DNA from: Actinomyces ruminis
GTDB lineage: Bacteria; Actinomycetota; Actinomycetes; Actinomycetales; Actinomycetaceae
Length of the DNA stretch: 64,000 nucleotides
Direction: 5' to 3'
Assembly: GCF_002154335.2 (NCBI RefSeq)
Contig: NZ_MTPX02000031.1
Span: 1 to 64,000 of the forward strand
The notes beneath the pieces are model-generated. The model was given only the letters and a program-made list of their open reading frames with translations. It did not search any database and was not told the origin of the DNA. This document shows, piece after piece, positions 1-64,000 of the stretch. Position numbers and translations under genes: made by a program. How positions within the stretch are numbered: the stretch's first letter is position 1; every line of letters begins with the position of its first letter.

Positions 1-1237
1 AACTTATTGTGCTTCTGGAGCTCGAGGAGTCGTTCGTATAGTTCTTGTTCGGCGATGTGCCAGTGTATGGGGGTGTTGGTGCCGGTGGCGCGCACCGCCC
101 CTACCTGCTTCCAGGCCTGCTCCTGCATGTCGGGGATGATGTGCTCGCCCCAGGCTTGTTCATGAGGTTGGCCAGGCCCTCGCCCTTGGCCTCGATGAGC
201 ACGCCGTCCTTGAAGCCGTCGAACTCCTTGCCGTTGACGAAGTAGGAGTCGTCCACGCGCACGCCGGTGACCTGTTCCTCATACGTCGCCGAGCGCCAGG
301 AGGGACTGTTGTTCTTGCCCTTGCGCCAGGTACCGACACCGCCCTCACTGGACCCGCGCACGGGTTTGCGTACACCGGGGTAGTGCTTGCCGGCACGTGG
401 ATCGAACATACCGGGTTTAACCGCGCCGGTCTCATCGCTCAGGTACTTGCGCACGGCTCGGTTGCGTTCCTTGACGTAGCTGCGCCAGGCGGGCCGGTTG
501 TTGCGCCACAGCCAGTACTCGTAGCGGGCCTCGCGGGCGGCCTGCCGGGAGGCCCAGTGGGCGCCACGGGCGGCCTGGCCGCCCATGCCGCTGACCGCAC
601 CGCCGCCCACAAAGGTCAGTCCCGCCAGTGCCAGGTCCAGGGCGATCTCCGCGGGCGTATGGGTGGACAGATAGCGGCGCACGGTGCCGGACGGGTCCCG
701 CATCAGATCGGCGGCTCCGTGGGAGGCTGCGAACACAGTGGAAAGCCCCATGCCGACCTCAAAAGCCAGACCCAAGGTTCCGCCGGTCAATATCACGATA
801 GCCCCGGCCAGTGCCAGCACCATGGCCTTCTGCCCCAGGCTGAGCCCCTCCCACCAGGTTCCCAAGGCATGAAGGATCCCCGCCAACCACCATGAGAACC
901 CAGAACTGCTCAGCTGCTCCTGCAGCGCAGCGGCCAGCACCGGAGTAAGGGCCAGCAGGCCGACGGCCGCCGCCAGGGCGCCCGCCCCCGCCAGCCGCCA
1001 GCGCCACCAGCGCTGGGGCGGCGCGTCCAGAACGACCCGCACCGCCTCCTCCCGGCCAATGCGCAGCCTGGACGGCGCAACCGCCAGCAGCCCCGGCCGG
1101 CGGGTGCTAGTGGCCTCCAACAGCGTGCGGTACGCCCAGCGCCACTCGATCCCGGCGGTGGCCACCAGGTCAATCAGCACCACCCGCAGCGGTCGCCAGC
1201 GATCATAGGGCAGCGCTTGATGCGCCGCTCCCGCCAC
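1..1237 (-). CDS. Tox-REase-5 polymorphic toxin module (partial, frameshifted)
   Basis: The open frame from 1237 to 101 carries two hydrophobic stretches (about residues 85-105 and 135-160), then a linker and a C-terminal nuclease domain. The domain has FDGFKDG and LIEAKGEG, the D...ExK core of restriction-endonuclease-fold toxin 5. Near position 165 the frame is lost. The other minus frame continues with WGEHIIPDMQEQAW and then PIHWHIAEQELYERLLE, typical of the end of this domain, and it leaves the window open at position 1. One missing base (AAGGCC read as AAGCC) would explain it. The frame overlaps the upstream PrsW frame by 64 bp, so the two are probably one fused gene. An immunity gene would be expected beyond the left edge. 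Confidence 0.7.
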
Positions 1238-2333
1238 AGTCCCAACCGGCCCCCGCCGTCGCTGCCCTCAATCGACAGCGTGTAACCACCTTCCCACAGG
1301 GTGCGCACGTCCAGCAGCCATGCCACACTCAGCAGCGCCAGCAGCACCCAGCCGCGCCCGTGCCCACCCAGCGTCAGCGTCGAGGTAACGCCCACCGGCC
1401 ACCACGGCGCCTGGTCCCCGGTCTGCGACCAGGCGCCGTACTGACTGGCATTGCGGCCGGAGTGATCCACCATCGCCACCCACAACGCCCACGGTGGCGC
1501 AAGCACACACGCGGCGCGCGCCACCACGCGCCTCCAGCCGGCCTTGCCTCCGCACCGGCGCCATATGGCGATCGCCACGCCCAGTGTTCCGGCCGCCAGA
1601 CCGGTGAGAATCGCGTGCCCGGCGAAAACCAGATACTCCCCCGTCTGACCCGAGAACGGGCTTAGGGAGAACATGGACGCACCCAGGCACTCCAGATCGC
1701 CGACGCCCTGGTAGGAGCACGTCAACAAATCCAGTGCACCAAACAAGCCCGGCTGTGTCTCCAGGATGGCGACCCGCCGCGCCATCTCCTCAACCGCCTC
1801 AAACCCTGCACCACAGGCCACCCCCAGCACCAGCCAGTCGCTCGCCAGTAGCCGCCGCACCCGTCCCGGAGCCGCCAGCGCCAGTACCGCCAACGGCACT
1901 AGTTTCAGGACCTCCTCCACCAGCGGCGCCACCACGACCTGGGCCGCCGTGTATGAGACTCCCACTTGGGCGCGTTCCGAGATCCACGTGCTTATCGCGG
2001 CGATAACCCCTGCCCACGGCATCGCCGCCGCCAACACACCTGACACCAGCACCCAAGACACGGTCTTCGCCCGGGCCAGCGCGAACCAGCACAGCACCAG
2101 CCACAGGCAGCCCACCCAGGCGCCCAACGCCGCTCTAAACGTCGGCGACACGATCAGCCCCAGCAGTACCACCATGGCCGCCAGCAGGAACACACCGCCC
2201 GAACCCTCATCAGCCGCCCGAACCAGCGGGCGCCGCTTGCGCGATCGCGCAACACCTCCCACCACTCCGCACGACCTTCAGCGGACGAACCGGTCTGCCA
2301 AGCTCCGGCAGACTGCGCGGGGAAAACAGACAT
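1174..2333 (-). CDS. PrsW-family intramembrane protease domain, probably fused to the downstream toxin
   Basis: Multi-pass membrane protein with the PrsW glutamate motifs: PLVEEVLKLVPL, then GFEAVEEMARR, then a His in GHAILTGLAAG. About eight hydrophobic segments are visible. The main frame opens at GTG 2265. A better N-terminus starts at ATG 2333 (MSVFPAQSAGAW...) in another frame, with a GAAAGG ribosome site, joining near 2210, so a one-base loss is likely there. The C-terminal end reads WRERRIKR and then drops out of frame just where the toxin frame opens. This suggests a single PrsW-toxin polypeptide. PrsW-like peptidases have been proposed to release or export polymorphic toxins; that role here is inference. 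Confidence 0.7.
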
Positions 2334-2474
2334 CAAGGGAACCTTTCAGCAGGGGAAGGGCTCGGGTCGACGGCAGTAAATCACAAATCGGAATCGGTCG
2401 CGCTTTACTCAGGGGCAAGCACGGAGACGAGAGCGATTCTCGGTGACCTCTCGTCGGCGGGATCGATGCGACCG

Positions 2475-2510
2475 CTCAGACCGGCACTAATGACGTGCCG
2501 AGACCGGCAG
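2475..2510. repeat. Dispersed paired repeat, copy A
   Basis: Two ACCGGCA half-units about 22 bp apart. On the minus strand it reads TCTGCCGGTCTCGGCACGTC and then ATTAGTGCCGGTCT. It matches the paired repeats at 33469, 46621, 53090 and 53519. It lies in the gap between the PrsW gene and the exonuclease gene. Confidence 0.6.
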
Positions 2511-2528
2511 AAAACGGCACCCGGCTCC

Positions 2529-3298
2529 TCACCGTCGGCCGTCGTCGACCTGGCGCAGCACGCCGTCGCCGCGGCGCGGCACCAGCCCGGACTCCTGGGC
2601 GCTCGCGGCCGCCTCGCTCCAGCGCCAGCCGTTGAAGGCCACCGCCTCCGCCAGCGAGCGCGACCAGGCGACCGGCTCCTCGCCACGCTCCCGCCCCACC
2701 GCCAGGTAGTGGCGCAGCAGGCCCGCGCTGGCCAGGGCGTCGTCGAGGGCCGTGTGGTGCCGCCCGATCTGCACCCCGGCGGTCTCGCAGCAGGTCACCA
2801 GTCGCCGCGACGGCGTAGCCATGAAGTGCCGCGCCAACTCCATGGTGCACACGCGCGGCACCCGCGCCCCGCGGTCCAGATGGTTCAAGCCGCCCAGCGC
2901 CTGGGTGAGGAAGCCGACGTCGAAGCGGGCATTGTGGGCGACCACCGCCCGCCCCGCCAGATCCCGCACCAGCAGATCGGCGACGTCGGCCAGAGCGGGC
3001 GCCCCCGCCAGGTCCTCGGCCACCAGCCCGTGAATATGTGTAGGCCCCACATCGACTCCCGCGCCCGGGTTCACCAGGGTCGCCCAGGTCCGCTCCACGG
3101 CGCCGTCGGGATCGGCCAGCACCAGCCCGATCTCAATGATTGAGTCCGATGCCGGCGACAGGCCCGTGGTCTCCAGGTCGACGACGGCGTAGCCACCTGA
3201 GAAACATCCACAGCCTCGAGCGCATCCGTGACAGGGCGGGGCTGGAGGGTCTGGCGCAGCGGGCGACGCGTGCGGTGATAGAAGGGCATCGCCCCCAT
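2529..3298 (-). CDS. DnaQ-like DEDDh 3'-5' exonuclease
   Basis: Exonuclease domain with all three signatures: VVDLETTGL (metal Asp and Glu), HNARFDVGFL (third Asp) and HHTALDDAL (catalytic His and last Asp). The arrangement fits the epsilon-subunit-like exonucleases of actinobacteria, about 255 residues. The long frame can be followed to 3332, but its first 47 residues are Pro/Cys-rich and implausible. A neighbouring frame from 3298 (MGAMPFYHRTRRPLRQ...) looks like the true N-terminus, which implies a one-base loss near 3205. The gene is divergent from the nitroreductase at 3388. Family is certain; the exact substrate is not. Confidence 0.85.
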
Positions 3299-3387
3299 CG
3301 TAGGTGTTCGCCGCCGGGCCGTCCCCGTCCACTGTTCGGTCCCGACTCTCTCGGCCGGGACTGGGCCGACCGGGCTAGAGTCGAGTC

Positions 3388-4221
3388 ATGACGACCACGC
3401 CTGCAAATGAGTCCGCCGCCGCTGCTACCGCGCCCACCGACGCCCTAACCACCCCGGCGACGACGCCCGTCACCAATCCCACCATCGCCGCCCAGCTGGC
3501 TCACCGCACCATCCGCGCCTACACCTCCGAGCCGGTGGGCGAGGACGTCGTGGAAACCCTGCTCGACGTCGCCCGCCACGCCGCCACCTCCTCATTCCAG
3601 CAGCAGGTCACCGTCATCCGGGTCAAGGACCCCGCCGTGCGTGAACAGCTCCACCTCGCCTCCGGTCAGCCCTACGTGGGCGGCGATGCCGGTGAACTGT
3701 TCGTGTTCGTGGTCGACCTGCACCGCAACGCCGTCATTCGTGAGCGCGCCGGTGCCTCCCTGGAGCCGCTGGAGCGCACCACCCTGTTCCTCCAGGGTGT
3801 CGAGGACGCCGTCATTGCCGCCCAGAACGTTGTCGTCGCCGCCGAGTCACTGGGGCTGGGAACCGTCTACCTCGGCTCCATCATCGGGGACGTGCGCCGC
3901 GTCATCACCGCCCTGGGCCTGCCCCAGCGCACCTACCCGTTGCTCGGCCTGCTCGTGGGCCACGCCGCCCAGGAACCCCAGTACAAGCCGCGCCTGCCCC
4001 GCGAGATCGTCACCGCGGTGGACACCTACCCCGACTTCGACGCCCACGCCGACGCTCTGGCCGCCTACGACGCCGAGGTCGAGCAGTACTACGACCTGCG
4101 CGACACCAATAACCGCGTCGACTCCTTCACCACCCAGATCGCCCGCGCACTGGGCGGCGGCCCGGCCTCGCAGGCCCCCGTCCTGGACGTCCTGCACGAG
4201 CAGCTCCTCTGCCTGCACTGA
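3388..4221 (+). CDS. NfsA/FRP-type flavin nitroreductase (NADPH-dependent oxidoreductase)
   Basis: 277 residues. After a Thr/Ala/Pro-rich leader of about 30 residues the flavoreductase fold begins at AQLAHRTIRAYTSEPV, the usual FMN-contact start. The segment ending QQVTVIRV, the hydrophobic core with VVVAAESLGLGTVYLGSI, and the C-terminal NNRVDSFTTQIARAL follow the family pattern. It would reduce nitro compounds, quinones or flavins with NAD(P)H in the cytosol. The next gene starts 10 bp downstream on the same strand, so they may be cotranscribed. Length is normal for the family. Confidence 0.85.
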   Translation: MTTTPANESAAAATAPTDALTTPATTPVTNPTIAAQLAHRTIRAYTSEPVGEDVVETLLDVARHAATSSFQQQVTVIRVKDPAVREQLHLASGQPYVGGDAGELFVFVVDLHRNAVIRERAGASLEPLERTTLFLQGVEDAVIAAQNVVVAAESLGLGTVYLGSIIGDVRRVITALGLPQRTYPLLGLLVGHAAQEPQYKPRLPREIVTAVDTYPDFDAHADALAAYDAEVEQYYDLRDTNNRVDSFTTQIARALGGGPASQAPVLDVLHEQLLCLH

Positions 4222-4231
4222 GGCGGCGACG

Positions 4232-5053
4232 GTGCTGACGGGATTCGGCTTTCCGGTCGCACTCATTGCCACCGAGCGGGTAGACGGCACCGGGGGAGCC
4301 TTCCCGGAGTTCCGGGTCCTCGCCCAGGTGGGCGACGTCCACGCGGTCTACCCGCTCGCCTCGCTGACCAAGCCGATCGTGGCCTGGAGCGCTTTGGCCG
4401 CCGTGGACCGCCACCTGCTGGACCTGGATGCGCCCGCCGCGCCCGAGCTGCCCGGCGCCACCATCCGCGACCTGCTCGCCCACGCCTCCGGCATCGCCTT
4501 CGACTCCGATGCCGTCCTGGCGCCGCCGCGCCACCGTCGCATCTACTCCAACCGTGGCTTCGAGCTCCTCGGCCGACGCCTGGAGGAGGCGACCGCGACC
4601 CCGCTCGAGGAGTGGGTTGAGACCAGCGTCCTCGAACCTCTCGGCATGGCGAGTGTCCGCATCCCCGGCTCGCCCGCCCACTCGGGGACGGGCAACGCCG
4701 CGGACCTGGCCGCCTTCGCCCGGGAACTGGCGGCCCCCACGCTGGTCTCGTCCGCTCTGGCCGAAGCCGCACGCCGCCCCGTCCACCCCGGCCTGCCGGG
4801 CGTGCTACCCGGATATGGGCGCCAGGACCCCAACGACTTCGGCCTGGGCCTGGAGATCCGCGGCGCCAAACAGCCGCACTGGACCGCGTCGACGGGCAGC
4901 CCCGAAACCTTCGGCCACTTCGGCCAGTCCGGATCGTTCATCTGGGTCGATCCGGTGGCCCGCCGCCAGGCGGTGTTCCTGGGGGAACGGCCCTTCGGAG
5001 CCGTCCACAGGAGGCTCTGGCCGGAGCTCAGCGCCCAGATACTCGCGCTCTGA
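4232..5053 (+). CDS. Serine beta-lactamase-like / penicillin-binding-protein-like hydrolase
   Basis: 273 residues from GTG 4232. It carries the class C beta-lactamase and DD-peptidase-like triad: SLTK (nucleophile Ser and Lys) near residue 44, YSN near 108, and HFGQSG near 230 in place of KTG. The usual GMxxT-like segment (PLGMASVRIPGSP) is also present. There is no signal peptide, so a cytosolic esterase or amidase role is as likely as a cell-wall one. The open frame continues upstream through the nitroreductase, but that part is a shadow; GTG 4232 is the first sensible start after the nitroreductase stop. Confidence 0.8.
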   Translation: MLTGFGFPVALIATERVDGTGGAFPEFRVLAQVGDVHAVYPLASLTKPIVAWSALAAVDRHLLDLDAPAAPELPGATIRDLLAHASGIAFDSDAVLAPPRHRRIYSNRGFELLGRRLEEATATPLEEWVETSVLEPLGMASVRIPGSPAHSGTGNAADLAAFARELAAPTLVSSALAEAARRPVHPGLPGVLPGYGRQDPNDFGLGLEIRGAKQPHWTASTGSPETFGHFGQSGSFIWVDPVARRQAVFLGERPFGAVHRRLWPELSAQILAL

Positions 5054-5098
5054 ACGTCCTGCTGCCTACGCCGTCAGCGGCTCGGGCGGCCCATCGGC

Positions 5099-5905
5099 TC
5101 AGTCGAGGTCCACGACGACCGGCACGTGGTCGCTGGGCCCCTTGCCCTTGCGCTCGTTCCGGTCGATGGCGGCGTCGCGCACCCGGGCGGCGAAGGCCGC
5201 CGAGCCGTAGACGAAGTCGATGCGCATGCCCTCATTGCGCGGGAAGCGCAGCTGCTGGTAGTCCCAGTAGGTGTAGTTGGTGACGCGCTCGCGGGTCACC
5301 TCCTGCAGGCCGGCCCCCTCCAGCGCTGCCAGTGCCGCCCGCTCCGGGGCGGACACGTGCGTGGCACCCTCGAAGACGCTCATGTCCCACACGTCCTCAT
5401 CCCGCGGCGCCACGTTCCAATCGCCGACTAGCGCCAGCGACTGGCCCGGATCGGCCGCCAGCCAGTCGGCCACGGCGTCGCGCAGCGCCGCCAACCAATC
5501 CAGCTTGTACCGGTAGTGCGGGTGGGTCAGCTCCCGCCCGTTGGGCACGTACAGGCTCCACAGGCGCACCGGTTCGCCGTCGGCGCCCCCGACGGTGCCC
5601 CCCAGCGCCCGCGCCTCCACCACCGGCTCGGCCCCCGCCTTCGCCGCCCAGCCGGGCTGGCCGGGGAATGCGGTTGCGACATCGTCGAGCCCGACTCTGG
5701 AGGCAATAGCCACCCCGTTCCACTGGTTCAACCCGTGCACGGCCACCTCGTAGCCCGCCGCCTCGAAGGGCGCGCGCGGGAACTGGTCCGGGCGGCACTT
5801 GGTCTCCTGCATGGCCAGCACATCCACGTCCCGGCGCGCGAGGAAGTCGATGATCCGGTCGACGCGGGTGCGGGCAGAGTTCACGTTCCAGGTGGCCAGA
5901 CGCAT
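5099..5905 (-). CDS. xthA: Exodeoxyribonuclease III (AP endonuclease)
   Basis: 268 residues, full length for ExoIII. It begins MRLATWNVNSARTRVDRI and keeps the catalytic landmarks: QETK (metal Glu) near residue 38, SLYVPNG near 122, LVGDWNVAP (Asp and Asn pair) near 163, and the closing GPSDHVPVVVDLD with its catalytic Asp-His. It repairs abasic sites and trims 3' blocked ends. It is convergent with the preceding beta-lactamase-like gene. No frameshift is seen. Confidence 0.95.
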   Translation of the reverse strand: MRLATWNVNSARTRVDRIIDFLARRDVDVLAMQETKCRPDQFPRAPFEAAGYEVAVHGLNQWNGVAIASRVGLDDVATAFPGQPGWAAKAGAEPVVEARALGGTVGGADGEPVRLWSLYVPNGRELTHPHYRYKLDWLAALRDAVADWLAADPGQSLALVGDWNVAPRDEDVWDMSVFEGATHVSAPERAALAALEGAGLQEVTRERVTNYTYWDYQQLRFPRNEGMRIDFVYGSAAFAARVRDAAIDRNERKGKGPSDHVPVVVDLD

Positions 5906-5967
5906 GCGTGCAGGCTACCGCGGCCGCTTGCCGACGACGACGAGGCCGGGCGATTAGGCTCGCCCGT

Positions 5968-6804
5968 ATGGGAACCGCACTCATCACCGGCGCGACCAGC
6001 GGCATCGGCCTGGAGCTGGCCTGGCAGCTCGCCGAGGCCCACCACGACCTCGTCCTCGTCGCCCGCACCCGGACGCGGCTGGATCAGGTCGCCGCAGAAA
6101 TCAGCCAGGTGGCGGGCGTCGGCGTGCAGGTGATCGCCGCGGACCTGTCGGTTCCCGACGACGTCGCCCGCGTCGCCGAACGTCTGCGCGTAGAGGCGTC
6201 CACGCCCGGATACGAGGCGGGGGCGACCCCTTCGGACGCCCCGCACACCGCCGAACAGGTGGCCGCCCGGCCCATCGACCTGCTCGTCAACGACGCCGGC
6301 TTCGCCGTGGGCCAGCCCTTCACCACCGGTGACATCGCCCAGGAGCGCCGCGCCCTGAACGTCATGGTGGGCGCCGTGATGGAACTGACCCACGCCGCGC
6401 TGCCGGGCATGATCGCCCGTGGGCACGGCGCCGTCCTGAACGTCTCCTCCGTGACCGCGCTGACCGCGATGGGCACCTATGCCGCACACAAGGCCTGGGT
6501 GCGCACCTTCACCGAGGGCCTGGCCAGCGAGCTGCGCGGCACCGGGGTGACGGCCACGGTAGTCAACCCCGGCCTGACCCGCTCGGAGTTCCACGACCGC
6601 GCCGGCATGGATGCCGCCTGGCCGGATATTGCCTGGTTGCGGGCCGAGGACGTCGCCCGGGCCGCGCTCGCGGCGGTGCGTCGCGGCCAGGTCATCTGTA
6701 CCCCGTCGCTGCGCTACCTCGGCGTCAACGCACTGCTGCGGATCGCGCCCCGTGGGGTGGTGCGCCGCGTCGCCGGGCATGCCAGCGTGCGCACCCGTTA
6801 CTGA
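5968..6804 (+). CDS. Short-chain dehydrogenase/reductase (SDR)
   Basis: 278 residues from ATG 5968; the open frame starts earlier, but the nucleotide-binding motif must be near the N-terminus. It shows GATSGIG (Rossmann loop) near residue 7, NDAGF (the NAG motif), NVSSVTAL with the catalytic Ser, and YAAHK with the catalytic Tyr and Lys. This is a classical SDR, NADP(H) or NAD(H) dependent. The linker between strand 3 and the NAG motif is longer than usual (EASTPGYEAGATPSDAPHT). The substrate cannot be told from sequence. Confidence 0.9.
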   Translation: MGTALITGATSGIGLELAWQLAEAHHDLVLVARTRTRLDQVAAEISQVAGVGVQVIAADLSVPDDVARVAERLRVEASTPGYEAGATPSDAPHTAEQVAARPIDLLVNDAGFAVGQPFTTGDIAQERRALNVMVGAVMELTHAALPGMIARGHGAVLNVSSVTALTAMGTYAAHKAWVRTFTEGLASELRGTGVTATVVNPGLTRSEFHDRAGMDAAWPDIAWLRAEDVARAALAAVRRGQVICTPSLRYLGVNALLRIAPRGVVRRVAGHASVRTRY

Positions 6805-6869
6805 CGCTTAGTCCTGACTTTCCTGACGCTGTGTGATATCCTTCATAAAGTCAGGAAGCCCTGCGTCAG
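6801..6869. promoter_or_regulatory. Nested inverted repeats upstream of nrfH
   Basis: CTGACGC at 6801 pairs with GCGTCAG at 6863, and TTCCTGAC (6820-6827) pairs with GTCAGGAA (6850-6857). The AT-richer centre reads TGTGATATCCTTCATA. The element begins in the SDR stop codon and ends about 55 bp before the nrfH start. It could be the terminator of the SDR gene, an operator for nrf, or both. Confidence 0.45.
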
Positions 6870-6923
6870 TCCGTGTCCCCAACGGACGGGGCGTGACATT
6901 CCCGGAGCGTGAGGGGGTGCCGC

Positions 6924-7421
6924 GTGGTACGTCTGTTCAAGGCGCTATGGCGCGGATACACGCGCCTGTTCACCGGGTGGACGCGGGTCGCGCTGGCGGC
7001 GCTGCTGGGCGTGCTCCTGGGAGTCGGCGGGTTCACCGTGTACTACTCGGGCGTGACCGGCTACCTCGGCGACGATCCGGCCACCTGCGCCAACTGCCAC
7101 GCGATGGATGAGCAGTACGAGGCCTGGCAGCGGGGCAGCCACCACGACGTGGCCACCTGCAACTCCTGCCACGCCCCGCACGACAACATCGTCTACAAGT
7201 ACATCAACAAGGCGGACAACGGCTTCTGGCACTCCTTGAAGTTCACCTTCCAGAACTACCCGGAGAACATTCAGATCCGCGAGCACAACCGCGAGATCAC
7301 CGAGGCGGCCTGCCTGTACTGCCATGGCGACTTCGTCGACCAGGCCACCAACAGTTCCACCCACAAGGACGAGACGGTGTCGTGCATCCGCTGCCACGAC
7401 GGCGTCGGGCATATGAGGTGA
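6924..7421 (+). CDS. nrfH: NrfH-type tetrahaem quinol dehydrogenase
   Basis: 165 residues from GTG 6924, which has GAGGGGG six bases upstream; an upstream GTG at 6909 is less well placed. One transmembrane helix (about residues 20-42) anchors the protein, followed by four CxxCH haem sites: CANCH (55), CNSCH (79), CLYCH (130) and CIRCH (154). This is the NapC/NirT/NrfH family. It takes electrons from menaquinol in the membrane and passes them to NrfA. The nrfA gene starts six bases after the stop, so the two form an operon. Confidence 0.95.
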   Translation: MVRLFKALWRGYTRLFTGWTRVALAALLGVLLGVGGFTVYYSGVTGYLGDDPATCANCHAMDEQYEAWQRGSHHDVATCNSCHAPHDNIVYKYINKADNGFWHSLKFTFQNYPENIQIREHNREITEAACLYCHGDFVDQATNSSTHKDETVSCIRCHDGVGHMR

Positions 7422-7427
7422 TGCGAC

Positions 7428-8969
7428 ATGAGTACCGAAAGGGAAGATGCTGCTATGGAGGACCCCCAGGTGGATGCCCTGGAACCCGACGACGACGTCG
7501 TCGACCCCGACGCCGGGGATGCGGATGACGTCAAGCAGGCGGCCCGGTCGGGCCGCTCCCGCAAGTGGGTGCCCGCCCTGGTGCTGGTGACCGTGGCCGT
7601 GGCGGCAGGGGTCGTGACCTGGCTGCTGACCACCATCTTCGAGCACAAGCAGGAGTCGGCGGCCTCCTTCACCGAGGTGGTGGAGCTGACCGACACCTCC
7701 TACGACCCTGCCGTGTGGGGCCAGAACTTCCCCATCCAGTACGAGCAGTACCTCAAGACCGCTGAGGACACCGACGGCGACTTCATCGCCGTCACCCCCA
7801 CCGCCGACGATCCGCGCGAGTACCACACCATCTCCCGGATCGAGTCGGAGACCCGCGCACAGCGGATGTGGCGCGGTTATGCCTTCGCCGTGGACTACAC
7901 CGAGCCCCGCGGGCACGAATGGGCGCTGGCCGACCAGCGCTACACCGAGCGCACCGATGAACGCTTCAACCAGCCCGGCACCTGCCTTAACTGCCACGCC
8001 TCCATGCCCGAGGTCTACGACGAGTTGGGCGACGGCGATCGCGAGGCCGGTTTCCACGCCATGAACGCCATGAGCTACGACGAGGCCTACGAGCACGCCT
8101 CCTCCTCCATCGCCTGCATCGACTGCCACGACCCGCAGACCATGGAGCTGACCATCACCCGGCCCGCCTTCATCGACGGCATTCGCAAGGCCAAGGCGGC
8201 CGAGGGCATTGAGGACTATGACGTCAACCGCGACGCCACCAACCAGGAGATGCGCACCTACGTATGCGCCCAGTGCCACGTCGAGTACTACTTCGCCGGC
8301 GACTCCAAGACCCTGACCTTCCCGTGGGACAACGGCCTGACCGTGTACGACGCCATGGACTACTACGACGAGGTCGGCTGGACCGACTTCACCCACGAGG
8401 AGTCCGGCGCCGAGCTGCTCAAGGCGCAGCACCCCGACTTCGAGACCTGGTCGCAGGGCATCCACGCCGCCAACGGCGTCACCTGCGCCGACTGCCACAT
8501 GGCCTACAGCCGGGTGGGTGCCGCCAAGGTCTCCAACCACCAGATCATGAGCCCGATGGCCAGCGACGAGACCATCAACGCCTCCTGCCTGACCTGCCAC
8601 CACTCCACCACGGAGGAGATGCGTGATCGCGTCGAGGGCATCCAGACCCGTTGGCAGGACTCGCTGAACGTCTCCTTCACCGCCCTGGACGCGCTGATCA
8701 CCGACATCTCCGAGGCGGATGCGGACGGCAGTGCCACCGCAGAGGATCTGGCTACGGCCCGCGACTACCAGCGCAAGGCACAGTTCGTGATCGACTACTC
8801 CTTCTCCGAGAACGGCCGCGGCTTCCACGCCCCCGCCTACTCGATCTCCATCCTCAACCAGGCCACCGACTGGGCCCGCTCCGGGCAGCTGGCACTGCGC
8901 GGCGTCGACGTCGAGAACGGGATCGGCCCGGCCATCCCCGAGCAGCACCTGCCGGACGCCGGCAACTGA
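7428..8969 (+). CDS. nrfA: Cytochrome c nitrite reductase, catalytic subunit (NrfA), CxxCH-type active site
   Basis: 513 residues. An acidic cytosolic leader precedes an uncleaved-looking membrane anchor (about residues 47-68), then the pentahaem domain. Haem sites are CLNCH (186), CIDCH (230), CAQCH (280), CADCH (353) and CLTCH (387). The catalytic Tyr follows the third site (CHVEYYF) and the catalytic His lies in QHPDFETWSQGIHA. It reduces nitrite to ammonia with six electrons. The first haem site has His where E. coli NrfA has the distal-ligand Lys (CWSCK); His-type variants are known from Campylobacter and other groups. It is followed at once by cytochrome c maturation genes. Confidence 0.95.
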   Translation: MSTEREDAAMEDPQVDALEPDDDVVDPDAGDADDVKQAARSGRSRKWVPALVLVTVAVAAGVVTWLLTTIFEHKQESAASFTEVVELTDTSYDPAVWGQNFPIQYEQYLKTAEDTDGDFIAVTPTADDPREYHTISRIESETRAQRMWRGYAFAVDYTEPRGHEWALADQRYTERTDERFNQPGTCLNCHASMPEVYDELGDGDREAGFHAMNAMSYDEAYEHASSSIACIDCHDPQTMELTITRPAFIDGIRKAKAAEGIEDYDVNRDATNQEMRTYVCAQCHVEYYFAGDSKTLTFPWDNGLTVYDAMDYYDEVGWTDFTHEESGAELLKAQHPDFETWSQGIHAANGVTCADCHMAYSRVGAAKVSNHQIMSPMASDETINASCLTCHHSTTEEMRDRVEGIQTRWQDSLNVSFTALDALITDISEADADGSATAEDLATARDYQRKAQFVIDYSFSENGRGFHAPAYSISILNQATDWARSGQLALRGVDVENGIGPAIPEQHLPDAGN

Positions 8970-8986
8970 CGGGGCGCGGCAACGGT

Positions 8987-9937
8987 ATGCGTGAAGCGCA
9001 GGAAAACGAGGAATCGCGAGCACAGGGCGTCGGTGGCCAGCCGGACCGGGAGGAGCTCGCCGCCTTTCTGGCCACCGCCCCGGAGGGACTGAAGGAGTGG
9101 GCGGACGCCCAGATTGCCCGGCTCGGGGCCGAGCAGACTGACACCGCCGCTGCCACCAACGAGCCCGAAGGTGGTGTGGGGAACGAGTCGGACGAGGAGG
9201 ACGCGGCCGACGTCGAGGACCTGTTGGCTGATGACGACGCCGACGTCGTCCCCTCTGCGCCCTCCGCAAAGGCCGCGCCGCGGGGGCAGCGCACCCCCTC
9301 CGCGCTGGAGCGCCGCACCGGCGTGTCCCGGCTCAACCTGGTGCTGGTGGCGCTGCTCGCGGCCGCCGTAGTCATCATCGTCCAGCAGGCGGGCCGGGGC
9401 GACGTCACCGCTGATTCGGCACTGCCCTCGGGCCACCCGTCGGTCGCGGCCACGGCCGACGCGAGCGCCATCGCCGCCATGGACGAGGCCGAGCCGGTTG
9501 ACACCGAGCGGGAGAAGGAGCTCAAGGTCCAGGCGGAGGCGGACCCCGCCGATGTCGAGGCCCGCCAGGAGTTGGGCGTCATGTACCTCAAGGCGGCCCT
9601 GTACCAGGACTCCATCACCTGGCTGCAGCAGATCCTCGACGTCGATCCCGACAACCTGGACGCGCTGCTGACCATCGGTGTGGCCGAGTATCAGTCCAAC
9701 CTGTATGACGAGGCGGAGGCGCACTGGCTGCGCGCCTCCGAGATCGACCCGGATGTGGCCGAGCCCTGGTACAACCTCGGCTTCCTGTACATGGCCCGCA
9801 CCCCGCCCGACGCCGACCGGGCCACCGAGTGCTGGGAGAAGGTGCTCCAACTCGCCCCCGACTCGGAGATGGCCGCGAACGTCCGCGGCCACGTGGGCAC
9901 CATGGGCACCGCCACAGCGACGCCGAGCGCAGGGTGA
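8987..9937 (+). CDS. Membrane-anchored TPR protein, CcmI/NrfG-like
   Basis: 316 residues from ATG 8987. An N-terminal acidic cytosolic region is followed by one transmembrane helix (LNLVLVALLAAAVVIIVQQ, about residues 112-130) and then three TPR repeats (ARQELGVMYLKAALYQDSI, then LTIGVAEYQSNLYDEAEAHW, then PWYNLGFLYMARTPPDADRA). It sits between nrfA and ccdA. TPR proteins of this kind (CcmI, NrfG) hold apocytochromes for haem ligation. A role in delivering NrfA or NrfH to the Ccs machinery is likely but inferred from position and domain. Confidence 0.75.
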   Translation: MREAQENEESRAQGVGGQPDREELAAFLATAPEGLKEWADAQIARLGAEQTDTAAATNEPEGGVGNESDEEDAADVEDLLADDDADVVPSAPSAKAAPRGQRTPSALERRTGVSRLNLVLVALLAAAVVIIVQQAGRGDVTADSALPSGHPSVAATADASAIAAMDEAEPVDTEREKELKVQAEADPADVEARQELGVMYLKAALYQDSITWLQQILDVDPDNLDALLTIGVAEYQSNLYDEAEAHWLRASEIDPDVAEPWYNLGFLYMARTPPDADRATECWEKVLQLAPDSEMAANVRGHVGTMGTATATPSAG

Positions 9938-9941
9938 GCGG

Positions 9942-10634
9942 ATGGAACTAACCCTTCCGGTCGCCCTGCTGGCGGGCCTCGTCTCCTTCGCCTCACCCTG
10001 CTTCCTGCCGATTGTGCCCGCCTTCGTGGGACAGCTGGTGGGGGTTGACGCAGGCCGGGTGAGCCGTCGCACCGCCCTGGCCAACTCGGTGAGCTTCATG
10101 GTCGGCTTCTCCGCGGTGTTCATCGCACTGTGGGCCGCCCTCGGGCTGCTCGGGCGCTCACTGGGCCCCTACGTGGTCTACGCCCGCATGGCGGGCGGGG
10201 CGGTGCTGGTGCTGATGGGGCTGCACGTGGCGGGCATTCTGACGCTGCGGCCCTTCGACACCCTGGTGCGGGCATCCGGCCCCGCCGACGCCGCCGGCTC
10301 CCCGCTGCGCGCCGCCCTAATGGGAATCGCCTTCGGGGCCGGCTGGACCCCGTGCATCGGTCCGATCCTCGGCGGCATCCTCGCCCTGGCGACGGCCAGC
10401 CCGACGGCGTGGTCCGGCATCACCCTGATGGTTGCCTACTGCCTGGGACTGGGCATGCCGATCATCGCGGTCGCCCTGGGCTCGGCGCAGGTGACCCGGA
10501 GGTTCAACTGGTTCCGCCGCCACCACGTGGGCGTGTCCCTGGTCAGTGGGGGCGTGCTCGTCGTCATCGGGCTGCTTATGATCGCCGGACTGCTGGGAAG
10601 ACTGTCCGCCCTGATCCCCGCCCTGGGGCTTTAA
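9942..10634 (+). CDS. ccdA: CcdA cytochrome c biogenesis thiol-disulfide transporter
   Basis: 230 residues with six transmembrane helices. The two redox Cys lie in the matched half-motifs SFASPCFLP (near residue 20) and GWTPCIGP (near 134), the hallmark of the CcdA/DsbD core. It moves reducing power from cytosolic thioredoxin across the membrane to ResA, keeping the haem-binding Cys of apocytochromes reduced. It starts four bases after the TPR gene stop and is followed 14 bp later by resB, with AAGGAGG in that gap. Confidence 0.95.
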   Translation: MELTLPVALLAGLVSFASPCFLPIVPAFVGQLVGVDAGRVSRRTALANSVSFMVGFSAVFIALWAALGLLGRSLGPYVVYARMAGGAVLVLMGLHVAGILTLRPFDTLVRASGPADAAGSPLRAALMGIAFGAGWTPCIGPILGGILALATASPTAWSGITLMVAYCLGLGMPIIAVALGSAQVTRRFNWFRRHHVGVSLVSGGVLVVIGLLMIAGLLGRLSALIPALGL

Positions 10635-10648
10635 GGAGGCATCTAAAG

Positions 10649-12192
10649 GTGAAACAGACCGACACCGGCACTGCGCGCGCCGAGACCGCCGAGTCGACCG
10701 GGCGGGCGAAGCCGTCGGACACGACACCGACGGGAATGGGTGCTGCATCCCGCGGCTCCACGGCCGTGGACGGCCTTGACGATCAGGCCGCGCTGTCCCC
10801 GGGGCAGGTGGCCAAGCAGATCTATGCCTTCTTCTACAACAAGACCGTGGGACTGGTGCTGATTCTGCTGGCCGGACTGCTGGGCCTGATGGGGGCGATC
10901 CTTCCGCAGATGCCCGCCTCCACCGCAGGCGACGCCCAAGCCACCGAGCAGTGGCTGGAGCAGGTGCGGCCGGCCTTCGGCGGCTGGACCGGCATCCTGC
11001 ACACGCTCGGGGCGTTCAACATGTTCACCTCGGTGCCGTTCCTGGTGGTGATGGGGCTGCTGGCGGCCTCCATCCTCGCCTGCACGGCACACCGGCTCCC
11101 GGTGATCTGGCGGGCCTCCCGCCACCCGCGCACCCGGGTGACCGCCCGCTTCTTCGAGCGGGCCCGGCTGCGCTCCCACTTCACCGCGCCGGTCAGCACC
11201 GAGAAGGCCTTCGAGACCGTGTGTGTCGACGCCCGCAGGCACCACCTGCGCGTAATCGTCGACGAGCGCGGCCCTGGCCACAACGCCTACCTGGACCGCA
11301 ACCACTGGGCTCCGTTCGGCACGGTCCTGGCCCACCTGGCCTTCGTGGTGGTTATGGCCGGGTTCGTGGTCTCCTCCTGACGGGCTTCCGCGACCAGCAG
11401 TTCACCCTGACCGTCGGCTTCCCCAAGGATGTCGGCCACGGCACCGCCCTGACGGCCCAGGCCAACAGCTTCCAGGACACCTACTACGAGGACGGCTCCC
11501 CCAAGGACTACGTTGCCGACCTGACCCTGCTGGATGCCGGCGAGCAGGTCGCCTCCCAGCAGGTGCGGGTCAACACCCCGCTGAGCTACCACGGCATCAT
11601 GTTCCACCAGTCCTATTTCGGGGTCTCCGCCGTCATGCGCGTGGCCGACGCCTCGGGGACGGAGATCCTCCACGACGGCGTCGCCTTGGAGTGGACCACC
11701 TCGGACAAGATCTTCAACTACGGCCACACCACCCTGCCCGACGGCACTGTCCTGTACGTGGTGGAGGCGGCCTCCGGGCAGGTCGGCACCGGCATCGAGC
11801 CCGGCCAGGTGCGTGTCGAGCTGTACGCGGGCGAGGCCACCACCCCCAGCGCCGAGGCCATCCTGGACCAGGGTGAGCCGAGCGTGGTGGGCGACTACAC
11901 CCTCGCCTTCGAGCGGGAGCAGCAGTTCACCGGGATGATTGTGCGCCGCGACCCGGGCGCACCGGTCGTGTGGGTCGGCTTCGGCCTGCTGGCGATCGGC
12001 GTGTGCATGACCATGTTCTTCCCGCACCGGCGCATCTGGGTGCGCGTGACCGATGCCGACGACGGCGCCCTGGTGCAGCTGGCCTCCCCCGACCGCCGCG
12101 ACTTCGGATTCAGCGCCTTCTTCACCGACATGGCCGTCCGCCTGAGTGGACGAATGACACAGCACGCGGAAAGGAACGACGTCGATGCTTGA
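10649..12192 (+). CDS. resB: ResB/Ccs1 cytochrome c synthesis protein (frameshifted)
   Basis: Starts at GTG 10649 behind a strong AAGGAGG. The first part (to 11380) holds three transmembrane helices and ends VVMAGFVVSS. A second frame takes up at LTGFRDQQFTLTVGF and runs to 12192. It contains the large extracytoplasmic domain (PLSYHGIMFHQSYFG) and a last helix (VVWVGFGLLAIGVCMTMFF). Restoring one base near 11378 gives one ResB of about 514 residues. With CcsA it forms the System II haem channel and ligase. Its stop overlaps the ccsA start by 8 bp. Confidence 0.9.
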
Positions 12193-13107
12193 GTACTCCC
12201 AGGCTCTACTGCTGATCACCACCGGCCTGGTGGTGGTCTCCACCATCGCCTATCTGGGCGCCTTCTTCGCGGCCCGCATGTCCCGGGCCGCTGCACCGGC
12301 GTCGACCGGGGCCGCGGGCAGCACCGTTATCGTCGACACCGGCGACGGCGAGCGCACCGTGGAGGTGACCGGCGGCGTCCAGCGGGCCCCGATCAAGCGC
12401 TTCACCGTCACCTGGTGGGCCGCCAAGTCCACCCAGCTGGCGCTGCTGCTGCTGACCGGCTCGCTGATCGCCCGCACCATTGCCACCGGGCACGCGCCCT
12501 TCTCCAACCACTACGAGTTCGCCATCTGCTTCGCCTGGGGCATGATGCTGGCGCAGGTGGTCTTCGAGTGGCGCTACCGGGTGCGCACCGTGTCGATCAT
12601 CGTGCTGCCGGTGATCCTGGCGATGCTCATCTACGCCTCCACGCTGTCATACCAGCCCAGCCCGCTGATGCCGGCGCTGCAGAACTCTCCGCTGCTGACC
12701 CTGCATGTGTTCACCGCGTCCCTGGGCTACGGGGCGGCGGTGGTCTCCTTCGCCGCCGCGGTCATGTACCTGCTCGCCCCACACGTGCGCTGGCGGGGCT
12801 GGCCCCGGCAGGAGGTGCTCGACGACCTGGCCTACCGGGCCACCGTGGTTACCTTCCCCATGCTGACCCTGATGCTGATCCTGGGGGCGCTGTGGGGCAA
12901 CGTCGCCTGGGGGCGCTACTGGGGCTGGGACCCCAAGGAGACGGCGGCCCTGGTCACCTGGCTGATCTACGGCGCCTACCTGCATGCCCGGGTGACACGC
13001 GGCTGGCGGGGCAATCGCGCCGCCTGGCTGCTGATCCTGGCTTCGCCGCCGTCCTGTTCACCTACCTGGGCAACCTGTTCTTCGGAGGACTGCACTCCTA
13101 TGCGTGA
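12185..13107 (+). CDS. ccsA: CcsA/ResC haem-handling protein of System II (frameshifted near the end)
   Basis: About 307 residues with eight transmembrane helices. It has the tryptophan-rich WWD haem-binding segment WGRYWGWDPKETAALVTW and conserved His in HYEFAI, LHVFTASLGYG and YGAYLHAR. The frame breaks near 13041 (LLILAS). The other frame supplies FAAVLFTYLGNLFFGG and LHSYA before the stop at 13107. One missing base explains this. It exports haem and, with ResB, attaches it to CxxCH motifs. The next gene starts inside its last codons (8 bp overlap). Confidence 0.92.
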
Positions 13108-13795
13108 CGATCTGCCGGAGGAGAACTCCACTGACGTAGACGACCGGCTCGACGCCGTGCCGCCCACACCCCGGGACGAGGACCCCGACGAGCCCGCCTG
13201 GCGCGCCGGCATCCGCGGTTCCCGCTTCGGGCAGGTTGCCGTGGTGCTAGTAGCCGCCTTCGCCATCGCCATTGCGGCCTGGTGGGCGGTGGGACCGGAC
13301 GACACCGGGCCGGCCCAGGCCGAGACCGCCGTGGTCACCGAGGTGGACGTCGCGGGGGCGAGCACTGCCCCGGTGGCGGGGCAGACGGCCCCGGCCTTCA
13401 CCGCCACCGGCATCGACTCCGCGGAGGTGTCGCTGGATCCGACGGCGTCGGAGGGGCGGCCGGTGTGGCTGATGTTCGTGGCCACCTGGTGCACCGGCTG
13501 CCGCACGGAGATGCCGGATGTGCAGGCGGCGGCCGCCGCCTACGGGGACGACGTCGAGGTGATCGTGGTCTACGTGGGGGAGGATGCCGCCGCGGTGAGC
13601 GCCTACTCCGAACGCGTCGGCAACGAGTTCACTCAGGTGCCCGACCGCAGCCAGACGATCTCCGCCGCCTACGGGATCATGGGCGTGCCCTCGCACTTCT
13701 TCATCGGCGCCGACGGCGTGGTGCAGCAGGTCCACGTCGGCCTGCTCACCCCCGAGCAGATGGACGAGTCGCTGCAGGCCCTCACCGGCAACTGA
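13100..13795 (+). CDS. resA: ResA/TlpA-like thiol-disulfide oxidoreductase
   Basis: 231 residues from ATG 13100, overlapping the end of ccsA. An acidic leader and one membrane anchor (VAVVLVAAFAIAIAAWWAV, about residues 50-68) precede an extracytoplasmic thioredoxin fold. The active site is WCTGC in MFVATWCTGCRTEMP, and the cis-Pro loop is MGVPSHFFIG. It would reduce apocytochrome Cys pairs with electrons from CcdA. It is the last gene of the nrf-ccs cluster. The frame is continuous with ccsA only because of the ccsA frameshift. Confidence 0.9.
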   Translation: MRDDLPEENSTDVDDRLDAVPPTPRDEDPDEPAWRAGIRGSRFGQVAVVLVAAFAIAIAAWWAVGPDDTGPAQAETAVVTEVDVAGASTAPVAGQTAPAFTATGIDSAEVSLDPTASEGRPVWLMFVATWCTGCRTEMPDVQAAAAAYGDDVEVIVVYVGEDAAAVSAYSERVGNEFTQVPDRSQTISAAYGIMGVPSHFFIGADGVVQQVHVGLLTPEQMDESLQALTGN

Positions 13796-13898
13796 CCCCG
13801 CAGCCCCGCTCAGTCCCTCGCCGAGACCGGTGGGAATCACGTGGCGCTTTCGGTTTGCGGCTGTGGTGGGCCGATCCCGGGTGTAGGCCGCAGTGGAA

Positions 13899-14018
13899 TG
13901 TCCAGATTCGGCACGAACGGTGCGAGCCGTGTCAGCGGCCGCAAACAAAACGTTGAAATCATGCGGATGCCGCATCGGACTGCATTCGCTTCGACGGCGT
14001 TAATGCCGAATATGGACA
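13899..14018. repeat. MITE-like element, copy 1 (120 bp)
   Basis: Begins TGTCCAGATTCGGCA and ends TGCCGAATATGGACA, giving terminal inverted repeats of 15 bp with few mismatches. The interior has AAAACGTTGAAATCATGCGG and a palindromic ATGCGGATGCCGCAT. Copies with the same ends, the same interior AACGTT block and almost the same length lie at 41447-41566 and 42544-42662. Confidence 0.7.
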
Positions 14019-14254
14019 TTTTCGGCCTCCGCCCGGCACCACGCAGTGCGCAGCCGCGAATCCTCCACAACCGTCGGCACTCCACCATCCGCACACCCCA
14101 TGCCCTCCTCGCCATCACACCCTCAAGCGCCAGGAGCCGAACCCGCGCACGGGTGGGCCCGGCGCGAGCACGCGCCGCATGCTCATTCGCGGCGCGTTTC
14201 TAGCGATTTGGTGTAATTACGCGGAAAACACGTCAACTGATGAACGGTGTAGTT

Positions 14255-14295
14255 GGCTCCCATGTGCGGCGACCCCCGCGGCGCACATGGGAGCC
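14255..14295. repeat. Perfect 14-bp hairpin
   Basis: GGCTCCCATGTGCG (14255-14268) pairs exactly with CGCACATGGGAGCC (14282-14295) around a 13-base G/C-rich loop. There is no T-run after it. It lies away from both flanking genes, so a terminator role is unproven. Confidence 0.6.
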
Positions 14296-14643
14296 GGCCA
14301 ACCTCCGCGTGCCCAAAACCAAGAACCTTGAAATACCAGGCAAAACCCGCTGACCGGTCAGAGCCGCAAGGTGATTGAGCGTGCGCCACCCCCGGGAGCA
14401 CTCACCCGACCAGGACCTAACCACCCCTGACTGGCACCACCGTCGACCCATACACGCCCAGCCGAGCCCACCACACCCCAAACCGGAAGAGCCGGTTTGA
14501 GGTTGTGATGGTGGCCGGGGTGCTGCGAGGGGAGCGGCAGTACGCGTGCGTAAGGGTGTCGGGTCGGCTCGCCACGCCGGAGTTGACTGCTTGGGTCTCC
14601 CGGCTCGCTGGTGAGGACATCTGCAACGCTACTTCGAGGTTAA

Positions 14644-14705
14644 CAACGCCGGTTAACGGTCTGTTGAAGCTTGTGGGGCATACAGCAGACCGTTAACCGG
14701 CGTTG
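14644..14705. repeat. 23-bp near-perfect inverted repeat containing GTTAAC
   Basis: Left arm CAACGCCGGTTAACGGTCTG plus TTG (14644-14666), right arm the reverse complement (14683-14705), 22 of 23 matching, with a 16-base loop. Each arm itself holds the short palindrome GTTAAC. It lies about 85 bp before pyrE. It could be an insertion-sequence end pair, an operator or an RNA hairpin. Confidence 0.6.
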
Positions 14706-14789
14706 CTGACGCACAACCGGCGTAGTAAACGCCCCGGCCCACCCCGGACTGAATCGTCCAGCAGCCACCGCCGGGTTAGCCTTGGTGGC

Positions 14790-15370
14790 GTGAGTACCGA
14801 CGTGATCGCCAACGACTCCCACCGCGCCCGCCTGGCCGAACTCATCCGCGAACTCGCCGTCGTCCGCGGAAAGGTGACCCTCGCCTCCGGGCTGGAATCC
14901 GACTTCTACGTGGACATGCGCCGCGCCACCCTGCACCACGAGGCCGCCCCCCTCATCGGCCACGTCATGCTCGACATGCTGGAGGAGGCCGGCCTGGGTA
15001 CCGAGGACGTCGACGCCGTCGGCGGGCTCACCATGGGCGCCGACCCCGTCGCCACCGCCATGCTGCACGCGGCCGCCTCCCGCGGTCTCGACCTGGACGC
15101 CTTCGTGGTGCGCAAGGCCGCCAAGGATCACGGTATGAAGCGCCGCATTGAGGGGCCCGACGTCGCCGGCCGCAACGTCGTCGTCCTGGAGGACACCTCC
15201 ACCACCGGCGGCTCCCCGCTGGAGGCCGTCGCCGCGCTGCGCGAGGCGGGCGCCAACGTGCTCGCCGTCGCCGTGATCGTGGACCGCGCCACCGGGGCAC
15301 GCGAGCGGATCGAGCCGCCGGCCTGCCCTACTACGCCGCTCTCGGACTTGCGGACCTGGGACTTGACTGA
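14790..15370 (+). CDS. pyrE: Orotate phosphoribosyltransferase (frameshifted near the end)
   Basis: About 193 residues from GTG 14790. It has VTLASGLESDFYVDMRRA, the Lys-rich loop VVRKAAKDHGMKR, and the PRPP-binding signature VVVLEDTSTTGGSPLEA. It converts orotate and PRPP to OMP in pyrimidine synthesis. The frame drifts after ERIE near 15312, and the correct end, AGLPYYAALGLADLGLD, lies in another frame with its stop at 15368-15370. One lost G or C in GAGCCGCC (expected GAGGCCGCC) accounts for it. Without repair the frame runs on falsely to 15626. Confidence 0.92.
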
Positions 15371-15461
15371 CGTCGCCGACCGCATGGGCCAGGCGTCACG
15401 TTACCGGCTGTCCGCGCATCAGCGGGCCAGCAGACATCCATCAGCTACGAATCGGCGACGG

Positions 15462-15656
15462 TCAGGCGCTTTTCGCCGTCCTCGACTGCGGTTCGGTGCG
15501 TTGCGGCTTGGGCTGCATGCGAATGTTGCGGCGGCCGGTACGTACGGTCACCAGACGGAACCGAGTTCCGTCGCTAGTGACCGGGACGGCGACAACACGC
15601 TCTTCCTGTGCGGGCTGGTTCGGTGACTGCGGTAGAGGCTGCATCATCATCGTCAT
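15462..15656 (-). CDS. Small basic protein downstream of the SIR2 gene
   Basis: 64 residues from ATG 15656, with AAGGAG six bases upstream. It starts 45 bp after the SIR2 gene stop on the same strand. It is Gln/Pro-rich at both ends with a central VTSDGTRFRLVTVRTGRRNI that looks like a small beta-strand unit, and it is strongly basic. No family was recognised. The good ribosome site and position suggest cotranscription with the SIR2 gene, perhaps as a partner or regulator. The alternative is a chance frame in the pyrE-SIR2 gap. Confidence 0.5.
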   Translation of the reverse strand: MTMMMQPLPQSPNQPAQEERVVAVPVTSDGTRFRLVTVRTGRRNIRMQPKPQRTEPQSRTAKSA

Positions 15657-15701
15657 GTCTGCTCCTTAAGAGACTAAATCAGGATACATGACTCGGGGCG
15701 T

Positions 15702-17288
15702 CTAGGCGAGGGGCCCTACCTGGCCTTCAAGAACATCGGCTACGTCCTTGATGAGCTTATCAAGGTAATCGTGCAGGGCGTGGTCATCGACTATGGCATC
15801 CGCGAGATCCTGGGCGTTTTTCGGACCGGCGTCAGCATCATCTGCGAGTTGGACTGCGATCGTGACGGATCCGCATACGGTTGGTGGTTTGTCCGGCTGG
15901 GAGATTGTCACGCGCTGTCCAAGAATTGCGTCCCAATGCTCTATGTCTTTCGTCTCCACTTGCTGTGTTTCAGAATGAAGCGCCTGTGCTGCTACCCACA
16001 TACTGCCTGGTCGGGTGCCTATCGTCTTGACGACCTCCGGAATCAGGAAGACGTGTCCTTGCTTGCCGATCCTGTGCAGTTGATGGGAGCCGTCGGCAAG
16101 CCATACCGAGACGTCTGACCGTGCAAGCCGGTCGTCCTCCAGGTTTAGCGTGGCGCATCTGGCGAGCGCTCGGGATGTAGTCTCGAGACGGTTGCCGCTG
16201 ACAATGCTGTTGAAGATGTGAGAAACGCGTTCTTGGGGTGACTGGTGGCCGCTGCGGGAGGTGGAGCCGGCACCATAGCGATACAGGTGTTCCTCGATTA
16301 GCGTCGTTGCGTCAGAAAAGTGTTCCGTGATAAGCACCGTGATGCCGAGTTGTTCCCACTGCTGTTCAAGAAGTCGGCGGTATTCCGCGAAATCGGCGTC
16401 CCCCAGATCTCGTAGCCGTCCTAGGCTCTCCTTCGCGATCACCAGGTAGCCCAGAGGTACGCTCTCGGTGGGAGATGTTGAGTCGTCACTGCTGTGTGAG
16501 TTGGATGCGGAGTCTCGTATCGCTTCGAACCATGCCTGTAGATCGTGGTCCGTCAGTGAGTGTCCGACTATGAACAGGCTGAATCCAGATGCTCTGATCG
16601 CCTTCAGTAATTCGAGTTGCCAACTGCTCCTGTCGCGCAGTACTTTATTGTAGTCGGACTGGGTTACTATGGGGTTGGCGGACGTGAATCCTGTGAGAGT
16701 TCCGCCCTCCTGTGACATTGTGTCATCAACATAACCGTGCAGGTGAAATACCGTAGGGCGATAACTGTCGTCTCTACTATCGTAGTTGATGAAAGATTCG
16801 CCCAGTTGGAAATCGTCTCGAACAAAAACCTCTGATCTGTTAAAGTCTGATGCGGCTCCTTCGTGTAGCAGATCGAAATTGGTAGTCAGGATCGGAAGCC
16901 CGTGAGTGGTCGCGTGCCTAGCGAGAATGTGATGCAGGGTGGTTGGAGGTGCGATGGCGTCATCGGGGGTGTTGGCGGGATGCAGCGCGCGGGCTACTAG
17001 CAGTAACCAGGCGTCGTCCGGGTTTTGTCCGCGTCTACGTGAGTCGTCGTAGCATGCCGCGCGGGCGCCTTCCGCGATGACTTGTCTGTTGCCGACAGCG
17101 GCGAGGTATCCGCGCGCGGAGTCTCGATCCGGCAGTGCGCCCGAGCCCACCAGCAGGTTGATTACGAACTCGTCCCAAGTGGGGTAGCCCGCCTCGTAGG
17201 AGACTCCCGAACCGGTGAGAAAGATCAGTTTGTCTGGAGGTGTGACGATGCGATCGATCAGCTCCCGGGTGATGTCGGGGAAGGCCAT
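15702..17288 (-). CDS. SIR2-domain protein, probable NAD-consuming anti-phage defence effector
   Basis: 528 residues. The N-terminal 320 or so residues are a SIR2-like domain: FLTGSGVSYEAGYPTWDEF (nucleotide loop), ILTTNFDLLHEG (catalytic Asn and Asp), VFHLHGYVDD (catalytic His), and FIVGHSLTDHDLQAW. The C-terminal 200 residues are unrecognised and could sense infection. SIR2 proteins of this layout (DSR, Thoeris ThsA and relatives) deplete NAD on phage attack. The gene is visibly less GC-rich than its neighbours (TTCAGTAATTCGAGTTG, TACTTTATTGTAGTCG), suggesting transfer. No TIR or Argonaute partner is nearby; a 64-residue gene follows. Confidence 0.8.
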   Translation of the reverse strand: MAFPDITRELIDRIVTPPDKLIFLTGSGVSYEAGYPTWDEFVINLLVGSGALPDRDSARGYLAAVGNRQVIAEGARAACYDDSRRRGQNPDDAWLLLVARALHPANTPDDAIAPPTTLHHILARHATTHGLPILTTNFDLLHEGAASDFNRSEVFVRDDFQLGESFINYDSRDDSYRPTVFHLHGYVDDTMSQEGGTLTGFTSANPIVTQSDYNKVLRDRSSWQLELLKAIRASGFSLFIVGHSLTDHDLQAWFEAIRDSASNSHSSDDSTSPTESVPLGYLVIAKESLGRLRDLGDADFAEYRRLLEQQWEQLGITVLITEHFSDATTLIEEHLYRYGAGSTSRSGHQSPQERVSHIFNSIVSGNRLETTSRALARCATLNLEDDRLARSDVSVWLADGSHQLHRIGKQGHVFLIPEVVKTIGTRPGSMWVAAQALHSETQQVETKDIEHWDAILGQRVTISQPDKPPTVCGSVTIAVQLADDADAGPKNAQDLADAIVDDHALHDYLDKLIKDVADVLEGQVGPLA

Positions 17289-17403
17289 GGGACTCCTTGG
17301 ATGACGTCGTCATGTTAAGGCCGTGTCAGTAGGACGGTTATTAAGCTACCGCGGGTGCGATCGTTGAGGTGGTCGTATGTGGTGTACTGGCAGGGGGCAG
17401 ATA

Positions 17404-18150
17404 ATGTCGGGTTACCGAGGTGAACGGTGTGTAGGTGACGCCGGTGGCGCGGGCATCCCAGACGTCATCGACGCCGCCGACCGCCCGGAGTCGCCCGGGC
17501 CAGACGCGCGGCCGGAGGTGGAGCGCGTGCCGCGTGAGGTCGGCGTCGGCCCCTGGCCCGGGGGACCGGACGCCTGGCCCGACGACCCCCGCTACGACCC
17601 GGTACTGCTGGCCGACGGCGACCGCCGCAACGTCGTCGACCGCTACCGCTACTGGACCGTGGAGGCCATCCGCGCCGATCTGGCCGGCCGCGCCCATGCG
17701 CTGCACGTGGCCGTGGAGAACCTCTCCCAGGACCTCAACATCGGCTCGATTGTGCGCACCGCCAACGCCTTCAACGTCGCCGCCGTGCACATCATCGGGC
17801 GCCACCGCTGGAACAAGCGCGGCGCCATGGTCACCAACCGCTACCTGGACGTGCGCCACCATCCCGAGCCGGACGCGCTGCTGGCCTGGGCCGCCGATGC
17901 CGGCTACGAGGTCATCGGGATCGACAACGGCCCGCGGGCGGGCCTGCTGGAGGAGGCCGTGCTGCCGGAGCGTTGCCTGATGGTGTTCGGCAGCGAGGGG
18001 GAGGGCATCAGCCCCGCGCTGCTGGAGCGCTGCTCACGGGTGCTGCGGATCGGCCAGTACGGCTCCACCCGCTCCATCAATGTGGCCGCGGCGGCCGCCG
18101 TCGCCATGCACACCTGGGTGCTGCAGCACGCCGGACCCGCACCAGACTGA
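17404..18150 (+). CDS. SpoU/TrmH-family RNA 2'-O-methyltransferase
   Basis: 248 residues from ATG 17404. The first 40 residues are low-complexity, so GTG 17527 (before PREVGVGPWPGG) is a real alternative. The SPOUT motifs are clear: VENLSQDLNIGSIVRTANAF (motif 1 with its Asn and Arg), LMVFGSEGEGISP (motif 2), and RIGQYGSTRSINVAAAAAV (motif 3). It methylates a ribose in tRNA or rRNA using AdoMet bound in the trefoil knot. The exact target is not predictable. Confidence 0.88.
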   Translation: MSGYRGERCVGDAGGAGIPDVIDAADRPESPGPDARPEVERVPREVGVGPWPGGPDAWPDDPRYDPVLLADGDRRNVVDRYRYWTVEAIRADLAGRAHALHVAVENLSQDLNIGSIVRTANAFNVAAVHIIGRHRWNKRGAMVTNRYLDVRHHPEPDALLAWAADAGYEVIGIDNGPRAGLLEEAVLPERCLMVFGSEGEGISPALLERCSRVLRIGQYGSTRSINVAAAAAVAMHTWVLQHAGPAPD

Positions 18151-18224
18151 GTCGGGCACGGGCCCGGGAGGGACGACGGCGCCGACCGGTTCCGTACCGC
18201 CAGCGCGGGCGCGTCGTATCAGCT

Positions 18225-18656
18225 CTACTCGGCCTCGATGACCGGGTGGTCGGCGGGTGCGTGGGTGACCTCGATCTTGCGCGGCTTGGCCTCCTCGGCC
18301 ACCGGGATCGTCAGCGTGAGCACGCCATCGGTGTACTGGGCGGAGATGCGGTCCAGTGCCAGCCCGTGACCCAGCGTCAGCTGGCGGGCGAAGGTGCCGG
18401 TCGGGCGCTCATGGGCGAGCCACTGCACACCCTCGGCCTCGTGCGCCGGGCGCTCGGCGCGCACAGTCAGGGTGCGGTCCTCGACGTCGACGTCGATCGT
18501 CGCCGGGTCCACGCCGGGCAGGTCGATGCGGGCCACGAAGGTCTCGCCCTCGCGGTACAGGTCCAGCGGCATGCCCACGGACGCGGGTGTGCGCACCAGT
18601 CCGCCAGTCAGCCAGCGGTCCAGATCGCGGAACGGGTCGAAGGATGTTGTTGCCAT
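18225..18656 (-). CDS. Hsp20/alpha-crystallin small heat-shock protein
   Basis: 143 residues from ATG 18656, placed eight bases after GGAGG; a GTG at 18665 has no room for a ribosome site. The alpha-crystallin domain runs from MPLDLYREGETFVARIDLPG through VDVEDRTLTVRAERP to FARQLTLGHGLALDRISAQY, then GVLTLTIPVAEEAKPRKIEV, with the family's GVLTLTIP signature. It is an ATP-independent chaperone holding unfolded proteins. The C-terminal IxI-like anchor is weak. No HAIR or CIRCE site was found upstream. Confidence 0.92.
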   Translation of the reverse strand: MATTSFDPFRDLDRWLTGGLVRTPASVGMPLDLYREGETFVARIDLPGVDPATIDVDVEDRTLTVRAERPAHEAEGVQWLAHERPTGTFARQLTLGHGLALDRISAQYTDGVLTLTIPVAEEAKPRKIEVTHAPADHPVIEAE

Positions 18657-18911
18657 GTCAACCACCTCCAGTGGTTACGGCCTCGGTGGTTCCGAGAGTC
18701 GAACGGTGGCGGCGTCCTTGCTCGCCGACCGCCGGTGGCTCAATTGTGGACCTCCTGACGCCGAAGTGATCCGAGTCATCGCCAACGGTGAAACCGGCGG
18801 GTAGCGGGACGGTGCGACCAAACAGAACCATGATCCGGTTCACGCGCACGCGAATCCGTGACAGAATCAGCACCGCACCACTGACAATTCACTTTCATCA
18901 GGAGGCACCCA

Positions 18912-19958
18912 GTGGCCATTGCAACCCCGGAGTCCTATGCCGACATGCTTGACCGTGCCAAGGCCGGCAAGTACGCCATCCCCGCGATCAACGTCACTTC
19001 CTCGCAGACCCTGTCTGCAGCGCTCAAGGGTTTCGCCGACGCCGAGTCCGACGGAATCGTCCAGATCTCCAACGGCGGCGCCGCTACTGGTCCGGCTCCT
19101 CCCGCCTCGACCGGGTGAAGGCTCCATCGCCTTCGCGGCCTACGCCCGCGCCGTTGGTGACCTCTACCCGGTGACGATCGGTCTGCACACCGACCACTGC
19201 CCCAAGAAGATGCTTGAGCCGTGGATCCTCCCGCTGCTCGAGATCGAGGCCGAGCAGGTCAAGCGCGGCGAGCTGCCGATGTTCAACTCCCACATGTGGG
19301 ACGCTCGGCCGAGTCCCTGGATGACAACATCGACATCGCCGTGGACATGCTGGCCCGCGCCAAGGCCGCCAACACCGTCCTGGAGATCGAGATCGGCGCC
19401 GTCGGCGGCGAGGAGGACGGCATCACCGGTGCCGAGAACGCCAACCTGTACACCACGGCCGACGACGCGTTCCGCGCCATCGAGGCCCTCGGCCTGGGCG
19501 AGAACGGCCGCTACATCACCGCCCTGACCTTCGGCAACGTGCACGGCTCCTACAAGCCCGGCCACGTCAAGCTGCGCCCGGAGATCCTCGGCGACATCCA
19601 GAAGGACGTCGCCGCCCGCCTGGGCGACCGCCTGTCCACCAAGGTCGGCGTGAAGGACTCTCCGTTCGACCTGGTCATGCACGGCGGCTCCGGCTCCACC
19701 GACGAGGAGATCGCGACCGCGGTGCGCAACGGCGTCATCAAGATGAACGTCGACACCGACACCCAGTACGCCTTCACCCGTCCGGTTGTGGACCACATGT
19801 TCAAGAACTACGACGGCGTGCTCAAGATCGACGGCGAGGTCGGCAACAAGAAGACCTACGACCCGCGCGCCTGGGGCAAGGCCGCCGAGGAGGGCATGGC
19901 CGCCCGCGTGGTTGAGGCCTGCGAGCGCCTCGGCTCCGTCGGCTCCGCCAAGCGCTGA
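18912..19958 (+). CDS. fba: Class II fructose-bisphosphate aldolase (three frameshifts)
   Basis: About 348 residues from GTG 18912, with AGGAGG eight bases upstream. The signatures are TDHCPKKM (zinc His), NVHGSYKPGHVKL, VMHGGSGSTDEEI and KMNVDTDTQYAFTRP. The frame shifts near 19082 (before YWSGSSRLDRVK), near 19124 (before GSIAFAAYARAV), and near 19308 (before AESLDDNIDIAVDML). Each is fixed by one added base. Three disabling lesions in a central glycolytic gene argue for sequence error, not decay. A strong terminator follows at 20019. Confidence 0.95.
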
Positions 19959-20018
19959 TCGGCCCGACGACGACGGCGCGCCCAGGCGGCGTGCCTCGTC
20001 TCCGGGAAGCGTGAGCAT

Positions 20019-20061
20019 CGGCTGCGGCCCCGGCACCCGTGCGGTGCCGGGGCCGCAGCCG
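20019..20061 (+). terminator. Strong hairpin after fba
   Basis: CGGCTGCGGCCCCGGCAC (20019-20036) pairs perfectly with GTGCCGGGGCCGCAGCCG (20044-20061) around a 7-base loop, 60 bp after the fba stop. The following GTTTGG is only weakly U-rich, as is common in high-GC actinobacteria. Confidence 0.75.
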
Positions 20062-20173
20062 CGTTTGGTGGGGACCGTTCCGCTCGGTCTGGTGTCGCGG
20101 CGGCACGGTGTCTGTTCCCATGGGCAGTGGTCACCGTTGCGCGCCGAGATCATTGGGGAAGAACATTTCACCC

Positions 20174-21202
20174 ATGAGCGTTTCCAGTAGTTTTCATGGG
20201 CCTGGTGTGCCGGGCGGATTCTCGCCGTCGGCCCAAATGCGTCGTACGCAGAACCCGCCTTCTCCGCGCAGCACCGAGGAGATCGTCGCGCTCGTGCTGC
20301 TCCTCTTGACGTTCATGACGACGTTGGTGCTCGCCCTGATAGCGATCGGATCGCTTGTTGTAGCTAACGCGAGTGGGAACCCGTACGCGATAGTCATGGT
20401 GCTGATCTACGGACTCTTGGACCAGCCCGGCTGGCTGCTCGTCGCGGTAGCGCTGGAGGTGGTGGCTCTGGCTCAAATGCGGCGGCGGCGGCCGGCGAGC
20501 GCGGCGGCAGGGCTGCTTGGTCTCGGTGTGCCGATCCTCCCAGACTTGGCAACGAGTGTGGCCTATTCTCAGTCCGAGGTGACTGTGTTGGGCGGGAGCT
20601 CTGTCGGGGCTGCCTTGAGATTGGTGCTGCTGCCGCTGGTGATCGCGACGGGCGTCGCGGCGGTGATGGCGGGGCGCAGGGGTATGCGTGCTCAACCTGC
20701 TGCTGTATCCGTGGGGGTAGGAGCATCCCTGTTCTTGTTGTTGTTGGCGGTGATCGAGTTTGGGCGCGCGTCGCTGAGCCTGGTGTGGTTCGCCTTCTGG
20801 GAAGCGATAGCTCCGGAAGGGGGGCGAGTATTGGAGATCGGGCTGTGGCTGTTCCCAATGATCATCGATGCTGATGTTGTTTACGGACTGCCCTTCCTCG
20901 GGGTTGGAGGCGTGGTGCTGGTGGCGGCGTGCGCTTTCGGGATGCTGGCCGTGATCGCATGGAGCACCCGGATGTGGAGAGCGTTCATAGCAGGGGCGAT
21001 CGGCGGGCCGGTCGTGCTGTTGGTTCATCACCTGGCGGTTTGGGCGGTTTATGCCGATATCCTGTCCGGCTGGCGCTTGCCGTGGATGGGCTTGACTGTC
21101 TTGGGTCCCGGGATTCTGTTGGCAATGTCCTTGGCCGCAGTAACGCCTGCGGCGCGCCAGTGGTTCACCGCTCCGAGGCACTTCGTCGTCGCGCCACGGT
21201 AG
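20174..21202 (+). CDS. Polytopic membrane protein, paralogue of the gene at 27452-28429
   Basis: 342 residues from ATG 20174. After a polar N-terminus of about 40 residues there are roughly eight transmembrane helices. No known family was recognised. The C-terminal third matches the protein at 27452-28429 (minus strand): GLPFLGVGGVVLVA against GLPFIGAGGVMLVA, AGAIGGPVVLLVHHLAVWAV against AGAVGGPVALLIHHVAVWVV, and GILLAMSLAA in both. The two genes bracket the kinase-ABC locus. A transport, immunity or sensing role for that locus is a guess. Confidence 0.75.
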   Translation: MSVSSSFHGPGVPGGFSPSAQMRRTQNPPSPRSTEEIVALVLLLLTFMTTLVLALIAIGSLVVANASGNPYAIVMVLIYGLLDQPGWLLVAVALEVVALAQMRRRRPASAAAGLLGLGVPILPDLATSVAYSQSEVTVLGGSSVGAALRLVLLPLVIATGVAAVMAGRRGMRAQPAAVSVGVGASLFLLLLAVIEFGRASLSLVWFAFWEAIAPEGGRVLEIGLWLFPMIIDADVVYGLPFLGVGGVVLVAACAFGMLAVIAWSTRMWRAFIAGAIGGPVVLLVHHLAVWAVYADILSGWRLPWMGLTVLGPGILLAMSLAAVTPAARQWFTAPRHFVVAPR

Positions 21203-21310
21203 CGGCGCGGGGCGCTGGAGGGCATGTGTACCTCCTGGAACGGTGGCCCTCCCGCGGCGCGGAGTTGCCGAGTACACTAGTGAGCCCGGCCTAAGGAGAG
21301 TCCCAAGAGC

Positions 21311-21532
21311 GTCACCGGCGAAAGCACACGGCACCGTCGGCCGACGGCCTGGCAAGTGGCCGCGCAGTTCCTGTGGTCGCTCATGGTGGCGCGAGTTCTG
21401 CTGGGGCTGGAAAACGGCAACCTGCTGTCCATCGAGGCGTGGCTCACCCCGCGTGTCTGGCTATATCCACTGTTCTTCGGGGTCATGGGCGTGTACTCCT
21501 ACCTGTACTGGATGCGCCACCGAGACGACTGA
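21311..21532 (+). CDS. 2-TM micro-protein, copy 1 (no standard start codon)
   Basis: Reading from GTC 21311 gives VTGESTRHRRPTAWQVAAQF then LWSLMVARVLLGLENGN, and ends GVYSYLYWMRHRDD at stop 21530-21532. It is homologous along its whole length to the genes at 24148 and 24655. AAGGAG lies at 21293-21298. An in-frame stop at 21281 and the absence of ATG, GTG or TTG before GTG 21356 mean the natural start is missing: a rare GTC start, a sequence error (GTG read as GTC), or a decayed copy. Two helices are predicted, with a basic N-terminus and a charged HRDD tail. Confidence 0.6.
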   Translation, partial: VTGESTRHRRPTAWQVAAQFLWSLMVARVLLGLENGNLLSIEAWLTPRVWLYPLFFGVMGVYSYLYWMRHRDD

Positions 21533-21745
21533 GAAAACCACCTGACGAGGCGTGTTGCGCTCGCCGCCGGCGTGGGAGAATCGGCTCATCGATGCCCTGA
21601 GCTGGGTCTGGGCCTTGGCCCTGTGCTCCGGAGGATGGGGTGGGCTACAGGCGGACGCCGACATTCGTCGATGGCGCCGGCGCGGCTCGCCGTGGAAAAT
21701 GACCACAGGCAACGCTCGATGATGAGATGAAGGGAGCACGCCACG

Positions 21746-21937
21746 ATGAAGCGAGCTACGGCTGGGATGCTACTGGTGGCGGCGCTGGTGGGCGGTGCGG
21801 CGCCAGTAGTGACGGCGGAGCCGGTGGCAGCAGATGGCTTGGCAATATGGGAGGCTTACTCGCGGGGGAGCGATACAGACAGTACCCGTGGGCTGCTGTG
21901 TAGAGTGTTGCCTCAGTGCTGTAGCAACCAAAAATGA
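21746..21937 (+). CDS. 63-residue secreted peptide precursor, coupled to the kinase gene
   Basis: It starts MKRATAGMLLVAALVGGAAP and has a classic signal peptide (basic start, Leu/Val/Ala core, likely cut after VVTA or PVAA). The mature part is about 35 residues with three Cys in the tail (LLCRVLPQCCSNQK). AAGGGAG lies about ten bases before ATG. Its stop overlaps the kinase start in ATGA, which strongly supports translation. Not recognised. It could be the signal sensed by the kinase, a modified bacteriocin-like peptide, or a sensor accessory. Confidence 0.6.
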   Translation: MKRATAGMLLVAALVGGAAPVVTAEPVAADGLAIWEAYSRGSDTDSTRGLLCRVLPQCCSNQK

Positions 21938-23100
21938 TGCCGGGACGGGTGGTTGGGCGCCCATTTGCTGCCGTCAGGACGACCCTAGGGAAAAGAGTGT
22001 CCTATGCGATCATTGCAGCGGTCGCATTGGGTATGGACCTGGGTGCCTGGGACGATGGTAAGTCTGCTGCGTTGCGTACCGCACTGACCACTCTCATGGT
22101 CTCCGGTTCCCTGCTGTTGGGCTGGTATCCGCGGTTCGCCGGAGTACTGATCGTCGTCTGTGCCATCGCTGATGAGGTATTGTCTGCGAATGTCGCGGCT
22201 GCCTCGCTCGCGCTATTGCTTGTTGTGGTGGATTGGTTATCCCGGCGCTGGGACATTGCCGCAGCAGTCGCCGTCATAACGCACACATTGGTTGGTGCCG
22301 CTTCTGCTGGAGACCTCATGTGGTTCCTGCAAGCGCAAGCATTGCTGATGTCGATTGCGGTGATTGTTGGCATGGCACTGCGGCAGTACGAGCACAGGCT
22401 CGCTGAACTGGCGGAGAGAGAGGCTCGGCTACGCTTGGAGCTTGAAAATGAGGAACTGCGGGTTCGCTCCGAGATCGCGTTGACACTACATGACTCGATC
22501 GCAACGGACCTTGCTCAGGTCGTGGTGGCGGGGCAGAGTCTTGCCCGGGACCTGCCCGCCGGTTCCGAAGGGGACCGTGCACATGCCATTGTGGATTCCG
22601 GGCAGCAGGCCATGAAGCATCTTCGCGGACTCATGGATGGGTTGCGTACACCGGATTCCGTGACGGAACGCGAGAATACGGACTTGCACACCGCGATCTC
22701 GGAGTGTCGCCGGATGTTGGAATCGCGAGGAGTCCTGCTTGAGGTTGCCACGTCCGTACCGTGGGACGTGCTGCTGGGAGATCTTGATCATCCGTCGCAG
22801 ACCCTGCTGGTATTGGCGCTGCGTGAGGGTACCATCAACGCCCTCAAATACGCACCGAGTGGATCAACGGTAGTGGTAGAAGTCGAGCAGACTGGTGAGC
22901 ATGTCAACCTTGAGATTTCCTCCGCCAGGCAGGCCGGTGACGGGCAGTCGGCCACAATAGAAGAGATGCGCAGGCAGGGCATGAGCGGAAGCACTGGTCT
23001 CAGCGGTTTGGCCATGCGTGCGGCGCGCCTGGGCGGCAAGGTTGTTTACGGCCCCGCAGGCGATCGTTGGTTGCTTGGAGTGACTGCGCCGGTAGCTTAG
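21934..23100 (+). CDS. Sensor histidine kinase (HisKA_3/NarX-DegS type)
   Basis: 388 residues. The N-terminal half has about five transmembrane helices with short loops and no large sensor domain. A coiled linker (RLAELAEREARLRLELENEE) leads to the dimerisation box RSEIALTLHDSIATDLAQVV with phospho-acceptor His186. The ATPase domain shows the N-box LREGTINALKYAPSG and a G-box-like STGLSGLAMRAARLGGKV. Membrane-embedded sensors of this type often respond to antimicrobial peptides or to a partner transporter. It overlaps the 63-residue peptide gene and is followed 76 bp later by its regulator. Confidence 0.9.
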   Translation: MMPGRVVGRPFAAVRTTLGKRVSYAIIAAVALGMDLGAWDDGKSAALRTALTTLMVSGSLLLGWYPRFAGVLIVVCAIADEVLSANVAAASLALLLVVVDWLSRRWDIAAAVAVITHTLVGAASAGDLMWFLQAQALLMSIAVIVGMALRQYEHRLAELAEREARLRLELENEELRVRSEIALTLHDSIATDLAQVVVAGQSLARDLPAGSEGDRAHAIVDSGQQAMKHLRGLMDGLRTPDSVTERENTDLHTAISECRRMLESRGVLLEVATSVPWDVLLGDLDHPSQTLLVLALREGTINALKYAPSGSTVVVEVEQTGEHVNLEISSARQAGDGQSATIEEMRRQGMSGSTGLSGLAMRAARLGGKVVYGPAGDRWLLGVTAPVA

Positions 23101-23176
23101 GCGCGCACCCGGACGGCGAAGCCGACGTCCCTGTGGGAGTGGAGTCTGTCGGTGACACTGGGGGGAGACTGGCGAC

Positions 23177-23923
23177 ATGACCGCCTCATCCAATACCGCG
23201 CCTTCCTCGAGAAGCGGTCCTCTGCGTGTGCTGCTTGCGGAGGACAATGTCCTTGTTCGTGAGGGCTACGCGGCCATGCTCTCCGATGAACCAGGGATCG
23301 AACTAGTGGCCGCCGTCGAGGACGGATTCGCCGCGCTGCGCGAACTCGACCTGCACCGGGTGGATGTGGCGCTGGTTAACGTGGAGATGCCCCGGATGGA
23401 CGGCGTCGAGGCGGTTCGGGCGATTGCTACGCGCCATCCCGGGGTCGTCGTGGTCATGTTGACCGCCTTTGAGAACAAGGCCCGCCTGGAGGAGGCTCTG
23501 GGGGCGGGGGCGCGCGGATTCCTCACCAAAGACATGGACATCGAGCAGATCGTCGTCGGCGTACGGGATGCCGTGACGGGCAAGACGGTTCTGGGACCGG
23601 AGCCGCTCGAAGTCGCGGCGCAGGGCCTGCGGCGGCGGGCCGTAGAGCGGGAGGCCAACGCCGAGTTCATCCGTGGCGTCGATGCGCTCTCTTCCCGCTA
23701 TGCCGAGGTGTTCAATCTTGTGGCGCGAGGCCTGAGCAACCGGCAGGTGGCAGCAAAGACGGGGCGAACAGAGTCGACCGTGCGCACGTACCTCTCGGAG
23801 ATTCTCCAAACCCTGAACTGCTCCTCTCGCACCGAACTCGCGGTCAAGGCCAACCGCCTCGGGCTGGTGGCGGACGATTCAGCGCGATGGCATCGGCCGA
23901 GTCGCAGAGTGGGGCGTAAGTAG
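23177..23923 (+). CDS. LuxR/NarL-type response regulator with Asn at the phosphorylation site
   Basis: 248 residues. The receiver (about residues 15-135) keeps the acidic pair (LLAEDN), the Thr in VMLTAFEN and the Lys in FLTKDM. However, the phospho-acceptor Asp is Asn68 (DVALVNVEMPRMDG; codon AAC). The HTH domain near the C-terminus has RYAEVFNLVARGLSNRQVAA and TESTVRTYLSEILQTLN, a LuxR-type DNA-binding helix. With Asn it cannot accept phosphate normally, so it may be constitutive, ligand-controlled or controlled by deamidation. Its partner kinase looks intact. Confidence 0.9.
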   Translation: MTASSNTAPSSRSGPLRVLLAEDNVLVREGYAAMLSDEPGIELVAAVEDGFAALRELDLHRVDVALVNVEMPRMDGVEAVRAIATRHPGVVVVMLTAFENKARLEEALGAGARGFLTKDMDIEQIVVGVRDAVTGKTVLGPEPLEVAAQGLRRRAVEREANAEFIRGVDALSSRYAEVFNLVARGLSNRQVAAKTGRTESTVRTYLSEILQTLNCSSRTELAVKANRLGLVADDSARWHRPSRRVGRK

Positions 23924-24070
23924 CAGCCTTGGCGGTTCTCGCTCCCGCTGGGCGCAGCAAGGTTACTGACATTTGTCGGTGTTCCAGGTGAGGGATGAGT
24001 CATACCCTCGTATTGCATCGGCCGGCGGTTGGTCGATGAGCAGGTGACTGTTTTTCAAAGGAGAATCATC

Positions 24071-24151
24071 ATGTCGGTCAAGGGTGCGGGACGTGTGGTA
24101 TTCGGCGTGCAGCTGGCCGCCGCAGCTTTCACCTGCAGAGGAGAGTTGTGA
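24071..24151 (+). CDS. 26-residue leader-like ORF coupled to micro-protein 2
   Basis: ATG 24071 follows AAAGGAG with seven bases spacing. The peptide is MSVKGAGRVVFGVQLAAAAF and then TCRGEL, a short amphipathic or signal-like segment. Its stop (TGA 24149-24151) overlaps the GTG start of the next gene in GTGA. That coupling, plus the ribosome site, suggests real translation, either as a leader that controls the downstream gene or as a micro-peptide in its own right. Confidence 0.4.
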   Translation: MSVKGAGRVVFGVQLAAAAFTCRGEL

Positions 24152-24372
24152 ACTCGATGGCGCCTCAGCGCCGTAGGCCACCGATGTGGCGGCTTGCGGT
24201 GGAGTTCTTTTGGGGGCTGCTGTTGGCTAGGGTGATACTAGGGCTCATTGACGGCGACAACCTGAGGTCGACTGAGGCCTGGTTGACGCCCCGCGCTTGG
24301 GGGTATCCGCTTTTCTTCGCCGTCGTCGGGGTGTACTCCTACCTGTACTGGATGCGTCACCGGGATGACTGA
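24148..24372 (+). CDS. 2-TM micro-protein, copy 2
   Basis: 74 residues from GTG 24148 (ATG 24157 is an alternative). A basic start (MAPQRRRPPMWRL) precedes helix 1 (AVEFFWGLLLARVILGLI), an acidic loop (DGDNLRSTEAW), helix 2 (AWGYPLFFAVVGVYSYLYWM) and the terminal MRHRDD. It is paralogous to copies at 21311 and 24655; the last 14 residues are nearly identical in all three. Positive-inside reasoning puts both ends in the cytosol. Function unknown: a bacteriocin-like peptide, an immunity protein or a small transporter or kinase subunit are all possible. Confidence 0.75.
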   Translation: MNSMAPQRRRPPMWRLAVEFFWGLLLARVILGLIDGDNLRSTEAWLTPRAWGYPLFFAVVGVYSYLYWMRHRDD

Positions 24373-24654
24373 CAGCTCTGGCCAGGAGAACAAAAGCTCG
24401 TACGGTAGCGCGATAGCTCGGGACACGGATGCGATGATGCGGGGAGGACGGGCGCCGGGAGGTGCGCCCCGGCCCCGGTTCGCGCGACGTAAGCGGGCTA
24501 CTGCCGCTCCACGACCGAACCCCTCGGCTCCCACATCCAAGCGCAATCGATCCCAGACAGCCCTGACATACCCCGCACCGGAAGGTCTGAGCAGGCATGG
24601 GCGGAACCGTGAGGCGCCCACTATAATGGAAAGCGTTTACAAAGGAGGTCGCAG

Positions 24655-24879
24655 ATGACCGCTGTTAGCGGACGTGTGCAGCGCCGTCGGCTGACGGCAT
24701 GGCGGTTGGTTGCGCAGTTCTTCTGGGTGCTGCTGGTAGCCAGAATCATCACGGGACTAACACTCACGGGGTTGTCTCTTGATTCTTGGTTGGCTCTTCG
24801 CACTTGGCTCTTCCCGTTGGGCTTTGCGGTTATCGGGGTGTACTCCTACCTGTATTGGATGAGCCACCGAGACGACTGA
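24655..24879 (+). CDS. 2-TM micro-protein, copy 3
   Basis: 74 residues from ATG 24655 behind a strong AAAGGAGG. It has the same layout as copies 1 and 2: basic N-terminus (VQRRRLTAWRL), helix 1 (VAQFFWVLLVARIITGL), short loop, helix 2 (WLFPLGFAVIGVYSYLYWM) and the SHRDD tail. It is 80 bp upstream of the ABC ATPase gene on the same strand, so it may be cotranscribed with it. The AT-rich stretch just upstream (ACTATAATGG) is a plausible -10 region for its own promoter. Confidence 0.8.
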   Translation: MTAVSGRVQRRRLTAWRLVAQFFWVLLVARIITGLTLTGLSLDSWLALRTWLFPLGFAVIGVYSYLYWMSHRDD

Positions 24880-24959
24880 GACTTCCGTCCGATTGGACGC
24901 GACTGGAATCACCCTGTGAGTCCGGCAGGTGAATCAGGGCCTGGTCAGGGGATTCCCGC

Positions 24960-25811
24960 ATGGCTGGGCCCGGGGAATCGGCGTACAACCGAAACATGGA
25001 GACGCTGACGTCGGATGGGCCAGGCACCCAGCACCGCCAAGGCAAACGGTCGCGTGAAGATACCCGGCCGGTCGTCACCTTGGACCAGGTGTCGCGAGAA
25101 TTCGGCAGGCTTCAGGCACTCGCCCCGCTCGATCTGGAGGTCGGTGTGGGGCGAGTGCTCGGCCTGCTTGGCCCCAACGGCGCCGGCAAGACCACGCTGA
25201 TGTCGATCATGGCCTGTGAGCTGGCGCCGAGCACCGGGGAGGTGACGGTCGGCGGCACTCTGGTTACCGACACCTCTGCCGCCCGTCGGGCCCGCCGTCG
25301 GCTCGCGCTGATGCCCCAGCGCCCGGCGTCGGTCCCGGGATTCAGTGCTCTCGACACGGTCGAGTACGCGGCCTGGGCCAAGGGCCTGCCCACACGCGGG
25401 CGGCGGGAGCCCTGCATGAACGCGCTCGACCGTGTGGGGCTGGCGGCGCAGGCCAAACGGCCGTTGCGCACCCTGTCCGGCGGCATGGTGCAGCGCGTGC
25501 ACCTGGCCGCCGCTCTCGTCAGCCGCCCGGCCCTGCTGCTCCTCGATGAGCCGACCGTGGGCTTGGACCCCGCTCAGCGCATCGCCTTCCGCGCCCTGGT
25601 CGAGGAGCTCGAAGACACCGCCACTGTGCTGGCCACCCACTTGGTCGAGGACGTGCGCGCACTCAGTGACGAGATCATGGTGCTCGACGCCGGGCAGGTC
25701 CGCTTCCGCGGCACCACGGCGGAGTCGGAGGCGAGGGCAACATCCGACGCCCCCGGAGACAACCAGCTCGAGCGTGGCTACATGAGCGTGCTCAGTCAGG
25801 AGCAGTCATGA
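24960..25811 (+). CDS. ABC transporter ATPase (bacitracin/antimicrobial-peptide export type)
   Basis: 283 residues from ATG 24960 (ATG 24996 is possible). It has Walker A GPNGAGKTT, a Q-loop with LMPQRPASVPGF, the signature LSGGMVQRVHLA, Walker B LLLLDEPTVGLDP, and the switch His in VLATHLVED. It is a stand-alone cytosolic ATPase of the CcmA/BcrA/LanF type, which power two-subunit exporters giving self-protection from antimicrobials. Its stop overlaps the next start (ATGA). A two-component system and membrane micro-proteins upstream fit a sensing and export unit. Confidence 0.9.
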   Translation: MAGPGESAYNRNMETLTSDGPGTQHRQGKRSREDTRPVVTLDQVSREFGRLQALAPLDLEVGVGRVLGLLGPNGAGKTTLMSIMACELAPSTGEVTVGGTLVTDTSAARRARRRLALMPQRPASVPGFSALDTVEYAAWAKGLPTRGRREPCMNALDRVGLAAQAKRPLRTLSGGMVQRVHLAAALVSRPALLLLDEPTVGLDPAQRIAFRALVEELEDTATVLATHLVEDVRALSDEIMVLDAGQVRFRGTTAESEARATSDAPGDNQLERGYMSVLSQEQS

Positions 25812-26750
25812 GCGGCGTGCTGCGCATCGAAATGCGCCGCTGTCTGCTGGTGCGCATAGCGCCGTTGGCCGCCGCGGGGCTGGTGGCCTGATGCTCAGTG
25901 ACCGTCACCAGTGGCAGGGTGTGTGGCCTGCTTCCTCAGGCTCGCTATTACCCAGGGCACGGGTGTCGGCACGCCGGAGAGCCGCTTGACCCGTATCTTC
26001 CTCTCCGGCCACGCCTGGGTGGAATTGACACCCGCAGGGGTGACGCTCGCCGCCGTTGAGGCCGCGATTGTGATTGCCGCCGCTCTGGCGCTGCCGGGTC
26101 TGCTCGCCGCTCTGCGAGCCCGTCGTGAGCGCACCGGCTTCCCGTGGCCGCGGCGAACCCGAGTGGCCGTCACCGCGGGCTGTGCGGTGTGCGTGCTCGG
26201 GGCCGGCCTCGTGCTGACCGGTCCGCCGCTGACGGTCGAGCGGGCTATTCCCGAACATCCCGTGTGCACCGATACGCAGCTGCGGCTGTGCGTGTGGCCC
26301 GAGGACGCCGCCCGGCTGCCCGCGCTGGCCACGCTCGCCGAACGGGCCAGTGCCCAGGCGGATGCGCTCGGCCTGGAGCTCCCCGAACACGTCAGCGCGT
26401 ACGGGCTGGAGCCGGGGGCGTCGAGCTTCATCATCGAGTCCGATTCCGTTTGGTTCGCCGCCGACGACCTGGCGGGAATCATCGTCGGCTCGGCGGTGTC
26501 GGTCGATTGCCTGCCGACGGACGCGGATCCTGGCGTGGAGGACTTTTATCGGGCGTTCGGAGAACTCCAGGGGCTGCTCGAGCTGCGCCTGCAGGCGGCC
26601 GACAGCCGCCCCGCGGGCATGGGGGACACCAGAGCGATCGACCACGCGGAGATCGCACGCATAGCCAAGTCCGATGCGGCCACGCAGGACGCCTGGATGC
26701 AAGAGCGCCTCGACACCATGCGTGACATTGCCGCGGAGCAGTGCCAATGA
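25808..26750 (+). CDS. ABC transporter membrane subunit with extracytoplasmic domain (frameshifted)
   Basis: Starts MSGVLRIEMRRCLLVRIAPL in one frame, then LSDRHQWQGVWPASSGSL in a second, then LAITQGTGVGTPESRL onward in a third. This implies two one-base losses, near 25888 and 25935. The third frame (to 26750) has two helices (AAVEAAIVIAAALALPGLLA and VTAGCAVCVLGAGLVL) and a soluble part with VCTDTQLRLCVWPEDAARL. That Cys-x-Trp-Pro segment recalls the extracytoplasmic domain of actinobacterial lantibiotic-type exporters. It is the likely partner of the ATPase it overlaps. Confidence 0.65.
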
Positions 26751-27340
26751 GGCTCTACGTGCGCTCCCGCAGGCTGCTCGCGGCCTGCGTGCTCATGGCG
26801 ATGCTCGCAGCCATCAGCGCAGTGAGCGGCACCAACATGCTGACGCTCGTATCCCGCGGCGACCCCGTGGCGGTGCCCTACCTGCTCGTGCTCGACGCCT
26901 TCATCGCGGTACTGGCGGTCGGCAGCCTGGCCTCCCCGGTGCCCGCCATGGACCGCGGGGACGTCGGCGTCGTCGCCCGGGCCAGGTGGCTGCACCTGGC
27001 GGGCATGGGGGCGCTGGGTCTGGTGCTCGTGGTGGCGGCGTCCCTGCCCCGTTCGGGCATGGGCGCCCTGGAGGCGGGGCGCGCCTACCTCGCCTGGCTC
27101 GGCCTGGCACTGCTGGCCGCCGGCATCCTCCGCGAATCCCTGGCGGCAATCGGACCGTTGGCGGGATTCTTCGTCATCGCCTGGTTCGGGCACCCGGCGG
27201 GAGTGCCCGCGTCGTGGAACTGGGGGCAGGCGCCCGCTACTGTGTTGACGTCCTGGTTGGTCGCCGTCGGGCTGCTGGCAGTCGGCCTGCTCGTCTGCGC
27301 CCGCCGCTGGCGCGGGGAGCTCGGTCTGCCGCGCCCATGA
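26747..27340 (+). CDS. Polytopic membrane protein, second ABC membrane subunit
   Basis: 197 residues from ATG 26747; the ATGA overlap with the previous stop favours this start over 26741. Six hydrophobic segments are visible, for example LLAACVLMAMLAAISAVSG and AYLAWLGLALLAAGILRESL. No conserved family was recognised. Its tight coupling to the ATPase and the first membrane subunit points to a three-gene exporter. It ends two bases before an 84-bp palindromic repeat that probably terminates transcription. Confidence 0.75.
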   Translation: MRLYVRSRRLLAACVLMAMLAAISAVSGTNMLTLVSRGDPVAVPYLLVLDAFIAVLAVGSLASPVPAMDRGDVGVVARARWLHLAGMGALGLVLVVAASLPRSGMGALEAGRAYLAWLGLALLAAGILRESLAAIGPLAGFFVIAWFGHPAGVPASWNWGQAPATVLTSWLVAVGLLAVGLLVCARRWRGELGLPRP

Positions 27341-27341
27341 T

Positions 27342-27425
27342 AGGAACACGCCCTTCACCTCTGGTACGAGCTTTTGCACTCTGCTCCGATGGGTATACCC
27401 GCACACCAGGGTGCAAAGGCTCGCA
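27342..27425. repeat. 84-bp direct repeat with internal hairpin, copy 1
   Basis: Differs from the copy at 28513-28596 at about three positions. It holds the stem GAGCTTTTGCACTCTG (27368-27383) with CAGGGTGCAAAGGCTC (27407-27422), and the palindrome GGGTATACCC in the loop. It lies between convergent genes and could act as a terminator. The two copies bracket the membrane gene at 27452-28429. Confidence 0.85.
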
Positions 27426-27451
27426 TCAGCCGGTTGGTGCACTCCAGCGTC

Positions 27452-28429
27452 TTATGAGCCGGCTGTCACCGGCGCCACGGTTGTCCCTACCGCCGACCGG
27501 GCAGCCAGGGACATCGCTAACAGAATCCCGGATTGCAGGACGAGGATCGCCAACGGCATCCACTGCGATCCCCGGCCGAACAGAGCGCTGTTCGACACCA
27601 CCCAAACCGCTACATGGTGAATCAGCAGGGCTACCGGTCCACCCACCGCCCCTGCCAGGAACAGCCCTCGAATCCGGAAGGCCGACGCCGTCACGGCCAG
27701 CAGCGCGAGTAGGAACACCGCGACCAGCATCACGCCACCGGCACCGATGAACGGCAGACCGTGTTCGGAGCCGTTCAGGTTGACCTCCGTGGACAGCCAT
27801 GGGCCCACCGCCGCGTCGATTCGCACGGGCGCGTACCAGCAGAGGCTCGCTACATACTGGTAATTGAGCCATCCTCGGATCAGCTGAATCGCGGAGAAGA
27901 CGAGCAGGAACAGTGACACCCCCAGGCCCAACGCGACGGACACGGGGCGGGGCCGGGGCATCCGCCGTCCCGCCACCGCGGCGGTAATGCCGGTCGGGAT
28001 TACCGCGACGAGCAAGGCCACCAACAGGGCGACGTCGCCACCAACGCTTTTCCCCATTACCTGAAATGCCTCATCTGTTCCTGTGAACGCGATCGCGTAC
28101 GTAAGCGGTCCGCTGACCCACAATCCCGCTACGGCCGCGCTCGCCTGTCGGTGCTTCATGAGCTGTACCAGCCCGACCGTCTCAAGTACGAGCGTGGTGT
28201 ACAGCCAGCCGCTCATGTTGCTGAGGGCCTCGACCAATTCCCAGATCGCGTCCGGCCCGTCTCCTCCGGTGGAGACCTCGGGCCTGCTCCGCCTGACGTG
28301 GTCAACCACGACCAGAAGGGTTATCAGCATTGTCATGACGATGAGCGCGAGCGCAGCTCGCTCCGGAGCAGTGCGTCGGCCAGCCAGGCGGTGCGCGACA
28401 TTGCCGGATACCTCGATGGGAGTGGACAT
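27452..28429 (-). CDS. Polytopic membrane protein, paralogue of the gene at 20174-21202
   Basis: 325 residues from ATG 28429 with AGAGG nine bases upstream (ATG 28438 and TTG 28465 are alternatives). About eight transmembrane helices. It is homologous to the protein at 20174-21202, strongest in the C-terminal third (GLPFIGAGGVMLVA, AGAVGGPVALLIHHVAVW, GILLAMSLAA). It is inverted relative to the rest of the locus and lies between two 84-bp direct repeats. A fragment of a third copy's C-terminus is found just outside at 28626. Function unknown. Confidence 0.75.
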   Translation of the reverse strand: MSTPIEVSGNVAHRLAGRRTAPERAALALIVMTMLITLLVVVDHVRRSRPEVSTGGDGPDAIWELVEALSNMSGWLYTTLVLETVGLVQLMKHRQASAAVAGLWVSGPLTYAIAFTGTDEAFQVMGKSVGGDVALLVALLVAVIPTGITAAVAGRRMPRPRPVSVALGLGVSLFLLVFSAIQLIRGWLNYQYVASLCWYAPVRIDAAVGPWLSTEVNLNGSEHGLPFIGAGGVMLVAVFLLALLAVTASAFRIRGLFLAGAVGGPVALLIHHVAVWVVSNSALFGRGSQWMPLAILVLQSGILLAMSLAARSAVGTTVAPVTAGS

Positions 28430-28512
28430 GCGCCGCATCCTCTTCGGCCGCGTAATCACGGGCAATGGGCACTGCAGCCCATGTCCGCCGATGCAGGCTC
28501 GGGACGTGCAGC

Positions 28513-28596
28513 AGGAACACGTCCTTCACCTCTGGTACGAACTTTTGCACCCTGCTCCGATGGGTATACCCGCACACCAGGGTGCAAAGGCTCGCA
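28513..28596. repeat. 84-bp direct repeat with internal hairpin, copy 2
   Basis: Same orientation and length as the copy at 27342-27425, offset by 1171 bp. The stem TTTGCACCCTG pairs perfectly with CAGGGTGCAAA. It lies upstream of the inverted membrane gene and downstream of vapC. Confidence 0.85.
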
Positions 28597-28625
28597 GCAG
28601 GGAGCAAAGGGTCGTAGTAGGCGAG

Positions 28626-28680
28626 ATGTCCCTGGCTGTCCGGTCGGCGGTAGGGAGAACCGTGGCGGCGGGCCGACGTC
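28626..28680 (+). pseudogene. C-terminal remnant of a third membrane-protein paralogue
   Basis: Translates as MSLAVRSAVGRTVAAG, matching the last residues of the protein at 27452-28429 (MSLAARSAVGTTVAPVTAG) but on the opposite strand. Nothing upstream of it on the plus strand is homologous, so only the tail is left. It supports past duplication and deletion at this repeat-bounded locus. Confidence 0.55.
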
Positions 28681-28689
28681 GTCGGCGGG

Positions 28690-29085
28690 TTATACGGCGA
28701 TGAGGTGCAGCCTGGGGTCGACGGCGTGCAGATCGCCCGGGTCGGAGGTCACCACCGCGTGGCCATGTTTGCGGGCGTGCAGCGCCACATGGACGTAGAC
28801 GACGTCGGGGTGTCCACTGCGGCCGCACAGCAGCCCCACCGCCCGCGCCGTCACATCGTCCAGCGGGATGACCTGAACCGCGGGGTCGCCGAGTAGGCGG
28901 GCGACTCGCGCCTGCCGGGGTCCTCCTCGCCACGCCTGGGCGACTACGCCGGCGGGTACTGCCAGTGCGATCCGGGCGTCGACCGCCCGGCGCAGCAGGG
29001 CCCGCATTCTGGCGTCGCCGCGCTCGAGCGCCAGCAGCGCCCCGGTGTCCAGGGTCAGGCCCGCGACCTCGCCGTCGGTGTTCAC
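28690..29085 (-). CDS. vapC: PIN-domain toxin (VapC-type)
   Basis: 131 residues from GTG 29085. The PIN landmarks are LTLDTGALLALERGD (first Asp), a central Arg/Ala-rich helix with the acidic GDPAVQVIPLDD, and HPDVVYVHVALHARKHGHAVVTSDPGDL carrying the later acidic residues. Such toxins cut tRNA or rRNA loops. The start overlaps the antitoxin stop (GTGA), the usual antitoxin-first order. The last 15 bases abut the remnant at 28626. Confidence 0.85.
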   Translation of the reverse strand: MNTDGEVAGLTLDTGALLALERGDARMRALLRRAVDARIALAVPAGVVAQAWRGGPRQARVARLLGDPAVQVIPLDDVTARAVGLLCGRSGHPDVVYVHVALHARKHGHAVVTSDPGDLHAVDPRLHLIAV

Positions 29086-29308
29086 GCCAGGCCCAGAGCG
29101 CGGTCGGCCCAGGCCAGGTCGGCGTCGTCGACCGGGCCTAGTTCGCGATCCAGGTCATCGAGCAGCTCGGTCAGGCCGTCCTCGCGTTCGGCGCGGGCGA
29201 CCGCCGAGCTGATGTAACCGGACACAGATGCCGCCCGTCCCTGTGCACCGCGCGCCTTATGGAGCTGACCTGCTCATCCGGGAGACTCACCGCAATCTTC
29301 TGAGTCAT
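29082..29308 (-). CDS. vapB: Ribbon-helix-helix antitoxin (VapB-type), frameshifted
   Basis: From ATG 29308 it reads MTQKIAVSLPDEQVSSIRRA and is then lost. A second frame gives QGRAASVSGYISSAVARAER and EDGLTELLDDLDRELGPVDD up to the stop overlapping vapC. The join is near 29248, one base short. The two parts together are about 75 residues, with the beta-strand of an RHH DNA-binding protein first and an acidic toxin-binding tail. If the lesion were real the toxin would be unrestrained, so a sequence error is more likely. Confidence 0.75.
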
Positions 29309-29358
29309 ACCAGAATCATACCTCTCGGACTGAGGCCTGCAATGGGTGCCGCCGTCTT

Positions 29359-29373
29359 TGCAAAACGGTTACA
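29359..29373. promoter_or_regulatory. LacI-type operator candidate
   Basis: TGCAAAACGGTTACA, an imperfect palindrome centred on CG (AAACGGTT), about 215 bp before the sugar-binding protein gene. LacI-family sites commonly look like this. Confidence 0.35.
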
Positions 29374-29433
29374 GGATTGCGTCGCGAGCCTGCACAAAAC
29401 CCTGCGTAGATCCGCGAATTGCCCGAATTGGGC

Positions 29434-29448
29434 TTGCAAGGCTTGCAA
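29434..29448. promoter_or_regulatory. Perfect palindrome TTGCAAGGCTTGCAA upstream of the sugar ABC operon
   Basis: Seven-base arms (TTGCAAG and CTTGCAA) around a single G, 138 bp before ATG 29587. CTTGCA-type half-sites resemble the reported MalR operators of Streptomyces. It is a good candidate operator for a LacI-family repressor of this operon. Confidence 0.5.
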
Positions 29449-29586
29449 CAGGGCAGGGTCTCGTGTGTAATGGACGCGTCATCGCCGTCGCGCTGTGGGC
29501 CGTTCCGCGGTCCATGGCTCACGATTGGCAGTTGCTCTCTACCCGGGCCTCGGCCCGGCAACTCCGTGTCCAAGGGAGGACAATCA

Positions 29587-30930
29587 ATGCGACCCATTAC
29601 CCGTCGCTCCATGCTCGGTGGCTCTGCGGCGGTCGCGCTCGCCGCGACCCTTGCCGCCTGCTCCAGCGGGTCCGACTCCGGCTCCGGCGACTCGGGCACC
29701 GGCTCGGTCTACTTCCTCAACTTCAAGCCCGAGTCCGAGGACGCCTTCAAGACCATCGCCGCCACCTACAAGGAGAAGACCGGTGTCGAGGTCAAGGTGG
29801 TCACCGCCGCCTCCGGTACCTATCAGCAGACCCTCCAGACCGAGGTCGCCAAGTCTGACCCGCCCACAATCTTCAACATCAACGGCCCGGTCGGCCTGGC
29901 CACCTGGCAGGACTACGCCCTGGATCTGTCCGACACGGACTTCGTCAAGGCCCTCACCGACACCTCCTTGGCCCTGACCGACGACGCCGGCACCGTCTAC
30001 GGCTCCCCGCTCACCATCGAGGGCTACGGCCTGATCTACAACGGTGAGATCATGGACAAGTACTTCGCGACGGACGGAGCCAAGGCCTCCTCCATCGACG
30101 AGATCAAGGGCTTCGACAAGCTCAAGGAGGTCGTCGAGGACATGCAGTCCAAGAAGGACGACCTGGGCATCGACGGCGTCTTCGCCTCCACCTCCCTCAC
30201 CCCCGGTGAGGACTGGCGCTGGCAGACCCACCTGTCCAACTACCCCGTCTACTACGAGTTCAAGGACAAGGGCGTCACCGACACCCCCGACCTCGAGCTG
30301 ACCTACTCGGACAACTACCAGCAGATCTTCGACCTGTACCTCAACAACTCCACGGTCGCCCCCTCCGAGGCTTCCGCCAAGAGCGTCTCCGACTCCATGG
30401 CCGAGTTCGCCCTCGGCAAGGCCGCCATGGTCCAGAACGGCAACTGGGCCTGGTCCCAGATCGCCGAGGTCGACGGCAACGTCGTCAAGGAGGACCAGAT
30501 CCACTTCATGCCGATCTACATCGGCGTGGACGGCGAGGACAAGTCCGGCATCGCGCTGGGCACCGAGAACTTCCTCTCGATCAACTCCCAGGCCTCCGAG
30601 GCCGACCAGCAGGCCTCCATCGACTTCCTCAACTGGCTGTTCACCAACGCCGAGGGGGCCAAGCTGCTCACCGACAACTCCGTGGCCCCCGCCGCCCCCT
30701 ACGCGGCCTTCGCCGAGCTCGCCCCCGCCGACCCGCTCGGCGCCGAGGTTGTGGAGTACATGAACAACGACGAGCTGTACCCGATCAACTGGGTCTTCCA
30801 GACCTACCCGAGCCAGGACTTCAAGGACCAGGTCGGCCAGCACCTGTCCCAGTACGCTACCGGTAAGAAGACCTGGGACGACGTCAAGACCTACTTCGTC
30901 GAGGAGTGGAAGGCCGAGAAGAGTTCCTGA
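29587..30930 (+). CDS. Sugar ABC transporter substrate-binding lipoprotein
   Basis: 447 residues from ATG 29587 with GGGAGG upstream. A Tat/Sec-like leader (RRSMLGGSAAVALAATLAAC) ends in a lipobox with Cys at about residue 24. The mature part starts with a Ser/Gly linker, then YFLNFKPESEDAFKTIAATY, a typical extracellular solute-binding family 1 start, with TIEGYGLIYN and LGTENFLSIN later. It binds a sugar outside the membrane for the two permeases downstream. No ATPase gene is in the cluster, so a shared MsmK-type ATPase is expected elsewhere. Confidence 0.92.
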   Translation: MRPITRRSMLGGSAAVALAATLAACSSGSDSGSGDSGTGSVYFLNFKPESEDAFKTIAATYKEKTGVEVKVVTAASGTYQQTLQTEVAKSDPPTIFNINGPVGLATWQDYALDLSDTDFVKALTDTSLALTDDAGTVYGSPLTIEGYGLIYNGEIMDKYFATDGAKASSIDEIKGFDKLKEVVEDMQSKKDDLGIDGVFASTSLTPGEDWRWQTHLSNYPVYYEFKDKGVTDTPDLELTYSDNYQQIFDLYLNNSTVAPSEASAKSVSDSMAEFALGKAAMVQNGNWAWSQIAEVDGNVVKEDQIHFMPIYIGVDGEDKSGIALGTENFLSINSQASEADQQASIDFLNWLFTNAEGAKLLTDNSVAPAAPYAAFAELAPADPLGAEVVEYMNNDELYPINWVFQTYPSQDFKDQVGQHLSQYATGKKTWDDVKTYFVEEWKAEKSS

Positions 30931-30982
30931 TCCGCTCCGAGTGGCCGCTGATCGGCCTCTCGCTTGAGCGAGAAACGACGAC

Positions 30983-31014
30983 GGCGGCGCCCGGTGACAC
31001 TGCCGGGCGCCGCC
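30983..31014 (+). terminator. Intra-operon hairpin between binding protein and permeases
   Basis: GGCGGCGCCCGG (30983-30994) pairs with CCGGGCGCCGCC (31003-31014). Hairpins here usually lower permease expression relative to the binding protein. Confidence 0.6.
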
Positions 31015-31077
31015 CGCCGTCACCAGTCGGCGGCCCGGTGCCGCAGCTCCAGACCCCGTGAACCCCTCGAGACACTC

Positions 31078-31923
31078 ATGACCAAGTCACTCAAGAAGTA
31101 CTTCCTCGTATTCACCGGCCCCACACTGATCGCCTTCCTGATCGCCTTCATCGTGCCCTTCTTCATGGGCCTGTACCTGTCGCTGACCAAGTTCACCACG
31201 CTGACCAACGCCAAGTGGGTCGGCTTTGACAACTACCAGACGGCCCTGACCGGCAACACCGGGTTCGTCAAGGCCCTCGGCTTCACCGCCGTCGTCTCGG
31301 CCATCTCGATCATCACCGTCAACCTGGGCGCCTTCGCCCTGGCCTACCTGCTCACCCGCAAGCTGCGCGGCACCAACCTGTTCCGCTCGGTGTTCTTCAT
31401 GCCCAACCTGATCGGCGGCATCGTGCTGGGCTACACCTGGCAGGTCATGCTCAACGCGATCCTGCGCCACTGGGGTCAGACCATCGTCAATGACTGGCGC
31501 CTGGGCATGGCAGGACTGGTGCTGCTGATCAACTGGCAGCTGATGGGCTACATGATGATCATCTACATCGCCGGCCTGCAGAACGTGCCTCCGGAGCTGA
31601 TCGAGGCGGCGCAGATCGACGGCGCCGGCAAGTGGGGGACGCTGCGCAACGTCACCATCCCCATGGTCATGCCCTCCATCACCATCTGCCTGTTCCTCAC
31701 CCTGGCCAACACCTTCAAGATGTACGACCAGAACCTGGCCCTGACCAACGGTGCGCCGCTCAAGCAGACGCAGATGGCGGCACTGAACATCGTGGACCTG
31801 ATGTACAAGCAGGTCGGCAAGCAGGGTATCGCCCAGGCGCAGGCCGTCATCTTCTTCATCATCGTTACCGTCATCGCCGTGCTGCAGCTGCGCGCGACCC
31901 GCGCCAAGGAGGTTGAAGCGTGA
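31078..31923 (+). CDS. Sugar ABC transporter permease (MalF-type)
   Basis: 281 residues from ATG 31078. Six transmembrane helices, and the EAA-like cytosolic loop PPELIEAAQIDGAGKWGTLRN that docks the ATPase. It starts FLVFTGPTLIAFLIAFIVPF, as is usual for the shorter MalF relatives. It forms the membrane channel with the next gene, whose GTG start overlaps its stop by four bases. The substrate is a sugar by family; identity is unknown. Confidence 0.92.
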   Translation: MTKSLKKYFLVFTGPTLIAFLIAFIVPFFMGLYLSLTKFTTLTNAKWVGFDNYQTALTGNTGFVKALGFTAVVSAISIITVNLGAFALAYLLTRKLRGTNLFRSVFFMPNLIGGIVLGYTWQVMLNAILRHWGQTIVNDWRLGMAGLVLLINWQLMGYMMIIYIAGLQNVPPELIEAAQIDGAGKWGTLRNVTIPMVMPSITICLFLTLANTFKMYDQNLALTNGAPLKQTQMAALNIVDLMYKQVGKQGIAQAQAVIFFIIVTVIAVLQLRATRAKEVEA

Positions 31924-32828
31924 GCACCGAGACCCTCGCCCCCATGGGCCCCACCGCCATCAAGCCGATGCGGCCCTCCAAGCCCGCCCGTCGCAAGCAG
32001 ACCGTGGGCCAGAACCTGCTCACCGGCTTCCTCACGGTGCTGACGCTGATCTGGATCATTCCGCTGCTGTTCATCCTGATCAACTCATTCAAGGGCAAGT
32101 TCTACATCTCCGACTCGCCCTTCTCACTGCCCACCGGCGAGACCTTCGCGGGAGTCGCCAACTACATCACCGGTCTGCAGCTGTCCGGCTTCGCCCGGGC
32201 CCTGGGGTGGTCACTGTTCATCACCGTCGGCTCGGTGGCCGTGATCGTGCTGCTGACCGCCATGACCGCGTACTACATCACCCGCGTCAAGACCTGGTGG
32301 ACCTCCCTGATCTACTACCTGTTCGCGTTCTCCATGATCGCCCCGTTCCAGCTGGTCATGTTCCCGACCGTCAAGATCGCCGACATGCTTGGCCTGGCCA
32401 CGCCCTGGGGCATGATCGTCCTGTACCTGGGCTTCGGCGGCGGCCTGTCGGTCTTCCTGTTCGCCGGCTTCATCAAGTCCGTGCCGCTGGAGATCGAGGA
32501 GGCCGCCTACATGGACGGCTGCTCCCCGCTGCAGAGCTACTTCCGCGTGGTGATGCCGCTGCTCAAGCCGACCGCGGTGACGGTCGCAGTGCTGAACGCC
32601 ATGTGGGTGTGGAACGACTTCCTCCTGCCCAACCTTGTCATCGGCCAGGACGAGCGCTACAAGACGATCCCGATCGTCATCCAGATGCTCGTCGGCTCCA
32701 ACGGCAACCGCGACATGGGCGCGCAGATGGCCATGCTGGTGCTGGCCATCGTCCCCATCGTCATCTTCTACGCCTTCGGCCAGAAGTACATCGTCGAGGG
32801 CGTCGCCGCCGGCGCCGTCAAGGGCTGA
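31920..32828 (+). CDS. Sugar ABC transporter permease (MalG-type)
   Basis: 302 residues from GTG 31920. Six helices, with the docking loop PLEIEEAAYMDGCSPLQSYF and the FxxxxPxxxPxxxxxxxxF-like end seen in MalG proteins. It follows the first permease with a four-base overlap, so the two are made together. A DUF624 gene follows 14 bp later, a frequent neighbour of sugar importers. Confidence 0.92.
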   Translation: MSTETLAPMGPTAIKPMRPSKPARRKQTVGQNLLTGFLTVLTLIWIIPLLFILINSFKGKFYISDSPFSLPTGETFAGVANYITGLQLSGFARALGWSLFITVGSVAVIVLLTAMTAYYITRVKTWWTSLIYYLFAFSMIAPFQLVMFPTVKIADMLGLATPWGMIVLYLGFGGGLSVFLFAGFIKSVPLEIEEAAYMDGCSPLQSYFRVVMPLLKPTAVTVAVLNAMWVWNDFLLPNLVIGQDERYKTIPIVIQMLVGSNGNRDMGAQMAMLVLAIVPIVIFYAFGQKYIVEGVAAGAVKG

Positions 32829-32842
32829 GCCGGCCTTAAGCC

Positions 32843-33480
32843 ATGCCCGGCTTCCTGAGACCCGACTCGGCCTTCTACCGGGCATGGTCTGCTGCCGCCG
32901 ACCTCGTCGTCGTCAACCTGCTCACCCTGCTGGGGTGCCTGCCCATCATCACCGCGGGCGCAGCGCTTACCGCCTGCGCCCGCGTGGTGATGGAAATGGC
33001 GCGAGATGAGGACACCTACACGGTGCGCACCTGGTGGCGCTCCTTCCGCACCAATCTGGTCCAGTCACTGGCTTGGTGGCTGCCGACGCTGGCAGCCGGG
33101 GGATTAGCGGCATGGATGAACCTGTCGCTGTCCCAGCTGGGTGGAACTGCCCTGACCGGGCTGGTCGACGCCGGGGCGCTGCTCATCATCGCCGTCCTGA
33201 CCTGGCTGGTTCCGTTGGTCGCCTTCTTTGACAACACCGTCGGCGCGCACGTAGCCAACGCGGCGCGCTTGGCCGTCGGGGCGCTCGGTCGCACCGCGGT
33301 ATGCCTGCTGCTGCTTGCTGTTCCCGTAGTCGTGGTGGCGGCCCTGCCTGGCGCGCGCGCCGCCGCCGGCTGGTTCATGGTGCTGCTCGGCGTCGCTTCA
33401 TCGGTTACCTCATGACCCTGGTGCAGCGGCCCGTGATCGACCGCCTGCGCGACGCCGCCCGTACTCGCCGAGATCGGTAG
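32843..33480 (+). CDS. DUF624 (YesL-like) membrane protein (frameshifted)
   Basis: About 212 residues from ATG 32843. It has the DUF624 start (SAAADLVVVNLLTLLGCLPI then ITAGAALTA), five helices, and TYTVRTWWRSFRTNLVQSL. The frame fails near 33397 (GVASSVTS). The other frame gives FIGYLMTLVQRPVIDRLRDA and ends ARTRRDR at TAG 33478-33480. One lost C in GTCGCCTTC would explain it. DUF624 proteins sit next to carbohydrate ABC genes; their function is unknown. The last codons and the stop are supplied by a dispersed repeat. Confidence 0.85.
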
Positions 33481-33505
33481 AAGTTACGTGCCCAGATCGG
33501 TAGAT
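33469..33505. repeat. Dispersed paired repeat, copy B
   Basis: CGAGATCGGTAG followed 24 bp later by CAGATCGGTAGAT, separated by AAGTTACGTGC. It is in the same family as copies A, C, E and G. It overlaps the 3' end of the DUF624 gene. Confidence 0.65.
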
Positions 33506-33521
33506 ACGGCGAACACGTTGA

Positions 33522-33572
33522 CGTCCCGGCGCTCCGGCCGTGAGAGTCTCCCACGGCCGGAGCGTCGGGACG
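33522..33572. terminator. Bidirectional hairpin between DUF624 and aztD genes
   Basis: CGTCCCGGCGCTCCGGCCGT plus G (33522-33542) pairs with its complement at 33552-33572, 20 of 21 positions, with a 9-base loop. It sits between convergent genes. Confidence 0.75.
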
Positions 33573-33626
33573 CCTGATGCGGCCGACGGCGGTGCCGGTA
33601 AGGGTCCGGTGCCGGGAGTCCGGGCC

Positions 33627-34919
33627 TCAGTGCTTCAGTTCGGCGTCGATTACCGTCATCTCGTTGGGCACCACGCTCAGATCCAGGCTGGACAGCAGCG
33701 TGCCGGTGGAGATCTGCACCAGGTGCAGCTGCTTGGTGGCGGGGTCAGTGACATAGGCGAAGTCTCCGGCCGTCTTCACATTGGGGCCGGGCTCCTGCCA
33801 GTTCTCATTCTCCGTCCAGGACGTGACCACGTCGACCTGCTTGGTTACCGCGGCCGTGGCGGTGTCGATGATGTTGAGCTTGCCATCGTTGGTCAGGACC
33901 ACGCCCTCGCCCGCCTCGCCGCGGCCGAAGGAGCGGAACCAGTAGGCCGAGCCCAGCTCCACGGTCTTCGTGGTGGCATCGGTGGTATTGATGACGCCAA
34001 CCCGCGTGGGGTGCTCCGGCTCGGCACCGTCAACGGGCTCGACGGTCTTGTAGTCGGTCAGGACGTAGGGAGAGTCATAGGAGCCGAACTGGTTGCCGCT
34101 GCGTTGGTACTCCTCCGGCACCGGCACCTTGTGGAACTGCCCGTCACGGAACACCACCGACCCGTTGGTGCAGCCGAAAGTGACCACGTCCTCGCCCTGG
34201 GCGGTGGCCTCGCCGTGGACGCCGGGGCAGTCGGTGGACTCGGCACCGATGCTCCCGTCCGCCTTGCGCTCGTGGACCGTGTGACGCTCGTCCTCGGTCC
34301 CCTCGGTCACCAGGATGCTCCCGCTGGTCAGGGGGACGGCGACGCCGTGGTGCGGATCGTTCGTCTTGAAGCTGGTCAGCTCGTCGGAGCTGAGTTGACC
34401 GTCCTCCAGCGCGTCGGTCTCGAAGACAGTGACAGTGCCGGTGCCGTCGTCGAACACGGCCGTCTTTCCGGCATGGGTGACGACGTGCCCGGGCTTGTCC
34501 GCCGCGATTACCGAGCCGGTGAGCTTCGGGGTAGTGGTGTAGTAGTGGTTGTGGTCCCCGTGGGGCTTGACGATCATCCCCAGGTCCAGGACCTCGAACC
34601 CTTCGGAGGAGGAGACGAGCACGTGGCGGCCGTCCCCGGCTGGGTTGAGCCGCAGGAAGCCCTCCTTCTTGATATCGGCTACAACGGAGCCGTCGGAGGT
34701 ATCGACGATCTGGATGCCGCCGTCGTAGGTGATGGCGGCGCGGGGGTCCACGTCGCTGACCTCCACCGGTTTCTCCGACGGCGCCGTGGCGGTCTGCGCG
34801 TCGGCAGTGGCTAGGGAGTCGGAGCCGCCCGCTGAAGACGAGCCGCAGGCGGCCAGGGTCATGGTCAACGCCGCTGCGGCGGCCAGAGTAAGAGCACTGA
34901 GGTGGGGGAGAGTTCTCAT
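33627..34919 (-). CDS. aztD: AztD-like zinc metallochaperone lipoprotein
   Basis: 430 residues from ATG 34919; the open frame extends upstream but lacks sense there. A leader ends in LAAC (lipobox Cys near residue 24). A beta-propeller-like domain follows, with repeated hydrophobic strands and a His-rich metal loop KPHGDHNHYY, later NDPHHG. This is the pattern of AztD, the extracytoplasmic zinc chaperone that loads the AztC binding protein. The aztABC transporter is not in the window. A perfect Zur-type palindrome 12 bp upstream indicates induction in zinc shortage. Confidence 0.8.
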   Translation of the reverse strand: MRTLPHLSALTLAAAAALTMTLAACGSSSAGGSDSLATADAQTATAPSEKPVEVSDVDPRAAITYDGGIQIVDTSDGSVVADIKKEGFLRLNPAGDGRHVLVSSSEGFEVLDLGMIVKPHGDHNHYYTTTPKLTGSVIAADKPGHVVTHAGKTAVFDDGTGTVTVFETDALEDGQLSSDELTSFKTNDPHHGVAVPLTSGSILVTEGTEDERHTVHERKADGSIGAESTDCPGVHGEATAQGEDVVTFGCTNGSVVFRDGQFHKVPVPEEYQRSGNQFGSYDSPYVLTDYKTVEPVDGAEPEHPTRVGVINTTDATTKTVELGSAYWFRSFGRGEAGEGVVLTNDGKLNIIDTATAAVTKQVDVVTSWTENENWQEPGPNVKTAGDFAYVTDPATKQLHLVQISTGTLLSSLDLSVVPNEMTVIDAELKH

Positions 34920-34930
34920 GCCGCAAACGG

Positions 34931-34945
34931 TAATGATTATCATTA
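34931..34945. promoter_or_regulatory. Zur box controlling aztD
   Basis: TAATGATTATCATTA: perfect seven-base arms around one central base, AT-rich in a GC-rich background, ending 12 bp before the aztD start codon. It matches the Fur/Zur family palindrome. Next to a zinc chaperone gene, Zur is the likely repressor. Confidence 0.8.
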
Positions 34946-35128
34946 AGTGTCGCAACTCCCCACCCTTCCGCTGCTTCGCTTCCCAAGGCGTGGACGCGCC
35001 GCCTGCCGAAGCCGGTCGTCCACCAGTCGGCCCCGGCAGGTTGCGGCGCGTGGCGCTCCGGTAGGCTGTCCGCGGCGCGCCCAGGCCGCGCCTGTCCTTA
35101 GGGGCACTCACTCAGTCAGGGAGTAGCA

Positions 35129-36414
35129 ATGCCAGCCGTCGTCGTCGTCGGGACTCAATGGGGAGACGAAGGAAAGGGCAAGGCGACCGACCAGCTCGGT
35201 CAGGGCGTCGACTACGTGGTGAAGTTCAACGGCGGTAACAACGCCGGGCACACCGTCGTCATCGATGGCGAGACCTTCGCCTTCCACCTTCTGCCCGCGG
35301 GCGTCCTCACCCCCGGGGTCACCCCCGTGATCGGCAACGGCGTGGTGGTGGACCTGGAGGTTCTGTTCCAGGAGATCGAGGAGATCACCTCCCGCGGCAA
35401 GGATGCCTCCGCGCTCAAGATCTCCGCCAACGCCCACCTGATCCCCTCCTACAACCGGGTCATGGACCGCACTACCGAACGCTTCCTGGGCGCCCGCCAG
35501 CTGGGCACCACCGGCCGCGGCATCGGCCCCACCTACGCGGACAAGATGAACCGCGTGGGCCTGCGCGTGCAGGACCTGTTCGATGAGTCGATCCTGCGCC
35601 AGAAGGTCCACTCCGCGCTGGACCAGAAGAACAGCCTGCTGCTGAAGGTCTTCAACCGGCCCGCCATCGACCCCGACGCCGTCGCTGACGAACTGCTGTC
35701 CTACGCCGAGCGCGTGCGCCCCATGGTGGTGGACACCTCCCTGCTGCTTAACCAGGCCCTGGACGCCGGCAAGACTGTCCTGTTCGAGGCCGGCCAGGCC
35801 ACCATGCTCGACATCGACCACGGCACCTACCCCTTCGTCACCTCCTCCAACCCGACCGCCGGGGGCGCCTGCACCGGCACCGGCGTGGGCCCCACCCGCA
35901 TCGACGCCGTCGTCGGCGTGGTCAAGGCATACACCACGCGGGTGGGCGAGGGGCCCTTCCCCACCGAGCTCACCGACGCATGGGGGAGCGGCTGCGCGCC
36001 GAGGGAGGCGAGTACGGGGTCACCACCGGGCGTCCGCGCCGCTGCGGCTGGCACGACGCCGTCGTCACCCGCTACGCCGCCCGCGTCAACGGGCTCACCG
36101 ACTTGGTGATGACCAAGCTCGACGTGCTCACCGGGCATGAGACCATCCCCGTGTGCGTCGCCTACGACGTCGACGGCGAGGTCACCTCCGAGATGCCGCT
36201 GACCCAGACGGACTTCCACCACGCCAAGCCGGTCTACGAGGAGCTGCCCGGCTGGAGCGAGGACATTACCGGCGTGCGCGACTTCGACGACCTGCCCGCC
36301 GCCACCCGCGACTACGTGCTGCGCATTGAGGAGCTCGCCGGCTGCCGCATCTCCGCGATCGGGGTGGGCGCGGGCCGCGAGGCCACTATCACTCGCCACC
36401 AACTGCTCGGCTGA
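35129..36414 (+). CDS. purA: Adenylosuccinate synthetase (frameshifted)
   Basis: About 428 residues. It starts [20 protein letters not shown] with the GTP-binding Gly-rich loop, then [25 protein letters not shown] (signature 2) and the IMP-site end. The frame is lost near 35982 (ELTDAW). The other frame resumes [20 protein letters not shown] and continues to 36414. GACGCATGG lacks one C of GACGCCATGG. It converts IMP to adenylosuccinate with GTP, the first step to AMP. It is divergent from aztD and essential, so the lesion is almost surely artefact. Confidence 0.95.
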
Positions 36415-36443
36415 GCGCCGGCGGAGCGGTTAACGACGACGGC

Positions 36444-36467
36444 GCCGGCCCCATGTGCGGGGCCGGC
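36444..36467. terminator. Hairpin between purA and the first LppM-like gene
   Basis: GCCGGCCCC (36444-36452) pairs perfectly with GGGGCCGGC (36459-36467) around ATGTGC, between convergent genes. Confidence 0.7.
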
Positions 36468-36508
36468 CGCTCGCTGTTCAGGCGCCTAGCCATCCGGGTG
36501 ACGCTTGA

Positions 36509-37574
36509 TCACCGATGGCCGTAGGGGTCGCCGGGCTGCTGGCCGTAGGGCGGCTGACCGGGCTGGTACTGCTGCGGGTTGCCGTAGCCCTGCTGTCCGG
36601 GTTGCTGCGGCTGGGTATAGCCCTGCTGGCCGTAAGGCTGTTGCGGCTGGGCGTAGGGCTGTTGCGGCTGGGCGTAGCCTGCTGGCCGTAGGGTTGCTGC
36701 GGGGCGCCGTATTGCGTTTGGCCGGCCTGCTGGTACGGCTGGGCCGGGTATCCGGCCCCGGGGTAGCCGGCGGTCGGTACGGAGTGCTTCTTCTGGTTCC
36801 GGGAGACGACGACGGCGATCACAACGCCGACGATCACCAGCAGACCCACGATGCCGAGAACGATCGGCAGCAGTGAATGTCCCTCGTCGGAGTCGGCGTC
36901 GGCGGGTGCCGCAACGGCTTCGCTCGTGGGAGTGGGCGCCGCGTCTCCGGTGGCAGAAGTCGGCGCGTCGGTGGGCTCCGTGGAGGCAGAGGCGGAGGGG
37001 GTGGACGCGGCCTGATCGGCGGAGGCCCAGCCGGTCGCCTGGAGGGACTCGAGTGAGGCGATGTTGTCCCAGTTGGCTTCGTTGCCGGAGATCGTTGCGT
37101 TTGCGTCGGCTTCGATGACGTCGCCGGGGAAGGCAACGGTCATGGTGCTGGAGTCGTAGTCGCTCAAGTCGCTGAAGCCGGACATGTCGACGATGTAGGT
37201 ACCATCCTGGTGCTTGATGGAGAAATCCTCGTCGATGGATCCGACCACCGGCAGGCTGAGCATGGACAGCACGCAGGCGTCGTCCTCGGTGGACAGTGTC
37301 ACCTCGATGTCGTCGTCGGCGTCCTCGATGTACTGGAGCTCATCAAGGCCGAGCACATCCTCCGTGCAGTAGTAGTCGGCGCTGAAGCTTCGATGTCGAT
37401 GGTCATGACCAAGTCGGCGGTCTTGTTCTCATACAGCGTGAGGTCAATATGGGCGCTCGCATCGCCGTCGTCGGCGACGGCAAGAGGGCCCACGAGGACG
37501 GAGCCGAGCAGAAGCGCGGAGCCGGCGACCACGGAACCGGCGCGGCGTAGGGCGACGGGGGACAGGATGCTCAT
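36509..37574 (-). CDS. LppM-like surface protein with QPGY tail, paralogue 1 (frameshifted)
   Basis: From ATG 37574: a signal peptide (VVAGSALLLGSVLVGPLAVA), then an LppM-like domain (LTLYENKTADLVMTIDIE..., CTEDVLGLDELQY). A Ser/Thr/Ala spacer, one transmembrane helix (LLPIVLGIVGLLVIVGVVIA) and a cytosolic tail of YGQQ/QPQQP repeats follow. Frames change near 37393 (to FSADYYCTED) and near 36684 (to GYAQPQQPYAQPQQ), ending PYGHR. With both repaired it is about 355 residues. Three paralogues lie in tandem here. LppM-type proteins are cell-envelope proteins; a binding partner is unknown. Confidence 0.72.
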
Positions 37575-37610
37575 GCTGAGAGTGTACGGAACCTCCTCAG
37601 TTGCAACTAG

Positions 37611-37652
37611 CGCGACGCCCACGCGTCCGGTGCTGGGCGCGTGGGCGTCGCG
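37611..37652 (-). terminator. Perfect 15-bp hairpin after LppM-like paralogue 2
   Basis: CGCGACGCCCACGCG (37611-37625) pairs with CGCGTGGGCGTCGCG (37638-37652), 12 bp past the stop of the gene at 37664. Confidence 0.75.
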
Positions 37653-37663
37653 AATGGGTTCAC

Positions 37664-38534
37664 TCAGTGCTGGGCGTTGGGGTCTCCGGGCTGGTATTGC
37701 TGCGGGTTGCGTATCCCTGCTGGCCGGGCTGCTGCGGGGCACCGTATGGCTGTTGGCCGGGCTGCTGCGGCTGGGCACGTATCCCTGCTGGCCGGGCTGC
37801 TGCGGCTGGGCCGGATATCCGGCCCCGGGGTAGCCGGTGACCGGGGCGGCGTTCTTCTTCCGGTTCCGAGACACGATGAAGGCGACAACGCCGGCAATCA
37901 CCAGGAGCGCCACCACGACCAGCGCGATCCAAACGGCCGAACTCTTGCCGGCCGAGTCCTTGCCGACCGCCCGGATGGTGCCTGCGTCGGTCAGGTCGTC
38001 CCAGGTGACCTTGTTGCCGTCGATTGTGGCGCTGTCATCGGCTTCGGTGACCTTGCCGGGGAAGGTGACGGAGATGGAGATCGAGCTGAGGTAGTCGCCG
38101 GCGTCCCCCAAGTCGCCAAAGTCGACGATGTACTCGTCGCCCTCGTGCGTAATCGGGGAGTCGGAGCTGTTAAAGGCATCCAGGGAGGCACCGGTAACGG
38201 TCAGGGCGCAGGAGTCGCCCTGGGCGGCGACGTCGACCTTGGCCTCGTCACCGAGCTCCGCGATATCGTCGTCACTGATACCACTGAGCGACAGCATGTC
38301 TTCAGTGCAGTAGAGGCTGGGGTCGATGCCGTCGATTCCCGTCGATATGGACATGTCGACGAGCTCGTCCTCGTGGAGCACGAGGTCGAGGCTCATGTTT
38401 GCGGAGAGTCCGTAGAAACTGTCGTCATCGTCGGCGATTGCGGTGGGACCGAGGAGGGCGGAGCCGAGCAGCAGCGCAGAGCCGGCCACCACGGCGCCCG
38501 TGCGGCGCAAGGATGTGGGGAAGAGGTTGCTCAT
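37664..38534 (-). CDS. LppM-like surface protein with QPGY tail, paralogue 2 (frameshifted)
   Basis: From ATG 38534: signal peptide (VVAGSALLLGSALLGPTAIA), an LppM-like domain (MSLDLVLHEDELVDMSI, YCTEDMLSL, FPGKVTEADDSATIDGNKV), a transmembrane helix (AVWIALVVVALLVIAGVVAF) and a Gln/Pro/Gly/Tyr tail. The tail loses frame twice (near 37778 and 37711); the correct end is NPQQYQPGDPNAQH. About 290 residues when repaired. The cytosolic low-complexity tail could mediate clustering or contact with cell-wall synthesis proteins, as such tails do elsewhere; that is inference. Confidence 0.72.
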
Positions 38535-38584
38535 GCCCGGGAGTGTACGGAAGCACCCCCATTCCAGCAACAAAATGATGACGA

Positions 38585-39362
38585 TCACTTCCGTCGTGAA
38601 CGGTGCCGCCGCAGCGCAGCCGCCCCCACCGCGGCACCGGCGGCCGTCACCCCGGCCACGATCCACGCCCCGTAGCGGTCCCAGGCCGACACGCCTGCGC
38701 CCGCCCGGGCTCGTCCGGACGCGCTCACGCCGTCGTACAGCAGGTCGGCATCCTCCAGGTGACGGTGGTGCCTTCACGGCGCCGCCACCGGCGTCCACGA
38801 CGGCGCCCGGGAAGGTGATCGACAAGCGGGCGTCCACCACCGTGTTCAGTGACTCCGCTGTGGAGTCCGCGGTGGCGGCCTGCGTGGCATCGGCCGCCGC
38901 GGCGGAGGGCGCATCCGCGTCGTCCTGGACGCCGTCGACGGTGACCCCGAAGCCGACGAAGTGCACCACGTACAGGTCGCCGTCGCGCACCACCAGCTGG
39001 TCCGCCGCGGCCTCCTCGTCCGCGGCGTCGGGGATGGACACCCCGGTGACGTGCACCTCGCAGCCCAGTCCCTCGGCGTCGTCGGCGGAACCAAGCGGGG
39101 AGGCGGTCACCGTCACACCGTCGCCGGAGCCGACCAGCGACTCGGCGGTGAGGCTTTCACAGGCGGTGCCGTCGGTGAAAACCGTGCCGGTGGTGTCGCG
39201 CATGACCAGGTCGACGTCGTAGGTGCCGGCCGTATCCAGGCGCATGTCCATATGGGCGGTGCAACCCGACAGCGCCAGTGCGGCCGCGACTGCTACGGGC
39301 GCGAGGCGACGGGCGCGGGCGGGTGTGCGTTGACGGCGGTCGGCGAGCGGCTTCGGGGGCAC
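38585..39362 (-). CDS. LppM-like lipoprotein, paralogue 3 (frameshifted)
   Basis: From GTG 39362: leader with lipobox LALSGC (Cys near residue 34), then MDMRLDTAGTYDVDLVMRDT and the LppM-like ending RLSITFPGAVVDAGGGAV. Frames change near 38776 and 38757. The restored end is TTVTWEDADLLYDGVSASG, one helix (AWIVAGVTAAGAAVGAAAL) and RRHRSRRK. It has no QPGY tail, unlike paralogues 1 and 2. About 258 residues repaired. It is upstream of and on the same strand as both, so the three may form an operon. Confidence 0.7.
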
Positions 39363-39519
39363 GCCCCGACGCTACACGGTGGTGGGTGTGGCGGGAAACA
39401 CCACCCAGAAGGGGCGAAAACCGCGTTCGGGGGACCTTCGGACGTGACCTGGGGCGCCAGATGAGGAAGGATAGGAGTTGACCCGTTGAGTCACGAGAAT
39501 CGAAGAAAGAAGGACTCAC

Positions 39520-41370
<1,851 letters not shown>

Positions 41371-41390
41371 CGCATCGGCTAACGCCTGAC

Positions 41391-41432
41391 GCAGCGCGGG
41401 GCCCCCGGTCTTCTGACCGGGGACCCCGCTGC
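41391..41432 (+). terminator. Terminator after pckG
   Basis: GCAGCGCGGGGCCCCCGGTC pairs with GACCGGGGACCCCGCTGC around TTCT, starting 20 bp past the stop. Confidence 0.8.
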
Positions 41433-41446
41433 ATCTGCCGGCAAAC

Positions 41447-41566
41447 TGTCCAAAACCGGCAGGAACGCCCTTCGCGCCTGCCGACGGCGCATCATGAGTG
41501 GAGTCATTTCAACGTTTCGTGCCGGCCCGGTCCGCGCCCGCGGCCCGTTAGTGCCGTTTTTGGACA
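41447..41566. repeat. MITE-like element, copy 2 (120 bp)
   Basis: Begins TGTCCAAAACCGGCA and ends TGCCGTTTTTGGACA. The interior has ATTTCAACGTTTCGTGCCGG. It is the inverted partner of copy 3 at 42544-42662: from 41439 the two agree for 28 bases without a mismatch and broadly thereafter. It is the same length as copy 1 at 13899. Confidence 0.85.
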
Positions 41567-41679
41567 TTCGCTCCACCGAAAGTCACCGGCGCCCACAGGT
41601 GCGGTTCGTGCAGGGTGAATCCACAAGGCTCGTCGGGGGCGTTGGCGTGGCGGCGCTCGTCCGGGGCAGCCTCGGAACC

Positions 41680-42540
41680 ATGAGACAGTGCGACGACGAC
41701 ATTCTGGCGCGGGTACGGGCCTGTTGCGGCGCCGTGCGGCTGCGGGACTTGAGCCTGGATCGCACGGAGCGGCGTCGCGCCCGGCGGCTGGTCGAGGCTC
41801 GCCAGCTGTTCGCGCACCCACATGGGGTGGTGAGTCTGCCCGGGGCGGGCTGGGACCTGATCCTGGCGCGCATCCATGGCGGGGTGATCACCTGCCAGCA
41901 CGCCGCCAGGTACTACGGCTATCCCTGTCCCCGCCTATGGGTGCCCGTCCATCTGGCGGTCCCCCACAGCGCAAACCGCACCTCGATCCGGGGAGAGGTG
42001 CTGCATGTCGAGAGCGAGCTCGAGCTGCCGCCGCTGACCCAGTTCCCGGTGGCGCCGGTGCCGCTCATGCTGGCCCGTTACCTGCGGTGCGCCCCACGCC
42101 GCGAGGGGCCCCTGATGGCCTGCGATGCGGCACTGCATCAGGAGCACACGTCGGTGGAGGCGGTTGCGGCGCTGCTACATGGCCCGGGCTCGATTCAGGC
42201 CCGGGGGCGGCTGGGGCTGGCCAGTGCGCGGGCGCGTTCGCCGCTGGAAACGCTCGCTCGGCTGCAACTGTACGACGCCAACGTCCCCTTCGCTGACGGC
42301 GTGGACATTCCCAGGGTGGGTGAGGTGGACCTGCTGGTGGACGGGAGGCTGGTGCTGGAGCTGGACGGCTACACCTACCACGAAGATGAGTTTCAGTTCG
42401 CGCGGGACCGCACCAGGGATCGCGAGCTGATCAGACAGGGGTACCGGGTTGCCCGATTCACCCGCAAGGATGTGGAGCAGGGCCGAGTGGGGGCGGAGGT
42501 TCACCAACTCCTCGCCCCGCCAAGCCGCACACGCCGCTGA
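41680..42540 (+). CDS. DUF559 / Vsr-like nuclease-fold protein with N-terminal winged helix
   Basis: 286 residues from ATG 41680; the open frame extends back to 41494 through the MITE, which is not coding. The N-terminal region (LRDLSLDRTERRRARRLVEA, LFAHPHGVVSLPG) looks like an AbiEi-type winged helix. The C-terminus carries EVDLLVDGRLVLELDGYTYH then RDRTRDRELIRQGYRVARFT, the D...ExD/K core of the DUF559 restriction-like fold. Role unknown; such proteins are common in actinobacterial accessory regions. Inverted 120-bp repeats flank it on both sides. Confidence 0.8.
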   Translation: MRQCDDDILARVRACCGAVRLRDLSLDRTERRRARRLVEARQLFAHPHGVVSLPGAGWDLILARIHGGVITCQHAARYYGYPCPRLWVPVHLAVPHSANRTSIRGEVLHVESELELPPLTQFPVAPVPLMLARYLRCAPRREGPLMACDAALHQEHTSVEAVAALLHGPGSIQARGRLGLASARARSPLETLARLQLYDANVPFADGVDIPRVGEVDLLVDGRLVLELDGYTYHEDEFQFARDRTRDRELIRQGYRVARFTRKDVEQGRVGAEVHQLLAPPSRTRR

Positions 42541-42543
42541 TAA

Positions 42544-42662
42544 TGACCAAAAACGGCAGAAACGCTTCATGGGCGCGAACCGGCACGGCACGAAACGTTG
42601 GAATGACGCCAGTCGTGATTCGCGGTCGGCGGGCATGAAGCAGTTCCTGCCGGTTTTGGACA
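42544..42662. repeat. MITE-like element, copy 3 (119 bp)
   Basis: Begins TGACCAAAAACGGCA four bases after the nuclease stop and ends TGCCGGTTTTGGACA. It contains CACGAAACGTTGGAATGACG. It is inverted relative to copy 2, and the 8-bp flanks CGGCAAAC and GTTTGCCG are also complementary. Confidence 0.85.
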
Positions 42663-42791
42663 GTTTGCCGATCCTGCAGGGCAATCTCGGAGAGCGACGA
42701 CGCTGCGGTGGGCGGACCGGCGTGGTCCATGCGGTCGGGTCGGGCGAACCTCCTCCTTGTGTCAAGACACCCGGGTGGTTAGGTTGGGGGC

Positions 42792-43370
42792 ATGACCGCA
42801 AGCCGTCACCGCGCCCTAATCATCGTGGACGTTCAACCCACCTTCTGCGAGGGTGGTGCCCTGCCGGTGGCTGGCGGGAACGCGGTCGCCGAGCGGGTGG
42901 CCGCCTACGTCGCCGCTCATCGCGACGACTACGACCTGGTGGTCACCACCCAGGACTGGCACATCGACCCCGGCGAGCACTTCTCCGCAGCCCCCGACTT
43001 CGTGGACACCTGGCCGCCGCACGGGGTGGCCGGCACCGCCGAGGCCGAACTGCACCCCGCGCTGGCGGGGCTGGCCCCGGACGTGAGTGTGAAGAAGGGG
43101 CAGTACGCCGCCGCCTACTCCGGCTTCGAGGGGGTGGACTCCTCCGGCGCCGCCCTGGACGAGCTCCTGCGTGCCCGCGGCGTCGAGGCGCTGGACGTGG
43201 TCGGCCTGGCCGAGTCCCACTGTGTGAAGGAGACGGCGCTCGACGGCGTGCGCGGCGGCTACCGGGTCCGCGTCCTGACCGACCTGACGGCGCCCGTCAG
43301 CCCGGAGCAGGGGCAGGCGGCGCGCGCCGCCATGGCGGAGGCGGGTGTGGCGCTGGTGCCCTCCGCCTGA
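42792..43370 (+). CDS. pncA: Nicotinamidase / pyrazinamidase
   Basis: 192 residues from ATG 42792. Isochorismatase-fold hydrolase with the catalytic Asp in IIVDVQPTFCEGG, metal ligands in TTQDWHIDPGEHFS, Lys in SVKKGQYAAAYS, and the nucleophile Cys in GLAESHCVKETALDG. It makes nicotinate from nicotinamide in NAD salvage. It is full length and unbroken, followed seven bases later by a convergent unknown gene. Confidence 0.94.
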   Translation: MTASRHRALIIVDVQPTFCEGGALPVAGGNAVAERVAAYVAAHRDDYDLVVTTQDWHIDPGEHFSAAPDFVDTWPPHGVAGTAEAELHPALAGLAPDVSVKKGQYAAAYSGFEGVDSSGAALDELLRARGVEALDVVGLAESHCVKETALDGVRGGYRVRVLTDLTAPVSPEQGQAARAAMAEAGVALVPSA

Positions 43371-43376
43371 GGAGGC

Positions 43377-44858
43377 CTAGTCGCCCAGCTCGGCACGTGG
43401 TGCCCGCCAAATGCCGAAACGCTCGATCTCGGCTCGCAGCGCCGGCCGCGCGGCGATCTCGTCCCATGGTAGAAACACGCGCCGCATGCGGTCGTCCACG
43501 AGCATCAGCACCTGGCTGTCGGCGTCGTAGCCGGTGAGCTGCAGGCGGGACATGTCGGCCCAGCGCACGGAGGTGTGCCCGGTTAGGCGCCAGGTGCCGT
43601 TACCATCGCGACGACGCTCCTGCCAAAGGGCGGCCAGCGTGTGCTCACTGACGCGCAGGCTCTCGGGGCGGGCGATGTCGATGTTGCGGTCGGGGTCGTA
43701 GGGGAGTGCGACCTCCATGCGGGCGGGCTCCTCCGGCACGTCCCAGACGATGTAGCCGTAGCGCTCGGCCAGCGCGCGGGTGGAGTTGTTCAGGGGCACA
43801 TGCACGCTGGCGCGCAGCTGGTCGTAGGCGCGGCGCACCCCGGCGGAAGTCGGATGCAATTCGGCGCTGCGGCCGGTCAGGTGCAGATGCCGGTCGAGCG
43901 CCGCCATTTCCTCGGCCCCGAATTCGTCGAGCGCGGCGTCGACGACGGCGTCCGGGATGGGCAGCGGGTTGTGGATTAGCTGCTCAATGATGCGGCGCAG
44001 CAGCATGGGGGTCGGCTCCTGCTCCTCCAGGTGGAGGCAGCAGTAGGCGGTGTCGCGCAGCTCCACCACGTTCAGTCCGAGGTTGTCGAAGACGTTGAAG
44101 TCGCGCAGTATGCGGACCGACTGGTGAGCCAGCGCGCGCATGGCCACCAGCGTGTTCGTGCCCGGGTTCCCGACCGCGCTCAGCAGGATGCGCCCATCGT
44201 TATTGCAGGGCAGCAGCGCGGGGCGGCGATCCAGGTACAGGGGCGGCCGCGCAGGGGCCGCGCCGTAGGCGGGCTGGGCGGTCCATCCCACCCCGACCAG
44301 GTAGGGGTCGTTGGTGTCGAATACGTGCCGGACCTCGCCGCGGCGAGGGTCCAGCCGGGCCAGGAGGGCTCGTACCGCCTGCCAGGCGGCCTCGCCGTCG
44401 GGTGCGTGCACGCGCAGGTTGCCGAGCGTCTGGGTGTTGGTGCCGACATAGGTGGCCAGGTCGCGGTCCCAGACGACGCCGGGGCGCTGGATCGGAGACG
44501 CGTCGGTGGCCAGCAGGCCAGGGTGGGCAAACAGGTCGCCCAGATGCTCCCAGGCGCGCAGCACGGCCTCGCGGCGCCCCCAGATGGCGATGGTGAGGCT
44601 GACGGCGGTGAAGCTGGCGTTTGCCTCGGGCACCACCACCTCGCCGACGCCGACCTCAACCGGCCGCTGCAACTCGGCGCGCAGCGCCCCGCACAGGCGC
44701 GCCAGGGTGTCGAGCGCGGCAGGCGGTTCGTCGACGGCGCCGTAGTCCAGGCTCACCCCCAGCAGCGCCTGCCCGGGTTCCAGGCCCGCGGTGCGCACCA
44801 TCCAGTCGTGTCCGGCGAAGGTCTCCCATTCGTGCTCGGGCTCGACGACGTCGTTCAT
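43377..44858 (-). CDS. Unrecognised 493-residue protein, paralogue A
   Basis: No signal peptide or membrane helix. It shares with the neighbour at 44954-46497 the segments AGHDW, VDEPPA, ARLCGALRAELQRP, WDRDLATY/H, HAPDGEA/HGPDGEA, LAHLDPRRG or LARLDPRRGEVRHVF, and YLDRRPAL. The alternation of beta-rich and helical stretches, with ALRAWEHLGDLFAHPGLL, faintly recalls M16-peptidase folds. There is no HxxEH motif, so if related it is inactive. The C-terminal region ends LVDDRMRRVFLPWDEIAARP and is shared too. Likely cytosolic; function unknown. Confidence 0.75.
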   Translation of the reverse strand: MNDVVEPEHEWETFAGHDWMVRTAGLEPGQALLGVSLDYGAVDEPPAALDTLARLCGALRAELQRPVEVGVGEVVVPEANASFTAVSLTIAIWGRREAVLRAWEHLGDLFAHPGLLATDASPIQRPGVVWDRDLATYVGTNTQTLGNLRVHAPDGEAAWQAVRALLARLDPRRGEVRHVFDTNDPYLVGVGWTAQPAYGAAPARPPLYLDRRPALLPCNNDGRILLSAVGNPGTNTLVAMRALAHQSVRILRDFNVFDNLGLNVVELRDTAYCCLHLEEQEPTPMLLRRIIEQLIHNPLPIPDAVVDAALDEFGAEEMAALDRHLHLTGRSAELHPTSAGVRRAYDQLRASVHVPLNNSTRALAERYGYIVWDVPEEPARMEVALPYDPDRNIDIARPESLRVSEHTLAALWQERRRDGNGTWRLTGHTSVRWADMSRLQLTGYDADSQVLMLVDDRMRRVFLPWDEIAARPALRAEIERFGIWRAPRAELGD

Positions 44859-44953
44859 CGCGGCTCACCTGCCTGACTGCGTGTTCGGGTATGGACCGCG
44901 GCCGGCCGCTGCCGGGTCTGGCGAGGCGAGCCATCCCGGCCGGGCGGGCGCGG

Positions 44954-46497
44954 TCATTGGATAAGTCCGAAGGTACCGCGCGGCAGGCGCCAGATGCCGC
45001 GGCGTTCCAGTTCGGTGCGCAGTTGCAGGTGGGCGGCGACCTCGTCCCAGTACATATTGACGGTGCGCAGCCGGTCGTCTATCAACTCCAGGTACTGGTC
45101 GGAAGGGTCGTAGCAGGCCATCACCAGCCGCGTGGAGTCCACCCACCGGTAGCCGGCGGAGTGGTCGGGATGCCAGCGTCGGGGCAGCCCCCGCTGCACC
45201 CACTTGAACTGGTGAGTCTGTATCTGGTGGGCGGTGAGTCTTACGGCGTCGGGGTGGAAGTCGTCGCGCCGGTGTTGTGGCCCGTCATGGAGGAGGATGA
45301 CGTCGCTCCGGGCTCGTCGATGTGTTTCCAGAGCAGGTAGCCGGCTTGCTCCGCCAGCGGCTCGGTCTCCTCACGCATCGGCAGGTGCACCGAGGCGCGG
45401 ATCTGAGCCAGGGCCCGCCGCACGCCGTCGGCGGTCGGCTGCACGTTGCCGGTGCGACCGCTGGTGCGCAGCCGCAGGGCGTGGTCGACCGCATCGGAGG
45501 GGCCGTAGGCCGCCAGCGCCCACTCGATGAGCGCGTCGGGCACGGGCTCGGGGTGGGCGACGACGGCGTCGTGCACGGCCATCACCTCTCGGCCGCCCAG
45601 GCGGCCGTCGTTGGTGTTGAGCGCGAAGCAGCAGTAGAAGGCGTCGCGCAGGGGTATGTACTCGTAGCCGAGGCGGGCCTGCATCCCCATCCGGTCCAGC
45701 AGGCTGCCGATCAGGCGCTGCATGACGAAGCCGGCCACATAGGCGTCGGCGCCCGGGGTGGCGGTGCCGGAGAGCACTACGCCGTCGTCGGGCGGGCACA
45801 GCACGAGGGCCGGGCGCCGGTCGAGGTACATGGCCGGGCGGGTGGGAGCCGGCGCGGCGGGCGGGTCGGCCGTCCAACCGACGCCGACCAAGGTGGGATC
45901 GTTGGTGATGAACACGTGCCGGACCGCGCCGCGGCGCGGATCCAGGTGGGCGAGCAGTTCGCGCGACAGCTGCAGTCCCGCCTCGCCGTCGGGGCCGTGT
46001 ATGGGCATGTCGGCCAGGTTCATGGCGGAGACACCCGCGTGGGTGGCCAGGTCGCGGTCCCAGGCGTTGATCTGGCGGGGGAGTAGCGGCGCATCGGCGG
46101 GCAGATCCGGGCGTTCGAAGAGCTCTCCCAAATGCGCCCAGGCGCCGAGCACCGCAGCGCGGCGGCCGCGGATGCGCAGTCCCAGCATCGACGGCTCCAG
46201 CTCGACGGCGACCTCGGGTACTGAGACCTCGCCGACGCCGATCTCGATCGGGCGCTGCAGCTCGGCGCGCAGGGCCCCGCATAGGCGGGCGGCGGCGTCC
46301 AGGCGGGCGGGCGGCTCGTCCACCAGGCCGTAGTCGAAGTAGGCGGCCAGCAGCAGCTGTTCGGGGTCGGGATCGGCGAGGACCAGCCAGTCGTGGCCGG
46401 CGGTGCTGGCCCAGGTGGCGACGTCGCCGAGGTCAGGGGGCAGGGTGGCGGGCACGGGGGAAGCGCCGGTGGGGAGTACGCCGTATCCGTCGGTCAT
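44954..46497 (-). CDS. Unrecognised paralogue B (frameshifted)
   Basis: From ATG 46497 (MTDGYGVLPTGASPVP). It matches the downstream protein over nearly its full length. The frame is lost near 45305 after LLWKHIDEPG. The correct continuation is DVILLHDGPQHRRDDFHPDA then HQFKWVQRGLPRRW, ending LELIDDRLRTVNMYWDEV and RGIWRLPRGTFGLIQ at 44954. Repaired length is about 514 residues. It is placed 95 bp upstream of paralogue A on the same strand, so this is a tandem duplication that has diverged. No catalytic motif was identified. Confidence 0.72.
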
Positions 46498-46620
46498 CGG
46501 GGTGGTCCTTCCTGCGACGCGGCCGGGAACCGCGCACACCCGCAGGCTACTCGGGTGAGCCCGTGCCGCGATGGGCAACGGTTCCCACGGGCGCTTCGCC
46601 CGCCCGGCCCGCTCCCGTCG

Positions 46621-46660
46621 CCGAGGTCGGTAGACACTACGTGCCGAGGTCGGTTGATAT
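46621..46660. repeat. Dispersed paired repeat, copy C
   Basis: CCGAGGTCGGTAGACACTAC then GTGCCGAGGTCGGTTGATAT, two 20-bp units in tandem. Same family and orientation as copy B at 33469. Confidence 0.65.
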
Positions 46661-46729
46661 GGCGGCGGCTGGCGCGGTTGTGAAGCCTGTGAGCCGCATC
46701 CGGTGCAGAGGGGCGCCATTGGGCGGGGA

Positions 46730-48066
46730 TTAGCCCGCGTAGCGGGTCAGGCCTTCGAATTCGCCGATGTTGACCTCGACTTCGCCTCCGACACTGACTT
46801 CCACGCCGGTCCGGCCGACTCGGAAGAGACGCATGAGATGGCCCCAGGTAGACAGTTCCTGTCCGAAGGGTCTTCCGTATCGACCTTCGAGGGCCTTGGC
46901 CAGCCACCAGCCCAGCCCCAGCACCTCCCGCGTCTCGTGGGTGACGCCCCGTGGCGGATAGGGCAGGACAGTAACGGTCCACGTGCGAGATGCTCCTCCG
47001 CGTGCCACCTCTCACCGATCAGGGCGGGTCTGCCGTGGAGCTCCCCGGCAGTGGCCCCCATCTTCGTAAGGACATCGATCGCAGGCTCCCCACGCAGCAA
47101 TCCGTCTACCAGGTCCAGGACTTGGGGAATCGTCAGACCCGGTTGCATGGGATGCACCTCCCGAGCTCGTGGCACAGGACGATTGGTGCGGGCGGGCCCC
47201 GCCTCCACGAGGGCGCGCAGCTTCTCCAGACTGATGCCCGGGCGTGGCGTGTCCTCTTCGTCATCCCACCCCGGCTCGGGGACGGGGATCTCCGCTCCGA
47301 GGGTGCTGTAGCGACCCGGCGTCATAATGAATAGATCCCCGGTGCGCAGATCGAAGCCCTCGACGTCGAGAAGCCGGATGTCCGTGGCCAGCCCGCCTCC
47401 CGCCAGCCCCGCCAGGATGTCGGCGACTGTCAGACGATGATGGCGGAGCACAGGCGGCGGGACCAACAACCGACTAGGCTCGGCCTGCCCATCACGACTC
47501 GTGGCCACGATCTCGATACCCTCGGGGTTCGCCGCCATGCGGACTCTGCTCCAAGGGGAGGTGGCGGGCATCTCCCACAGGTAGGCGAAGTGCCTGCGCC
47601 ATTCCGGCGGAGTGAGCGCCACATCCAGAGGCCAATCACCCATTACGGGGTCTAGGGTGTCCTCCAGCCCCGCCCAGGTTGCAACCGTAGTAGCCGAATC
47701 GGGATCCCACATCTCCACCAGGCGGTCACTGGGTTCCTGATCGATCCCGACCAACCACAGGTAGGGCAGGGAGTAGTCCAAGACGCCGTACTTGAACCAC
47801 CGGTACTCGATGTCGTCGACCACCTCCGTGCTGAAGGACTGCACCTTGAGGCTGTAGTCGGTGCCGATCCCCTTACCGGCACCGACCTGCACGACGCGAT
47901 CATCGAGGAACCAGCGGAACCTCACGCCCGGACCCACCATTTCCCGTGGCGGCGAGCCCAGGAGCGCGGCCGTGTCCAGGAGGAACCGGTGCACATCTTC
48001 CTGGCTGACGTCGACGTCGAGCAGGGCGGCGGCTCGTTCCTCCAGTACAGCGGCAGGGGCGTCCAT
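46730..48066 (-). CDS. Hypothetical protein of about 445 residues (frameshifted)
   Basis: From GTG or ATG at 48066 (MDAPAAVLEERAAALLDVDV). Soluble, acidic and Trp-rich, with MWDPDSATTVATWAGLEDTL, WRRHFAYLWEMPATSPWSRV and HRLTVADILAGLAGGGLATD. The frame is lost near 46985. The proper end is TWTVTVLPYPPRGVTHETRE then VLGLGWWLAKALEGRYGRPF and ends EGLTRYAG at 46730. Not recognised. Actinobacterial secretion-effector or immunity loci often hold proteins of this look, but nothing here proves that role. Confidence 0.6.
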
Positions 48067-48398
48067 TTTGTTCTCCTCCGGTTGCAGGCGCTCGCAGGTG
48101 CCGGGGTGCGGCCAGGGCGGACCGAGGTGCTACTCGGTGTAGTGGGCCGTGGGCCTGGTCCCGCCGTGAATGAAACGCTGGAATCATACGGGTTCCGCAT
48201 CAGGCCTGGCAGGCGTGGGCGGCGCTTGTCATCGATTAAGCGTCACCCGTAGCCAGGGCCGCACACCACTGCTCAGCGACTAAGACCCACGAACCGTCAT
48301 GTTGAGTGCCGTACCGTCGACCAGGCACAAGTACTGTCAGCCTCAGTAGGGGCGTCGTGAGAGCGGCGGATGCCTGATAAGGGACGAGGGAGAAACCG
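48067..48398. other. Intergenic stretch with a partial MITE-like motif
   Basis: No gene seen. GAAACGCTGGAATCATACGG near 48171 resembles the interior of the MITE-like elements (AAACGTTGGAAT) but lacks their ends, so it may be a decayed copy. A ribosome site for the 48399 gene lies at its right end. Confidence 0.4.
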
Positions 48399-48632
48399 AT
48401 GGAGATACCGGTCGGAATCACCGGGAGAATTCTCGATGGGGAGTACGCGGGCTGGAACATCGAAGTGATGGACGACACCGAGGGGACCGGCGGCTACTAC
48501 ATCTTCCTCACTCGTGGCGAGCAGGGGTACGACGACTGGGTGGAGGACGCCGATAGCCTCCGAGGCTACTTCGAGGAGACGAATTGGCGTATCAACTGGG
48601 GTGCGGTGGCTGGCGCCAGCATCGACGACTGA
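48399..48632 (+). CDS. Small acidic hypothetical protein, possible immunity-type
   Basis: 77 residues from ATG 48399 with GAGGGAGA upstream. It contains GRILDGEYAGWNIEVMDDTE then GGYYIFLTRGEQGYDDWVED and ends in SLRGYFEETNWRINW: a compact beta-alpha protein with many Asp, Glu, Trp and Tyr. This style is common among small immunity and toxin-neutralising proteins, and similar short proteins occur in actinobacteria. It is divergent from the hypothetical gene at 46730, so it is not an obvious operon partner. Function unknown. Confidence 0.65.
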   Translation: MEIPVGITGRILDGEYAGWNIEVMDDTEGTGGYYIFLTRGEQGYDDWVEDADSLRGYFEETNWRINWGAVAGASIDD

Positions 48633-48642
48633 GCTCGGCATG

Positions 48643-48665
48643 TAACTGGTGCCGGTCTCGGTGAG
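48643..48665. repeat. Dispersed repeat half-unit, copy D
   Basis: TAACTGGTGCCGGTCTCGGT, a single half-unit in the opposite orientation to copies B and C, between the small acidic gene and purD. Confidence 0.45.
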
Positions 48666-48704
48666 GGGCGGGACGGATCGCGACGAGACCGTTAGGCTGG
48701 GGGC

Positions 48705-49958
48705 GTGAAGATCCTGCTGCTGGGGTCCGGCGCGCGCGAGCACGCCCTGGCCCGCGCCCTCGCTTCCGACTCCGCCACCACCGAACTCGTCGTCGCCCCC
48801 GGCAACCCCGGCACGGCCGACATCGCCACCAACATCAAGATCGACCCCACCTCCCCGGAGGAGGTGGTGGACCTGGCCACCCAGATGGCCGCCGACCTAG
48901 TTGTCGTCGGCCCGGAGGCGCCGCTGGTCGCCGGGGTCGCCGACGCCGTCCGCGACGCCGGCATCCCGGTCTTCGGACCCGGCGCCGAGGCCGCCCAGCT
49001 GGAGGGCTCCAAGTCCTTCGCCAAGCGGGTCATGGCGTCGGCCGGCGTGCCCACCGCCGACTCCGTCACCTGCACCACCGAGGCCGACCTGACCACCGCC
49101 TTGCAGAACTTCGGCGCGCCCTACGTCGTCAAGGATGACGGCCTGGCCGCCGGCAAGGGCGTCGTGGTCACCTCCGACTTCGAGGCCGCCCTCGCCCACG
49201 GGCGCGCCTGCCTGGCCAAGGAGGGTGGGGCCGTCGTCGTCGAGGACTACCTCAACGGCCCGGAGGTCTCCCTGTTCTGCGTCTGCGACGGCGCCACCGT
49301 CCGCCCGCTCGCCCCCGCCCAGGACTTCAAGCGGCTGGGCGACGGTGACGTCGGCCCCAACACCGGTGGCATGGGCGCCTACACGCCGCTGACCTGGGCG
49401 CCCGCCGACCTGACCGAGCAGGTACTGCGCGAGGTCGCCCAGCCGGTGGTCGATGAGATGGCCCGCCGCGGCACCGCCTTCATCGGCCTGCTCTACTGTG
49501 GCCTGGCCCTGACCGACAAGGGCGTGCGCGTGGTCGAGTTCAACGTGCGTTTCGGCGACCCCGAGACCCAGGCCGTCCTGGCCCGCCTGGACTCCTCCCT
49601 GGCCGAGCTCCTGCTGGCCGCCGCCACCGGACGCCTGGCCGAGGTGCCCGCGCCCCGCTGGTCGGAGCGGGCCGCCGTCGACGTCGTGGTGGCCGCCCCC
49701 GGTTACCCGGGCACCGTCACCACCGGCGGCCTGATCACCGGCATCCCCGACGCCGAGGCCCTGGACGGTGTCCACGTCCTGCACGCCGGCACCGCCCGCG
49801 ACGATGACGGCAACCTGATCGCCTCCGGCGGGCGGGTGCTGTCCGTGGTCGCCCTGGGGGAGACGGTGGCCGATGCTCGCGCCCGTGCCTACGAGGCCGT
49901 CGCCAAGATCCACCTCGACGGCGCCCAGTACCGCACCGACATCGCCGCCGGGCGCTGA
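48705..49958 (+). CDS. purD: Phosphoribosylamine-glycine ligase
   Basis: 417 residues from GTG 48705. It starts MKILLLGSGAREHALARAL and has the ATP-grasp elements YVVKDDGLAAGKGVVV, VVEDYLNGPEVSLF and GPNTGGMGAYTP, then RFGDPETQAVL (signature). It makes GAR in purine synthesis. It is unbroken and opens a purine cluster (purD, purC, purS, purQ) interleaved with membrane-protein genes. Confidence 0.97.
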   Translation: MKILLLGSGAREHALARALASDSATTELVVAPGNPGTADIATNIKIDPTSPEEVVDLATQMAADLVVVGPEAPLVAGVADAVRDAGIPVFGPGAEAAQLEGSKSFAKRVMASAGVPTADSVTCTTEADLTTALQNFGAPYVVKDDGLAAGKGVVVTSDFEAALAHGRACLAKEGGAVVVEDYLNGPEVSLFCVCDGATVRPLAPAQDFKRLGDGDVGPNTGGMGAYTPLTWAPADLTEQVLREVAQPVVDEMARRGTAFIGLLYCGLALTDKGVRVVEFNVRFGDPETQAVLARLDSSLAELLLAAATGRLAEVPAPRWSERAAVDVVVAAPGYPGTVTTGGLITGIPDAEALDGVHVLHAGTARDDDGNLIASGGRVLSVVALGETVADARARAYEAVAKIHLDGAQYRTDIAAGR

Positions 49959-49961
49959 CTC

Positions 49962-50588
49962 GTGCGTGTAAGGCCCCCACAGCCCCCACGGCCGGAGTCC
50001 GACGGGAACCTCCCCGCCGCCCCGACGGCGCCCGGGCCGCTGCTGTCCAAACGCGCGGGCAGCGCCGTGGCCATCGTTATGGCGGTGCTGTTCGCGGGCA
50101 TGGTGGGGTTGTGGTTTGCCCCGGCGACCGGACCGGCCGGGTTGCTGCACGCCCTGTGGTTCACCTCCGGCTGCACCTTCTGGTTCCTGGCCTTCCTCCT
50201 GGTGACTGTTGCGGCCGCGCGCCGACGCCGGGCGCTGGGCGGCCAACGCCGCGCCCCGGTCATTGCCGGCTTCGCGGTCTTCGGCACGATCATATTGGCG
50301 CTCGGGTTGGTGACGGTGTGGTCGAGTTCCCTGCTGGCGGTTGACCTGGTTCGCGGCACGAGCACCGTGGAGGCGGCCCGCTGCATTCGCATCGACTACG
50401 GATCGCGTAGCAATTTCGACGATGCGGTGCTCGCCCTGCCCGACGGCACCACCGCCAGCAGCGAGCTCTCGTTTGCCTTCAAAACCGACGCCGACCGGGA
50501 GCTGCGTGCGCTGTGTGGCACCGACGCCACCTTCACCATGGAGTACTGGCCGGCCACCGCCACCGTCCGCCGGGTTGCCGCGGAATGA
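49962..50588 (+). CDS. Hypothetical membrane protein between purD and purC
   Basis: 208 residues from GTG 49962, three bases after the purD stop. Three hydrophobic segments (VAIVMAVLFAGMVGLWFA, ALWFTSGCTFWFLAFLLVTV and AGFAVFGTIILALGLVTVW) are followed by a soluble domain of about 85 residues (AARCIRIDYGSRSNFDDAVL). No family recognised. The tight spacing implies cotranscription with purD, but no metabolic link is evident. Confidence 0.65.
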   Translation: MRVRPPQPPRPESDGNLPAAPTAPGPLLSKRAGSAVAIVMAVLFAGMVGLWFAPATGPAGLLHALWFTSGCTFWFLAFLLVTVAAARRRRALGGQRRAPVIAGFAVFGTIILALGLVTVWSSSLLAVDLVRGTSTVEAARCIRIDYGSRSNFDDAVLALPDGTTASSELSFAFKTDADRELRALCGTDATFTMEYWPATATVRRVAAE

Positions 50589-50633
50589 GCTACGCCGATC
50601 GCCGTCGGCACCTGGCGGTGGCAGGATGGGGCC

Positions 50634-51587
50634 ATGAGCGAGACCAGCACCCCTGACGCCGCCGCCCCGCCGGGAGCCGCACAAGCGCCGTCGGCTCCCG
50701 CCCTGCCCGGCTGGGAGCACGTCGCTTCCGGCAAGGTACGTGACGTCTACGCCCCCGCCGACGCCGGCCCTTGGGCAGGGCAGGACGTGCTGCTGCTGGT
50801 CGCCTCCGACCGCATCAGCGCCTATGACCACATCCTGTCCACGCCGGTGCCGGACAAGGGCAAGGTGCTCACCGCCCTGTCCGTGTGGTGGTTCGACCAG
50901 CTCGCCGACATTGTCCCCAGCCACCTGGTGAGCCTGGACGTGCCCGCGGCGGTTGTGGGCCGCGCCATGATCTGCCGCCGCCTGGAGATGTACCCGGTCG
51001 AGTGCGTCGCCCGTGGCTATCTCACCGGTTCCGGCCTGGTCGAGTACCGCGACTCGGGCACCGTATGCGGCCTGCCGCTGCCCGCGGGACTGACCGAGGC
51101 CTCGCGCCTGCCCGAGCCGATCTTCACCCCCGCCGCCAAGGCGGAACTCGGCGAGCACGACGAGAACGTCTCCTTCGAGCGCGTGGTGGAGATGGTTGGC
51201 CGCGACGCCGCCGAAGCGCTGCGTGAGACCACCCTCGCCTTGTACACCCGCGCCGCCGACATCGCCCGCGAGCGCGGCATCATCCTGGCCGACACCAAGT
51301 TCGAGTTCGGCCAGGACCCGGCCACCGGCCGTCTGATCCTGGGCGACGAGGTGCTCACCCCCGACTCCTCTCGCTTCTGGCCCGCCGACGCCTGGACGCC
51401 GGGCCGCCCCACCCCCTCCTTCGACAAGCAGTACGTGCGCGACTGGCTCACCTCCCCCGCCTCCGGCTGGGACCGATGCTCCGGCGAGGTGCCGCCGACC
51501 CTGCCGGACGACGTCGTTGAGCGCACCCGGCAGCGCTACCTGGAGGCCTACGAGCGGCTGACCGGCGCCCCACTGGAGCTGCCATGA
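50634..51587 (+). CDS. purC: SAICAR synthetase
   Basis: 317 residues. Signatures: [10 protein letters not shown] near the N-terminus, [43 protein letters not shown] and [13 protein letters not shown]. It couples aspartate to CAIR with ATP. It has a 25-residue Ala/Pro leader before the catalytic domain, and its stop overlaps the next start (ATGA). It is unbroken. Confidence 0.97.
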
Positions 51588-52180
51588 GCGTTCCTCGCGC
51601 AACCCCGGACCCAGCCGCTGTGCGCACGACCCGCTCCTTCCAACCGGGCCCCGGCTTCGTGGCCGCCCTGGTCGCCGTCGGCGCGGTGCTGCTGCTCGCG
51701 CTTGCCGCCGCGGCTGCCGGCGCCTTCGGCGCGACCGGCCTGTCCGCCATCCTCGGTGGCGTGGCGTTGATGATAGTGGGAGTCGGACTGCTGTTGCTGC
51801 TGCGCGTGCCGGCGCGAAGCGTCGTCGTGAACGCCCCCCGGCTGCGGCTGGAGCGCAACCGGGCACGGATGGCGCGCCACAGCGGTGGGAGGCAGAGGAC
51901 TGCCACCCCGGGGCACCCGGAAGAAACAGTGCCGCTGACGGTGCCCGGCACCGACCTCATCATTCCCGACTCCGGTGGACGGCGGGAGCTGACCACGCTT
52001 GACGTCGTGAGCGGACCGCTGACCACCGCGCTGGCCACCACCGCCGCGGGGCGGAAGGCCGATGAGCTGCTGGCCGGAACCACGATCGGTGAGACGGTGA
52101 TCCGGGTCCTGCAGCTGCTGGCGGGCACACTCGGATTCCTGCTGCTCGCCTCGGGCTGGCTTCAATCCTTGGGCAGGTGA
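51584..52180 (+). CDS. Hypothetical membrane protein downstream of purC
   Basis: 198 residues with two N-terminal helices ([20 protein letters not shown] and [20 protein letters not shown]), a polar middle and a C-terminal helix ([20 protein letters not shown]). It is unrecognised. The four-base overlap with purC indicates coupled translation. It pairs with the following membrane gene, which starts four bases after its stop. Confidence 0.62.
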
Positions 52181-52184
52181 TCGC

Positions 52185-53051
52185 GTGACGCCGCCGCTGC
52201 GCGACCGCCGCCCCGAGGATGAGCGCGGCCCCGTCGACTGGGGCACTGGGGAGCGGGCCAAAGCCTACGCCGCACAGGGCGGCGCGCGGGCCCGCGCTTA
52301 CGCAGAGGCCGACGCGGAGCCCGACGTGGACTGGGGCTCTCCGGTCTCCCCCACCGACGCGCCGCGCGCCCGCCGGGATGCTCCGGGAACCGATTGGGGC
52401 GTGGGCCGCGGGCCAGCGCCTGCTACCAGCGGGACGCCCGGCCGCACTCCCTGGCCGCAGGCGGTGCGCCGTCAGCGTCTGGCCGGCATCCTGTTCGCCC
52501 TGGCCGGCCTGGCCCTGGCGACCTGGTCGGCAATGAACCTGGCCACGAACGCCGAAGCGGGGCATCCCTGGTTGCCGCCGTGGCTCGTCGTCGTACTCGG
52601 TGGGGCCGGACTGGTCTCCGCCGCCGGCTACCTGGCGTGGGCCGGCGGCACCGCCGTGCGTCGGGAGGCCGAGCGGTGGGAACCCACCGTGGTGGATGCC
52701 GCGGCGGGGCTGACTTCGGGCACCGTCGACGTCGCCGACCCGCATCATCTGCTGACCGCGTCCGGCTCCTCGGGACCCGCGCTGCCACCGGGGCGGCTGG
52801 GTACGGGCAGCGCCGGGGTGCGCGTGGACTCCGGCCCCAAACCGGTCATGGGCACCTCCACCATGGACCAGTCGGTGCACGCCCCGGCGGGCGTGGCCGG
52901 GGCGGTCGGCGGCTTCATGCTCGCCGCCGCCGTGGTATGCGCGATCCTCGCCCTGGTACTGGGTACCGAGTGGCTGCTAGGAACGGTGGCCCTGGCACTC
53001 GGTGGCATCCTCGCCGTGCGCCTGGCCGGCGACTGGCTCGGCACGATCTGA
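52185..53051 (+). CDS. Hypothetical membrane protein before the purS gap
   Basis: 288 residues from GTG 52185. A charged N-terminus with two VDWG boxes and one DWG (PVDWGTGERAKAYAAQGG, DVDWGSP, TDWGVG) comes before four helices (LAGILFALAGLALATWSA, WLVVVLGGAGLVSAAGYLAW, VGGFMLAAAVVCAILALVLG and WLLGTVALALGGILAVRL). No family recognised. The repeated WG boxes may bind a partner. It is transcriptionally linked with the preceding membrane gene. Confidence 0.62.
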   Translation: MTPPLRDRRPEDERGPVDWGTGERAKAYAAQGGARARAYAEADAEPDVDWGSPVSPTDAPRARRDAPGTDWGVGRGPAPATSGTPGRTPWPQAVRRQRLAGILFALAGLALATWSAMNLATNAEAGHPWLPPWLVVVLGGAGLVSAAGYLAWAGGTAVRREAERWEPTVVDAAAGLTSGTVDVADPHHLLTASGSSGPALPPGRLGTGSAGVRVDSGPKPVMGTSTMDQSVHAPAGVAGAVGGFMLAAAVVCAILALVLGTEWLLGTVALALGGILAVRLAGDWLGTI

Positions 53052-53089
53052 GGCCCGAGGTCCTAAGGACCCTCGCCCACATTCCCCTC

Positions 53090-53137
53090 ACCGAGACCCA
53101 CATGAGATACACATCGAGACCGGTAGATGTGACGGCG
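53090..53137. repeat. Dispersed paired repeat, copy E
   Basis: ACCGAGACCCACATGAGATA then CATCGAGACCGGTAGATGTG. The second unit is close to the family core; the first is decayed. Confidence 0.5.
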
Positions 53138-53373
53138 TGCGGACGGTATGGCCCATGTGCGGACCCTGAAGTAGAGCCCAGCTCCTCATCGCTTCAATCG
53201 GCTTCAGTTGTGCTATTGGTGCCGGTTTCGGGTCTCTTCCGGCGGGGTGCTCCGAGCGGGACTCGCGGCCCGGGCCGGTGATGAACTCTCGCCGGGTGGC
53301 GAGGCGTCCGGGGCGGGGCGGGCCGCGACGCAGAGGCTGCTTCGTGTGCTGTGCGGGCTTGGACAACTACAGC

Positions 53374-53432
53374 ACGACCTTGGTGCGCGTTCCACGACCA
53401 CCCCGGGGTCGTGCAACCGGCACCAAGGTCGT
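53374..53432. repeat. 26-bp imperfect inverted repeat (hairpin)
   Basis: ACGACCTTGGTGC...CCACGACC (53374-53399) pairs with GGTCGTGCAACCGGCACCAA and GGTCGT (53407-53432), with three or four mismatches and a 7-base loop. Unusually long for a terminator. Confidence 0.55.
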
Positions 53433-53518
53433 AAACCGCACCGGACACCTCACTGCCAACCCCGCCACCACACCCGCAAATGCACAAGCCGCGGTTACTT
53501 CTGCCGGCTTCGATGCGT

Positions 53519-53562
53519 CATTAGTGCCGGTTTGGGTGTGTTACTGGTGCCGGTTTCGGGAG
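53519..53562. repeat. Dispersed paired repeat, copy G
   Basis: CATTAGTGCCGGTTTGGG then TTACTGGTGCCGGTTTCGGG, opposite in orientation to copies B and C and closest to copy A. Confidence 0.6.
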
Positions 53563-53624
53563 GAGGGACGGGCCGGTAGGCTGGGCGCGGACCCGCTCCC
53601 GCCCGACCGCATCCAGGAGGACCG

Positions 53625-53909
53625 ATGGGACGCATCGTCGTCGAGGTCATGCCCAAGCCCGAGATCCTTGACCCGCAGGGCAAGGCCGTTATGGGTAACC
53701 TTCCCCGCCTAGGATTTGACCAGTTCACGGCGGTGCGCCAGGGGCGCCGCTTCGAGCTCACGGTTGACGGACCCGTCACCGACACCCACCTGGCGGCCGC
53801 CGCCGAGGCCGCGGATAAGCTTCTGTCGAACCCGATCATCGAGGACGTCGTCTCCGTCACCGCCGACCCGGCCGACGGGGACGCCTCGTCGAACTCCGAG
53901 GAGGCCTGA
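53625..53909 (+). CDS. purS: FGAM synthetase subunit PurS
   Basis: 94 residues from ATG 53625 behind AGGAGG. The PurS fold is visible in GRIVVEVMPKPEILDPQGKA and GNLPRLGFDQFTAVRQGRRF. PurS forms a complex with PurQ and PurL. Its stop is directly followed by the purQ GTG. The acidic Ser/Asn tail is a short extension. Confidence 0.94.
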   Translation: MGRIVVEVMPKPEILDPQGKAVMGNLPRLGFDQFTAVRQGRRFELTVDGPVTDTHLAAAAEAADKLLSNPIIEDVVSVTADPADGDASSNSEEA

Positions 53910-54605
53910 GTGACCCGCATCGGCGTCATCACCTTCCCCGGCACGCTCGACGACGTCGACGCCGCCCGCGCCGTCCGGCTCGCCGGCGCCGAACCGGTCT
54001 CCCTATGGCATAAGGACGCGGATCTGCACGGTGTGGACGCCGTCGTCGTACCCGGCGGCTTCTCCTACGGCGACTACCTGCGCTGCGGCGCCATCGCCCG
54101 CTTCGCCCCCGTGATGGACGAGGTCATTGCGGCCGCCGGTCGAGGCATGCCGGTGCTCGGCATCTGCAACGGCTTCCAGATCCTCACCGAGGCCCACCTG
54201 CTGCCCGGCGCGCTCATCCGCAACGACCACCAGAAGTTCATCTGTCGCGAGCAGCGCCTGCGGGTGGAGTCCACCACCACCGCCTGGACCAACTTGTTCG
54301 AGGAGGGGGAGGAAATCGTGGTCCCGCTCAAGAACGGCGAGGGCAACTTCATCGCGTCCCCCGACGAGCTGGACCGCCTTGAGGGCGAGGGGCTTGTTGT
54401 CTTCCGCTACCTGGGCAACCCCAATGGTTCCGCGCGCGACATCGCCGGCGTGCGCAACCAGCGTGGCAACGTCGTCGGCCTGATGCCGCACCCCGAGCAC
54501 GCCGTCGAGCCCGGCTTCGGTCCGGACTCTCCGGCCGGGGCGCGTCAGGGCGTGGACGGGCTGCGCCTGTTCCAGTCCGCCATCAGCGCGCTCGTCGGCG
54601 CCTGA
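53910..54605 (+). CDS. purQ: FGAM synthetase glutaminase subunit PurQ
   Basis: 231 residues from GTG 53910. Class I glutaminase: nucleophile Cys in [13 protein letters not shown], oxyanion [13 protein letters not shown], and the catalytic His/Glu in [12 protein letters not shown]. It supplies ammonia to PurL for FGAM formation. purL is not within the window and the next gene belongs to another unit. Confidence 0.96.
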
Positions 54606-54655
54606 GGTCGCGGCGCTGAACCCTGTCATCGCGATTGGGATGATGGTCCCATTGC

Positions 54656-54680
54656 ACTTAGTTAAGTAAGTGAGTTAAGT
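54656..54680. promoter_or_regulatory. Candidate operator upstream of the Opp-type operon
   Basis: ACTTAGTTAAGT (54656-54667), an ACTTA/TAAGT dyad, with GTTAAGT repeated 13 bp on (54661-54667 and 54674-54680). The stretch is AT-rich in a GC-rich setting and lies about 105-125 bp before the binding-protein start. A LacI-family regulator is encoded at the other end of the operon, but the site does not have the usual central CG. Confidence 0.4.
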
Positions 54681-54782
54681 TGTGGTGGTCGTTAGAGACC
54701 ATGACCGCTCCAGCGGCGACACCCTTCCCGGCCGCGTCGAGAGGTCCGCGCAACGTTGGCGAATACGGAAAGTAGGCACGCA

Positions 54783-56489
54783 ATGCAGCTGCGCAATGTC
54801 CCCATCACCCGCCGTTCCTTCCTGGCCTCGACGGCAGCGGCCGCCGCCGTCGGCACCCTCGCCGCCTGCGGAGGAGGTTCGGGATCAAGCTCGTCCAGCG
54901 GAGGGGCGGGTGCCTCCGGCGGCGGCACCCTCACCATCTTCAATGGGGCGACGGGTACCGTCACCGCCAACTTCAACCCCCAGAGCCCGACGGCGCTCCA
55001 GCCCACGCGCGGCGTCATCTACGAGCCCCTGTTCTTCTACAACCTCGTCACCGGCGAGGACCCTCAGCCGATGCTGGGCACGGAGTACAGCTGGAACGAC
55101 GACGGCACGGTCCTGACGGTTAAGACCCGCGAGGGTGTCACCTGGTCCGACGGTGAGCCCTTCACCGCCAACGACGTGGCCTTCACCTTCAACCTCATCC
55201 AGAAGACACCAGCACTGAACACATCCGGGCTGGCAGCCACGGCGGAGGCACCCGACGACACCACCGTGGTGCTCACCTTCCAGCAGACGTCTTTCACCTC
55301 AGAGGCGGACACCCTGGGAAACCAGGCGATCCTCCCCGAGCACCTGTGGAAGGACGTCGCCGAACCCGACACCTACACCAATGAGGAACCCGTGGGTACG
55401 GGTCCCTTCATGCTGGACAGTGTCTCCTCCCAGTCCTACTCCCTGGTCGCCAACGAGAACTACTGGAACGGCAAGCCGCAGGTCGAAGAGATTCGCTACA
55501 TCTCCCTGGAAAACGCCGACTCGGCCTCCGCCTCCCTGGTCGCCGGTGAGGTCGACTGGATGAGCGCCTTCCTGCCGAGCATCGACGACATCATCGCCTC
55601 CAACCCGGACCTCACCTACGTAAACACCCCGACACTGACCAGCTGCATATACGCGTCCTGCAACCCCGACCTCGGCTCCACCGGCCCGCAGACCGACAAG
55701 GCGGTGCGGCAGGCGATCTACTACGCGATGGACCGCAGCCAACTCAACCAGCTGGCCGGCGGCGGACTCGCTGGCGAGGCATCGCCCTCATACCTGGTCC
55801 CCGGGCGCGACGACGACTGGATCGTCGACCAGAACAACCTAGTCGTGCCGCAGAGCGCGGACGTTGCGAAGGCCAAGCAGATCCTCGAAGACGCGGGCTG
55901 GACCGAGGGATCCGACGGGGTCCGCGTCAAGGATGGCGAGCGCTTGGCGCTGACCATCCAGACTGTGACCGGTTGGTCGGACTTCATCTCCATCAACGAC
56001 ACCCTGGTGCAGCAACTCGCCGAGGTTGGTATCGAGCTGACCACCTCCCAGGTGTCCTGGAACGAGTGGAACCAGAAGGAGGTCACGGGTGACTTCCAGC
56101 TCTCCCTGGACTCGCTCAACCTGGGCGCCTCCACCGACCCCTACTTCACCTACAACCGCATGCTGCACTCCGACAACACCGAGGAGGTGGGGGAGTCCGC
56201 CACCGGCGGCAACTACAGCCGCTACGTGAATGAGAAGGTCGACGCCGCCATCCGTGCCGCGGGGCAGACCGACGACCCCGAGGACAAGAAGGAGCAGTAC
56301 GGGATCATCCAGGAACAGATCGCCGAGGACCTGCCCTATATCCCGATCTACGTCAACTCCATGCTCACCGAGTTCAACACCTCCCGATACACGGGCTGGC
56401 CCACCGAGGACGACCTGTACGCGCTGCCCGCGTCCTGGGGCAGCTGGTCCTCCGGCATCATCCTGCAGCGCCTGGAGTCCGCCTCCTGA
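54783..56489 (+). CDS. Opp/Dpp-family substrate-binding lipoprotein (SBP_bac_5)
   Basis: 568 residues from ATG 54783 (TTG 54756 is possible). A twin-Arg-like leader (ITRRSFLASTAAAAAVGTLA) ends in LAAC. The SBP_bac_5 domain shows GVIYEPLFFYNLVTGEDPQP, EYSWNDDGTVLTVKTREGVT, WSDGEPFTANDVAFTFNLIQ and YYAMDRSQLNQL. The family binds peptides, but members next to glycosidases often bind oligosaccharides. Here it precedes two permeases, two ATPases, an esterase and a beta-mannosidase, so manno-oligosaccharides are likely. Confidence 0.92.
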   Translation: MQLRNVPITRRSFLASTAAAAAVGTLAACGGGSGSSSSSGGAGASGGGTLTIFNGATGTVTANFNPQSPTALQPTRGVIYEPLFFYNLVTGEDPQPMLGTEYSWNDDGTVLTVKTREGVTWSDGEPFTANDVAFTFNLIQKTPALNTSGLAATAEAPDDTTVVLTFQQTSFTSEADTLGNQAILPEHLWKDVAEPDTYTNEEPVGTGPFMLDSVSSQSYSLVANENYWNGKPQVEEIRYISLENADSASASLVAGEVDWMSAFLPSIDDIIASNPDLTYVNTPTLTSCIYASCNPDLGSTGPQTDKAVRQAIYYAMDRSQLNQLAGGGLAGEASPSYLVPGRDDDWIVDQNNLVVPQSADVAKAKQILEDAGWTEGSDGVRVKDGERLALTIQTVTGWSDFISINDTLVQQLAEVGIELTTSQVSWNEWNQKEVTGDFQLSLDSLNLGASTDPYFTYNRMLHSDNTEEVGESATGGNYSRYVNEKVDAAIRAAGQTDDPEDKKEQYGIIQEQIAEDLPYIPIYVNSMLTEFNTSRYTGWPTEDDLYALPASWGSWSSGIILQRLESAS

Positions 56490-56496
56490 ACCACGA

Positions 56497-56531
56497 CGAC
56501 GGCGGACCCGCCACGGGTGAGTCCGCCGTCG
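56497..56531 (+). terminator. Intra-operon hairpin after the binding protein
   Basis: CGACGGCGGAC (56497-56507) pairs exactly with GTCCGCCGTCG (56521-56531). It probably reduces permease expression relative to the binding protein. Confidence 0.6.
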
Positions 56532-56574
56532 CCGTTGGTAGGTACTGTCCATTCGGAACCCTAAGGACACCAGG

Positions 56575-57563
56575 TTGCGTTTTCTCTTACGAAAGATCGG
56601 GTTTTACGCCATCGCTCTGTGGGCCGCTGTAACCCTCAACTTCCTCCTGCCCCGGCTACTGCCGGGAAACCCTGTTGACATCATGGTCTCCCGCCTGGCC
56701 ACACACGGTCAGGTCAGCCCCGCCACGCGTCAGGCGATCGAAGCCCTGCTGGGCGCCGACGCCGGCGCCAGCATGTGGGACCAGTACGTGCAATACCTGG
56801 GCCAGCTGCTGCGCGGCGACCTCGGTGTATCGGTGGCCTACTTCCCGACTCCGGTCGGGCAGGTAATCGGCCAGACACTCCCCTGGACGATCGGCCTCGT
56901 GGGATTGGCAACCATCATCTCCTTCCTGCTCGGCATCGTGATGGGCACGGCTGCCGGATGGAAGCGTGGCCACTTCCTGGACAACATCATTCCCGGGCTG
57001 ACCATGCTGCAGTCCGTGCCCTACTTCTGGCTGGCACTGATCCTGCTGTTCCTGTTCTCCTCCACTTGGCGAATCTTCCCGATCCATGGTGGCTACGACG
57101 TCTACGGCACCGTGGTCGGACTCAACTGGCCGTTCATCAAGTCGGTCATTTACTACGGAATACTCCCGGCGATTACCATCGTGATCTCCTCCGTCGGCGG
57201 CTGGACGCTGGGCATGCGCAACATGATGGTGTCCACCATGAGTGAGGATTACATCCTCACCGCGGAGGCCAAGGGGCTGCGCCCTCGCCGCATCCGCACC
57301 TGGTATGCGGCCCGCAATGCCATATTGCCCTCCATTTCGGGCTTTGCGATCTCATTGGGGTTCGTGGTCTCCGGTTCACTGGTCACCGAGCAGGTCTTCT
57401 CCTACCCCGGCGTCGGCACCGCCCTGTACCAGGCCGTGAACAACAACGACTACGCCTCATGCAGGGGATCTTCTTGGTGATCACCCTGTCCGTGCTGGGC
57501 GCCAACCTGATCGTCGACTTGCTGTACGGCGTCATTGACCCGCGCACTCGCGCTCGCGGCTGA
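56575..57563 (+). CDS. Opp-type ABC permease (DppB-like), frameshifted near the end
   Basis: About 329 residues from TTG 56575. It has the FLLPRLLPGNPVDIMVSRL segment typical of DppB, and the docking loop YILTAEAKGLRPRRIRTWYA then ARNAILPSISGFAIS. The frame fails near 57459 (NDYAS). The other frame gives LMQGIFLVITLSVLGANLIV and ends VIDPRTRARG at 57563. One missing C in GCCCTCATG explains this. The next permease starts 12 bp later. Confidence 0.9.
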
Positions 57564-57575
57564 AGGAGGCTCAAC

Positions 57576-58535
57576 ATGTCCACGCAAACCGCTTCCGCGT
57601 CCGTCGGCAAGCCTGCCCGCAGAGGCGCCAGCCGATTCCACGTGCGGGTTACGCCCAAGCTGATCGTCGGCACCACGATCGTCGTGCTCACCGTCCTGTT
57701 CGGACTCGTCGGACCGCTCGTAGTCGGCAACCCCTCGACCGTGCGCAACCTCGGCATGACGGCACCCTCCGGCGAGTTTCCGTTGGGTACCACCCAGACC
57801 GGGCAGGATGTGCTCGCTCAACTTGCCTACGCTACTCGCGGGTCGCTGCTGATCGGACTGATCGTCGGGAGCCTCACGCTGCTGCTGTCTGCGTTTTTCG
57901 GCGTGGTCGGAGCCTTCACCGGTGGCATCGTGGATGACCTGTTCTCCCTGTTCACCAACATCATGCTGGTGATCCCCGGTCTCCCGCTGGTCATCATCAT
58001 CTCCAGCTATGTGCCCAAGAAGAGCATCTGGCTAGTGGCTTTCATTCTCTCGCTGACAAGCTGGGCGGGTTCCGCGCGAGTGCTGCGCGGCGTCACGCTG
58101 TCGGTCCGTAATCGCGACTACGTGCTGGCATCCCGCGTGAGCGGGGAGAAGACCTGGCGGATCCTGACCGTGGAGATCCTGCCCAACCTGATCCCACTGC
58201 TGGCCTCCCAGGTGGTCGGCGCAGTCATCGCCGGCATCCTGGGGGAGGCTGGGCTGTCGTTCCTCGGACTGGGCGCCTCGGGCTCCTTCACCTGGGGCAC
58301 GATGTTGTTCTACGCCCAGAACGGGTTGGCGCTGAGGCTGGGCGCTTGGTGGTGGTTCGTGCCGCCGGGCCTCATGCTCGCACTCTTCGGCGCGGCGTTA
58401 TCGATGATCAATTTCTCGATCGACGAGACCATCAACCCCAAGCTGCGGGCGGCCACGGACGCGAAGAAACGTCGTCGTACCCGGCGCCGCGCCGAGTCTG
58501 CCCGCAACCGCACCCCCCAGAAGGTCGCCGCATGA
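57576..58535 (+). CDS. Opp-type ABC permease (DppC-like)
   Basis: 319 residues from ATG 57576 with AAGGAGG upstream. It has the family start (LVGPLVV...APSGEFPLGTTQTG then QDVLAQLAYATRGSLLIGLI) and the docking loop YVLASRVSGEKTWRILTVEI then LPNLIPLLA. Six helices. A basic Arg/Lys tail (KKRRRTRRRAESARNRTPQK) precedes the stop, which overlaps the ATPase start by four bases. Confidence 0.92.
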   Translation: MSTQTASASVGKPARRGASRFHVRVTPKLIVGTTIVVLTVLFGLVGPLVVGNPSTVRNLGMTAPSGEFPLGTTQTGQDVLAQLAYATRGSLLIGLIVGSLTLLLSAFFGVVGAFTGGIVDDLFSLFTNIMLVIPGLPLVIIISSYVPKKSIWLVAFILSLTSWAGSARVLRGVTLSVRNRDYVLASRVSGEKTWRILTVEILPNLIPLLASQVVGAVIAGILGEAGLSFLGLGASGSFTWGTMLFYAQNGLALRLGAWWWFVPPGLMLALFGAALSMINFSIDETINPKLRAATDAKKRRRTRRRAESARNRTPQKVAA

Positions 58536-59427
58536 GCCCCCAAACCACAACCGACGGCGCCGTCCGCTCCTCCGCCCGTCTCGCCGTCCTCGACATTGAG
58601 CACATGTCGATCGATTACGACGTCGACCCACCTGTGCACGCCGTCAGAGACGTGTCCCTTACTCTCCACCGCGGTGAGATCCTCGGATTGGCGGGGGAGT
58701 CCGGGTGCGGAAAGTCAACGCTCGCCTACGGCGTGGTCCAGTTGCTCAAGGATCCCGCCCGCCGCGTCAGCGGCTCCGCGGTATTCCACTCCCGTGAGGG
58801 CTATGACATCGACCTGACGGCCCTGACGGGCGCCGACCTGCGGGCCGTGCGCTGGGACAAGATCGCCATGGTCTTCCAGGGGGCGATGAACTCCCTGAAC
58901 CCGGTACTCAAGGTCAAGACCCAGCTGGGCGACGTACTGACTACCCACCGTCCGGAGATGAGCAAGCAGCAGCGGCTGGAGCGCAGCGGCGAGCTGCTCG
59001 AGAGCGTGGGCGTGGACCGCAACCGCCTGGATGCCTACCCGCATGAGTTGTCCGGCGGCATGAGGCAGCGCGTCATGATCGCATGGCGCTCGCCCTTGAG
59101 CCGCAGATCCTGATCATGGACGAACCGACCACCGCGCTCGACGTCGTCGTCCAACGGGAGATTCTGCAGGAGATCTCGCGGCTGCGTGAGGAACTCGGAT
59201 TCGCGGTCATTTTCATCACGCACGATCTGCCGCTGCTGTTGGAGATCTCCGACCGCATTGCCGTCATGCGCGACGGGGTGGTTATCGAGCTCGACGACGC
59301 CATTGAGCTGTACACCCACCCCAAGGAGGAGTACACCAAGCAGCTGCTCAGCTCCTTCCCATCGCTGACCGGCGAGCGTGGCGGTTTCGTCCGCACCAGC
59401 CGTCCCCACGTTAAGGAGCAGTCATGA
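58532..59427 (+). CDS. Opp-type ABC ATPase (DppD-like), frameshifted
   Basis: About 299 residues from ATG 58532. Walker A GESGCGKST, Q-loop MVFQGAMNSLNPVLKV, and signature LSGGMRQRVMIA. Then the frame shifts near 59083, and the other frame continues MALALEPQILIMDEPTTALD and VVVQREILQEI, with the switch His in IFITHDLP. ATCGCATGG lacks one C of ATCGCCATGG. It lacks the C-terminal oligopeptide-transporter zinc or iron-sulfur extension. It pairs with the next ATPase. Confidence 0.92.
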
Positions 59428-60247
59428 CCGTCCTTGAAGCGCGGAACCTCATTAAGGAGTACACCCTCCGCAACGGGTTGCACACCTCTACCCTGCGCGC
59501 GGTGGATGACGTCTCCTTCCGGCTGGTGCCGGGGAAGACCATCGCCCTGGTCGGACAGTCGGGCTCCGGCAAGTCCACCATTGCCAAGCTTCTGCTGCAG
59601 CTCGAGTCTCCCACCAGCGGTGAGATCCTACTTGACGGCGAGCCCGTCAGCCGCCGTGGCGAAGGACTGGCGCAGTATCGCAGCACGGTGCAGATGGTCT
59701 TCCAGGACCCCTTCGCCTCGCTGAACCCCTACCACACGATCGGCCACCATTTGGCGCGTCCGGTCCGGCTCCACAATCCTCGACTGGGCAAGGCCGCGGT
59801 GCGCGAGCGGTACTGGAGCTGCTGCGCCGTGTACGACTGGATCCGGCCGACGACTACGCCGATCGCAAGCCGCACGAGCTATCCGGCGGGCAACGTCAAC
59901 GCGTAGCCATCGCCCGCGCCCTGGCCCCCGACCCGGGCATTCTCATCGCCGATGAGCCGGTGTCCATGCTGGACGTATCGATCCGGCTGGGGGTGCTCAA
60001 CTTGCTGGCCGAACTGCAGCAGGACAATGACCTCGGCGTCCTGTACATCACTCACGACCTGGCCACTGCCCGCCACTTCTCCGACGAGATCATGGTGCTC
60101 TACCACGGTGACGTCGTAGAACGCGGGCCGGCAGACACAGTGATCCTCCACCCGAACCACGAGTACACCAAGCGGCTGCTGGCCGCCGCCCCCGACCCAG
60201 AACGGCGCCTGGCACAGCTGCGTCGTCAACGGGAGGCGCACCAGTGA
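59424..60247 (+). CDS. Opp-type ABC ATPase (DppF-like), frameshifted
   Basis: About 275 residues from ATG 59424, overlapping the previous stop by four bases. Walker [10 protein letters not shown] and Q-loop [16 protein letters not shown]. The frame shifts near 59809 and continues [20 protein letters not shown] in another frame, with signature [16 protein letters not shown], Walker [13 protein letters not shown] and switch His YITHDLATA. One missing base explains it. It ends in a basic helix and overlaps the esterase start. Confidence 0.92.
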
Positions 60248-60893
60248 CGAGCTCCACCAGCGTGCCCCCACGGCGGTGGCTGTTCACCGGCGACTCGATC
60301 ACCGAGTGGGGGCGTACCGACAAACGTGACCCTCACGATCTGGGATGCAACTACGTAAGGCTCCTGGCCGAGGAACACCTGGCTGGGCAGACGGTCCTGA
60401 ACACCGGCATTGGCGGGGACCGTCTGGCGGATCTGGCGGAGCGCTGGCAGCGGGACGTCGTTGCTCTGGCCCCGGATGTGCTCAGCGTCTACATCGGCAT
60501 CAACGACACCTGGCGACACTACGACGAAGGCGTCGTTTCACCCGTTCCTGCTTTCGCACAACGGCTGCGGGAGTTGCTGGTCCATTCGCCACCGCTGGCA
60601 CGCCGCTGGTCCTGGTATCCCCGTTCGTGCTGCCCTATGCCGAGGAGGACCGCAACTGGCATGCGGACCTGAACCCGCGGGTGCAGGCGATCGCGCAGAT
60701 TGCTCAGGAACTAGACGCCGTATACGTGCCGCTGCAAGAACCGATGACGGCGCTCGCGGCCCGAATCGGCGATGCAGCCGTCGCCGCCGACGGCGTCCAC
60801 CCCACGCCCGCCGGTCACCGCGCCATTGCCGACGCCTGGTGGCAGGCCTGGCAGACCGTCGGCCGCGGCGCACCGGAATCATCCGCTCACTGA
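60244..60893 (+). CDS. SGNH/GDSL-family esterase, frameshifted
   Basis: About 217 residues from GTG 60244. The SGNH blocks are [11 protein letters not shown] (nucleophile Ser), [12 protein letters not shown] (Gly), [12 protein letters not shown] (Asn) and [15 protein letters not shown] (Asp and His). The frame shifts near 60583, and the other frame continues [20 protein letters not shown]. No signal peptide, so cytosolic. Beside a beta-mannosidase it may remove acetyl groups from imported manno-oligosaccharides. That substrate is inference. Confidence 0.85.
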
Positions 60894-60913
60894 CCACTCA
60901 GGAAAGACCATCC

Positions 60914-63346
60914 ATGATTATCACGACCACTCTGAACTCCGGCTGGCGATTGAGCCATCTGGCGGGAGCCGTACCGGAGGAGATCCGGATCCCCGAGACG
61001 GTGCCGGCAACCGTCCCCGGCTGCGTACACACCGACCTCTTGGACTCCGGCCTCATCCCCGATCCGCTGAACGGCGACAACGAGGAGCGGTTGGCGTGGA
61101 TGTGGCGCTGCGACTGGCGCTATGAACTGTGCTTCAACACCCCACCGGCCGCAACCGGCGAGCACGTGGAGTTGGTGTTCGAGGGCCTGGACACGATCGC
61201 CACGATCACCCTCAATGACACCGAGCTGGGTCGCACGGACAATCAATTCCGGCGCTACCGGTTCGACGTCGGCCACCTGCTGCTGAGCGGCGAGAACCGG
61301 CTGGTGGTTGACTTCACCTCCGCGCTCAGTGTTGCCGAGGAGCGTGAGCGCATCTACGGCGAATACCCGTTCGTCAACGCCCATCCGTTCCCCATGGTCC
61401 GTAAGAGCGCGTGTTCCTTCGGCTGGGACTGGGGGCCGGTGACAATTACCGCCGGCATCTGGCGCCCGGTGCGCCTGGAGCGGTGGCGCGGGACCCGGGT
61501 GCGCGACGTGCGCCTGGGGGTGGACCTGGAAGGGAATACGGGTGTGGCTCGGCTGGTCGCCGAAGTCGAACGGGATCCGGAGGCGCCGCCCGCGTCCCTG
61601 GCTTACAACGTCGCGGGAGCCACCGTGGCAGCGATGGCCGACACCCCGGGCATCAGTGAGGTTGTGCTGCAGGCGCGCGTGATTGACCCCGACGTGTGGT
61701 GGCCCCGCGGCTATGGCGATCAGCCCCTGTACGACTCGGTGTTGAGCCTGGACGAGGCGCCGGTCTGGTCCCGGAGGATCGGCTTTAGGCGCATGGAGGT
61801 GGACCTAACCCCCGATGAGATCGGGACACCGCTGCGGCTCAAGGTCAATGGGGAGCTGGTGCTCGTCAAGGGAGTCAACTGGATTCCCGACGACGTCTTC
61901 CCCACTCGCATTACCCGGGACCGTTACCGGCGCGCCCTAGTGGACGCAGTGGAAGCGAACTGCAACACCGTGCGCGTGTGGGGCGGCGGCATCTACGAGT
62001 CCGAGGACTTCTATGACGCCGCCGACGAGTTCGGGCTACTGGTGTGGCAGGACTTCATGTTCGCCTGCGCCGCCTACAGCGAGGACGCGTGGTTGAAAGA
62101 CAGCATCATCCCGGAGGCCCGCCAGGCGGTGGCCCGGCTGAGTGGACGTGCGTGCCTGGCACTTTGGTGCGGCAGCAACGAGAATGAGACGGCATTCCAG
62201 GACTGGGGCTGGAGAGAGCGCCTGCAGGGCCGTGCCTGGGGCCGGGGCTACTACCGGGAGATTCTCCCCGCGATCGTCGCCGAGCTGGACCCGACTACTC
62301 CCTATATCCCCTCCAGTCCGTTCAGCCCGGATCCCGAGGCCGAGGCGAACAATCGCACGGACGGCGACACGCACGTGTGGGATGTGTGGAACGAGCTCGA
62401 TTACCTGCACTACGCGGATCAGGCGCCACGCTTTGCCTCCGAGTTCGGCTACGGCGGGCCTATGGCGTACTCCACCCTCACGGCCGCGGTACACGATGAG
62501 CCGCTGAGAGTTGGCGGTGCGCAACTGGCGGTGCACCAGAAGGCCGAGGAGGGTTTTGCCAAACTGCGCCGCGGACTGGATGCCCACTTCTCCGAGCCCG
62601 CCGACTTCCGCCACTGGCACTGGGCCACTCAGCTCAATCAGGCGCGGGCCTTCGATTTCGGTGTACGCCACTTCCGCTCGCTCCAGCCCCACTGTGCGGG
62701 TTCGCTCATTTGGCAGCTCAATGACTGCTGGCCGGTCATATCCTGGGCGGTGGTCGACTCCGCCGGCGTGCGCAAGCCCGCCTGGTACGCGCTGCGCCAC
62801 GCCCAGCAGGACCGCATGCTGTGTCTGGAGCCTACCGGCGGCGGTCGAGTTCGGTTGGCGGCGGTCAACGACCTACCTCAGCCCTGGACTGCACGGGTCA
62901 GGATCGGGCGCGGCACGCGCCACGGGCTGGAGGTAGCGTGGGAGGAACGCCGAATTGAAGTCGGGCCCCGCGCTGCCGCTGCGGTTGAGCTGATCCTGCC
63001 GGAGGATCCGGATGGCTTCCTCATCGCCGAGGCCGATGACGCTCGCCGCGCCGTCTGGTTTGTATCTACCGACCGCGAGGCCGGCCTGCCTGGGTTCGAC
63101 GCGGACGTGAACGTGGCGCGGGTTGCGGGCGGCTACCGGGTCGACGTAACCGCGCGGGTGCTGCTGCGGGATGTGGCGGTAATCGCCGATGCCGAGCTCC
63201 CCGGCGCCGTCGTCGACGACATGCTCACCACCCTGCTGCCCGGCGAGAAGGCGTCATTCACCGTCCTGACCGACGGTGAGGCAACAGACCCGCAGATACT
63301 GACCACCTGGCCGGTGCTGCGCAGCGCCAACCATCTGGCGAGCTGA
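60914..63346 (+). CDS. Beta-mannosidase (glycoside hydrolase family 2)
   Basis: 810 residues from ATG 60914, full length and intact. The N-terminal jelly-roll starts GWRLSHLAGAVPEEI and has the mannosidase-type PATVPGCVHTDLLDSGLIPD and RKSACSFGWDWGP. The TIM barrel shows NCNTVRVWGGGIYESEDFYD and LALWCGSNENE (acid/base Glu), and FASEFGYGG (nucleophile Glu). It releases mannose from the non-reducing end of beta-mannosides. No leader, so it acts on imported oligosaccharides. It closes the Opp-type operon. Confidence 0.93.
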   Translation: MIITTTLNSGWRLSHLAGAVPEEIRIPETVPATVPGCVHTDLLDSGLIPDPLNGDNEERLAWMWRCDWRYELCFNTPPAATGEHVELVFEGLDTIATITLNDTELGRTDNQFRRYRFDVGHLLLSGENRLVVDFTSALSVAEERERIYGEYPFVNAHPFPMVRKSACSFGWDWGPVTITAGIWRPVRLERWRGTRVRDVRLGVDLEGNTGVARLVAEVERDPEAPPASLAYNVAGATVAAMADTPGISEVVLQARVIDPDVWWPRGYGDQPLYDSVLSLDEAPVWSRRIGFRRMEVDLTPDEIGTPLRLKVNGELVLVKGVNWIPDDVFPTRITRDRYRRALVDAVEANCNTVRVWGGGIYESEDFYDAADEFGLLVWQDFMFACAAYSEDAWLKDSIIPEARQAVARLSGRACLALWCGSNENETAFQDWGWRERLQGRAWGRGYYREILPAIVAELDPTTPYIPSSPFSPDPEAEANNRTDGDTHVWDVWNELDYLHYADQAPRFASEFGYGGPMAYSTLTAAVHDEPLRVGGAQLAVHQKAEEGFAKLRRGLDAHFSEPADFRHWHWATQLNQARAFDFGVRHFRSLQPHCAGSLIWQLNDCWPVISWAVVDSAGVRKPAWYALRHAQQDRMLCLEPTGGGRVRLAAVNDLPQPWTARVRIGRGTRHGLEVAWEERRIEVGPRAAAAVELILPEDPDGFLIAEADDARRAVWFVSTDREAGLPGFDADVNVARVAGGYRVDVTARVLLRDVAVIADAELPGAVVDDMLTTLLPGEKASFTVLTDGEATDPQILTTWPVLRSANHLAS

Positions 63347-63384
63347 TCACGCCCGCCATTGCGCCGTTTGCGGGCAGCTCCCCA

Positions 63385-64000
63385 TCACGGCTGCGGCGTC
63401 ACCCGAGCCACGGATGCGCGTCGCAGCCAGTGGTGAGCGGGTTCGGGAACTTGGAAGGAGGTCTGCCCGGACTCAATGCGCAGCACGCATTCGGCGATGG
63501 TCTGGCCAAATGCATGCACATCCTGCGCGATCGCGGTGATTGGGGGTGAGGCGAGCTGGCAGGAGGAGGAGTCGTCCCAGGCGACGAGGCTGACGTCGTC
63601 GGGCACGACGACGCCCAGGGCGGAGGCGGTGGCCAGCCCGGCCAGGGCCATGGTGTCGTTGTCGTAGATGATCGCCGTCGGTCGTGCGGCCGCGGGGCGT
63701 TTCAACAGCTCCTCGGTAGCCCGCTGGCCGGAGGCCTCGCTGTAATCACCCGGGACGATGCGCAGCTCCACGCCGAGTTCCTGCGCCACGCGGCGGGACA
63801 CCGTGTCCCGGATCAGGGTGTGGGCCAGATGTTTGGGGCCGCTTACGCGGGCGACGCGCTCGTGACCGAGCTCATGCAGCCGCTCCATCACCCCACGGGT
63901 TGAGTCGGCGTTGTCGGAGACAATCGAGGCGGTTTCGGGCATCGCCTGCTCCACGCCTGCGTGAAGTGCAGCTAGGTCCAGCTCCTCCAGGAGTGCGGGG
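63385..64000 (-). CDS. LacI-family transcriptional regulator (partial, cut by right edge)
   Basis: The frame is open to the window end; the visible C-terminal part is about 205 residues, with the DNA-binding headpiece off the window. It has the periplasmic-binding-like ligand domain: GVMERLHELGHERVARVSGP, TAIIYDNDTMALAGLATASA, LGVVVPDDVSLVAWDDSSSC, and ITAIAQDVHAFGQTIAECVL. It is convergent with the beta-mannosidase gene, so it probably controls the operon or a gene to its right. Confidence 0.9.
   Translation of the reverse strand, partial: PALLEELDLAALHAGVEQAMPETASIVSDNADSTRGVMERLHELGHERVARVSGPKHLAHTLIRDTVSRRVAQELGVELRIVPGDYSEASGQRATEELLKRPAAARPTAIIYDNDTMALAGLATASALGVVVPDDVSLVAWDDSSSCQLASPPITAIAQDVHAFGQTIAECVLRIESGQTSFQVPEPAHHWLRRASVARVTPQP

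Follow-up and report, generated by a model that had tools for sequence, protein, structure and literature searches.

A putative peptide-controlled bacteriocin-type locus in Actinomyces ruminis and a family of Cys-loop peptides encoded beside NarL-type kinases

The window, a 64,000-nt stretch of Actinomyces ruminis contig NZ_MTPX02000031.1, contains a gene cluster that is probably (about 0.6) the disarmed copy of a bacteriocin-type competition island governed by a peptide circuit with autoregulation; killing, immunity and peptide-kinase binding are all putative. A preliminary description had proposed a peptide signalling or bacteriocin-immunity system built round three microproteins. The evidence leads to a system of that kind, but one not centred on the microproteins alone. 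The gene order and coordinates described earlier were reproduced, and relatives carry overlapping sets of the genes at the equivalent place. The structure of the locus exceeds chance, as indicated by its conserved placement in relatives and by a peptide and a 14-bp element that stand far above controls.

The secreted-type peptide, its kinase and the regulator

The 63-aa secreted-type peptide (21746..21937, + strand), a putative signal peptide/pheromone precursor, has a signal-peptide-like N-terminus by hydropathy and inspection and ends in CRVLPQCC. Its end overlaps the kinase start (ATGATG at 21934), confirming that a 63-residue peptide lies next to the kinase. By its sequence, it is a member of an unnamed, signal-peptide-bearing family whose C-terminus holds a C-x-x-[F/L]-P-(x)-C loop. 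Family peptides were encoded immediately upstream of NarL-type kinases at 18 of the 30 best kinase loci, a count from which L084 and L094 (no start codon) and secondary rows were excluded beforehand. Among 56 additional kinase loci, which are the part of the kinase match list left after removal of contig-end, fragment and already-covered matches, a peptide was present in 26 by a strict pattern and in 35 by a relaxed pattern, the latter still including the apparently spurious L203. The opposite strand of the same loci gave 0 strict and 1 relaxed match, and 21 of the 56 kinases had no peptide by either pattern. Across 836 kb, 20 of 21 strict-pattern ORFs lay directly upstream of a kinase; a Markov control gave 1.4 per replicate.

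The peptide ORF appeared coding-like in four close copies, with all lengths in frame and pS exceeding pN in 12/12 comparisons. Peptide-kinase pairs were found under eleven genus labels, all in one family as sampled, and the peptide core is conserved between genera. Ten peptides of the family had zero matches at cut-off in NCBIfam or Pfam. Peptide divergence tracks the kinase phylogeny, and co-divergence of peptide and sensor domain beyond ancestry was not detected (partial rank correlation 0.06, permutation p about 0.3; 19 peptide cores, of which one, from G150, was wrongly cut). The gene coupling makes the peptide a candidate quorum-sensing signal that would activate its cognate kinase.

The NarL-type sensor histidine kinase (21934..23100, +) has a membrane N-terminus and retains H-box and ATP-site residues. 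It scored under the Pfam gathering thresholds (HisKA_3, 21.3 of 24 bits; HATPase_c, 17.5 of 26.4 bits), and H186, N302 and several glycines are invariant across eight kinases. The response regulator (23177..23923, +), with a REC domain and a LuxR-type HTH, scored above the cut-off for both Response_reg (87.9 bits; cut-off, 30.2) and GerE (44.8 bits; cut-off, 23.5). Its phospho-acceptor position is Asn in the window copy and Asp in 7/7 relatives. The regulator had been described as non-phosphorylatable; this does not hold as a trait of the system and was rejected as a one-genome Asp-to-Asn change.

At 20 larger kinase loci, the majority of which carry the peptide, there was no match to the microproteins or to either permease (perm1, perm2), which marks these genes as targets peculiar to a few genomes. 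In G155, which belongs to another genus, kinase, regulator, ATPase and two permeases stand in a single row. In G185, a kinase relative adjoins a MacB-type ABC system whose adaptor bears a peptidoglycan-binding domain; the MacB-type protein itself fell below the cut-off of the lactococcin 972 model TIGR03608 (201 of 254.85 bits). For the secreted proteins by MacB-type relatives, lactococcin 972 was considered and rejected by the Pfam/NCBIfam matches, which were to PG_binding_1 in G037, G033 and G026 and to I36 in G186.

A 14-bp operator-like element

A near-palindromic 14-bp element, GACATTCGTCGATG (21660..21673, +), lies 72 nt upstream of the peptide ATG and is a candidate regulator site. A second copy with two mismatches, GACATTTGTCGGTG (23968..23981, +), lies upstream of the operon that begins with an effector remnant and the microprotein mic2. 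The element was discovered through shared 10-mers, and a search for intergenic inverted repeats gave nothing consistent. Exact copies were found upstream of the peptide in G010 and G024. At <=2 mismatches, the 64-kb window contained two sites, both in the expected places, and five Markov replicates contained 0. At the same threshold the element occurred in the kinase-bearing loci of G010, G024, G025 and G043 and was missing from the three near-clade loci without the kinase; kinase-bearing G033 and G155 also had no element at two mismatches.

In 12 genomes picked for carrying the circuit, 12 exact-consensus sites were found, 11 of them at peptide-kinase loci, and the reversed-pattern control gave 0. 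Of 52 peptides, 18 had the element upstream, against a mean of 0.5 and at most 4 in 200 shuffles of the consensus; some of the loci used to derive the consensus also contribute to this count. The other 34 peptides had none upstream. These 52 peptides come from 54 loci minus two that were peptide-less by rule, and at L182 another ORF was taken. Because the element precedes both the peptide and the next operon, the kinase-regulator pair is tied to the microproteins and the ABC genes, and the shared element together with the gene row of G155 supports a kinase-ABC link where both occur. Binding of the regulator to the element is putative.

Effectors, microproteins and the ABC exporter

In two relatives the operon opens with a gene for a secreted-type protein of ~197 aa, here called effector A, and the stop codon of this gene overlaps the start of the microprotein gene. 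The window retains a 26-codon remnant (24071..24151, +), its stop overlapping the mic2 start, of a gene that has 197 codons when intact; the window gene is 513 nt shorter, in frame. Since most of the gene has been lost, effector A is not visible from the window alone. The C-terminus of effector A is hydrophobic and Cys-bounded. Intact effector A (in G010, G025 and G016) or a remnant (in the window, G193 and G006) lay directly upstream of 6 of 22 microprotein copies, and none was detected upstream of the other 16. Homologues or fragments occurred in 12/213 genomes. In G131 some 1 kb separates effector A from the peptide-kinase genes, and in G054 a weak match (E 1.2e-7) lies beside them, although tblastn failed to recover it from that stretch at E 0.01.

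Effector B, a secreted-type protein of ~112 aa, is encoded directly upstream of the ABC ATPase in G024, G025 and G043. Tails of effector B scored above a shuffled null in three of eight loci tested (G033, G037 and G047); none was found in G155, G041, G010 or the window, and that of G007 was under the null. Neither effector matched a Pfam or NCBIfam family. The label 'bacteriocin' is suggested by the leader, the small size, the repeated loss and the way the gene overlaps that of a small membrane protein, and effector A and the microprotein form a putative bacteriocin-immunity pair by their gene linkage. Since no curated family matches ten of the small peptide ORFs or either effector, the peptide signature offers a quick finder of such loci.

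The three microproteins, each of 74 aa, are paralogous, as had been claimed: mic2 (24148..24372, +), a 74-aa membrane protein and putative immunity protein, is 62% identical to mic1 (21305..21532, +) and 56% identical to mic3 (24655..24879, +) by paralogue comparison. Their description as two-TM proteins is only plausible, with one clear span in mic2 and mic3 and zero in mic1 at the hydropathy threshold. In mic1, AAG stands where 5/5 relatives have ATG, and translation from an internal GTG start is possible. No family match was found at cut-off in Pfam or NCBIfam.

The co-occurrence of the microprotein with this kinase and ABC set, examined in 18 family genomes with a match, mostly fails beyond the near clade. 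In eight out-of-genus genomes, no kinase-regulator pair and no such ABC trio was found in stretches of 4.8 to 16 kb around the microprotein, and the same was true of three distant Actinomyces copies. Among seven near-clade genomes, one had the microprotein alone, one had it with just a permease fragment, and one had the ABC genes without the kinase. The idea of a system built round the microproteins alone thus fails, and the microproteins as an invariant core were rejected by their occurrence without the kinase or ABC genes. Two of the eight out-of-genus genomes have other ABC ATPases some kb from the microprotein.

The exporter had been described as an ATPase plus two membrane subunits. The ATPase (24960..25811, +; Pfam ABC_tran, 101.4 bits) and perm2 (26747..27340, +; 197 aa) are open, but the first permease, perm1, is broken into an N-terminal fragment (25808..25891, +) and, after an internal deletion, a C-terminal fragment (25911..26750, +), where intact relatives have DUF7224. 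In four relatives perm1 is open, with 431-432 aa; the window gene is 353 nt shorter than that of G010, and its two ends are in different frames. The ATPase fell under the cut-off of the lantibiotic-protection family TIGR03740 (111.4 of 309.75 bits). The permeases matched no known immunity-permease family: for the intact perm1 of two relatives the sole match was DUF7224 (31.3 and 33 bits; cut-off, 27), and perm2 had no family match.

These observations suggest the following mechanism. The signal-peptide-like leader would direct the 63-aa precursor out of the cell, and the signal itself would be the Cys loop at the C-terminus of the peptide. The adjacent kinase, judging by its family, may sense the peptide and phosphorylate the LuxR-type regulator, which would act at the 14-bp element upstream of the peptide-kinase-regulator genes and at its copy upstream of the following operon. 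Where relatives are intact, this second operon encodes effector A and its overlapping microprotein (the putative immunity protein), effector B and the downstream ABC exporter, or both sets; the exporter may protect from effector B or export it. The window copy would be disarmed, effector A being reduced to 26 codons, effector B absent, perm1 carrying a large deletion, the regulator's acceptor changed from Asp to Asn and the usual mic1 start gone, with mic2, mic3, the ATPase and perm2 remaining open. Solo microproteins in other genomes may be orphan immunity genes.

Alternative explanations and related systems

The decay seen in the window may be partly or wholly an assembly artefact, with the effector, perm1 and regulator genes intact in the organism. 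We regard this as rather unlikely, though the most serious of the alternatives. The genome is incomplete (99 contigs, 82.6% complete, 4.1% contamination), and some lesions may be errors, since its aldolase gene carries three single-base deletions relative to G010. However, the internal deletions of 513 and 353 nt and the two substitutions differ from these in error type, and other genomes also hold effector remnants, including the single-contig G193. Effector A and the microprotein, neither of which has a family match, might instead be a secreted envelope protein and its membrane partner, with the peptide setting the time of expression. This is an unlikely reading, because three genomes combine an effector remnant with an open microprotein gene, which is better explained by toxin loss with retained immunity.

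A detoxification module without any self-made bacteriocin, in which foreign antimicrobial peptides or envelope stress would be the input of the kinase, the peptide an accessory kinase modulator and the ABC genes and microproteins the source of resistance, is similarly doubtful. The kinase-regulator pair does adjoin an ABC exporter, as the G185 relative adjoins the MacB-type system with its peptidoglycan-binding adaptor, and in the window no effector accompanies the retained ATPase, perm2 and microproteins; yet relatives have secreted-type genes, partly lost, directly upstream of the microprotein and of the ABC ATPase, and the ATPase lies far under the lantibiotic-protection cut-off. In the simplest form of the preliminary description, the antimicrobial would be the 63-aa peptide, with immunity coming from the microproteins or ABC genes; this is improbable. 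The peptide is small, Cys-bearing, of secreted type and next to kinase and export genes, but it accompanies the kinase and not the microproteins or permeases at the 20 larger kinase loci, and its core is conserved across genera. At about even odds, Cys-loop pheromones with the core C-x-x-[F/L]-P-[N/S]-[L/F]-P-x-C and dedicated NarL-type kinases are a main private signalling system of the Actinomyces family; in one branch a dedicated operator would switch on bacteriocin/immunity islands, from which strains repeatedly excise the toxin and keep the overlapping immunity gene, as in the window.

The best-known cases of peptide quorum sensing are those of Firmicutes, where the class II Blp/plantaricin loci use a double-glycine leader and a LytTR-type regulator. 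The present locus resembles these in its small secreted-type peptide, kinase, regulator and putative small immunity proteins and in candidate regulator sites repeated upstream of the regulatory operon and the putative bacteriocin operon, but has a signal-peptide-like leader, a Cys-loop tail, a NarL-type kinase and a LuxR-type regulator. Like Agr-type systems, it couples a cyclisable Cys peptide to a neighbouring membrane kinase; unlike them, it has two or three Cys (possibly forming a disulfide), a signal-peptide-like leader and other kinase and regulator families, and Pfam and NCBIfam scans of window genes showed no obvious AgrB-like gene. Effector A recalls SdpC/SdpI of Bacillus in being a secreted-type protein of ~200 aa that has a hydrophobic, Cys-bounded C-terminus and is paired with a putative immunity protein of the membrane, but has no Pfam or NCBIfam match, a putative immunity protein of only 74 aa and peptide-type control. 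An ATPase and two membrane subunits adjoining a kinase-regulator pair are reminiscent of LanFEG/BcrAB, from which the ATPase score, far under the family cut-off, and the permease matches (DUF7224 only for intact perm1, nothing for perm2) set the locus apart. The actifensin locus of Actinomyces ruminicola, with a 37-aa defensin-like peptide, ABC genes and a LuxR-family regulator, is likewise an Actinomyces bacteriocin locus, but it has other gene content, and the text describing it does not use the term histidine kinase (PMC6989792). Literature searches, judged by titles and abstract openings, listed no description of such a peptide-kinase system for Actinomyces or its family.

The peptide-kinase pairs offer testable ligand-receptor-operator sets, and the locus offers candidate new bacteriocins with immunity genes. 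Intact, disarmed and immunity-only loci form a natural series that illustrates a possible route of decay from toxin locus to orphan immunity gene.

Start/stop overlaps are present in the window at 21934, 24148 (GTGA), 24365, 24655, 25808 and 26747, exceeding the three ATGA/GTGA overlaps claimed. Those at 24365 and 24655 depend on orf97 (24365..24658, +), a reading frame between mic2 and mic3 that is doubtful as a gene and has a positional match in G025 only. The membrane proteins at the two ends, memA (20174..21202, +; an orphan) and memB (27452..28429, - strand), are homologous as stated earlier (40% identity). Their homologues occur in 3/213 genomes, the memA-like copies of two, G010 and G024, being interrupted by stop codons, and memB is flanked by two copies of an 88-bp genomic repeat.

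Gene content of the locus and its neighborhood in relatives

The window lies on contig C2 of a 3.4-Mb, incomplete genome of 99 contigs. Re-examination of the locus at 20174-28429 agreed with the gene order in the preliminary description, and the corrections that were needed concerned individual features. Relatives of the locus were found in Actinomyces glycerinitolerans, A. ruminicola and A. succiniciruminis, and its neighborhood was compared with that of six relatives within the genus. The rumen type strain A. glycerinitolerans G10 (locus L025) has the circuit, and its effector A and mic2 genes are open. The fructose-bisphosphate aldolase/PIN protein flank set of the window was also present in genomes G010, G024, G025 and G034, and G028 and G041 had the PIN flank alone in common with the window. 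Between genomes the content differed. G010 contained the peptide-kinase-regulator circuit, two microproteins, the ABC trio and the membrane protein memB; G025 contained the same circuit, with the ABC genes several kilobases away; and G024 contained the circuit, the ABC genes and, on the far side, a single microprotein. G041 retained a microprotein and the ABC genes, G028 a microprotein and a permease fragment, and G034 a microprotein only. With this variable content, the site looks like one where genes have repeatedly been gained and lost.

Three single-base deletions relative to G010 broke the reading frame of the aldolase gene (18912-19958), which suggests sequencing or assembly errors in the window genome. 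An 88-bp direct repeat with inverted-repeat arms (27342-27429 and 28513-28600, 95% identical) flanks memB; with 16 matches across the whole window genome, it is a MITE- or REP-like element. Near the island, a 528-aa protein (15702-17288) is putatively SIR2-like by reading of its sequence, and a relative with 88% identity was found on the same side in G034.

The peptide-kinase circuit

Among four close copies of the peptide ORF, lengths were in frame and all 12 comparisons showed synonymous divergence above the non-synonymous value, so the ORF looks coding; the leader diverged less than the remainder. Kinase loci were retrieved by a kinase-alignment search of 213 family genomes. In 18 of the 30 loci whose upstream regions were read, the kinase was preceded by a comparable ORF whose start resembles a signal peptide and whose C-terminus carries a Cys...P...Cys loop. 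A strict form of the pattern matched 21 ORFs on both strands of 48 loci (836 kb), 20 of which immediately preceded the kinase on the same strand, compared with 1.4 ORFs per replicate in a Markov control. At 56 further kinase loci, the strict pattern gave 26 matches and the relaxed pattern 35; their opposite-strand counts were 0 and 1, respectively. A search of 396 order genomes also supplied nine kinase relatives from outside the family, none with such a peptide. In 18 of the 20 larger kinase loci, the regulator lay no more than about 1 kb after the kinase; the other two reached the contig end.

The peptide core was ten residues long in 41 of 49 peptides and eight in the remaining 8, the window's clade included. 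The ten-residue core consisted of C, x, mostly L/F/V, F (25) or L (11), P, often N/S, mostly L, P (27), x and C. The window's own genome carries two extra kinases with an upstream peptide, on contigs C12 (locus L159, core CTLLPSSWLC) and C22 (L160, CRYLPGPLMC). Ten peptides searched had no Pfam or NCBIfam match at the cut-off.

The peptide would be secreted and may serve as ligand of the kinase. Its divergence showed a rank correlation of 0.36 with that of the catalytic part of the kinase and 0.25 with that of the sensor part, and no sensor-specific correlation was detected (partial correlation 0.06, p about 0.3), indicating that the peptide tracks the kinase and not the sensor part in particular. 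In the Actinomyces and Actinobacteria literature within our coverage, which took in a minority of subscription papers, nothing was found on a peptide-kinase system of this kind, which is weak evidence of novelty.

At loci L069, L070, L071, L114, L115 and L117, relatives of the kinase-regulator pair lie near lipoprotein and adaptor-like genes, in several cases with a MacB-type ABC transporter. Pfam searches here covered the ABC and adaptor proteins of L114 only and the small secreted proteins of L069, L071 and L115, which contained PG_binding_1, and of L117, which contained I36. Such neighbors may represent a further class of targets for the circuit.

A 14-bp operator-like element

The near-palindromic element GACATTCGTCGATG, to which the regulator may bind, was derived from 10-mers common to the peptide upstream region and the post-regulator region. 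At ≤2 mismatches, the window contained two copies, at 21660 (exact) and 23968, and five Markov replicates contained none. In the window, G010, G024 and G025, the element ended 72 nt upstream of the peptide start and also preceded the next operon; G025 had a third copy upstream of its separate ABC genes. One copy followed the regulator in G043, and G037 had one with 3 mismatches. At ≤2 mismatches, no copy was found in the kinase-less near-clade loci of G028, G034 and G041, and G033 and G155 likewise had none at their kinase loci.

The consensus GACATTCSTCGRTR, which came partly from the same loci, occurred at ≤2 mismatches before 18 of 52 peptides, and shuffled consensuses gave a mean of 0.5 and a maximum of 4 in 200. 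Twelve whole genomes picked for carrying the circuit contained 12 exact element sites, 11 of them at peptide-kinase loci, and the reversed control gave 0; in a sample so chosen, the informative part is the near-absence elsewhere, by which the circuit appears local.

Candidate effectors, microproteins and ABC genes

Between the second element and the microprotein gene mic2, G010 and G025 encode proteins of 197 and 196 aa (84% identical) with a signal-like start and the C-terminus ALC...CRGEL, and the stop codon overlaps the mic2 start. In the window, this candidate effector A is reduced to a 26-codon ORF that joins both of its ends, with 513 nt missing and the frame kept. Homologues or fragments occurred in 12 of 213 genomes. 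Scored against a shuffled null, effector A was directly upstream of 6 of 22 microprotein copies, of which three had it intact (G010, G025 and G016) and three as a remnant (the window, G193 and G006); a tail at the expected place in G166 scored below the null. In G131, a homologue and the peptide-kinase genes were separated by about 1 kb; a weaker match beside these genes in G054 (E 1.2e-7) was not recovered by tblastn. Reduction of the effector with retention of an overlapping or adjacent small membrane gene, seen in three genomes, is the trace expected from toxin-immunity pairs, in which effector A would kill and the microprotein would protect.

The preliminary description had placed the microproteins in one possible system with the kinase and ABC genes. 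A search with an 11-copy alignment detected microproteins in 18 of 213 family genomes and 7 of 36 genera, and each of the eight genomes outside the genus had a single copy, the stretches read there containing neither a kinase-regulator pair nor an ABC trio. The microprotein is thus not bound to the presence of kinase or ABC genes.

A 112-aa protein with a signal-like start, candidate effector B, lies between the element and the ABC ATPase in G024 and G025, and a relative with 47% identity precedes the ATPase in G043. At eight further ABC loci, an effector B tail before the ATPase exceeded the null in three (G033, G037 and G047) and stayed below it in G007, and none was found in G155, G041, G010 or the window. 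Searches of Pfam and NCBIfam returned no match for either effector. Other small secreted-type proteins lie downstream of an element-like site in G144, where a 78-aa membrane-type ORF follows, and in G150.

Relatives of the permease perm1 were found in 13 of 213 genomes. The ATPase, perm1 and perm2 occurred together with no adjoining circuit in G033, G007, G037, G043 and G047, and in G155 they stood in a row with the kinase and regulator on a contig that ends before any peptide position. Intact perm1 carries DUF7224 (31.3 and 33 bits, cut-off 27), and perm2 had no family match.

The gene families, their linkage, the cis element, the remnants and the lesions of the window were observed directly; secretion, the ligand role of the peptide, regulator binding, killing and immunity are inferred. 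With effector A a remnant, effector B absent, perm1 partly deleted and the regulator lacking its acceptor residue, the island in the window is probably either silent or limited to immunity, barring misleading assembly errors. We favor, at a probability of about 0.6, a bacteriocin/immunity island under the peptide circuit that is disarmed in the window, our confidence being slightly lowered by the two kinase loci that lack the element at ≤2 mismatches.

Small secreted-type proteins at L126:6125-6745 and L161:6663-7169 (48% identical) lie beside peptide-kinase loci of different genera, and the former is weakly similar to effector A. A distant microprotein occupies one conserved site in three Actinomyces (L022, L023 and L024), with an intact effector in G016 only and a degraded one in G006.
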